Positions 1-31,372 of a DNA stretch of 31,372 nucleotides are shown here, piece after piece; positions within the stretch are counted from its first letter, which is position 1, and each line of letters begins with the position of its first letter. The notes below the pieces were generated by a model that saw only the letters and a program-made list of their open reading frames with translations, searched no databases and was not told the DNA's origin. Both the position numbers and the translations under genes were made by a program. Source of the DNA: a virus; IMG/VR virus record IMGVR_UViG_3300046804_003070, positions 1 through 31,372 of that record; one strand, 5' to 3'.

Positions 1-404
1 AAGTTACACGTGAGTATGAAGCCGCAGTTCCTTGAGAACTCCTCCATGAAATTGCGTAGAGCTGGCTGTGTAGAGTTGGCGTTAAGGTAGTCGGCTTCGT
101 CGAGGATGACATACTTTCTTCCCCCACCAAAAGATACTGAGGAAGCAAATTGTTGGATGTCGTTCCGGAGTGTGTCAATATTACCATTCATCGATCCATT
201 GATTACAATATAGTCAGCTCCAATCTGTTCTAACATAGCTTTTGCTACTGTTGTTTTACCAACGCCAGCAGAACCTGTTAATAACAGATTAGGTATGTTT
301 CCACTATCTATAAAAGAGCTGAAGGTCTGCTTGAGACCTTCAGGTAATATACAATCATTAATTGTCTTTGGTCGATACTTTTCGACCCATAAGAACTCAT
401 CCAT
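1..404 (-). CDS. 44: Sliding-clamp loader small subunit gp44 (partial, N-terminal 134 residues)
   Basis: AAA+ ATPase that, with gp62, opens and loads the gp45 clamp onto DNA at the phage replication fork. The frame starts at ATG 404 (MDEFLWVEKYRPKTI) and runs off the left edge of the window. The N-terminal EKYRP motif, the Walker A segment GSAGVGKTT at about residues 43-51 and the Walker B/DEAD-type segment VILDEADY are all readable. It lies 5 nt downstream of the gp45 stop, the T4-family order 45-44. The missing C-terminal part prevents any check of the arginine finger or collar domain. Confidence 0.95.
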   Translation of the reverse strand, partial: MDEFLWVEKYRPKTINDCILPEGLKQTFSSFIDSGNIPNLLLTGSAGVGKTTVAKAMLEQIGADYIVINGSMNGNIDTLRNDIQQFASSVSFGGGRKYVILDEADYLNANSTQPALRNFMEEFSRNCGFILTCN

Positions 405-409
405 ATAAA

Positions 410-1075
410 TCACCCATTAAACGAGCTTGATGCTTCAGTAGCAACATAGTACATAATATTACTTGTTGACCATTTCGATAACCCTTTAGATGATATTTTA
501 ACATCATAGTTACCAGAAATCAACTTAATAATGTTATCTACTTTAAAGATCATATTGAATGACTTATTAGTCTCACCTACTTCAACAGAAAAGACATCAG
601 TAGATGGGTTCTTAGAATTGGTAGCAGTGACGGTGATGTGGTGGCTATCGCCCGTCACTGCAATTTCCGGCAACTGGAGAACATTAGAAGCTCTTACGAC
701 CTTCTGCAGCTCATCTTGAGAAATGGAGAACTCAACATCAGCAGCCGGAAAATTAATATCCTTGTTAGGATCAGGTGCTACAATCATAGAAGGGTCAGCA
801 TATGTATAGTTTACTGACTGTCTACCAGATACTACACTAACTTGAGTTTCGTTAAAAGTAAGTTCTGGTTCTTTGATTAGAGATAGCACACCTAGAAACT
901 TTGACAACTCATAGATAGCAAAACGTGTAGTGAACGTTTCATCTACGTTAGCTTTAGCATAAATGCTTCTTGTTGGTGACATAGTAGTAATAATGTTACC
1001 AGGATGTACCAACAAAGAAGGATTTATAGTTGAAAAGTTTTTCAGTACGTTAATAGTATTGTCACTTAATTTCAT
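410..1075 (-). CDS. 45: DNA polymerase sliding clamp gp45
   Basis: Trimeric processivity clamp for the phage DNA polymerase. In T4 it is also the DNA-tracking activator of late transcription together with gp55 and gp33. The 221-residue length is close to T4 gp45 (228). The N-terminal pattern KLSDNTINVLKNFSTINPSL and the following IYAKANV..F segment are typical of the family. It is the penultimate gene seen of a long minus-strand operon that starts with the modification genes, so clamp supply and DNA modification may be co-expressed. The presence of gp55 in the same window fits clamp-dependent late transcription. Start ATG 1075 follows the stop of the glycosyltransferase gene by about 15 nt. 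Confidence 0.95.
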   Translation of the reverse strand: MKLSDNTINVLKNFSTINPSLLVHPGNIITTMSPTRSIYAKANVDETFTTRFAIYELSKFLGVLSLIKEPELTFNETQVSVVSGRQSVNYTYADPSMIVAPDPNKDINFPAADVEFSISQDELQKVVRASNVLQLPEIAVTGDSHHITVTATNSKNPSTDVFSVEVGETNKSFNMIFKVDNIIKLISGNYDVKISSKGLSKWSTSNIMYYVATEASSSFNG

Positions 1076-1090
1076 AATATAGTAGTCCTA

Positions 1091-1954
1091 TCACTTCTTG
1101 CGAGCGTGTTTAATTTGAGAAGGATCGGCTGTTGCACTAGCACCAATAGAAGCCAATGCAGCAAGTTTACCACCGAATGTATAGAAACCTGCATGCTGTA
1201 AATGCATCCAAGGACACAACCATACTTTCATACCAATCTTTCTTGAGTTCTGACAGAAGAGATAATCTTCTGATAGATAACGCTCAGATGCAGGATCAAC
1301 TTCTGCTTGAAAGTACATACCAATACGACGTGAACCGTCAAACTCAGCTGTACGAACGTGATCAGGTTTGTACATAATGTTAGGTATACTCTTAGCATAA
1401 TTTTCAAAAGTAGTACGGCGAATCATCATAAACCCTGTACCAATCTCTAACACTTCTGCAGGCTCATCTAAACGAATTGATTTAGATGATTGACCTGGAT
1501 CAATGACTGGGTTAAACACAAAGTCACCTACGAAGTCTTCAAGCACGTTAGGGTTCTCATCTGCTACACCACGATCAACAGCCTGTTTAATCTTTTCCCA
1601 AGTAATACATTTCTTAGGATAAGCACCACCGATAATATCATATGGTGATTCATCTGTCTGTAATGCAAGAAGTGCAAGAACGTCTTGAGGGTTAAATCCA
1701 ATATCAGAGTCAATAAACAAGAGATGTGTATAACCTGAACGAAGGAACTCATCTACACAGTAATTACGTGCACGAGTAATAAGTGACTCGTTAAACAAAA
1801 AGTATGATTTCATTTCAATACCATACTTAAGACATGCAGCAGTAAGATCACACATTGCACGTGCATACATACCATTACATTGACCACCATACATCGGTGT
1901 AGCTACAAATAACTTTTTCTTCTGTAGCTCTTCTACCTTAATTTGTAATTCCAT
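1091..1954 (-). CDS. GT-A fold glycosyltransferase-like protein
   Basis: Predicted nucleotide-sugar-dependent glycosyltransferase of the GT2-like GT-A fold, 287 residues. Visible features are an N-terminal beta strand (KLFVATPMYGG), the NESLITRARN segment at about 55-64, and a hydrophobic strand ending in D82-S-D84, the expected metal/nucleotide-binding DxD motif. A C-terminal part contains SEDYLFC and the aromatic-rich WLCPWMHLQHAG. The acceptor is not shown by sequence. The gene sits between a small unknown gene and the clamp gene in the operon that also carries DpdA, so DNA hypermodification is possible. Such proteins also decorate virion or host surface glycans in other phages. No signal peptide or membrane segment is seen. 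Confidence 0.7.
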   Translation of the reverse strand: MELQIKVEELQKKKLFVATPMYGGQCNGMYARAMCDLTAACLKYGIEMKSYFLFNESLITRARNYCVDEFLRSGYTHLLFIDSDIGFNPQDVLALLALQTDESPYDIIGGAYPKKCITWEKIKQAVDRGVADENPNVLEDFVGDFVFNPVIDPGQSSKSIRLDEPAEVLEIGTGFMMIRRTTFENYAKSIPNIMYKPDHVRTAEFDGSRRIGMYFQAEVDPASERYLSEDYLFCQNSRKIGMKVWLCPWMHLQHAGFYTFGGKLAALASIGASATADPSQIKHARKK

Positions 1955-1967
1955 TTTTTATTTCCTT

Positions 1968-2156
1968 TTACCACGAACCATCGTCAACGATGAATTCTAT
2001 TCTAAACATTAATACATTAATAATTAAATGATGCATCTTTGGTCCTAAATCATTAGGAGGAAGATACTTTGCCTTTAATCTCCACTCACAGGGATTAAGA
2101 ATAAACACTATTACAAGATTAGACCATCTAAGATAATTAAGTATATTTTTGATCAT
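1968..2156 (-). CDS. Small protein of unknown function
   Basis: A 62-residue frame starting at MIKNILNYLRWS (ATG 2156). An in-frame ATG 30 nt further upstream (2186) is also possible, but it would overlap the dUTPase-like gene by 50 nt instead of 20. The chosen ATG follows a GGTAAAG stretch that could act as a weak ribosome-binding site. The product has a hydrophobic N-terminal half (SNLVIVFILNP) and a basic middle, but no motif I recognise. Support is position in the operon, packing between two real genes and plausible composition only. Confidence 0.45.
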   Translation of the reverse strand: MIKNILNYLRWSNLVIVFILNPCEWRLKAKYLPPNDLGPKMHHLIINVLMFRIEFIVDDGSW

Positions 2157-2643
2157 GCGCTTTACCAATACCATAATCACCATCATACTTCTTGAGAGAT
2201 TGTGATGTAAAGAGAAGGAACTGTCCTACTCTCGTTCCCTTTTTAATCTTTGCAGGAGCAGTTACATGGAGAGCACCAGCCATAACGCCATGATAACCAG
2301 AGTCGTATAGACCACTAGTAATAAACAGCCCATTGCGATTAAGAGTTGATCTGGTGATAACCCAACCCGCTTCATCCGGCCCAACATGAATAATATTCTC
2401 CATAATAATTTCATAAGCACCAGGACTTAAATACCAATAACCCTCGGCATCTGGTGTAAGCTCCCAAGATCCTCTATGCTCTTTAACTTCTTTACCATCT
2501 ACTTCGCCAATAGTAAACGTTTTAGATACATTCATTTGAAAAATTTTATCAACACGAAGATCTACTGCATTAGGTTGAATATCAGTCAATTCAACATTAG
2601 TAAGATTAGATTGAGTATCTTGTGCTGCAATATGAATCATCAT
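2137..2643 (-). CDS. dUTPase / dCTP deaminase superfamily protein
   Basis: A 168-residue protein of the trimeric dUTPase/Dcd fold, which limits dUTP or converts dCTP for dTTP supply. Motif 1 is PNAVDLRVD (24-32), motif 2-like TRSTLNRNGL (97-106), and motif 3 GLYDSGYHG (111-119) with the aspartate D114 expected of dUTPases. The glutamate used by dCTP deaminases in the strand after motif 3 is not present (the segment reads GVMAGALHV), so a dUTPase-like role is more likely than deamination. Residues AKIKKGTRVGQFLLF match the strand pairing at the end of the fold. Start ATG 2643 overlaps the QueC stop by one base (TAATG). The gene lies within the deazaguanine cluster and probably serves nucleotide-pool quality during replication. 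Confidence 0.75.
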   Translation of the reverse strand: MMIHIAAQDTQSNLTNVELTDIQPNAVDLRVDKIFQMNVSKTFTIGEVDGKEVKEHRGSWELTPDAEGYWYLSPGAYEIIMENIIHVGPDEAGWVITRSTLNRNGLFITSGLYDSGYHGVMAGALHVTAPAKIKKGTRVGQFLLFTSQSLKKYDGDYGIGKAHDQKYT

Positions 2644-3470
2644 TAGTGGGCTCCGCTACTCTGATATTCATCAATAACTTTTTGTCCATGCTCTCTAGCT
2701 ACTTCCCAAACTACTGGTCCTGTTTCATCTGCATATGCAACTGGGTCAGGTCTTCCTAGCTTAATAAATGCTTCGATACGTTCAATAGATGATGAAGATT
2801 TATAATCTGAATACCATACGTCACCTAGCTTGATAGGCTTGTACGATGTATTAGTATTAGAATAGACTGTATCAAAATCTAAATCAAGCTCTTTACAAAG
2901 TTCAAGACCATCTTTTAGAATACCATACTTATCAGTATGAAGGTAAGGTGTAAAGTATGTTACTAGTTCTGAGTCCCAATTACCAATTCTAAATGCATGA
3001 TCATCTGCTTCACGGAACTCTGGACGACAGTCAGGATAAATTGCATGGTCACCAGAATGAATACCTAAAGCAATTGCAGTTGTTTCTTTATTCTTTGCTG
3101 CAGCTGAAAGTGCTACTGCTTGTACAAGTGAAGCAAAGATCTTATTACGATTAGGTACAACTGTTTGCTTCATTGTATCTTCTGCATAATGACCTTCCGG
3201 TACATCTGCACCACCTTCAACAAGAGTAGAATTAAGAAGAGCTGTAATACCGTCAATCTTAATAACTTGGTATTTAAACCTATGGTTTCTAGAGTGTAGA
3301 TACTTTATAAGCGATGCAGCTCTTTCTAACTCTACTCTATGCTTCTGTCCATAGTCAAATGAGACTGCAGTTACTGAACCACTAGTCTTATATGCTTCTG
3401 ATAAACAGCGGAGTAAAAGAGTAGATGAATCCATACCGCCGCTAAGTGAAACTACTAAATTCTTAAACAT
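2643..3470 (-). CDS. queC: QueC-like 7-cyano-7-deazaguanine (preQ0) synthase lacking zinc cysteines
   Basis: ATP-dependent enzyme converting 7-carboxy-7-deazaguanine to preQ0. The 275-residue protein has the PP-loop SGGMDSS (10-16), the Y40-GQKH motif, VPNRN (105-109) and the QueC signature GIHSGDHAIYPDCRPEF (136-152). The C-terminal zinc-site region, normally holding four cysteines in a SC...CGxCxxC pattern, reads YSNTNTSY ... YSDYKSSSSIER (203-231) with no cysteine. Only three cysteines (22, 148, 192) exist in the whole protein. The gene is 12 nt downstream of queF, with GGAG before the ATG. Either the zinc is structurally dispensable here or the enzyme belongs to a zinc-free variant. Identity as QueC is firm from the other motifs. 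Confidence 0.9.
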   Translation of the reverse strand: MFKNLVVSLSGGMDSSTLLLRCLSEAYKTSGSVTAVSFDYGQKHRVELERAASLIKYLHSRNHRFKYQVIKIDGITALLNSTLVEGGADVPEGHYAEDTMKQTVVPNRNKIFASLVQAVALSAAAKNKETTAIALGIHSGDHAIYPDCRPEFREADDHAFRIGNWDSELVTYFTPYLHTDKYGILKDGLELCKELDLDFDTVYSNTNTSYKPIKLGDVWYSDYKSSSSIERIEAFIKLGRPDPVAYADETGPVVWEVAREHGQKVIDEYQSSGAH

Positions 3471-3482
3471 ACAATATCTCCA

Positions 3483-4430
3483 TTATTGTCTTAGTGTTTT
3501 CATGTTAAGTTTATGTGATATAGATAGACCATTTGCATACATCATAAGTGTATCATGATCAGTTGCACGTGCAGGGTTAATATCAATACCACCACGACGT
3601 GTATACAAACAGGCTACGAAAAGTTTATCTGGACCTAAAAGGTCATACAGTCTCTTGTAAATGCATTCACAGATCTCTTCATGGAAGTGATTTTCACGGC
3701 GCATTGAGACAATATACTGTAGAAGAGATTCTGGTGTTACTGTTTTGTTACCCTTAATTGAAATATAAACATCACCCCAGTCAGGTTGATTAGTAACACG
3801 GCAGTTAGAACGAAGAACTGCTGAACGCCAATTATGTTCTGCAGTTGATACTGTATCTACTACTTCTAAAATATCTGGTGATTCATTATACTGATTAAAT
3901 ACAATAGACTCTACATTGACATGATACTCAAGAGGTATAAACTCATTATGCATATCAAAAGAGATAGGTGTAGTCATCTGCGAACCTTCATTACAGAATG
4001 AAATCTGCAATTGAGTTTTATCTTCTAGACCTAATGCTTTCGCAACGTCTTCTTGAATCCGATCTTCTGCAGTATAGATTGCACCATCGACACTATCACC
4101 AAGTCTTGCCATATTGTATGAGTTCATATAAAGTTTAAGTGACTTTGACTCTACAATATTAGGAGAATTAGATGGATAAACACAACGAATGACACCACAG
4201 ATAGGAAACCCATTTGTAGTAAGAGTGGAAAACTCATAACAATTCCATGTATCAAAGCCAGTGAAAGGCAAATTATTATCATCAATACCGTAAGCGGTAC
4301 GATTAAGATGACGAGGTACACCGACCAATAGAGAAGGATCAATGTTATCAGGAGTAACATAAGGTTTAACAACAGAACCATCTCCAGCCTTCCCTAGATG
4401 TACTGATGCAATATCTTCAATCTTTACCAT
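3483..4430 (-). CDS. queF: QueF, NADPH-dependent preQ0 reductase (bimodular type)
   Basis: Reduces the nitrile of preQ0 to the aminomethyl group of preQ1. The 315-residue length and motif layout match the two-module (E. coli-like) class. The N-terminal half has LLVGVPRHLNR, GFDTWNCYE and the QueF signature ESKSLKLY (94-101). The C-terminal half has SNCRVTNQPDWGD with the nucleophile C210 and acid D217, NHFHEE (247-252) and YTRRGGIDINP. ATG 4430 was chosen because family homology begins there and a GAGG lies about 9 nt upstream; the upstream extension of the frame does not resemble QueF. It overlaps the DUF3310-like gene by 14 nt. Its presence says the pathway runs to preQ1, not only preQ0. 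Confidence 0.96.
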   Translation of the reverse strand: MVKIEDIASVHLGKAGDGSVVKPYVTPDNIDPSLLVGVPRHLNRTAYGIDDNNLPFTGFDTWNCYEFSTLTTNGFPICGVIRCVYPSNSPNIVESKSLKLYMNSYNMARLGDSVDGAIYTAEDRIQEDVAKALGLEDKTQLQISFCNEGSQMTTPISFDMHNEFIPLEYHVNVESIVFNQYNESPDILEVVDTVSTAEHNWRSAVLRSNCRVTNQPDWGDVYISIKGNKTVTPESLLQYIVSMRRENHFHEEICECIYKRLYDLLGPDKLFVACLYTRRGGIDINPARATDHDTLMMYANGLSISHKLNMKTLRQ

Positions 4431-4659
4431 TTTTCTTTTCCTCATACGCAATTGCAAATTCAATAAACTTAGCAGCCTTTTTAAGATCTTGCAATACAGG
4501 ATCTTTATTACCTGCTCTCCAAATATACTTAAATGCTTGAAAGCGATTATAATCTGTAAATATACTATTAGTAGAAGTCTTACACAACTCCTCAATCACA
4601 TCAATACATTCATACTTACTATCACCCTTATAGTGACTAGGTCTAATAGCATCAGACAT
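4417..4659 (-). CDS. DUF3310-like protein (SaV-like)
   Basis: An 80-residue protein starting at MSDAIRPSHYKGD. It shows the family pattern HYKG...ECIDVIEEL near the N-terminus, FKYIWRAGNK in the middle and DLKKAAKFIE near the end, as in the DUF3310 proteins common in phages. The family has no established biochemical function; annotation as a nucleotide kinase in databases is not supported by a P-loop here. It overlaps the formyltransferase gene by 8 nt upstream and queF by 14 nt downstream, so it is translationally coupled inside the deazaguanine operon. A role there would be inference only. Confidence 0.8.
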   Translation of the reverse strand: MSDAIRPSHYKGDSKYECIDVIEELCKTSTNSIFTDYNRFQAFKYIWRAGNKDPVLQDLKKAAKFIEFAIAYEEKKNGKD

Positions 4660-5185
4660 CAATATGCTCCGGTAGAAATTCAATCCATGATTGTAGTGAA
4701 CAATCCTTAAGTGTATTATAAAGCTCTTCTTTAGTAATGCAAGTATTATCTCTAAGAACACTATGAACTACTTCACCTTCATCTACACCCTCGGTAACTC
4801 TATGAATAACTGAACCTATAGTATGATACTTGGCATGACCTTCCCATGTCTTCTCTTGAGGGTCTTTACCTTTAAGTTCAGGGTGTAAGTGAATAGCTGC
4901 AGGATGACCATTATAAATGTCGTGAATCTCAACTATATCTCTAGGAATGATCTTAAGGTAGCCATGTAACGTAACAAAACATCTCTGTCTTGTAAAACGT
5001 AAACCATTATGAATAGCTTCAAAGTTCATAATAGTAACCTTGTCTACAGGTATATTATGAGACCATTGATCTTCATTTTTATTGTTAGTAATAATTTCTG
5101 TAGGCCAAACATTAAAGTGATCACAGATCTTCTTAAGTTCACTTCCTGTCTGACTAAAGAGTGCTATCCAGGGTCTCAATTGCAA
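4652..5185 (-). CDS. PurN/Fmt-like formyltransferase, candidate dPreQ1 formyltransferase (DpdN)
   Basis: A 177-residue protein with the 10-formyl-tetrahydrofolate transferase fold. It has a first strand WIALFSQTGSEL, HGYLKIIP (74-81), the catalytic N92-x-H94-P motif (YNGHP), a HPELKGKDPQ loop (101-110), TIGSVIHRV (122-130) and the conserved aspartate D135 in VDEGEVV. It overlaps the end of the DpdA-type gene, which strongly suggests the substrate is preQ1 in DNA. Formylation gives the known modification 7-(formylamino)methyl-7-deazaguanine, and the enzyme predicted for that step is called DpdN. No ATG precedes the first strand: translation must start at TTG 5185 or at TTG 5179, which overlaps the DpdA stop as TTGA. 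Formylation of a nucleotide sugar is an alternative, less favoured by context. Confidence 0.82.
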   Translation of the reverse strand: MQLRPWIALFSQTGSELKKICDHFNVWPTEIITNNKNEDQWSHNIPVDKVTIMNFEAIHNGLRFTRQRCFVTLHGYLKIIPRDIVEIHDIYNGHPAAIHLHPELKGKDPQEKTWEGHAKYHTIGSVIHRVTEGVDEGEVVHSVLRDNTCITKEELYNTLKDCSLQSWIEFLPEHIDV

Positions 5186-5967
5186 AACTTTCTAAACTGT
5201 TCTACGTTACCTTTAATAAACTCAAGTTGCATATCCGTTACTTCTTCTGACATATACTCAATAAGCTTAGTTGAGATCTTCTCATCAAGACCGGTAGGAC
5301 GATATTGAACACCATTTAATCCGTGAACAATAGGATTAGAAGTATCCACAGAATCAATCCAGCTGTAATCTTTATAAGCAGTAAACTCTTGAGGAAGACC
5401 GCAACCGAGAAGGTGATGAGGCTTGTTAGTATCAATAACACCATCATCGAGTAAATCTCTCAAAAGCTTTTGACGACCAAACATCCAGGCTGCATACTTG
5501 TTAATAGGTTTAAGGTTTTCTGTTGATGCAATATAATATGAGTAATCAAAAGAGATTGCAACTTTATCTACACGAGGTGCAATGTCTTTATAGCAATCAA
5601 CTATCTCTTTATAAGTCTTCCCTTGTACCACTCCAATAGACTTGATAGAAGGATTGACTGCATACTTTGCAAGCCATTTATCCATCTTACGAAGAGTACC
5701 AAGTGTATCTTCTAGAATGTCAGGTATAATATACCAAGTAGGTTGTAACTTTTCAATCCACTTAAAGTATACATCGCCGTCAAATGACTCACCTAACTCA
5801 AAGATAGAGTTATCAAGAACTACTTCACGTCCATTAATGACTGCATCCTTGAACATACGGTAGTATACCATATTAGATTCAAAAAGATGAACCAGCGCAT
5901 AATCATAATCAGTCATGCGCTGGATAGTAGGAAAAATACTTATAGGAGCTTCATGCGCAATTTTCAT
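5176..5967 (-). CDS. dpdA: TGT-like DNA transglycosylase (phage DpdA type)
   Basis: Predicted enzyme that exchanges guanine in phage DNA for a 7-deazaguanine base. The 263-residue product has the order of motifs expected of a tRNA-guanine transglycosylase-like barrel: VVLDNSIFELG (49-59), IIPDILED (80-87) with candidate catalytic D83, GVVQG (112-116), HLLGCG (185-190) resembling the base-binding glycine motif, and WIDSVDTSNP (203-212) with candidate aspartates. It is shorter than bacterial Tgt (about 370) and lacks the usual C-terminal zinc cysteines, as in small phage DpdA proteins. The neighbours FolE, QueD, QueE, QueC and QueF supply the base. Start ATG 5967 overlaps the GIY-YIG-like gene by 17 nt. 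Subfamily assignment (DpdA2 or other) cannot be made by eye. Confidence 0.83.
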   Translation of the reverse strand: MKIAHEAPISIFPTIQRMTDYDYALVHLFESNMVYYRMFKDAVINGREVVLDNSIFELGESFDGDVYFKWIEKLQPTWYIIPDILEDTLGTLRKMDKWLAKYAVNPSIKSIGVVQGKTYKEIVDCYKDIAPRVDKVAISFDYSYYIASTENLKPINKYAAWMFGRQKLLRDLLDDGVIDTNKPHHLLGCGLPQEFTAYKDYSWIDSVDTSNPIVHGLNGVQYRPTGLDEKISTKLIEYMSEEVTDMQLEFIKGNVEQFRKFCN

Positions 5968-6325
5968 TCAATACACCTTTATTCATAATAGCAAAGATCT
6001 GTTGAATCTCATCATAGTTCCATTTGCGCATTTCTGTAATGCCAGAAATTTGATCTGGTTCATACCAATTATGAAATTTATTTTCTTTGCCTTTTATAGT
6101 ATCCATTATTAGCTTTTCTAATGATAATGCTTCTTCTTCTGTTTCACAATAAACAGAATGCATTACTTTAATGTCAGTAAAGTAGTTACTAATAGGATAA
6201 GGCTCATCAGAACCTCTATACATAAGTCTATCCATAGCATCTCTAGACTTAGTAATACCTACTTTATATACTACTTTAGGTATAGCGGTAGTACGTTTAA
6301 GTTTAGCCAAATAAACTTTATACAT
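5951..6325 (-). CDS. GIY-YIG-like (T5orf172-type) nuclease domain protein
   Basis: A 124-residue single-domain protein. The arrangement VYLAKL (4-9), then VVYKVGIT (18-25), an arginine R33 in MDRL, a glutamate-rich helix EEEALSLEKLI with E70, and NWYEP (87-90) matches the order tyrosine-YIG-Arg-Glu-Asn of the GIY-YIG fold. The short VKIGIT-like form seen in T5orf172/MUG113 domains fits best. Such domains occur in homing endonucleases and in host-directed nucleases. The gene overlaps the PD-(D/E)XK-like gene upstream (8 nt) and DpdA downstream (17 nt). It is therefore embedded in the operon and not inserted like a free-standing homing endonuclease. Function is inferred. Confidence 0.5.
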   Translation of the reverse strand: MYKVYLAKLKRTTAIPKVVYKVGITKSRDAMDRLMYRGSDEPYPISNYFTDIKVMHSVYCETEEEALSLEKLIMDTIKGKENKFHNWYEPDQISGITEMRKWNYDEIQQIFAIMNKGVLNENCA

Positions 6326-6767
6326 AATGAATCATCCAATCCATTACTAGATTAGTATTTTTAACTTTCCTTTTATCTTCACTATTAAGTGATGGTGAAT
6401 AAAGAAATTCATTATTAGCAAGATCTGCTTTTTTATAAAACTCATCATGTGGTATTTTAGACACAAACTGATTGAAACGATCTACAATCTTAAGAGTATC
6501 AAATCTATTTTCTTTACCTACAATACCTTTCATACGAATATATTCATTCGAATGTATATTTACTACTTTTACTTCTACGCGCTCTCCAGTCTTAGGATCA
6601 TAATGATCATAACCTGGATTATGAGAAGATGTCAAAATATGACCATCTTCTTTTGCACTCATATGTTCAATAATAATTGCTGCAAATGTAGCGTTAGTTT
6701 TGATTAACTCTTCTAAATTTTTACTAGCATACTTTTTAATTTGGGCATCTGTATATAAAAATGACAT
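6318..6767 (-). CDS. PD-(D/E)XK-like nuclease candidate, otherwise unknown
   Basis: A 149-residue protein. Helix-rich N-terminus with E34 (IIIEHMSAK), then GYDHYDPKTGERVEVKVV (52-69), in which D54 and E65-x-K67 are spaced like the PD-(D/E)XK catalytic core D-(9-20)-ExK on adjacent strands. A further segment FDTLKIVDRF (88-97) could be the next strand. No zinc finger or coiled coil is seen. It begins at ATG 6767, 1 nt after the preceding gene's stop, and overlaps the GIY-YIG-like gene by 8 nt. A DNA endonuclease is a reasonable guess, but motif evidence from one sequence is weak. Confidence 0.5.
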   Translation of the reverse strand: MSFLYTDAQIKKYASKNLEELIKTNATFAAIIIEHMSAKEDGHILTSSHNPGYDHYDPKTGERVEVKVVNIHSNEYIRMKGIVGKENRFDTLKIVDRFNQFVSKIPHDEFYKKADLANNEFLYSPSLNSEDKRKVKNTNLVMDWMIHYV

Positions 6768-6768
6768 G

Positions 6769-6981
6769 TTACTTAACCTTCATTCCATAGCCTGAAAAGG
6801 CAAAATTGGTTGCAAATGTATCTAAACGTTTACCAGATAGAGTCTGTATATCTCTAAGTGCCTTAACCTTAGTATCGGTTTTAGCATGAGATACTGCAAG
6901 CAATTCTTTGAAGGCTTCTCGTTTTTGTTCAGTAGTCTCTGACTTCCAAACTTTTTGTACGTATTTGTCTAGATTAATCAT
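6769..6981 (-). CDS. Small early protein of unknown function, first gene behind promoter P1
   Basis: A 70-residue protein starting MINLDKYVQKVWKSE, rich in charged helices and ending GYGMKVK. I do not recognise a domain. The upstream ATG at 6996 is part of an ATGGAG string whose GGAG would serve as ribosome-binding site for ATG 6981. The same layout occurs in the first plus-strand gene behind the sister promoter, so the downstream ATG is preferred; starting at 6996 would add MEKLP. It is the first gene behind a sigma70-type promoter whose leader is shared with the plus-strand island, which marks it as an early gene. Confidence 0.7.
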   Translation of the reverse strand: MINLDKYVQKVWKSETTEQKREAFKELLAVSHAKTDTKVKALRDIQTLSGKRLDTFATNFAFSGYGMKVK

Positions 6982-6997
6982 AGGTAATTTCTCCATT

Positions 6998-7053
6998 TTT
7001 TACCTGGTCTTCTAGCGACAATTAATCATAGTATATTTTTAATAAAAATGCAA
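6998..7053 (-). promoter_or_regulatory. Early-type sigma70 promoter P1 with shared leader
   Basis: On the minus strand TTGCAT (7048-7053) and TATGAT (7025-7030) are separated by exactly 17 nt, close to the sigma70 consensus. From 7025 down to 6998 the sequence is identical over 28 nt to 17294-17321 on the plus strand, starting TTAATTGTCGCTAGAAGACC. Transcription would start near 7018 and lead into the operon running from the 70-residue gene through the PD-(D/E)XK-like, GIY-YIG-like, DpdA, formyltransferase, QueF and QueC genes to gp45/gp44. Confidence 0.8.
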
Positions 7054-7064
7054 CTGATAAAAAA

Positions 7065-7079
7065 CTCAATGATTTCAAT
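7065..7079 (+). repeat. 15-bp upstream element, copy 4
   Basis: CTCAATGATTTCAAT preceded by an A-run, identical to the two copies at 17201-17215 and 17227-17241. It lies between the folE stop codon and the -35 box of P1, about 11 nt upstream of that -35. Its recurrence only at early-type promoters suggests a protein-binding site. Confidence 0.7.
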
Positions 7080-7843
7080 CAGTTACATGAATATCTACTG
7101 GTTTGAAGCTTGATATTACTATAGAACTCATTCTTTACTGAAGGATCAGATAAGAAATCTCCAAGTAATACTGCAGTCTGAGTCATTGAGTTTGATGCAC
7201 CAATTCCTCTGTTTTCACAGCAACCATGTTTTGCTTCGATGTAAACACCAACGTCTTTTGACTCTGTTGCTTTACTAATTGCCTTTGCAATATCACCGCA
7301 GAGTTCTTCTTGAAGAGTACCACGACGTGCACAATGCTGAGCAATACGAATATACTTACTAAGACCGATAACACGAGTATGGGGTATGACACCAATATAC
7401 GCGGTACCTGTAACTGGTTGGTGATGATGTGAACACATAGACTTAAGCTCAGCCCTAACCACAAGCATACCACCATAAGGCTCAGTACCATGCGATCCAT
7501 CATTAGGGAACGAAGTAACTTTAGGTTCATTGTGATATCTTCCTGACATGATCTCGTTAACATACATCTTAGCAAGACGTCTTGCAGTACCATGAGAGTT
7601 AGGATCATTATCTACATCGATAAGCAATGAACGAAGCACACCGTCAAACTTTTCTGCTACCTCGTCAATGAGTAGCCTACGATCATCATCATCCATAAAT
7701 TGGCTAATGTTATCGTTGGCAAAAAAGCGATGATTGGCATTTTTTAGCCTTTCTTTGATTTTTTCTGAAACTAACTTACTTTCCATATTCACACCCTGAT
7801 TATAATCTTGTTTTACTTGTTTATAGTATTCACGTAAACTCAT
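7079..7843 (-). CDS. folE: GTP cyclohydrolase I (FolE)
   Basis: Converts GTP to dihydroneopterin triphosphate, the first step towards 7-deazaguanines. The 254-residue protein carries the zinc and active-site motifs SMCSHHHQPVTG (C137, H139/H140), GLSKYIRI (160-167), RRGTLQEEL (173-181) and EAKHGCCENRGI (203-214). An N-terminal extension of about 40 residues precedes the conserved core. ATG 7843 overlaps the queD stop as ATGA. Together with QueD and QueE it forms the upper half of the pathway. It is separated from the lower half (QueC, QueF, DpdA) by promoter P1 and four genes. Some phages rely on host FolE; carrying its own suggests a high demand for the base. Confidence 0.96.
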   Translation of the reverse strand: MSLREYYKQVKQDYNQGVNMESKLVSEKIKERLKNANHRFFANDNISQFMDDDDRRLLIDEVAEKFDGVLRSLLIDVDNDPNSHGTARRLAKMYVNEIMSGRYHNEPKVTSFPNDGSHGTEPYGGMLVVRAELKSMCSHHHQPVTGTAYIGVIPHTRVIGLSKYIRIAQHCARRGTLQEELCGDIAKAISKATESKDVGVYIEAKHGCCENRGIGASNSMTQTAVLLGDFLSDPSVKNEFYSNIKLQTSRYSCN

Positions 7844-8337
7844 ACAAACAAATCCTCATTCCACTCTCTATGACCTTCACGGTAAGCCATGTTAGCCATT
7901 GTTTCACGAACTTCTACTTTAAAACACCATAGACGTTCTGCTTCACCAGGACCCCACATATCAGGAATGTATACACCGTTGACATACTTATAAAGCATAT
8001 CAGCGAGACCTTCACAGCCAAGCTTTGGTAGAATTGTTAGCTTAGCTAAACTTTTACTTTCAAGTAATTTAAATGTTTCCATCTCTGGATCATCTTGTGC
8101 AACTAACAAAGTATGATCAAATTGATCTTCTAGAATCTTTTTAAGTTCTTTAAGTCCACCATAATCAGCTACCCAGTTACGGATATCAAGCTGATCTGAT
8201 CCAAAGTAAAATTTCATAGAGAATGCATAGCCATGAATCATATTACAATGTGAGTCTGCTCTCCACTGGCGGTATGCACAAGGGAATGCATTATGATATT
8301 CTTTAGTACTTACGTATTTGTATGTTCTTGGTTCCAT
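7840..8337 (-). CDS. queD: QueD-like 6-carboxytetrahydropterin synthase (divergent, alphaproteobacterial-like form)
   Basis: Second step of the pathway. The 165-residue protein keeps the catalytic cysteine context ADSHCNMIHGYAF (C31, H35), FDHTLLV (73-79) and LGCEGLAD (106-113), which correspond to the C..HGH, DHxxL and PTxE elements of QueD. Two positions that hold zinc histidines in E. coli-type QueD are tyrosines here (Y22 in CAYRQW and Y37 in HGY). From memory of the family, the RQWRADSHC...HGYA form is typical of an alphaproteobacterial subgroup, so H30 and H35 may be among the metal ligands. Coupled by 4 nt to folE downstream. Confidence 0.87.
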   Translation of the reverse strand: MEPRTYKYVSTKEYHNAFPCAYRQWRADSHCNMIHGYAFSMKFYFGSDQLDIRNWVADYGGLKELKKILEDQFDHTLLVAQDDPEMETFKLLESKSLAKLTILPKLGCEGLADMLYKYVNGVYIPDMWGPGEAERLWCFKVEVRETMANMAYREGHREWNEDLFV

Positions 8338-8338
8338 T

Positions 8339-8554
8339 TTACTTCCTTAAATATGTTTCTATTCTTCGATCAATATACTCGTCGAGATGTTTTTTAAATT
8401 TCTCTTTCGTGGTAGGTAAGACTTTATTGCGAATATCGTCAGCTTGTCGCCATCTACCTTCTTTATTAGCATACCATTCATCATCTAGAGAATCAATAAG
8501 CGACTCTAAAGATGTAATTACATCTTCAATAATTTCACTACTTCTTCTTGGCAT
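8339..8554 (-). CDS. Small charged protein of unknown function
   Basis: A 71-residue protein starting MPRRSSEIIEDVITSLESL. ATG 8554 overlaps the queE stop by one base (TAATG), and the stop precedes the queD start by 1 nt, so it is tightly packed between two pathway genes. Predicted to be mostly helical and highly charged, with ending RRIETYLRK. No domain recognised; association with QueD/QueE is positional only. Confidence 0.7.
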   Translation of the reverse strand: MPRRSSEIIEDVITSLESLIDSLDDEWYANKEGRWRQADDIRNKVLPTTKEKFKKHLDEYIDRRIETYLRK

Positions 8555-9426
8555 TATGTACCCCAGGCATTCTTCCAGAGCTGGACTTGTAGACGGGGTG
8601 AGTATCTCCATCCATTTTTCATAGCAAGATCGGCAACCCATTTCTCGTTATTATCATAATGCATAGTAGTACCACCAGCAGGCATGAGGTAAACTGGAAT
8701 TTTATATTCTTCGATTACGTCTCTATATTCCCTAACTGCTCTTACTACATCATCATAATCATTCTGATCTGATACTACCCACTTAAAGTATCCGTTTGAG
8801 TATAGTACTTCTGAAAAGTAATCCCATACTACATGAGGTTTGATTGCATCTTCCCACTTCTCACCTGACGATGGAAGCTTAGATGAAATACTCCATGTAA
8901 CGTTAATACTATCAGGGTCACCATCTACGTTTGGTTGATCAAGATATCTTGCAAGTTCTTGTTTAAGATCTTGTGTACCGTTTGTCTCAAACGTGATGTT
9001 AGTTAAATTCATTTTACGTACTTTAATCTCTTCTAGCAAATCAACATATGATTTTTGCCAACCAAGAAGAGGTTCACCACCTGTAAGAATCAAATGCTTA
9101 TCAGTACCAAACTCTCTATTAGGTAGGAGCTCTTGCATCCTATCTACAATAGCTTCTACTGTAAGTAAAGGTGAGAGATGTTTAAAGCGAGGATCCCAAG
9201 ATGCGTATGAGTCACACCCAGTATGTACTAGAGGTAAATCTTCATAGTTTTCATACTTGTCTGGATCTACTGAAAGACGTTCTTCTGATAACTGCCCACG
9301 GGGCATACTGAAACCTGCACATTTAAAATTACAACCAAATGTACGCAGGAAAACGCTTGGAGTACCAAGGTACTGTCCTTCACCTTGAAGTGAATAGAAC
9401 AGTTCAGCGACTTTAATTTTAGACAT
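8554..9426 (-). CDS. queE: QueE-like 7-carboxy-7-deazaguanine synthase (radical SAM) with cluster-loop insertion
   Basis: Radical SAM enzyme that contracts 6-carboxytetrahydropterin to 7-carboxy-7-deazaguanine. Family hallmarks are ELFYSLQGEGQYLGTPSVFLR (8-28), the cluster-binding start GCNFKC (C32, C36), LTGGEPLLG (SAM-binding GGE) and FETNGTQ. The third cluster cysteine is not at the usual CxxxCxxC spacing; the matching CDSYASW sequence follows 34 residues later (C71), so the 4Fe-4S motif is CX3CX34C. The total length of 290 residues exceeds the usual 210-240 because of this insertion and others. ATG 9426 lies 41 nt after the preceding gene, across a hairpin. Confidence 0.93.
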   Translation of the reverse strand: MSKIKVAELFYSLQGEGQYLGTPSVFLRTFGCNFKCAGFSMPRGQLSEERLSVDPDKYENYEDLPLVHTGCDSYASWDPRFKHLSPLLTVEAIVDRMQELLPNREFGTDKHLILTGGEPLLGWQKSYVDLLEEIKVRKMNLTNITFETNGTQDLKQELARYLDQPNVDGDPDSINVTWSISSKLPSSGEKWEDAIKPHVVWDYFSEVLYSNGYFKWVVSDQNDYDDVVRAVREYRDVIEEYKIPVYLMPAGGTTMHYDNNEKWVADLAMKNGWRYSPRLQVQLWKNAWGT

Positions 9427-9448
9427 TATTTGCTCCTAGTTTTGTTTA

Positions 9449-9468
9449 ATCAGTGGAAGGGCACTGAT
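9449..9468 (-). other. Intergenic stem-loop before queE
   Basis: ATCAGTG / CACTGAT form a perfect 7-bp stem around a 6-nt loop in the only gap of this block (between the 84-residue gene and queE). On the minus strand the hairpin is followed by TAAACAAAAC and not by a U-tract. It may therefore be an RNA-processing or attenuation structure more than a strong terminator. Confidence 0.45.
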
Positions 9469-9722
9469 CACTTATTTATGCCAGCCTTATCTTCCTCTTC
9501 AATTGCCTGTAGTAAAATTTCATTTACATAAGCACTTATTTTTGCTTCTATTTCTTCTGTAAGTTCACCATCAGGTAATTTTTCTCTCTTATTATCGGCT
9601 GTTATTTTATAAATGTCAACTACTAAAAACATGTTACCTTCTTCATCCTCTTTAATAAAATCTTTTTGAGGGAACGTAACAAAATAATCATCAATCTGTA
9701 TACCAGGAATATTATTTTCCAT
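9468..9722 (-). CDS. Small acidic protein of unknown function
   Basis: An 84-residue, strongly acidic protein (IDDYFVTFPQKDFIKEDEEG near the N-terminus, AIEEEDKAGINK at the end). ATG 9722 overlaps the 3' end of the deformylase gene by 11 nt, so translation is coupled. I see no catalytic motif. The alternation of a beta-rich first half and a helical acidic second half suggests a small folded domain. Partner and function are unknown. Confidence 0.7.
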   Translation of the reverse strand: MENNIPGIQIDDYFVTFPQKDFIKEDEEGNMFLVVDIYKITADNKREKLPDGELTEEIEAKISAYVNEILLQAIEEEDKAGINK

Positions 9723-10203
9723 AACTAAAACCTTTCAGTGCTTTCTCACGATGGTATCTGTTTGCTCTATTAAAGAACAAAACACCATCTAAATGATCCA
9801 TCTCATGTTGTACTACTCTTGCAGTTAATCCATCAAACGTTTTTGTATCAGTACCTCCAGAAGGGGTAGTAAATCTCAAACGAACTGTATTTGATCTTTT
9901 TAACTTAACGTTAATGCCTGGAAATGACAAGCAACCTTCTTCTAGAATAGTTTGTTCATCACTAAGGTTCATTATCTTTGGATTAAAACATGCAAAACTA
10001 TATTCATCACCTCGCATGACAAACACACGATATGGTAGACCTAATTGGTTAGCAGATAAACCTACACCTTTTCTATCGTACATAACTTGTAGCATATCAG
10101 CAGACAATTGTACTGGATCGGTAGGAGGGTTATTAAAATCAAAATCAGGTACACGAGTGGTTAACCTGGCATCTGGATACTTAATTAGTTCATACTCACT
10201 CAT
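9712..10203 (-). CDS. def: Peptide deformylase
   Basis: Metalloenzyme that removes the N-formyl group from nascent proteins. All three family motifs are present: GVGLSANQLG (46-55), EGCLSFP (89-95, metal ligand C91) and QHEMDHLDG (132-140, ligands H133 and H137, catalytic E134). At 163 residues it is full length, with a short C-terminal tail compared with bacterial Def. ATG 10203 overlaps the gp46 stop as ATGA. Deformylase genes are well known in marine T4-like cyanophages, where they are thought to support rapid turnover or synthesis of host photosystem proteins. Here no photosynthesis gene is visible, so general processing of phage proteins is the safer view. Confidence 0.96.
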   Translation of the reverse strand: MSEYELIKYPDARLTTRVPDFDFNNPPTDPVQLSADMLQVMYDRKGVGLSANQLGLPYRVFVMRGDEYSFACFNPKIMNLSDEQTILEEGCLSFPGINVKLKRSNTVRLRFTTPSGGTDTKTFDGLTARVVQHEMDHLDGVLFFNRANRYHREKALKGFSYGK

Positions 10204-11915
10204 GCTGCAATCCTTGAGAAGTTCTTATGTTTTTCAAACTTGAGTACGTTAGCGAACTTATCGTACATTGTATCAGTTTTATGGCTAATAATAAATGTAT
10301 TTGTATCTTGAGTCAACGTATTAATGATCTTTAAGAACTCATCAGTACCGTTACTATCCAACGAACCGTCGAGGACTTCGTCCATAATAAGTAGATTAGT
10401 GCTAGCACTATTGCGTAACTTAGCAATAGCTCTCCAAGTGAATAGTATAGCCAAGTTAATTCGCATTTTTTCTCCTTCTGAGAATGATGCGTAACTAAAC
10501 TCGTCTCTGAATCTTGATTTAATTGTTTCTTCGAAGTTTTCATTTAACTCAAAGTTAACAAAGAAGTCCATTGCAGCCAAATACTTGTTAATTAGTTTAT
10601 TGATCACAGGTACATACTGCTTAATGATTCTTGCTTTGATACCGTTGTCTTTAAGAATGATAGATGTAATATTTAATGCATCTCTATCTTTGAGAAGTTC
10701 TGTCTTTTGTTCTCTTTGTTTGTCAAGTAAATCTTCTAACTCTTTCATCTTATCATCATTCATAATAAGGTCATCAGATTTATCTTGAAGCTCTTGCATC
10801 TCTTTTGCAATCTTTTTACACTGCTGTACTAGACCGTTAATGGAGTTGCTTCTTGTTATCTTGTCAATGTTGAGAGACGATATCTGAGACGATACATCAG
10901 CAATGTGCTGAATTTTGTTCTGTATGACATTAATTTCTTCTTTGAGTTTTTCGATACCTGATTGGGTTTCTTGAATTTGTATCTGCTTAGTATCGACAGT
11001 CTCACACTTAAACTCTGTATCGATGGACTGCTTGCATGTAGGACAGCTATCGTGTGAAGTAAAGAACTCGATGTCATTCTGGAGTTTGGTAATTTTATCT
11101 GATAACTGCACTTCCAGTCTTTGTAGACTTTTTTGTTTTTTATTAACTTGTTCTTGATCTTCAATGGTGGTTTTGAGCGATAAAATTTCTGCGTCGATTC
11201 TTTCAATCTCATTTTTTTCTCTTTCAATAAAGTCTGTATACTCTTTCAGATCTTTCTTGAGTTTATCTATCTGCTCTTCGCTATTCTTTTGCATTGCAAC
11301 AATATGTTCATGTTGCATTTTAATCTTTTCAGATGTAAGGTCGTAATGATACTCTACATCTAATAATTTAGTATTGTTAGCACTTATCTTATCTTTAAGG
11401 AGACTATTCATAGTAGAGAATATTTGTATGTCAAGGAGATCCTCGATCACTTCACGTCTGTTCTGCGCTGTAAGCTGCATAAATGGAACAAACGAAGCCG
11501 ATCCTAGTACTACCACCTGACAAAACGATTTGTGGTTAAGCTTTAATATTTGCTTTTCCAAAACCTCTTGATAGTCTTTTGTTTCTGCATCTTGATTTAT
11601 TAGTTTATTATTCTGATAAACTTCAAAGATAGAAGGTTTAAGACCTCTAACAATTTTATACATATGTGAACCAATATTAAACTCTATCTCAACAACAAGA
11701 TCTTTCTTGTTGATAGAATTTAATAGTTGTGGTTTATTTACTCTACGGAAAGGTTTATTGTAAAGAACAAACGATAAGGCATCAAGCATAGTAGACTTGC
11801 CTGCACCGTTTTCACCTACGATAAGGGTTGTATTGTTCTTACTATAATCAATCTCTGTAAAGGAATTACCGGTACTGAGAAAGTTCTTCCAACGAATCTT
11901 CTTAAAAAATATCAA
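10200..11915 (-). CDS. 46: Recombination endonuclease subunit gp46 (Rad50/SbcC-like ATPase)
   Basis: ATPase subunit of the gp46-gp47 nuclease complex, which resects DNA ends for recombination-dependent replication and host DNA breakdown. Walker A is GENGAGKST (34-42). Long coiled coils flank a zinc hook SCPTCKQ near the middle. The ABC signature is FSEGEKMRINLA and Walker B is LLIMDEVLDGSLD. At 571 residues it is close to T4 gp46 (560). No ATG precedes the conserved N-terminal strand: translation most likely starts at TTG 11915, overlapping the stop of the upstream gene as TTGA. The next in-frame ATG would cut into Walker A. Confidence 0.95.
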   Translation of the reverse strand: MIFFKKIRWKNFLSTGNSFTEIDYSKNNTTLIVGENGAGKSTMLDALSFVLYNKPFRRVNKPQLLNSINKKDLVVEIEFNIGSHMYKIVRGLKPSIFEVYQNNKLINQDAETKDYQEVLEKQILKLNHKSFCQVVVLGSASFVPFMQLTAQNRREVIEDLLDIQIFSTMNSLLKDKISANNTKLLDVEYHYDLTSEKIKMQHEHIVAMQKNSEEQIDKLKKDLKEYTDFIEREKNEIERIDAEILSLKTTIEDQEQVNKKQKSLQRLEVQLSDKITKLQNDIEFFTSHDSCPTCKQSIDTEFKCETVDTKQIQIQETQSGIEKLKEEINVIQNKIQHIADVSSQISSLNIDKITRSNSINGLVQQCKKIAKEMQELQDKSDDLIMNDDKMKELEDLLDKQREQKTELLKDRDALNITSIILKDNGIKARIIKQYVPVINKLINKYLAAMDFFVNFELNENFEETIKSRFRDEFSYASFSEGEKMRINLAILFTWRAIAKLRNSASTNLLIMDEVLDGSLDSNGTDEFLKIINTLTQDTNTFIISHKTDTMYDKFANVLKFEKHKNFSRIAA

Positions 11916-12139
11916 ACTCTTACACCAATCATTTCAACATCTGCATCAGTTTCAATCCAAAGTTTAGCACCACATGGTCTAGGTTTATTAGGACGATAAA
12001 CCATACGTGATGGACCTTTGATATCTACTTCCATGCAGTACTTAACTACACCATTTTCTTCTACACGGACAACTGGTTCTTGTTCACCGTGTTTAGCATT
12101 CTTCTGAATAATATTTCTGTTAATGTGAATAATTTTCAT
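11912..12139 (-). CDS. Small protein between gp47 and gp46, function unknown
   Basis: A 75-residue protein beginning MKIIHINRNIIQKNAKHG and containing a conserved-looking RPNKPRPCGAKLWIETD segment. It is coupled to gp47 upstream (ATGA overlap, 4 nt) and to gp46 downstream (TTGA overlap). I recall similar small proteins in the same place in T4-like cyanophages. A beta-rich fold is likely. Its fixed position between the two subunits of the nuclease suggests, but does not prove, a functional link. Confidence 0.8.
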   Translation of the reverse strand: MKIIHINRNIIQKNAKHGEQEPVVRVEENGVVKYCMEVDIKGPSRMVYRPNKPRPCGAKLWIETDADVEMIGVRV

Positions 12140-13239
12140 AATACATCATGTGCTTGAATATAAAGGTTTTGTATAATGTTTTCAACACGTTTTCTGTCTG
12201 TGTTGATATTCATACTATCAATAAACTTGTTAATGATACTCATAGTATCTTCTGCTTCATTAACAATATCATCATCTGCTTCCAAGTCAAGATGGAAGTG
12301 ATCTTCTACAACTTGTAAGTCTGCAATACCAGCCTTCTCTAATCTCTCAATAACAATATCAAACCAGAATGGATTAGTTTTGTTCTTTACAATAACTTTG
12401 ACATAACAATCTTTATAGATGTCAGCATCAAACAAAAGTACCTCATCCATATTCTTATTTAAGTCATCGTAAAAGAACTTATGGAAGATCTGATTAGGGT
12501 TAGGAATAAATTCTAAACCTCTGGTGGATGTATCAAGGATATGAAACCCTTTAGTATCCACATAATCACTCCATATATACTGGCAAGGAGTCCCCAGATA
12601 ATGGATATTACCCCTATTGGAACGAGTATGATAATGCCCAGAAAGGACGAGATCAAATTTATCAAAGATCTTAGGATCGTCACCATGATCGCTTACCTGC
12701 CCTTTATACATTTCGTAACCAGCAAGCTCTAAATGACCTAATGCAATAGGTGCTCTGGTTTCTTTAATTGCTTCAAGAGTAACTGCTCTGTTCTCATCAC
12801 ATATCCACGGTAAAAGGAATACACTAGTACCATCTAAGAATAATTCACAAGGTTGTTCGTAATAGATATGTGTCTTAGGATAACGTTTAATATCTCTTAC
12901 TACATCATTATATGGTTTAGGATCACCAATCAGTTCTACTAAAGAGTTAACTGTGTTGGTATTCTTATAATAGGTATCATGGTTGCCAGCAATGATGTGC
13001 AACTCAATACCACGTTCGTGGATAGGATCTAAAAAATCTTCTCGTAGCCGTTTAGCAGTTACATAGTTAACATACTTGCGGCGATCAACAAGATCCCCAA
13101 GATGAATAATATGAGTAATGCTATTTCTATCGAGTGTAGGGAAGAAAACTTCATTTAAAAACTTCTTCATATGGTTATGCATAATTGGAGAATCATTTCT
13201 GACTCCCCAATGGGTATCAGTTATTAAGGCAATTTTCAT
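12136..13239 (-). CDS. 47: Recombination endonuclease subunit gp47 (Mre11/SbcD-like)
   Basis: Nuclease partner of gp46. Metallophosphoesterase motifs are in order: DTHWG with D8 and H10, HLGDLVDRR (46-54), AGNHDTYY (84-91) and LSGHYHTRS. The 367-residue length compares with 339 in T4. The C-terminal part is acidic and helical (DLEADDDIVNEAED) and probably caps or contacts gp46. It overlaps the upstream 64-residue gene by 4 nt and is followed by the small gene and gp46 without gaps, so the three are one translation unit. Confidence 0.96.
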   Translation of the reverse strand: MKIALITDTHWGVRNDSPIMHNHMKKFLNEVFFPTLDRNSITHIIHLGDLVDRRKYVNYVTAKRLREDFLDPIHERGIELHIIAGNHDTYYKNTNTVNSLVELIGDPKPYNDVVRDIKRYPKTHIYYEQPCELFLDGTSVFLLPWICDENRAVTLEAIKETRAPIALGHLELAGYEMYKGQVSDHGDDPKIFDKFDLVLSGHYHTRSNRGNIHYLGTPCQYIWSDYVDTKGFHILDTSTRGLEFIPNPNQIFHKFFYDDLNKNMDEVLLFDADIYKDCYVKVIVKNKTNPFWFDIVIERLEKAGIADLQVVEDHFHLDLEADDDIVNEAEDTMSIINKFIDSMNINTDRKRVENIIQNLYIQAHDVL

Positions 13240-13430
13240 CTTAAAGCGCTTTTTCTCTTCACAGGCATATGCATGACGTTGCTAGCTTTAAGAGCTTGAT
13301 CACAATAGTCACGAATAGCTTCTAATCTCATAATATAGTTGAGTCGCAAGTTATCTTGTTTTGTTGTTGCAAGATGTTCAACACAATCAACTACAGCTTG
13401 AGGTACTAAATGAATTTTATTCTCCTTCAT
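13236..13430 (-). CDS. Small basic protein downstream of gp55
   Basis: A 64-residue protein (MKENKIHLVPQAVVDCVEHL...) with two predicted helices and a basic tail PVKRKSALR. ATG 13430 overlaps the gp55 stop region by 14 nt, and the stop overlaps the gp47 start by 4 nt. No domain recognised. In T4 the region near gene 55 also holds small transcription-related genes, but I see no similarity to gp33 strong enough to name it. Confidence 0.65.
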   Translation of the reverse strand: MKENKIHLVPQAVVDCVEHLATTKQDNLRLNYIMRLEAIRDYCDQALKASNVMHMPVKRKSALR

Positions 13431-13971
13431 CTATAAACCTTTCTACTCCAGTTTTTCTATTTTTATTTTTAATTTGTTTTTCTAGTTGCTTCTTATCAAA
13501 CGATTCTACTAACCCGTTCATATAATCATTGTTAAGATTAACACTGATTGACTTATCATCATCGAGTGATTGTTCTGCAAGCATACCTTCAAAATAAAAA
13601 TTCTCTAATGTCTTTTGTTTAATGTACAGGTGTTTCTTTTCTTTATCGATACGTCTTAAAAATGCATAATAAATTATCTGAGTGAAATATGCAAATGGAT
13701 TAGAAGACTTCTCAGGATCAAAGTTATTGAGATAACTAATACAATTTTCTAGACCATCCGATATCATCTCATCTCTAAACATATAGTTAATAAAATTAGG
13801 TTTAAGAGATAATCTGGTAGCAATCTTATATAAACACTCACCGACATAAGCAGGTATTGCAGGAGGTTCAGTATGTTCTTGTTCTGCTTTCTTTAACTCA
13901 TTTTTATAATGTAGTAATACAGTATAGAACTTCTTATTATCTACATAATGCTTAGGTACTTTAGTAGTCAT
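13417..13971 (-). CDS. 55: Late-transcription sigma factor gp55
   Basis: Phage sigma factor that directs host RNA polymerase to TATAAATA late promoters. The 184-residue protein has a sigma region-2-like core: NFINYMFRDEMISDGLENC followed by SSNPFAYFTQIIYYAFLRRI, as in gp55 and sigma70 region 2.2-2.4, with no region 4, as expected of the T4 type (185 residues). ATG 13971 is preferred over TTG 13992 because CAGGTG stands before it and length agrees with T4. A promoter-like TTGATT-17-TATTCT lies upstream (14004-14032). Its targets are visible in the window as six TATAAATA boxes. Confidence 0.93.
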   Translation of the reverse strand: MTTKVPKHYVDNKKFYTVLLHYKNELKKAEQEHTEPPAIPAYVGECLYKIATRLSLKPNFINYMFRDEMISDGLENCISYLNNFDPEKSSNPFAYFTQIIYYAFLRRIDKEKKHLYIKQKTLENFYFEGMLAEQSLDDDKSISVNLNNDYMNGLVESFDKKQLEKQIKNKNRKTGVERFIDEGE

Positions 13972-14003
13972 ATGCAACACCTGTATGTTCAAATATAACT
14001 ACT

Positions 14004-14032
14004 AGAATAGTATATTTGTTTAAGTAAATCAA
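14004..14032 (-). promoter_or_regulatory. Probable early/middle promoter upstream of gp55
   Basis: Minus-strand TTGATT (14027-14032) and TATTCT (14004-14009) are separated by 17 nt. The spacer ends in AAATATAC, exactly as in P1. It lies in the roughly 80-nt gap between uvsW and gp55. It has neither the 28-nt shared leader nor a clear copy of the 15-bp repeat, though a degenerate CTCAATATTTTAG occurs just upstream on the same strand. Confidence 0.5.
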
Positions 14033-14050
14033 CTAAAATATTGAGATTGT

Positions 14051-15529
14051 TTATAAATTAGTATTAAATATTTTATATTCAAAATTCTCATTATTGTAAA
14101 TATTTATTCGTTCCATGAAATGCTGAAGAGTAAAATTAGTATGTGAACCTGATCTTAAGTCATCAGCAATATCATAAAGAGTCATATTATCTTTACTATC
14201 ACCTATTCTTAATCCGCGACCAATGGACTGAAGAATTCTAACACGAGACTTAGAAGGACTAGCAAGAACAACACTATGTAAGTTACGTATGTTGATACCG
14301 GTAGAGAAAGTTCCATAGCTTGCCACAATGATAGCATTGGATTCCTTCTCGACAATTCCTCTAATTCTTTCTCTGTCATCACCTTCCACTCCCCCGTGGA
14401 CGAAAAATATCTTCTTATCTGGATCTTTTGCTTTCATCATATCAAAAAGCACCTTACCATGCTTTTCAACAAATTGAAAGAGTACCAGTGTGTTACCTTC
14501 TAACGATAGTGTTAGATTACGAATAAATTTATTTCTCTTTTCATATCTAACAAGAAAATCTATCTCGTCTTGATATGTATATTTCTTTGAATCTTTTCTT
14601 GTATCTTGATCATATTGTAATACTAATGCTTTTATTTTTAGATTAGCAATATGACCTTTATCCATAAGTTCTGCAGATGTAGTAACTTGCTTAACTGGAC
14701 CAAACAGACCTTCTAGTGTTACTTTATTAGTAAGAGAACCATCTAGAGTACCAGTAAAACCAAAACGGTATTTACAATCAATTAACTTTTCCATTATAGA
14801 CTTAAGAGATGTTGCCTTAAACAGATGAACTTCGTCACCTATAATACAACCGAATTGTTTAAACCAATCTTTAGGCATCTTATAGATTGATTGCCATGTC
14901 GATATAACAACAGGTGATGTAGTTACTTTATCAACACCTGCAGTAATTGAATGTATGTCTAATGACTTACCTGCATATTCTTCAAAGTCTTTTTTCATCT
15001 GAAGAACAAGAGATACTGTAGGAACAATAACTAGCACTCTCTGTTTTCTAAGAATAGAGAGGTAGTAACAAGCAATTAAATATATTATAAGAGATTTACC
15101 AGAAGCAGTAGGAGATAAAAAGATAGCTCTGTTGCTGGTTATTGCAATATTAAATGCAAGCTTTTGATAATCACGAGGTGCTATCTTACTAAGATGAGAA
15201 ATATACTCTTCAAGTTGTTCTTCTTCTAACAACTTACCAGATTGTAATTCAGGATCTATTTCTATATCATAGTTACGTGATGCTGCAAACTCAGAAATCT
15301 CTTTAACCAGACCTGTATACGTAAGGCCGGTTAAAGAGTTAAGCAGTCTAATCTTTCCATCCCAGAATTTATTTTTGTATGCAGGTGAAAACTTTGCACC
15401 TGGTACCATAAATGTGAGATGATCTGAGAGTTCTTGAACTACGGAAGGTTGTTCACTTACTACTCTCAGATAAACTTCGTTCACCTTTTGTAATAACAAC
15501 CTATCACGCGCCCACCTTGAATTTTTCAT
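14051..15529 (-). CDS. uvsW: UvsW RNA/DNA helicase
   Basis: Superfamily 2 helicase that unwinds R-loops and branched DNA, switching the phage from origin- to recombination-dependent replication. The N-terminal 100 residues form the UvsW DNA-binding domain (FMVPGAKFSPAYKNKFWDGK). They are followed by the Q-like PRDYQ (118-122), Walker A SPTASGKSL (139-147), the DEVH box (232-235), FGFTGT (256-261) and motif VI QSIGRGLRIG near residue 435. At 492 residues it is close to T4 UvsW (503). It overlaps the end of uvsY by 26 nt, the T4-family neighbour. Confidence 0.96.
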   Translation of the reverse strand: MKNSRWARDRLLLQKVNEVYLRVVSEQPSVVQELSDHLTFMVPGAKFSPAYKNKFWDGKIRLLNSLTGLTYTGLVKEISEFAASRNYDIEIDPELQSGKLLEEEQLEEYISHLSKIAPRDYQKLAFNIAITSNRAIFLSPTASGKSLIIYLIACYYLSILRKQRVLVIVPTVSLVLQMKKDFEEYAGKSLDIHSITAGVDKVTTSPVVISTWQSIYKMPKDWFKQFGCIIGDEVHLFKATSLKSIMEKLIDCKYRFGFTGTLDGSLTNKVTLEGLFGPVKQVTTSAELMDKGHIANLKIKALVLQYDQDTRKDSKKYTYQDEIDFLVRYEKRNKFIRNLTLSLEGNTLVLFQFVEKHGKVLFDMMKAKDPDKKIFFVHGGVEGDDRERIRGIVEKESNAIIVASYGTFSTGINIRNLHSVVLASPSKSRVRILQSIGRGLRIGDSKDNMTLYDIADDLRSGSHTNFTLQHFMERINIYNNENFEYKIFNTNL

Positions 15530-15938
15530 AATCGATTGCGCTCTTAATAAGGTATCCCCTATTACTTATCGATTTGATAATCGACTCGAGCGTATCAACT
15601 TTTTCACTTTGCATTGCAATTCTCAAATTTATTTTAATGATATCTTGATCAGCATCTATATGCATAGGAATATCTGACTTAAGTACATTAAGTCTGAATG
15701 GTTCCCATCCATTTGATTTTAGATCTTCTTCAGGTAAAATGCCACGATAATAATCATGTTTGAGTTTAATTAACTCTCTTTTCTCTTCTTCAAGTTTACG
15801 AAGAGTGAGTCTTTCTTCTGAGTAATGTCTGAGATACTTACTATGTAGTTTAGGTATCTTAAGAGCTTCTTCACCTAACTCAGAACGGTCGACATCACAG
15901 TCTGTCGACCACATATCTAATATTTCATCAAGTTTCAT
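15504..15938 (-). CDS. uvsY: UvsY recombination mediator
   Basis: Loads the UvsX recombinase on gp32-coated single-stranded DNA. The 144-residue protein matches T4 UvsY (137) in size and pattern: MKLDEILDMWSTDCDVDRSEL at the N-terminus, IPKLHSKYLRHYSEERLTLRK next, then LKHDYYRGIL and a C-terminal helix pair with DADQDIIKINLRIAMQSEKV, which forms the oligomerisation region. It directly precedes uvsW and follows a structural gene with a late promoter, so it may be read both early and late. UvsX itself is outside the window. Confidence 0.93.
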   Translation of the reverse strand: MKLDEILDMWSTDCDVDRSELGEEALKIPKLHSKYLRHYSEERLTLRKLEEEKRELIKLKHDYYRGILPEEDLKSNGWEPFRLNVLKSDIPMHIDADQDIIKINLRIAMQSEKVDTLESIIKSISNRGYLIKSAIDYEKFKVGA

Positions 15939-15947
15939 AACAAACCT

Positions 15948-16496
15948 TTATACCGCTAGTTTAACAACCTTCATAAGGTTAAATTTAAACTCAGCTGTTG
16001 CAGTAACATAATTAACATCCATATCAGCTGTAGTCATATTTACTTCGCTGATACCGATAGGAAAGAGTCCTTCAAACTGCACTTCAAGATTAGGACTTTG
16101 GGAGCTGTTTAAAATAGTAAGAGTAGCGTCTGCTACAGTACCTTCACCTGAACCAGTTGCAGATCCTGCAATTGCAGCATATTGAGTAAAATCCTCTGGA
16201 AATCCTAGTTTAATTAACCAGTTAAAAATTTCAAGATAATTTTCCATATTCTCATCAACCTTAAATGTGACTCTAAGGTTACCAAAGTCTGGCTTATCAC
16301 CTGGTAATTCTACTATCTTAAATGGTGATGGTACATTAACAAAACCAAGATTAAGAGATGGTATGTTAATATCAGTAACAAAAAAATTCACCTTTGGTGA
16401 TCGTTTAAGAGTAAAACGAAAACCTAAAGGTGATAGGAAGTTTAAATTTGCTGCCTGGTTATCAAATACACCAGGTGTAGTAATATTAATAGGCAT
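15948..16496 (-). CDS. gp19-like tail tube family protein (second copy type)
   Basis: A 182-residue structural protein whose pattern PLGFRFTLKRSPKVNFFVTDINIPS, then IVELPGDKPDFGNLRVTFKVDENMENY and IFNWLIKLGFPED, is the tail-tube fold signature. It also resembles the gp19 of this phage (27232-27813), which has the LPASDLG...PYFGRKYKIAGDRTF counterpart. A TATAAATA late promoter stands 21 nt upstream, as for other virion genes. Placed away from the head/tail block and next to uvsY, it could be a tube-initiator or tail-terminator relative and not the main tube subunit. The exact role is not established. Confidence 0.7.
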   Translation of the reverse strand: MPINITTPGVFDNQAANLNFLSPLGFRFTLKRSPKVNFFVTDINIPSLNLGFVNVPSPFKIVELPGDKPDFGNLRVTFKVDENMENYLEIFNWLIKLGFPEDFTQYAAIAGSATGSGEGTVADATLTILNSSQSPNLEVQFEGLFPIGISEVNMTTADMDVNYVTATAEFKFNLMKVVKLAV

Positions 16497-16503
16497 GTAA
16501 ATC

Positions 16504-16530
16504 CTCTCTTATTGTATATTTATAAGAGAG
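16504..16530 (-). promoter_or_regulatory. Late promoter inside a 9-bp inverted repeat
   Basis: TATAAATA on the minus strand (16517-16524), 21 nt upstream of the tail-tube-like gene. It lies within CTCTCTTAT (16504-16512) / ATAAGAGAG (16522-16530), a perfect 9-bp inverted repeat with a 9-nt loop. The repeat could also form a hairpin in transcripts from upstream. Confidence 0.75.
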
Positions 16531-16531
16531 A

Positions 16532-16702
16532 TTATTTGTTTGCATTATCTTTCCTAAAGTCCATAACAGTAAGAATGGAATCTCTAATAAGATAAGTCAT
16601 AAGAGTGATAAATGCACCTACTGCTGTTAGAGTTAAAATTAACAGAGATAATACAAAGATAAGATCAGATGGTGCATAACAAGATTTAAGTTCTAGAAGC
16701 AT
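16532..16702 (-). CDS. Small single-span membrane protein
   Basis: A 56-residue frame: MLLELKSCYAPSDL, then a hydrophobic stretch LIFVLSLLILTLTAVGAFI (about residues 14-32) continuing to TLMTYLI, and a charged tail MDFRKDNANK. ATG 16702 overlaps the stop of the upstream gene as TAATG, supporting it as real despite its size. One transmembrane helix is predicted; the membrane could be the host inner membrane. Such small phage membrane proteins include holins, superinfection factors and spanin parts, but one helix and no partner gene give no firm assignment. Confidence 0.65.
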   Translation of the reverse strand: MLLELKSCYAPSDLIFVLSLLILTLTAVGAFITLMTYLIRDSILTVMDFRKDNANK

Positions 16703-16887
16703 TATGCAGACTCCATTGCATCTTGATACTGCTCATATGCAAATGCTTCTTCTTCGATATCTGCATTAATACCATCTACAATAGTCTGTAGTTCTGATAT
16801 AATAGCTTTGTTATCAGTATTATACTTCTTCCATGAAGTAATAAGTTTTTCTAACTGCTCTAAGATTTCATAACGATCACTAAACAT
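16702..16887 (-). CDS. Small helical protein of unknown function
   Basis: A 61-residue protein from MFSDRYEILEQLEKLITSWKK, with heptad-like helices and an acidic C-terminal half (NADIEEEAFAYEQYQDAMESA). ATG 16887 is chosen over the in-frame ATG at 16917 because GGTGA precedes it and it follows the upstream stop by 1 nt. No domain recognised. It lies in a run of three small genes read from the divergent promoter region at 17119-17147. Confidence 0.65.
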   Translation of the reverse strand: MFSDRYEILEQLEKLITSWKKYNTDNKAIISELQTIVDGINADIEEEAFAYEQYQDAMESA

Positions 16888-16888
16888 C

Positions 16889-17092
16889 TTATTCACCCTT
16901 TCCAAAAAACAATTCACGCATACCTTCCATTACAATCCGATATGCTTGACGTTCTTTAACTGAGAACTGCTCTGTCCATTCTGCATGACCTTCTTTATAA
17001 ATGCCATCCATATATTCAAGAGCCTCTAGAATACCTGAATCATGATCCATTGCAAATGTACTAATAATCGAAGTTGCTTCTGAATGTGTCAC
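16889..17092 (-). CDS. Small protein of unknown function
   Basis: A 67-residue protein (MTHSEATSIISTFAMDHDSG...FFGKGE), helical and acidic, with GGAG about 9 nt before the ATG. It is the first gene of the leftward unit behind promoter P3. No recognised motif. It is separated by 1 nt from the next small gene. Confidence 0.65.
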   Translation of the reverse strand: MTHSEATSIISTFAMDHDSGILEALEYMDGIYKEGHAEWTEQFSVKERQAYRIVMEGMRELFFGKGE

Positions 17093-17118
17093 TAGTTTTC
17101 TCCATCTCTCATATTATT

Positions 17119-17147
17119 AATATCGTATATTCTCGTAATTAATGCAA
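17119..17147 (-). promoter_or_regulatory. Leftward early-type promoter P3
   Basis: Minus-strand TTGCAT (17142-17147), a 17-nt spacer ending GAATATAC, and then GATATTAAT (the -10 position). The -35 and the end of the spacer match P1 (TTGCAT, AAATATAC, TATGATTAAT). The -10 itself is weaker. It drives the small genes at 17092 and below. Confidence 0.55.
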
Positions 17148-17167
17148 CTTATTTTTTAGGAAAAAAC

Positions 17168-17241
17168 CTCAATGTTTTCAAGTACTTAGAAAATAAAAAA
17201 CTCAATGATTTCAATAGGTTAAAAATCTCAATGATTTCAAT
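17168..17241 (+). repeat. Three 15-bp repeats between divergent promoters
   Basis: Copies are at 17168-17182 (CTCAATGTTTTCAAG, three mismatches), 17201-17215 and 17227-17241 (both CTCAATGATTTCAAT), each preceded by five or six A residues with at most one base between. A fourth exact copy is at 7065-7079 upstream of P1. They fill the space between the leftward P3 and rightward P2 promoters and probably bind a regulator. Spacings of 33 and 26 nt start-to-start are too short and uneven for CRISPR. Confidence 0.75.
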
Positions 17242-17265
17242 GGTGTATTTTTAGGAAAAAAACAG

Positions 17266-17321
17266 TTGACTTATTACTCAAAAAAGGCTATATTTAATTG
17301 TCGCTAGAAGACCAGGTAAAA
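17266..17321 (+). promoter_or_regulatory. Early-type sigma70 promoter P2 with shared leader
   Basis: TTGACT (17266-17271), exactly 17 nt, TATATT (17289-17294): a near-consensus sigma70 promoter. From 17294 to 17321 the sequence is identical to the leader of P1 on the other strand 10 kb away. It reads into the seven-gene plus-strand island, which is the only rightward block of the window. Confidence 0.85.
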
Positions 17322-17359
17322 TTATTAAAATTTTATCTGAACCCAAAATGGAGAATAAA

Positions 17360-17593
17360 ATGAAAGTTAACTCACCTTATCTTCCTTTTACTCAAAATAT
17401 TCCTTCCAATGAAGTATATACAGAATTCCTTTTAGATATTTTGGAAAGATTATCTGAAGGAGAGAGAGTTTGGTTGAATAAAGAAGAAAAAGAAAAGTTA
17501 ACTGAAATACTTGATTGTAGTTTTAATCAGGTAGAAATTTTAGATAAGGCTCAGGAAAATACTCCTTTTTATGCAGTTGATCCTGTATTCTAA
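17360..17593 (+). CDS. Small acidic early protein of unknown function
   Basis: A 77-residue protein (MKVNSPYLPFTQNIPSNEVY...). ATG 17360 is preferred over the in-frame ATG 17348, because the latter overlaps the GGAG that sits 6 nt before ATG 17360. The product is acidic, with a helical middle (ILERLSEGERVWLNKEEKEKL), and contains no motif I know. First gene behind promoter P2, so likely among the earliest expressed, and a candidate host-takeover protein. Confidence 0.7.
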   Translation: MKVNSPYLPFTQNIPSNEVYTEFLLDILERLSEGERVWLNKEEKEKLTEILDCSFNQVEILDKAQENTPFYAVDPVF

Positions 17594-17607
17594 AAATGTA
17601 AAATAAA

Positions 17608-17630
17608 AGGAGGGAGTTAATCTCCCTCCT
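17608..17630 (+). terminator. 9-bp hairpin after the first island gene
   Basis: AGGAGGGAG (17608-17616), loop TTAAT, CTCCCTCCT (17622-17630). The stem is perfect and GC-rich, with A-residues before it, but the 3' side is only TACCTTTAT. It is either a partial terminator that limits the downstream genes or an mRNA-stabilising structure. It also buries a strong Shine-Dalgarno-like sequence (GGAGG). Confidence 0.55.
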
Positions 17631-17651
17631 ACCTTTATAATGGAGAATGTT

Positions 17652-18011
17652 ATGCGTGTAGTTGTACGAAATAGTCTTAAAGAGAGATTTGCTGCTTATT
17701 CGAATATGCCTAGTACGTATGAGTATGAGGGTGAACTAGTTGCAACTCCTAAATGGGTTGACTATCCTGCTATCGCTTTAACTACTGGTGATAAGAGATT
17801 TAAATTTAGACTTATTGCACACAGTGATATTATAAGCATGGATGGAGAGAAAATCAAGCTAAAACTGCCAGAAGATACAAAAAAAGTTATACAAGTTACA
17901 GGGTCTAAAGGAGACGTCTATACAGTTACTATCGACGGGTCTCATAAGACTTGTACTTGTCAGGCATATACTTTCCGTCGTAGTTGCCGTCATATTGCAG
18001 AGGCAGTATAA
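17652..18011 (+). CDS. SWIM-type zinc finger protein
   Basis: A 119-residue protein from MRVVVRNSLKERFAAYSNMP. It ends in the pattern TCTCQAYTFRRSCRHIAEAV, which fits the SWIM zinc finger CxCx(n)CxH (here CTCQAYTFRRSCRH). The preceding strands (VIQVTGSKGDVYTVTIDG) form the beta part usual for SWIM domains. SWIM domains bind DNA or proteins in, for example, MuDR transposases and SWI2/SNF2 proteins. ATG 17652 is chosen because GGAG lies 6 nt upstream; an in-frame ATG at 17640 is part of the same ATGGAG string. Located right after the hairpin. A role in early takeover or regulation is inferred. Confidence 0.72.
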   Translation: MRVVVRNSLKERFAAYSNMPSTYEYEGELVATPKWVDYPAIALTTGDKRFKFRLIAHSDIISMDGEKIKLKLPEDTKKVIQVTGSKGDVYTVTIDGSHKTCTCQAYTFRRSCRHIAEAV

Positions 18012-18037
18012 TAATAGAATAGAAACAGGAGATAATT

Positions 18038-18208
18038 ATGTACTTTCGTAGACGTAAGGTTATTAACTTTAAAGAGCCGAAGTATATCGAGAATCCGTTG
18101 ATTACTTTTACTTGGGATAAGATACTGATTGAGACCGATCAAGGTACTTTGGTTGTAGAAACCAAGCCAAAGAAGCGCCGTAAGAAGGATGAAGACAGTG
18201 AAGATTGA
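18038..18208 (+). CDS. Small basic protein of unknown function
   Basis: A 56-residue frame MYFRRRKVINFKEPKY... with AGGAG 7 nt before the ATG, a very good ribosome-binding site. The product is strongly basic at both ends (FRRRK, then KPKKRRKKDEDSED), with a short beta-type middle (LITFTWDKILIETDQGTLVV). It overlaps the start region of the next gene. Basic termini suggest nucleic-acid contact; there is no named domain. Confidence 0.65.
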   Translation: MYFRRRKVINFKEPKYIENPLITFTWDKILIETDQGTLVVETKPKKRRKKDEDSED

Positions 18209-18629
18209 TACTAAGAGTTCTTTTATCAAAGAAGAAATGATTCCAGTATTTGAGAAGGAATATAATGCAAAGTATGTTCTAGAAACTGATCTTAGGTATA
18301 AAGATGGTGGTTGGGCTAATAGACCTGCTGCAATCTTTTATACAGAAGAAGCACATCCTCGTGGTTCAAACTACTTTGCAGTATATTTTAGCGGTGACTC
18401 TCTTATGATTACTGACGGACTACCTTCTGTTAAAGATGTAATATTCTCTGGTATTGAAGCAGAAGGTGAAGTAGTATATTCTCGTTATCGTCATGACTAT
18501 CGTGAAGGTAAGAACGGAGCATTTGTAGATGGTGGACGAGATTATTTTAGGTATGGTGGGGATCGTTTCGACGATTACAACATTGTTAAGTTCAAGGTAG
18601 TGAAAGATCAACTGGAGATTATAGAGTAA
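18189..18629 (+). CDS. Protein of unknown function
   Basis: A 146-residue protein (MKTVKIDTKSSFIKEEMIPV...). The ATG at 18189 is badly spaced from a Shine-Dalgarno. GTG 18198 has AGAAGGA 8 nt upstream and may be the true start (143 residues). The composition is mixed alpha/beta, with a Gly/Asp/Tyr-rich tail (DGGRDYFRYGGDRFDDYN). No motif recognised. It lies in the middle of the early island and is joined to the next gene by TAATG. Confidence 0.68.
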   Translation: MKTVKIDTKSSFIKEEMIPVFEKEYNAKYVLETDLRYKDGGWANRPAAIFYTEEAHPRGSNYFAVYFSGDSLMITDGLPSVKDVIFSGIEAEGEVVYSRYRHDYREGKNGAFVDGGRDYFRYGGDRFDDYNIVKFKVVKDQLEIIE

Positions 18630-19039
18630 TGGATCTCGTTAAACGGTTGCGAAATGGTGATACAACAGTAAAAATAAATGCTGATGGATCAATAAAGTAT
18701 ATAAAAGATGAAGCCGCCGATGAAATTGAACGTTTGCGTGGCGCATTAAGAACAATTGATAATTTAGTTCCAAAAACAAAAGAAATCACTAACTTTCCTT
18801 ATTGGGTGGCAATAGTTGGAGATATTGCAGAAAGCGCATTGAATGGAACATGGCCTGCATACGGTGTGATGCCTGAATCTGCTAAGCCATTTGCTGGTAA
18901 GTATGGGGATAAGATTGGTGATGAATCACTAACTAATGAGTTTAATAAAATTATGTCTAGTCTTAGTGAAGAAGGAAAACAAAACTGGCGTAAATTTATT
19001 CGTAAGTTGATTAAGGAGTTAGATAATGAACAGACGTAG
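18629..19039 (+). CDS. Protein of unknown function
   Basis: A 136-residue protein starting MDLVKRLRNGDTTVKINADG. The N-terminal part, with DEAADEIERLRGALR, resembles the short 'LRNGD...AADEIERLR' helices often present in phage early proteins of unknown role. The remainder has a helical SLTNEFNKIMSSLSEEGKQNWRKF segment. ATG overlaps the previous stop by one base and the end overlaps the next gene by 14 nt. No catalytic motif seen. Confidence 0.68.
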   Translation: MDLVKRLRNGDTTVKINADGSIKYIKDEAADEIERLRGALRTIDNLVPKTKEITNFPYWVAIVGDIAESALNGTWPAYGVMPESAKPFAGKYGDKIGDESLTNEFNKIMSSLSEEGKQNWRKFIRKLIKELDNEQT

Positions 19040-19319
19040 TTTATTTGGAGCAATTGCTCTAGCACCTATCATGGCAGTTGAAGCATTTGCTAAGGAAAAG
19101 CCAACAGGAGAGCCATTAGAAGATTCAGTGAAAATGACTCTTATGGGAGCCAAGAAGAAAGATGGTACAATGATGTATCTAGGAAATGGTTCTTCTATGA
19201 CTCTTGGCAACTTCCCTCAATACGATCCGGATAAACAGGTATCAATGTCAGTTGGTGAAGATGGTAATCTTTGGTTAAAGAGTAAAGATGGTCAATGGAA
19301 AAGGGTAGTAACAGAATGA
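19026..19319 (+). CDS. Exported protein with twin-arginine-like signal peptide
   Basis: A 97-residue protein whose N-terminus MNRRSLFGAIALAPIMAVEA carries a twin arginine followed by S-L-F (Tat-like RRxLF), a short hydrophobic stretch and an AFA site, suggesting cleavage after residue 22. The mature 75 residues are beta-rich and Gly-rich (MYLGNGSSMTLGNFPQYDPD, GNLWLKSKDGQWKRVV). Predicted to be exported to the periplasm or held at the membrane. Function unknown. It overlaps its upstream neighbour by 14 nt and couples to the next gene by ATGA. Sec export is possible, since the hydrophobic stretch also fits a Sec signal. Confidence 0.65.
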   Translation: MNRRSLFGAIALAPIMAVEAFAKEKPTGEPLEDSVKMTLMGAKKKDGTMMYLGNGSSMTLGNFPQYDPDKQVSMSVGEDGNLWLKSKDGQWKRVVTE

Positions 19320-19699
19320 GTAATATTGTAGAAGAAATCTTAAAGAATGAAATTGAAGTATTGAAGTCTAAGTATCTCCCAGAAGATACTGGACATCTTC
19401 GTACAGCAGTATCTGTATTAGAAGAACGTCTTAAAGAACTTCCAGTATCAGATCAGGCATACTTAACTGCTCATAACATCCAGCTTGAGATGATGAAGAG
19501 CTTTGATGAGAGGCTTGATGGGTATGCTAGAAATGAGGTGTGGAATCGTCAATGGGCTATTGAGAGATCTATTGAATGGAGCAAACATATCAATGAGCTA
19601 GTTGCTCCTCCAAATAGTAAAGTAACTGGTAGTATTATGACGAGTAGCGATGTTATCACAATAGCAGATTTATTTTTAAATTATGTTAATAGCAAGTAA
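19316..19699 (+). CDS. Helical protein of unknown function, last gene of the plus-strand island
   Basis: A 127-residue protein from MSNIVEEILKNEIEVLKSKY, mostly helical with coiled-coil-like stretches (VSVLEERLKELPVSDQ, YARNEVWNRQWAIERSIEW). ATG 19316 overlaps the preceding stop as ATGA and is preferred over the in-frame ATG at 19295, which lies inside that gene. It ends 7 nt before the A-tract and stem of the bidirectional terminator. No domain recognised. Confidence 0.68.
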   Translation: MSNIVEEILKNEIEVLKSKYLPEDTGHLRTAVSVLEERLKELPVSDQAYLTAHNIQLEMMKSFDERLDGYARNEVWNRQWAIERSIEWSKHINELVAPPNSKVTGSIMTSSDVITIADLFLNYVNSK

Positions 19700-19702
19700 A
19701 AG

Positions 19703-19725
19703 AAAAGGGGGCCGAAGCCCCCTTT
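19703..19725. terminator. Bidirectional terminator with UUCG tetraloop
   Basis: GGGGGC-CGAA-GCCCCC with flanking A and T runs between convergent genes. Read on the minus strand it is GGGGGC-UUCG-GCCCCC followed by UUUUCUUUU, the very stable C(UUCG)G tetraloop and a proper U-tract. It is thus a strong terminator for the gp23 late transcript, and a weaker one for the plus-strand island. Confidence 0.93.
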
Positions 19726-19732
19726 GTAGTAT

Positions 19733-19749
19733 GAGCAGGTTGTCCCTGC
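19733..19749 (-). other. Small stem-loop in gp23 3' untranslated region
   Basis: AGCAGG-TTGTC-CCTGCT, a 6-bp stem just after the gp23 stop and before the main terminator. It may help protect the abundant capsid mRNA; this is inference. Confidence 0.4.
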
Positions 19750-19755
19750 TTCTTA

Positions 19756-21126
19756 TTACATGATGTTTGAAATAAGAGTACGACGATAATAAACGTTTGT
19801 ATCTTCTTCAAGAGCACCTGTAGCAGAAGCTGCAGTAGCACCCTTAGCGAATGGATTTGGTACAACGCCGTAACGTGTCTTAAATCCAATCTTTGGTTGG
19901 AATGAATCTTGACCAACTGCACGAACCATTTGTAGTGGAACGTATGGGCAGTAGAAGATACCTGCGTCGAATGCATTAGCACCCTTATAACCAACTGTAG
20001 CATAGTTACCAGTTGTATAAGGATCGATATACACTCTGAAGCGTCCGTTTAGAACACCAGCGAATGTATTGCCTGTATCATCAACTTGAAGGTTATTTGA
20101 GTTGAGTGCAGGAGCATAATCGAGTACACCAGCCATCTGAAGTGCAGAAGCTACGTCTGAAGAGCAGATGATGATGTTACCCTTACCACGACGTGTGTCT
20201 TTTGCAATTTGGTTAGCTTCTCTTTCAAGGTGGAACATAAGACCCTTGAACTTTTCAACTGACCAACGGCCGTTTGAATCAGTGTCGAGGTCGAAGATAC
20301 CAGCAGTTGTTGTGCCAGTGTTTGAACCACGTACAGCTGTGATATTGATTGTACGAACGATCTCGCGGTTGATTTCAGCAAGAATTTCTGACTGAAGGAT
20401 ATTTGCGAGTTCAGTTTCAGCATCAAGACCATGAATTGCCTTAAGGTCTTGTGCGAGTTCCATTGTATATTCTGCCTTTAGAGCACGTGACTTAGCAGTA
20501 ACAGCCTGCTTGTCAATGCTGAAAGCCATTTCAGCGAATGCAACGTTTGAAGTTGATCCAAGAGCTTCAGCTTGCTGTGTATTTGCACCACCTGCGAAGT
20601 TGTAGATGTTGCTGTTAGCAAGAACTGTAGTCTGTGCTGATGTACCTGGAACTGTACCAACTGACTTATTGCCAATTGTGTTAGCTTGTGAGATACCTGG
20701 TGATGAGAACTCAGTGTTAGCTTCGTTATAGAGAGCTTCTGCAGTTGTACGTGCAGTTGAGTTAGCATAGTTTGCTCTCATTGCGAAGATAAGACCTGTT
20801 GGTCCAGTCATTGGCTGAACACCGCAGATGTCATAAGCAATGAGGTTAGGCATTGCACGACGAACGAGAGAGATAAGGATTGGGTCGTAACCAGCTACGC
20901 CAGTACCACCTGAACCTGAATAACCACCTGTACCAACTGAGTTAGTAGGTGATGTTTCAAATAGTGATTGTGGATTGAAAGCTTGCTGTTCCTTAATGGC
21001 TTTCTCTGTGTTCTCGAGGATCACAGCAGTTACATTACGGCGGTGAGCATCCTTGATTGCAGGAAGATCTGCATGTTCAAGAACTGGCTTCCACTTTGCA
21101 ACTAATTCTTCATTAAAACCGATCAT
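19756..21126 (-). CDS. 23: Major capsid protein gp23
   Basis: Forms the hexamers of the phage head. The 456-residue protein begins MIGFNEELVAKWKPVLEHAD and contains the T4-family segments LVRRAMPNLIAYDICGVQPMTGPTG, AMRANYAN, TAKSRALKAEYTMELAQDLKAIHG and CPYVPLQMVRAVGQDSF. It lacks part of the insertion domain of T4 gp23 (521), as in marine relatives. The likely gp21 cleavage point is after SLFE at residue 57, removing an N-terminal propeptide. A TATAAATA late promoter lies 29 nt upstream, a good GGAG precedes the ATG, and the terminator after the gene makes it a separable high-level transcript. Confidence 0.97.
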   Translation of the reverse strand: MIGFNEELVAKWKPVLEHADLPAIKDAHRRNVTAVILENTEKAIKEQQAFNPQSLFETSPTNSVGTGGYSGSGGTGVAGYDPILISLVRRAMPNLIAYDICGVQPMTGPTGLIFAMRANYANSTARTTAEALYNEANTEFSSPGISQANTIGNKSVGTVPGTSAQTTVLANSNIYNFAGGANTQQAEALGSTSNVAFAEMAFSIDKQAVTAKSRALKAEYTMELAQDLKAIHGLDAETELANILQSEILAEINREIVRTINITAVRGSNTGTTTAGIFDLDTDSNGRWSVEKFKGLMFHLEREANQIAKDTRRGKGNIIICSSDVASALQMAGVLDYAPALNSNNLQVDDTGNTFAGVLNGRFRVYIDPYTTGNYATVGYKGANAFDAGIFYCPYVPLQMVRAVGQDSFQPKIGFKTRYGVVPNPFAKGATAASATGALEEDTNVYYRRTLISNIM

Positions 21127-21154
21127 TGTTTGTTCTCCTTTAGAAGTTATATTC

Positions 21155-21162
21155 TATTTATA
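21155..21162 (-). promoter_or_regulatory. Late promoter of gp23
   Basis: TATAAATA on the minus strand, 29 nt upstream of the gp23 start and after the gp22 stop, the consensus recognised by gp55. Confidence 0.88.
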
Positions 21163-21167
21163 TTAGA

Positions 21168-22217
21168 TTACTTTTTGATAGTACGTGAAAGACTTGAGAC
21201 ATACATAGCCATTTCTGGATCTAGTCTTGAAGCTGTTTCAGGCTCTTCAACACTTTCGCTAAGAAGTTGGTCAGCCTGAGCCTTTACTTCGCTCTTACCA
21301 GTGAAGTATGTCTCTTTAATAATGGAAGCCTTCTTGCGAAATTCTTCTGCATCAGAATAATCGAGAGCTTCTACTAGCTTTTCAAATTTGTCTTTCTGAG
21401 TTACAGTGAGACCTTCTGAAAGTTCTGAAGAGATCTCATTTACTTTCTTCTCATTGACAACCTTTGAAAGTTCGATATTCTTTTCTGTAGTCTCGTTTAC
21501 GAGCTGTTCAAGCTCATCAATTCTTGCGGCCATAGTTTCTACTACATCGACCTTATCTTCTGGAATGTCGATATAGTGTTCTTCAAATAGGCCTTTAAGA
21601 CCTTCAATGAAAGATTCAGCTACTTCAGTACGAACATTAGTTTCTACTGCAAGCTTGTTTTCCTGAATCCATTCTGCTACTGCATAGTTGAGATACTTGT
21701 CTACGTTCTCTTTTACTTCTTCAATAGCAGCATCAAAGCTTTCTTCAAATGATTTTGTGAGTTCTTCTTCGATCTTTACCTTTTCGAGATCTACACGAGT
21801 TGCAACAGCAGCTTCAAAGAGTGCTTCTGTTCTTACACGGAAATCTTCTGAAAGTTCTGATGAATCACCGAATAGAACCTTAAGATCTTCTTTTACTGAG
21901 TGCATTGCTTCAGCTGGTGCATTTGAAGAATTGATAGATGCTTTGTTCTTACCTGCATCACCAGATGCATTTTGTGTTGAAGCATAGTTAGCATCTACAG
22001 AAGATGTCATTTCTTCTGCGCTTCCAATTCTAGAAACGAAGTCAGAAAGCTCTTCTGGACCAAGCTTTGTAGCATATGACACTAGGTTTCTCATTAGTTC
22101 AGAACGAGAAACAGTTGGCTTTGCAGCGATTGTAGCTGCATTAGAAGTTTCTTCTTCAACAGTAGTTTCGCTGTTGTTGATTACTTCTTCTTCTTTGTTT
22201 AATTCTGTATCAGACAT
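21168..22217 (-). CDS. 22: Prohead scaffold protein gp22
   Basis: Main internal core protein of the prohead, later degraded by gp21. The 349-residue product is very acidic with long coiled coils, as in T4 gp22 (269). It has the helical segment PTVSRSELMRNLVSYATKLGPEELSDF and many V/L-x-E tripeptides suited to gp21 cutting. The N-terminal 30 residues are nearly all Glu, Asn, Thr and Ser. Order gp21-gp22-gp23 is the T4 order. It has its own late promoter at 22243-22250 and GGAG before the ATG. Confidence 0.9.
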   Translation of the reverse strand: MSDTELNKEEEVINNSETTVEEETSNAATIAAKPTVSRSELMRNLVSYATKLGPEELSDFVSRIGSAEEMTSSVDANYASTQNASGDAGKNKASINSSNAPAEAMHSVKEDLKVLFGDSSELSEDFRVRTEALFEAAVATRVDLEKVKIEEELTKSFEESFDAAIEEVKENVDKYLNYAVAEWIQENKLAVETNVRTEVAESFIEGLKGLFEEHYIDIPEDKVDVVETMAARIDELEQLVNETTEKNIELSKVVNEKKVNEISSELSEGLTVTQKDKFEKLVEALDYSDAEEFRKKASIIKETYFTGKSEVKAQADQLLSESVEEPETASRLDPEMAMYVSSLSRTIKK

Positions 22218-22242
22218 TATTTTCTCCTTAGGTAATTTGAAA

Positions 22243-22250
22243 TATTTATA
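22243..22250 (-). promoter_or_regulatory. Late promoter of gp22
   Basis: TATAAATA on the minus strand, 26 nt upstream of the gp22 start and just before the last codons of gp21 on the coordinate axis. Confidence 0.87.
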
Positions 22251-22254
22251 AAAC

Positions 22255-22914
22255 TTACATATTTGAAAGAAAATGTTTGAAAACTCTAATTTTAGCTTCT
22301 TCTAGCTCTTTCTTATTTACTTTAGCGGCCGCTTCTTCGATATGTTTCTTGGCTTTCTCAAGCTCTCTAGCTCTAAGAACACCATTATCCCAGACCCATT
22401 CTACGCCTTCCATAACACCATTTACAAAGGCGTCTGGGGCAGAAGGATCAGCAACAATATCAGCAGCTGTTGCTAAGAAGAAATCATTTTGAACTTCCAT
22501 AACTCCATTCTTTTCTACTAGAGATCCCATACCTCTTGATGAGACTCCTAATACAGCACCTTCTTTCATAAGGTTACTCACAATATTTCCATAAGGAGTA
22601 TCCATGATCTTGGCACGACCAACGAAGTTATCACCTTCTTGACGAAGTGATTTAATTAGATGTGAGACTCTTTCTAGATTGATAGAAGGACCTGATGGAT
22701 GGCCTAGCTCACCATAAGCTCTGTTCTTTTCAATTTGCTCGGTACGATATCTATCAACTTCTTTTGCAAGAAGATCAGTAGGATACTTACGACCGTTACG
22801 ATTCTTTAGATTGCCTTGAAGAAACACACCCTCAATGAACAGGCTTTTCTTGCCTTCAGAGCCTTCTTCTGCAATATACTTAACTTGTTCTACTACTTCT
22901 GTAATAAGTCTCAT
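22255..22914 (-). CDS. 21: Prohead maturation protease gp21
   Basis: Serine protease that cuts scaffold, core and capsid proteins after (Leu/Ile/Val)-x-Glu during head maturation. The 219-residue protein has the herpesvirus-assemblin-like core: EGVFLQGNLKNRNGRKYP at the start, AYGELGHPSG (with the catalytic histidine candidate), SHLIKSLR, and VLGVSSRGMGSL with the active-site serine candidate. Size matches T4 gp21 (212). ATG 22914 is preferred: a TTG four codons upstream is in frame but overlaps the preceding stop region. No separate promoter is seen, so it is read from the gp67-like late promoter. Confidence 0.95.
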   Translation of the reverse strand: MRLITEVVEQVKYIAEEGSEGKKSLFIEGVFLQGNLKNRNGRKYPTDLLAKEVDRYRTEQIEKNRAYGELGHPSGPSINLERVSHLIKSLRQEGDNFVGRAKIMDTPYGNIVSNLMKEGAVLGVSSRGMGSLVEKNGVMEVQNDFFLATAADIVADPSAPDAFVNGVMEGVEWVWDNGVLRARELEKAKKHIEEAAAKVNKKELEEAKIRVFKHFLSNM

Positions 22915-22915
22915 T

Positions 22916-23161
22916 TTAGTTTCCAAATGCTATAGGAGCGCCTCTCATATTGGCTCCAGTTAAAAGATCTGTTGAGCTCTTTTGTATTGCAACTGTTTCA
23001 GTGTTTGCTACTGTAACGTTAGCATACACAGTAGTATTAGCATATGCAATGTTAAGGACTGCAGAAGCTCCTGTATTAATAACTCTAACTAAAGTAGCGT
23101 TACTAACTGAGTTAGCTGTGGCTATAGAAACTTCAGCACCTAATACTTTTATAACGTTCAT
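22916..23161 (-). CDS. Small beta-rich head-block protein
   Basis: An 81-residue protein (MNVIKVLGAEVSIATANSVS...AFGN), Ala/Asn/Val/Thr-rich with alternating beta strands and no charged core. It lies between the large core protein and gp21, where cyanophages also carry a small gene. ATG 23161 overlaps the stop of the large core gene by a few bases (23161-23163). Possibly a minor capsid or decoration protein; the sequence itself shows no known domain. Confidence 0.65.
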   Translation of the reverse strand: MNVIKVLGAEVSIATANSVSNATLVRVINTGASAVLNIAYANTTVYANVTVANTETVAIQKSSTDLLTGANMRGAPIAFGN

Positions 23162-23162
23162 C

Positions 23163-25337
23163 TTACAAACCCTGTTCTTGAGCAAACTTAATTAGAAACT
23201 CAATACCTTCTCTAGTTTCTAACATTTGATCAAATTTAATCTTGTTTTCTTCTGATAAAGTATCATATAGATTATTTAGTAAAGCTTCCTCTGCTACTGA
23301 AAATTTACCAGTATGAGTCTGTTCTTCACCACCGATTGGCTTATTACCTTGTGTAGGAGGTAATGTCTCAATCTTCTCTTTATTTGCAAGTGGATCAGTC
23401 TTTAATTTGTTAAGACTATCTTGCTGCATATTCTCTTTATCTGTTTGACCTTTAGCATATTGAGTAGCTGCAGCTGCTTTTACACTAGCTGCTGTTATCT
23501 CTACTGCTTCAACTTTAATTTCTTTTCTTGGTTCTCTATTTCTTACAAGAACTGGACGACCATCAGCATTAATTCTTACTGATGATTTAATATCACCTCT
23601 GTCTGCTCTTGTAGTAGAAGGATCTACATCTTCTTTAACTGATTTTGCAAGTGATACCTTTGGACGAGGTGCATCAGTGATTGCTTTACCAGATTTTAGA
23701 GTCTCATGAAATCTATCATGTGAATGTGCTAATGAATGTTGAATTGCAAGACGGTCAGAAGACTTTGCATTTTGAAGCATTGAGAGTGCTTTATGTGCAT
23801 GTGCAGAAGTTATCTGATGTGTCTTACCATTGTTAAATGTTACTGGCTTGTTAGCAGAAATAACTTTGTGAAGTTGTGTGTGAATGTTCTTATCTGCTTC
23901 TTGACTATCATCATCACCAGCTGGTTTAGTACCATCTTTACGAGGACGACCGCGCTTGGCTTCATCAAGCTCTACTTCTTCTTTAAAGTGAGACATAGCA
24001 ACTGGAGTCTTAGTATTTGAACCGCGATGAGAAAGATGAACTGTATCACCTTCTCTATGTGCAGTTACTTTTGACTTAGTTTCATCTGTAAAAGATGTGC
24101 TTTCACCGTCTTCTAGCTTAGCAATTGCTTCTTGATGTTCTGGATGTAAAGGAAAAGAATGTGATGACCCATGGTGTACTGTAACCATCTTACCCCATGA
24201 GTGTGTAGACTTTTTTACAGTAACTGCTTCTTCCAGTTCTAGCTCTTCTTTATGAACAAATTTATACATTTTCTTTTGAGCAAGAGCAAGACCTCTTTCT
24301 CTTTTATCAATTTGTTTTTGCTTTTCTGGATCAGTTCCGTAGATACTGCTGTGTTTTGTTTTTAATTGACGTCTTTGCAACCAACTAGCATCATGATATT
24401 TTGCTATAGTATTTCTTGACAATTCGTCAATCTGCTCTACTTCTTCTTTCTTCATAGAACGAAGTTTAGCAAGATCTTCTGAGTCAATCTTTTCTTTATC
24501 ACCAGCTAGTGATGCTATCTTTTGCTGCTTTGGTGAAAGAGAAGCCTTACGAGCTTTTTCTTCTCTATCCATTTTAGCAATGTTTGACATACCAAACTTA
24601 GTAGCAGCTTTAATGTTTGACATTGTACCTAAAGCTTCATCTACTGTTTCTTCTGCTACTTTCTTAGCAGTAGCAGTTGCAATAGCCATTTTCTTAGCCA
24701 TTGGCATACCAGGATGTTCACGCTTTAGAGCCTTTGCAACTTGCTCTCTCTTTTTCATTTCTGCAGGAGTGAGAGTCTTCTCTTCTAACTCTGCTTCTTC
24801 TTTAATCTTTGCACCAACATGAGTTGATTGTGCAGCAAGTTTTTTTAGTGCTTCTCTAGAAGGACCTTTAGAAGGTAATGCTTTTTTACGAAGCATTCTG
24901 TTGTGAAGAGTGTCAATTAAATGAGATTTATTAGCTTTATCCCAATTATAGCTACCACCTTCTTCAACTGCCTGAGCTTCTTCTTTAGCAAGAACATGTT
25001 TGTCAGGATCTGAATGATGCTTCTTTAGAACACCTCTACCTACTAGAACATCTTTCTTAGTTACTTTATCTCTAGGAGGTGCAAGAGCAGCTAATGATGC
25101 TTCTTCTACAGTATCAGCTTTTAAATTCTTATCATATGCTTTTTCTGATTCATCATTTTCATATGAAGCAGTTCTTGGATCTTTTCTTTGTGGAGTACCA
25201 TTAAACACATGATCTTGATCAGTTACACCTGGTACAAGATCTTTGTGATTGATAGGATTATGCATATGCTTGAAGTTAGCTTCACCTTTTGAGAGTGGCT
25301 CTTGTACTTCGTTAATGAATTCTTTAAACGACTTCAT
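23163..25337 (-). CDS. Large prohead core/internal protein (gp68-position), polyprotein-like with AT-hook
   Basis: A 724-residue, low-complexity, Lys/Glu/Ala/His-rich protein located where T4 has the small core gene 68 (141 residues). It starts with MKSFKEFINE, a leader shared by several T4-family head-core proteins. Basic blocks are separated by acidic linkers of the form (V/L/I)-x-E followed by Ala, Gly or Leu: TVEEA (76-80), AVEEG (123-127), TVDEA (231-235), QIDEL (302-306), LELEEA (366-371), VELDEA (455-460), IKVEA (607-611) and VAEEA (681-685). These fit gp21 cleavage sites. Residues 461-468 (KRGRPRKD) form an AT-hook. The likely role is a scaffold that is processed into DNA-binding internal peptides. 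Confidence 0.75.
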   Translation of the reverse strand: MKSFKEFINEVQEPLSKGEANFKHMHNPINHKDLVPGVTDQDHVFNGTPQRKDPRTASYENDESEKAYDKNLKADTVEEASLAALAPPRDKVTKKDVLVGRGVLKKHHSDPDKHVLAKEEAQAVEEGGSYNWDKANKSHLIDTLHNRMLRKKALPSKGPSREALKKLAAQSTHVGAKIKEEAELEEKTLTPAEMKKREQVAKALKREHPGMPMAKKMAIATATAKKVAEETVDEALGTMSNIKAATKFGMSNIAKMDREEKARKASLSPKQQKIASLAGDKEKIDSEDLAKLRSMKKEEVEQIDELSRNTIAKYHDASWLQRRQLKTKHSSIYGTDPEKQKQIDKRERGLALAQKKMYKFVHKEELELEEAVTVKKSTHSWGKMVTVHHGSSHSFPLHPEHQEAIAKLEDGESTSFTDETKSKVTAHREGDTVHLSHRGSNTKTPVAMSHFKEEVELDEAKRGRPRKDGTKPAGDDDSQEADKNIHTQLHKVISANKPVTFNNGKTHQITSAHAHKALSMLQNAKSSDRLAIQHSLAHSHDRFHETLKSGKAITDAPRPKVSLAKSVKEDVDPSTTRADRGDIKSSVRINADGRPVLVRNREPRKEIKVEAVEITAASVKAAAATQYAKGQTDKENMQQDSLNKLKTDPLANKEKIETLPPTQGNKPIGGEEQTHTGKFSVAEEALLNNLYDTLSEENKIKFDQMLETREGIEFLIKFAQEQGL

Positions 25338-25557
25338 CTTGTGGTGTTCCTTCGCTCGAAACTGTTTCTTCTGGTTGAGATTCTATTTCTTCCTGTTCCA
25401 ATCCTGTAGTCGAACTAAACACACTTGAAGTAATATCAGCAGCCATCTGTGAGATTTGATCAGATACTTTAGAAGTCATAATAGTATCTAAAGCACCTTG
25501 GAGTCCCACTGGATTTTTTTCAATAGCGAAATTTACAATATCTTGAACAGTACTCAT
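25324..25557 (-). CDS. 67: Prohead core protein gp67-like
   Basis: A 77-residue protein in the T4 gene 67 position (right after the portal gene), matching T4 gp67 in length (80). The N-terminal half is a helix (MSTVQDIVNFAIEKNPVGLQG) and the C-terminal half is very acidic (GLEQEEIESQPEETVSSEG), as in gp67, whose acidic tail is processed in the head. It has its own late promoter at 25583-25590. It overlaps the large core gene by 14 nt. Assignment rests on position, size and composition. Confidence 0.7.
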   Translation of the reverse strand: MSTVQDIVNFAIEKNPVGLQGALDTIMTSKVSDQISQMAADITSSVFSSTTGLEQEEIESQPEETVSSEGTPQDEVV

Positions 25558-25582
25558 AAAAAAATCTCCAAATCTAGTATAG

Positions 25583-25590
25583 TATTTATA
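25583..25590 (-). promoter_or_regulatory. Late promoter of the gp67-like gene and core operon
   Basis: TATAAATA on the minus strand, 26 nt before the gp67-like start, between it and the portal stop codon at 25593. Probably also drives the large core protein, the 81-residue gene and gp21. Confidence 0.85.
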
Positions 25591-25592
25591 AT

Positions 25593-27167
25593 TTAATTCT
25601 GTGCGCCAGTACCTGGTATATTAGGGTTCTGCTGTGTAACTCCAGATGATTGCTGACGCTGATTGATAGGTTTTTGTTCAAATCCCATCTCTTCCATAGA
25701 AGGTTCTTCAGCAATTTCCTCAACCATCTGCTTGATATCTTCATCAGTCTGCATTAGAATATTCTTACGAATCCATATATCAGAGAAGTACCTACCAATA
25801 TATGGTTGAATCTGATTCAATAGATTAATTCTGTTCTGCAGTACTTCTGCTTGTTTAAATTCTTCGAAATGATTGTCGATAGTGAAATCAAAGTTAATAT
25901 CGTTAGAGATTTCATTCCAATCACTCTCAGCAATAATACCTTTAAGTACTAATTGCTTTTCTAATGCTTTTAAGAATATGTGTGAGAATCTTCTACGAAG
26001 ACGTCCAACGAACTTAGTGAACTTTACTTCATCTCTTGAAATCTCAGCTGCACGTCCTAGATTAAAACCAGCTGATCCTGGTTCAAGACGTGACATAGGA
26101 ACGTTTAATGCCTGGAATAACTTACGCTGGAAGTATTGTACATCCTGCATCTCACCTAAATTTTGACCAGCAGGTAATGTAGAGATTTCAGTACCCTTAT
26201 TACCTTCACGGCGTGGTAACCAATAATCTTCAAGCATAGTCATATATTTACGATCATCTCTTACTTCACCGGTAACAGCATCATACACAAGACGATTCTT
26301 GTGCTTGATCATCATATCTCTTAGATATTGTTCTGCTTTCGCTTTAGGAAGATTACCGACATCAATATAGAAGATGCGGCGTTCAGGAGCACGAGAAATA
26401 CGATAGATAACAGTAGCATCTTCTAGAGTTCTCAATTGGTTAAGAGGTTTGATTGCTTTTTGTAGATAAGAGTATACCATCTGGTTGTTCTTATCCATTA
26501 AACCAGATGTACAATGTAGTATTGAATCTACTGAAATTCTTAAACCACCGGTTGCAGCATTATCAACTGGAATGCCTGCATTACCACCGGCTGGTAAGAA
26601 GCTTCTATCACTATAAACATAGTACTCTCTTTTTGTTGATTGTACTACGATAGGGCCTTTTGGTTGCTTCTTTACTTCTCTAATTTTTCTGATCTTACGT
26701 GGATCAATGTAACGAAGTTCCTTAATACCATCTCTAGGATTCTTTTCATCTATAATGATATGATAGTACATACGACCATCAACATACCAACGTTTAAATA
26801 TTTCGTATGCTTCGTTTTCAAAATTTAAAAGATCTAGAATAATATTAAATTCATCTCTGATAGCATTCTTAACAGAGTCAGAATATTTTAAATTGTCTGT
26901 GTTTATTTCAACAACTTTTTCAGCATCTGTATCAATAGCTTCATTGACAATATCGTCAATAGCCATTTCTATTTCAGGTTGTTGTGATATTTCTCTGTAC
27001 TTAGCTACTAACTCTGCTTCTGTGCGAGCTGTACCATCTAAGTCTACATATGTGCCATATGCGCCACCAGCAGCGACAAGTACTGCACCATCGTCCTTTA
27101 CTTCGGGGGCAAAGGATTCGATAGGTTCTTCGTCCTTTCGCTTGATTTCAAAACCAAAAAGTTGCAT
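25593..27167 (-). CDS. 20: Portal protein gp20
   Basis: Dodecameric vertex ring for DNA entry and tail joining. The 524-residue length equals the T4 family norm (524). Diagnostic segments include IDDIVNEAIDTD, YRISRAPERRIFYIDVGNLPKAKAEQYLRD, YWLPRREGNKGTEI, LPAGQNLGEMQDV and LEPGSAGFNLGRAAEISRDE. The C-terminal 50 residues are Gln/Asn/Pro-rich and probably disordered. It starts behind a TATAAATA late promoter that lies in the loop of the hairpin ending the gp19 transcript. Order gp17-18-19-20 is conserved. Confidence 0.97.
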   Translation of the reverse strand: MQLFGFEIKRKDEEPIESFAPEVKDDGAVLVAAGGAYGTYVDLDGTARTEAELVAKYREISQQPEIEMAIDDIVNEAIDTDAEKVVEINTDNLKYSDSVKNAIRDEFNIILDLLNFENEAYEIFKRWYVDGRMYYHIIIDEKNPRDGIKELRYIDPRKIRKIREVKKQPKGPIVVQSTKREYYVYSDRSFLPAGGNAGIPVDNAATGGLRISVDSILHCTSGLMDKNNQMVYSYLQKAIKPLNQLRTLEDATVIYRISRAPERRIFYIDVGNLPKAKAEQYLRDMMIKHKNRLVYDAVTGEVRDDRKYMTMLEDYWLPRREGNKGTEISTLPAGQNLGEMQDVQYFQRKLFQALNVPMSRLEPGSAGFNLGRAAEISRDEVKFTKFVGRLRRRFSHIFLKALEKQLVLKGIIAESDWNEISNDINFDFTIDNHFEEFKQAEVLQNRINLLNQIQPYIGRYFSDIWIRKNILMQTDEDIKQMVEEIAEEPSMEEMGFEQKPINQRQQSSGVTQQNPNIPGTGAQN

Positions 27168-27186
27168 ATTTTATTCCTTAAGAAAA

Positions 27187-27215
27187 GAGAGCCACCAATA
27201 TTTATAGTGGCTCTC
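27187..27215 (-). terminator. gp19 terminator hairpin with late promoter in its loop
   Basis: GAGAGCCAC (27187-27195) and GTGGCTCTC (27207-27215) form a perfect 9-bp stem with an 11-nt loop. On the minus strand the hairpin is followed by TTTTCTTAA, so it qualifies as an intrinsic terminator after gp19. The loop contains TATAAATA (27199-27206), the late promoter for gp20, 32 nt before its ATG. Confidence 0.85.
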
Positions 27216-27231
27216 CATCTTAATTTTTCAC

Positions 27232-27813
27232 TTATTCTACGAAGATAGAACCGTCAGTTAACGTACCAGTAGTACCGCCAACAACTTCGAAGCTGTCATA
27301 CTGGAACGTAACTTGGAATTCTTCTATTGTGTCGTTTGTATTCCAGTCAAGATCAATTGTGCTGATAGTTTCTGGGTAGATACCATTGAATCTATATACA
27401 CGAATGATTTGACCAGTCTTGCTGTATTGCTTTACTTCAGCAACTGACTTGTAGAATAGAGGAGCGCCAGTTCCTGGAGCTCCACCACCAACAACATTAA
27501 TATTTGATTCGTAAGTATTAATGCTGTAGTTCCATTCTTCCATTGCATGTCTGATAGAAAAGTCTTCGTCATTCATAACAGTTACCTGCCATGGAGCGAA
27601 AGTTCTATCACCTGCAATCTTATATTTTCTACCAAAGTAAGGAACTTGGATTGTACCAAGATCTGATGCTGGTAGTGTAGTAGCTCTTACTAGGAAAGGC
27701 ACCTTTAAATCAGCTACATTGTTAACAGGGTTTGTGATAGTAACCTGGAATAATGTAGGACGTGCACCACCTAGGGCAAGCTGACTTTTAATGTCATTAA
27801 TATTGAAAGCCAT
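27232..27813 (-). CDS. 19: Tail tube protein gp19
   Basis: Subunit of the inner tail tube. The 193-residue protein (T4 163) has the tube signature FQVTITNPVNNV, VRATTLPASDLGTIQVPYFGRKYKIAGDRTFAPWQVTVMN, DEDFSIRHAMEEWNYSIN and a C-terminal strand EEFQVTFQYDSFEV. It follows gp18 by 16 nt and is ended by the hairpin at 27187-27215, so gp18 and gp19 form one late unit, as in T4. Confidence 0.96.
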   Translation of the reverse strand: MAFNINDIKSQLALGGARPTLFQVTITNPVNNVADLKVPFLVRATTLPASDLGTIQVPYFGRKYKIAGDRTFAPWQVTVMNDEDFSIRHAMEEWNYSINTYESNINVVGGGAPGTGAPLFYKSVAEVKQYSKTGQIIRVYRFNGIYPETISTIDLDWNTNDTIEEFQVTFQYDSFEVVGGTTGTLTDGSIFVE

Positions 27814-27829
27814 TTTTTATCTCTCCCTA

Positions 27830-29845
27830 TTAGAACTTGCCTACAATTTCATCAAACTGGACACCGGTGCGTACTGCAACGAAGTTAAGCTGAATGAAAT
27901 TAATTGAACGAGCTGGTTTAATGTAGATGTCACCCCAGAATTCGTTACGGTCAATTCTTTCAGGAGTATTGTTTGTTGAATCGCAAACTACTCTGAAATC
28001 ATAGATACCGCGACGTCCTTTGATGTCTCTTAGATATGGCTCTACAAGATTTCTAAAGGATGCTCTAGTAAACTCATCGTTGATTTCAAAGAGAGTTGAC
28101 TTAGCAGCAGTAGAAATTGCCTTTTCAAGGACAATGAACAATCTACGTACGTTAATACGATCGAATGCTGATGGTCTTGCAAGTGCTGTCTTGTCACCGA
28201 ATAGAACAGTACCTTGACCAGGGAATGTTACTACTGGGTTAACACCATTCTTATAAAGAGCATCTCTTGCTGCTTTATCTGGATTGAATGCTAGCTTAAC
28301 TAGGTTCTTAATCTGACCTCTATTGAAACCAGCAGGTGAGAACCATGGATCGCGTACATCATCTGTTCTTACTACTGTACCTGCAATGTCACCATTGAGT
28401 GGGACCCAGCGATATGTATCATTGTACTTGTCGTACTGATACTTATAACCAGAATCGATTACAGCATAAGAAGATGATCTTACTGCGTTTCTAAATGTGT
28501 TAATGTTAGTTACTTCTGAACCTGCACTATTTACTACGTCTGTGCTTTCTGGTGATACGAACACTACACAATCCTTACGATACTCTGCAACATTATCGAT
28601 GAGATAATTTGCAAGACCTTCACCTACTGTACCATACTGTGACTTACCAGTAAGGATAAGTGAAACGTCAACATCTTCTGCACTCTTAAACTTATCATAA
28701 GCAGCAGTGAGATTTCCAAGTGTAGCAGTTGATTCTGTTACACCATCGTTACCACCTCTGAATGATTGTGCATATGGAATAGTGTTGATACCTGTTACGT
28801 TTGCTGCAGTGTTTGCAGAATAACCTGAACGATGGTTTGCCCACCATACGTACTTAGATGATTGGTTGAGGAAGTCTCTGTAGTAGATTGAGTTTCCTTG
28901 CTCTCCCTTTGCATCAGTTGCACGTGATAGACCTTGCCATACTTCTAGGATTTGACCTGAAGTGCCTGTGAAAGCGCCATCTTCGTCAACTACGATAACA
29001 TGAAGTTCATCATAAGAACCGCCTGCTGATGCAGTGTATGCAGATGTACCAGGAGCTGAACTTACATTGTTAAAGAATTCCCAGTAACGCACTGCTGTGT
29101 TAGGAGATGAGTTAGCTGCGAGATTATATGTAGTTGCTAATGATATATTAGCAGATGCAACTGTGTTTGATGTAATTGCAGGTGTTCCTACTGCAGTAAC
29201 TTTAAGATACTGAGTTCCTAGTGTGCTGTTACCAGCTGCAATATAATCACCTACGTTAATTGCATTTACAATTGAGTTTGCAGATGCGTTAGCGTTGTTG
29301 TTTGATGTTGCACTAGTTACTACAATCTGAAGTGTGTTGCTGTTAACTGAGAAGTTAAACGCTGGTACGCAATCAGAGTTGCCTGCAAGTGTTGATGAAT
29401 ATGCATTTGCTGAATCGCAAACAGAAATCTTCAGTGAATTTCCTAATGCTCCAGCCCATTTTGCTATGTAGATTGAGTTAGCATCGAATGTGCCAACTGA
29501 AGCGTTATATCCATCTTGATTTTTAATTTGTGTATTTGCTACAGCTACTGAACTATTTGATCCTGCATAGGCATTGTATGTATTTGATGCGCCTGCACGA
29601 CTTACGTATAATTTGTTTCCGTATGCAAGAAAATTAGCGGCGGTGAACCATGTTTCGAAGTTATTAGCTGTTGGCTTTCCATATCGAGAAACTAATTCTG
29701 ATTCTGAAGAAATCAGAACGCGATCCTCAATTGGGCCCCATCTAAATATACCGGCAATAGCACCCTCAGTTGTAGAAACTGCAGGCACCACTGTTGTTAG
29801 ATCAACTTCGGTAACATTAACGCCAGGACTTACTTGAAATGGCAT
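27830..29845 (-). CDS. 18: Tail sheath protein gp18
   Basis: Contractile sheath subunit. The 671-residue length is near T4 gp18 (659). The N-terminal SPGVNVTEVDLTTVVPAVSTTEGAI and the C-terminal attachment domain (FDRINVRRLFIVLEKAIS, NDEFTRASFRNLVEPYLRD, RRGIYDFRVVCD, NEFWGDIYIKPARSINFIQL) are diagnostic. The middle, about residues 90-350, is an Ala/Asn/Ser/Thr-rich, repetitive insertion region typical of the variable surface domain, so it may be under host- or environment-driven change. A TATAAATA late promoter is at 29899-29906. Confidence 0.97.
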   Translation of the reverse strand: MPFQVSPGVNVTEVDLTTVVPAVSTTEGAIAGIFRWGPIEDRVLISSESELVSRYGKPTANNFETWFTAANFLAYGNKLYVSRAGASNTYNAYAGSNSSVAVANTQIKNQDGYNASVGTFDANSIYIAKWAGALGNSLKISVCDSANAYSSTLAGNSDCVPAFNFSVNSNTLQIVVTSATSNNNANASANSIVNAINVGDYIAAGNSTLGTQYLKVTAVGTPAITSNTVASANISLATTYNLAANSSPNTAVRYWEFFNNVSSAPGTSAYTASAGGSYDELHVIVVDEDGAFTGTSGQILEVWQGLSRATDAKGEQGNSIYYRDFLNQSSKYVWWANHRSGYSANTAANVTGINTIPYAQSFRGGNDGVTESTATLGNLTAAYDKFKSAEDVDVSLILTGKSQYGTVGEGLANYLIDNVAEYRKDCVVFVSPESTDVVNSAGSEVTNINTFRNAVRSSSYAVIDSGYKYQYDKYNDTYRWVPLNGDIAGTVVRTDDVRDPWFSPAGFNRGQIKNLVKLAFNPDKAARDALYKNGVNPVVTFPGQGTVLFGDKTALARPSAFDRINVRRLFIVLEKAISTAAKSTLFEINDEFTRASFRNLVEPYLRDIKGRRGIYDFRVVCDSTNNTPERIDRNEFWGDIYIKPARSINFIQLNFVAVRTGVQFDEIVGKF

Positions 29846-29898
29846 TTTTTATCTCCTTTTATAATATAGATCTAAAACTCATGCTGATTTAGTACGAG

Positions 29899-29906
29899 TA
29901 TTTATA
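29899..29906 (-). promoter_or_regulatory. Late promoter of gp18-gp19
   Basis: TATAAATA on the minus strand in the 66-nt gap between gp17 and gp18. The spacing of 53 nt to the ATG leaves a longer leader than at the other late genes. Confidence 0.85.
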
Positions 29907-29911
29907 AAAAT

Positions 29912-31372
29912 CTAATTTAGAAGATATCTCTCGAATTCGTAGTCTGTGAGAACCTTCTCTTCTTTGCTCTCGTTTCCATCATCTATTATTCCAAAAGGAA
30001 TGAAGTCATCTTCATGCTCCTCTTCTAGACGGCGTCTGACGTCAGATTCTGAGACTTCTCTAAAGTAATTCTGACTGACCATCCATGCAAAAAGTACAAG
30101 GCACATAACCAAGTCGTCATGATATCCTTCTTCTGCATTGTATGTGTTTCTATCAACCACATATGTTGAGAGTTCGTTAATTATAGAGTAGTCGTTAAGA
30201 ATAATCTTGTTATTCTCTATAATTGTCTTAAGATTTGCACATCCAATTCTCTTAGTAACTGCAGTAGTCTTAATACCAAATCTACTTTTTGATCCATCAA
30301 CACCGATATTAGTACCTTTTCTACCGTTGATCTTAGTCATAACGATATTTTCATATTCTAGATCTTGCTGTAGAAGAGTTACTACTTGCTGTCCTACGTT
30401 AATTTCTACTAAGATTGCAGCATTATTATAGTACCTACCAATACCAGACAGAAGTGATGGATACATGAGCTGACTCATATTAGCATCTTTAAATGTAGCT
30501 ACGACTTCATATGGCATTACACTACTGTCTATTACTACGAAAGCGCTACTATCTAATCCTAGACCTTCACTGGTATCTACCAGAATAACATAGACATGAT
30601 CTTTGAGAGGTTCTGAATAGATATTAACACCTTGATGAGTTCTCATAGGAATTTTATAAGATAGTTTTGATAGAATAGTAGGATGAATGAGTGTGTTAGA
30701 TGAACCTAAGAACTCACACTCAAACTCTTGTCTAAACTGATCTATAGAAGTACTTCTGATCATCTGTTCTTTCCAGACCTCATCACGACCTGGAACATCT
30801 GACCAATGCACGTCTACTCTAGCATAATCATTACTACCGTTAACAGAATCATTCCATAGTTTATAGAATAGATTCATTCCATTAGGGGTAGACGTGATTA
30901 CTAGTTTAGTAGTCTTACCAGATGAAATAGTAGGAAAGACTGATGCGAAGAATGCATCTTGAATATTACGAGGTACGAATGCAAACTCATCAAGATAGAT
31001 CAGATTAAACGATTGACCACGAATTGCAGATGATGATGTAGAAGATGCCCTACACTTACTACCGTTCTCTAATTCTATGTATTTCTTATTCCATTCGATA
31101 ATGCCTTGCTGCATCCATTTAGGAAGCCATTCGTAAGCAAGCTGCATTCTAGATAAGATTTCGATAGATTGAGATTCTTTGTTTGCAAGAACTGCACAGT
31201 TAAAGTTCTCATTAAATAACAGCTTATGAAGAAGATAACCTACAACACCAGTTGTTTTACCAACCTGTCTAGGCATTTTACAGATTGTGTATCTGTTATC
31301 ATCGAATACCTTAAACATTTTCTTCTGGTATTCGTATGGTCTAAACGGAACCAGACCGAGATCAACATGTAC
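29912..31372 (-). CDS. 17: Terminase large subunit gp17 (partial; N-terminus beyond window)
   Basis: DNA-packaging motor ATPase and headful nuclease. The open frame continues to the window edge (first visible residues VHVDLGLVPFRPYEYQKK), so the start lies outside; 486 residues are visible against 610 in T4. Motifs: adenine/Q-type FRPYEYQ, Walker A MPRQVGKTT, Walker B NLIYLDEFAF, coupling motif VITSTPNGMN, and nuclease-domain acids in VILVDTSEGLG and GYHDDLVMCLV. The C-terminus (ESDVRRRLEEEHEDD ... FERYLLN) is acidic. It is the first gene of the structural block here. Confidence 0.97.
   Translation of the reverse strand, partial: VHVDLGLVPFRPYEYQKKMFKVFDDNRYTICKMPRQVGKTTGVVGYLLHKLLFNENFNCAVLANKESQSIEILSRMQLAYEWLPKWMQQGIIEWNKKYIELENGSKCRASSTSSSAIRGQSFNLIYLDEFAFVPRNIQDAFFASVFPTISSGKTTKLVITSTPNGMNLFYKLWNDSVNGSNDYARVDVHWSDVPGRDEVWKEQMIRSTSIDQFRQEFECEFLGSSNTLIHPTILSKLSYKIPMRTHQGVNIYSEPLKDHVYVILVDTSEGLGLDSSAFVVIDSSVMPYEVVATFKDANMSQLMYPSLLSGIGRYYNNAAILVEINVGQQVVTLLQQDLEYENIVMTKINGRKGTNIGVDGSKSRFGIKTTAVTKRIGCANLKTIIENNKIILNDYSIINELSTYVVDRNTYNAEEGYHDDLVMCLVLFAWMVSQNYFREVSESDVRRRLEEEHEDDFIPFGIIDDGNESKEEKVLTDYEFERYLLN

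Follow-up and report, generated by a model that had tools for sequence, protein, structure and literature searches.

A T4-like phage head-gene cluster encodes a predicted prohead-core polyprotein whose cassettes are exchanged at linkers resembling gp21 sites

In phage T4, the prohead protease gp21 cleaves after L/I-X-E, and capsid targeting sequences (CTSs) direct proteins to the core (PMC9026906, PMC5694885). T4 gp67 and gp68 are each cut by gp21 into several fragments (PMC9026906, PMC5694885), and the fragments of T4 core proteins mostly exit the head (PMC9026906). The internal proteins IPI–III are single proteins that lose only a propeptide; for IPIII, head incorporation required no more than the first 10 residues (PMC9026906). 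Long head-internal precursors with several x-x-E cuts, a likeness to the protein described here, are found among the inner-body and ejection proteins of phiKZ and SPN3US, but these cuts take N-terminal propeptides off one mature protein, and the part of that source drawn on here describes no shuffling of modules (PMC10052503). The nearest published idea is that of polyvalent proteins, multi-domain chains encoded among virion genes and proposed to be injected, which are enzyme-rich and for which processing by a metallopeptidase was proposed (Iyer et al., 2017; PMC5512222).

The window is a 31,372-base record of a T4-like myovirus. Its genes run, in transcription order, from terminase through gp18 sheath, gp19 tube, gp20 portal, a 77-residue gp67-like protein, a 724-residue protein and an 89-residue protein to gp21, gp22 and gp23; the T4 order is 20-67-68-21-22-23. 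The 724-residue frame, which a preliminary description had placed at positions 23163–25337, is real: it is open and uninterrupted on the minus strand (as are its parts and the flanking head genes given below), occupies the position of T4 gene 68 and, at 724 against 141 residues, is 5.1 times as long as T4 gp68, in keeping with the fivefold figure first given. Upstream lie the gp20-type portal gene (25593–27167; PF07230) and the 77-residue ORF (25324–25557), which overlaps the polyprotein start by 14 bases and is called gp67-like from its position and acidic C-terminus only; this arrangement recurs in loci L001, L004 and others. The gap before gp21 holds the 89-residue ORF (22916–23185), matching phrog_10026 and phrog_19805, both function-unknown families, and a small ORF of ~80–140 residues is present there at nearly all loci examined. 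Downstream follow the gp21-type prohead serine protease, which presumably does the cutting (22255–22926; PF03420, E = 5e-37; phrog_207), the gp22-type scaffold (21168–22217; PF25623) and the gp23-type major capsid protein (19756–21126; phrog_138), in which comparison by eye places QSLFE↓T where T4 gp23 has FLTE↓A. Elsewhere in the window, at 2137–9426, inspection by eye revealed queC-, folE-, queD- and queE-like genes (preQ0/queuosine-type synthesis) and a dCTP-deaminase-like gene, a set whose resemblances suggest DNA or tRNA modification.

As in T4, the gene lies between gp67 and gp21, the window adding a small ORF before gp21; the protein differs from gp68 in being five times longer, in its exchangeable cassettes and in being accompanied by a separate gp67-like ORF. 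Its reading as a long gp68 was not borne out: profile comparison with hhalign gave probabilities of at most 0.2% for alignments A1, A4 and A5, so orthology was rejected, and only gene position is common to the two. A basic 99-residue ORF in L127, gp68-like in look, was likewise without similarity to gp68. Where each of the T4 internal proteins loses a single propeptide, the window protein has seven predicted sites and many modules per chain; by analogy, it might function as a series of T4-type internal proteins joined in one chain. Several unrelated domains per chain, encoded among virion genes, are found in this family as in polyvalent proteins, but the window protein is encoded close to gp21 and has no recognised enzyme or effector domain in PHROG, Pfam and further domain searches. 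It gave no PHROG match, and none of the Pfam families reached its cut-off.

Motif counts were compared with shuffled sequences. The preliminary description had counted at least eight (V/L/I)-x-E sites. As a signal this count failed: there are 14 such motifs against 11.3 ± 2.9 in shuffles, and seven strict (L/I)xE motifs against 7.8, a number at chance level that therefore proves nothing, and counting was rejected as evidence. Serial sites did emerge within a longer motif, an acidic, repeated linker of the type KEE(V)Ex(L/I/V)(D/E)E↓. A regular expression for the extended linker matched 10 times against 0.08 expected, a level reached in 0 of 5000 shuffles; as it was written with the sequence already seen, the excess describes the repeat, and independent testing falls to the breakpoint analysis below. 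Training a weight matrix on 64 relatives gave K-E-E-V-E-x-(V/L/I)-(D/E)-E with A, G, K or L in the next position; having been seeded with linkers of this kind, the matrix is likewise a description of them and no test. With each place counted once, there are seven predicted sites, with P1 at residues 10, 126, 186, 234, 305, 370 and 459; six fall within the repeated linker and the seventh is the one after residue 10. Two of the inner sites, AVEE and TVDE, have V instead of L or I at P3, a point against cutting by gp21.

Residues 1–10 (25308–25337) form a putative propeptide, MKSFKEFINE↓V, which ends in an L/I-x-E site and resembles the capsid targeting sequence MKTYQEFIAE↓A with which T4 ipII and ipIII begin. 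Upstream of the N-terminal module, (I/L/V)xE↓ was found in all 37 relatives, with I or L at P3 in 33 of them, while P2 is occupied by 12 different residues. Behind the linker KEEVELDE↓, the sequence AKRGRPRKDG has an RGRP core with basic flanks, and both site and hook are kept in distant relatives, upholding the earlier identification of an AT-hook directly after a site. The predicted P1 residue is 459 and the hook, KRGRPRKDG, spans residues 461–469 (23931–23957), starting two residues past the P1 Glu, so that a cut after VELDE would, as first proposed, leave it N-terminal. The Pfam AT_hook model scored 10.3 bits on the window protein, below its cut-off of 17.4, and the call is made because the motif is conserved in relatives: across 62 proteins there are 28 RGRP motifs where 0.2 would be expected. 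Within the family, each of the 23 motifs comes immediately after (L/I/V)xE↓, with L or I at P3 in 22 and A or G as the next residue, while the five in proteins outside the polyprotein gene position are without such a site. On these grounds the window motif is a putative DNA-binding AT-hook. The predicted sites before the N-terminal module and the AT-hook, strictly conserved across the family, match the T4 gp21 L/I-x-E rule, but the raw motif count in the window protein is at chance. Starts resembling T4 targeting sequences were also seen in cyanophage ORFs near the small terminase gene: MKSYKQFMSE↓S (L022, 5384–5710), MKTFKQYITE↓A (L099, 22629–23126, minus strand) and MQTFSMFFSE↓D (L098, 302–1015), the last being S-CREM2 gp136, which has been detected in virions.

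Division at the predicted sites yields the following pieces. Piece 11–126 (24960–25307; alignments A1 and A4) consists of the conserved N-terminal module and a variable part ending in the linker EEAQAVEE↓. Next come cassette 127–186 (24780–24959; linker KEEAELEE↓; cluster C19, also in L026), cassette 187–234 (24636–24779; KTLTPAEMKKRE..., linker VAEETVDE↓; cluster C4, six copies in six contexts), for which confident helices are predicted, and cassette 235–305 (24423–24635; linker KKEEVEQIDE↓; cluster C7), with a similar stretch in L008, L009, L011 and L013. Cassette 306–370 (24228–24422; LSRNTIAKY..., linker KEELELEE↓) belongs to the commonest inner type, C2, with 24 copies in 16 proteins and 22 contexts. 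Cassette 371–459 (23961–24227; TVHHGSSHSF..., linker KEEVELDE↓; cluster C5, five copies in five contexts) is a small module of predicted beta strands. Behind the AT-hook tail lie a helical domain at residues 485–560 (23658–23885; alignment A5; pLDDT mostly >90) and, at residues 640–724 (23166–23420; A1), a conserved C-terminal module, a similar end being found in several short forms. The earlier description of the pieces as basic fits most of them, pieces 11–126 and 371–459 excepted, each of which has a net charge of −4 with its linker; across the family, interior cassette cores with the linker removed have a median net charge of +7 (87% positive) and linkers of −4. In the AlphaFold model (pTM 0.27), several regions of high confidence are separated by low-confidence stretches, and the AT-hook falls in a disordered stretch ahead of domain 485–560. 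A fold search against the PDB gave nothing significant, and one against BFVD retrieved mainly uncultured-phage relatives.

Viral contigs were scanned twice, yielding 17 and 68 loci; with dozens of contigs carrying the family, an artefact of a single assembly was rejected. At loci with ORFs listed, and as far as each contig extends, the gene is placed between gp20/gp67 and gp21, and the order 20-67-X-small ORF-21-22-23 is whole in L004 and most of those loci. Common to about 60 relatives are the N-terminal module, usually the AT-hook-led module, and the C-terminal module; the cassettes between vary in identity and order. Many relatives encode the chain as two genes side by side. Frameshifting was rejected as the origin of this division, most second ORFs having their own start shortly past the first stop; L054 is the exception, with an interruption at 3797–3806, perhaps through a frameshift or an assembly error, within a cassette that appears intact in the close relative L089. 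A survey from the gp21 side found the slot filled by anything from one ORF of 146–169 residues to more than 1400 residues in two ORFs. Short forms, the smallest of ~121 residues and without cassettes, have the N-terminal module, in most cases the C-terminal module, and no or few cassettes, and the family therefore forms a graded series from ~121 to >1000 residues. Cultured relatives examined lack a long ORF in the slot. Other features were seen in single relatives or cassettes. A LysM-like repeat (SVASGQTLSGIAKQYGKS...) soon follows EEAINE↓ in the second half of the polyprotein of L062 (5922–8246), which lies in the slot. In L007 (5453–9745), a 1431-residue cassette protein at another gene position matches the HicA toxin at 45.1 bits (cut-off 27); behind this match come a linker and, further on, a weak, sub-cut-off intein-splicing match, with a cytidylyltransferase-like gene nearby. 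The recurrent cassette GNQHKIDANKNGKIDxxDFKLLR (L003, L004, L009, L013 and others) resembles an EF-hand/dockerin calcium loop, and some BFVD relatives are named EF-hand proteins.

To ask whether linkers are points of exchange, we compared the ends of local alignments between different proteins, computed with linkers masked, with linker positions. Ends fell within 3 residues of a linker in either protein in 46% of cases (decoys, 10–17%) and in both proteins in 12.5% (decoys, 0.9–3.7%). The decoys were the same masks shifted by fixed offsets, which replaced random ones because the latter did not lie at homologous positions. When 62 proteins were divided at their sites, 307 segments in 115 clusters resulted, with relatedness among contigs uncorrected both here and in the breakpoint test. 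Cassettes are thus exchanged at linkers: the N- and C-terminal modules stay fixed, and those between them are acquired, lost and rearranged by the phages.

With the complete window protein as query, named phages gave no match, and their cassettes were recovered with relatives as queries. Sequence matches revealed that S-CREM2 gp160 and S-SZBM1_139, which were identified in CsCl-purified virions by seven unique peptides and four peptides, respectively (PMC10665884, PMC9146016), carry cassettes of the polyprotein pool. The S-CREM2 authors regarded co-purification of some virion proteins as possible (PMC10665884). These cyanophage proteins, together with those of P-TIM68 and S-RIM2, have individual cassettes in common with the window family but are encoded elsewhere, near a cytidylyltransferase or small terminase gene, and have few clear linkers.

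Position beside gp21, serial L/I-x-E-type sites and cassette exchange at those sites all favour the head-core role first suggested for this protein. We propose, with a probability of about 0.6, that it is a prohead-core polyprotein cut by gp21 at its linkers into small, mostly basic modules, some of which may be kept with the DNA. From its likeness to the T4 sequence, the ten-residue start would act as a capsid targeting sequence that brings the chain into the core before the shell closes. The neighbouring gp21 would then, as the conserved sequence around the sites suggests, cut past the linker Glu (P3 L, I or V; P1 E; P1' mostly A, G, K, L or V), removing the propeptide and freeing about seven modules, most of 48–116 residues and the last longer. 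More speculatively, several basic modules could stay on the packaged DNA and help to neutralise or organise it, chiefly the AKRGRPRKDG-led fragment, with its AT-hook as an N-terminal tail before a compact helical domain; some modules may enter the host. In a more specific form, which we hold tentatively and consider somewhat less probable than its negation, a fixed carrier (targeting, AT-hook and C-terminal modules) would receive interchangeable cassettes at gp21-cleavable linkers, a single gene thereby giving each phage its own set of DNA-binding and host-acting peptides for its head.

Because T4 core fragments mostly exit the head (PMC9026906), the main rival is a disposable filler: gp21 would chop the protein, the fragments would leave through the shell, and its role would lie in filling the core or setting head size, with cassette number tuning core volume. 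The known fate of the T4 fragments and the range of total length in the slot, from ~120 to >1400 residues, are consistent with this. Filler would, however, hardly account for conservation of the cassette sequences. Among nine related pairs, dN/dS in alignable columns was 0.09–0.16 for all but the closest, which gave 0.26 at a dS of only 0.09; these values are lowered because the columns were pre-selected for similarity. Judged from these ratios, the polyprotein is under purifying selection. The LysM-like domain of L062, the retention of the AT-hook exactly behind a site and the presence of cassette proteins in cyanophage virions also argue against filler, and we consider it unlikely.

It is less probable still that the linkers stay uncut, as repeated docking motifs for gp22 or gp23 or as plain flexible spacers, in a protein acting as a long multivalent core organiser. 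The linker is indeed longer and more conserved than gp21 requires, and AlphaFold helices continue through some linkers (e.g. 213–265 and 287–332), which argues for an uncut chain and, at those places, against free flexibility. Yet the N-terminal site shows constraint at P3, P1 and P1' and free variation at P2, as expected of gp21, and a single long organiser could hardly tolerate the division into two genes seen in many relatives. That the linkers are mainly recombination hot spots, where repeated DNA drives shuffling and protein sequence matters little, would explain why breakpoints coincide with linkers but is very improbable, as linker DNA differs synonymously within the window gene (e.g. 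GAAGAAGTAGAGCTTGATGAA versus GAAGAGCTAGAACTGGAAGAA) and still encodes almost the same peptide.

That prohead proteases process head-internal proteins is already known. In the open-access literature searched we found neither an earlier description of a phage cassette polyprotein nor any report of a phage gene whose protease sites also serve as the junctions of an exchangeable set of peptides. If the reading of the window protein as a gp21-cut core polyprotein is correct, the small peptides in a phage head could be read from one gene, and this in a group that is common in metagenomes. Various phage proteins annotated as 'hypothetical' or 'EF-hand domain-containing' would be explained as strings of cassettes, and the function of internal head peptides, a long-standing question, would become testable cassette by cassette.
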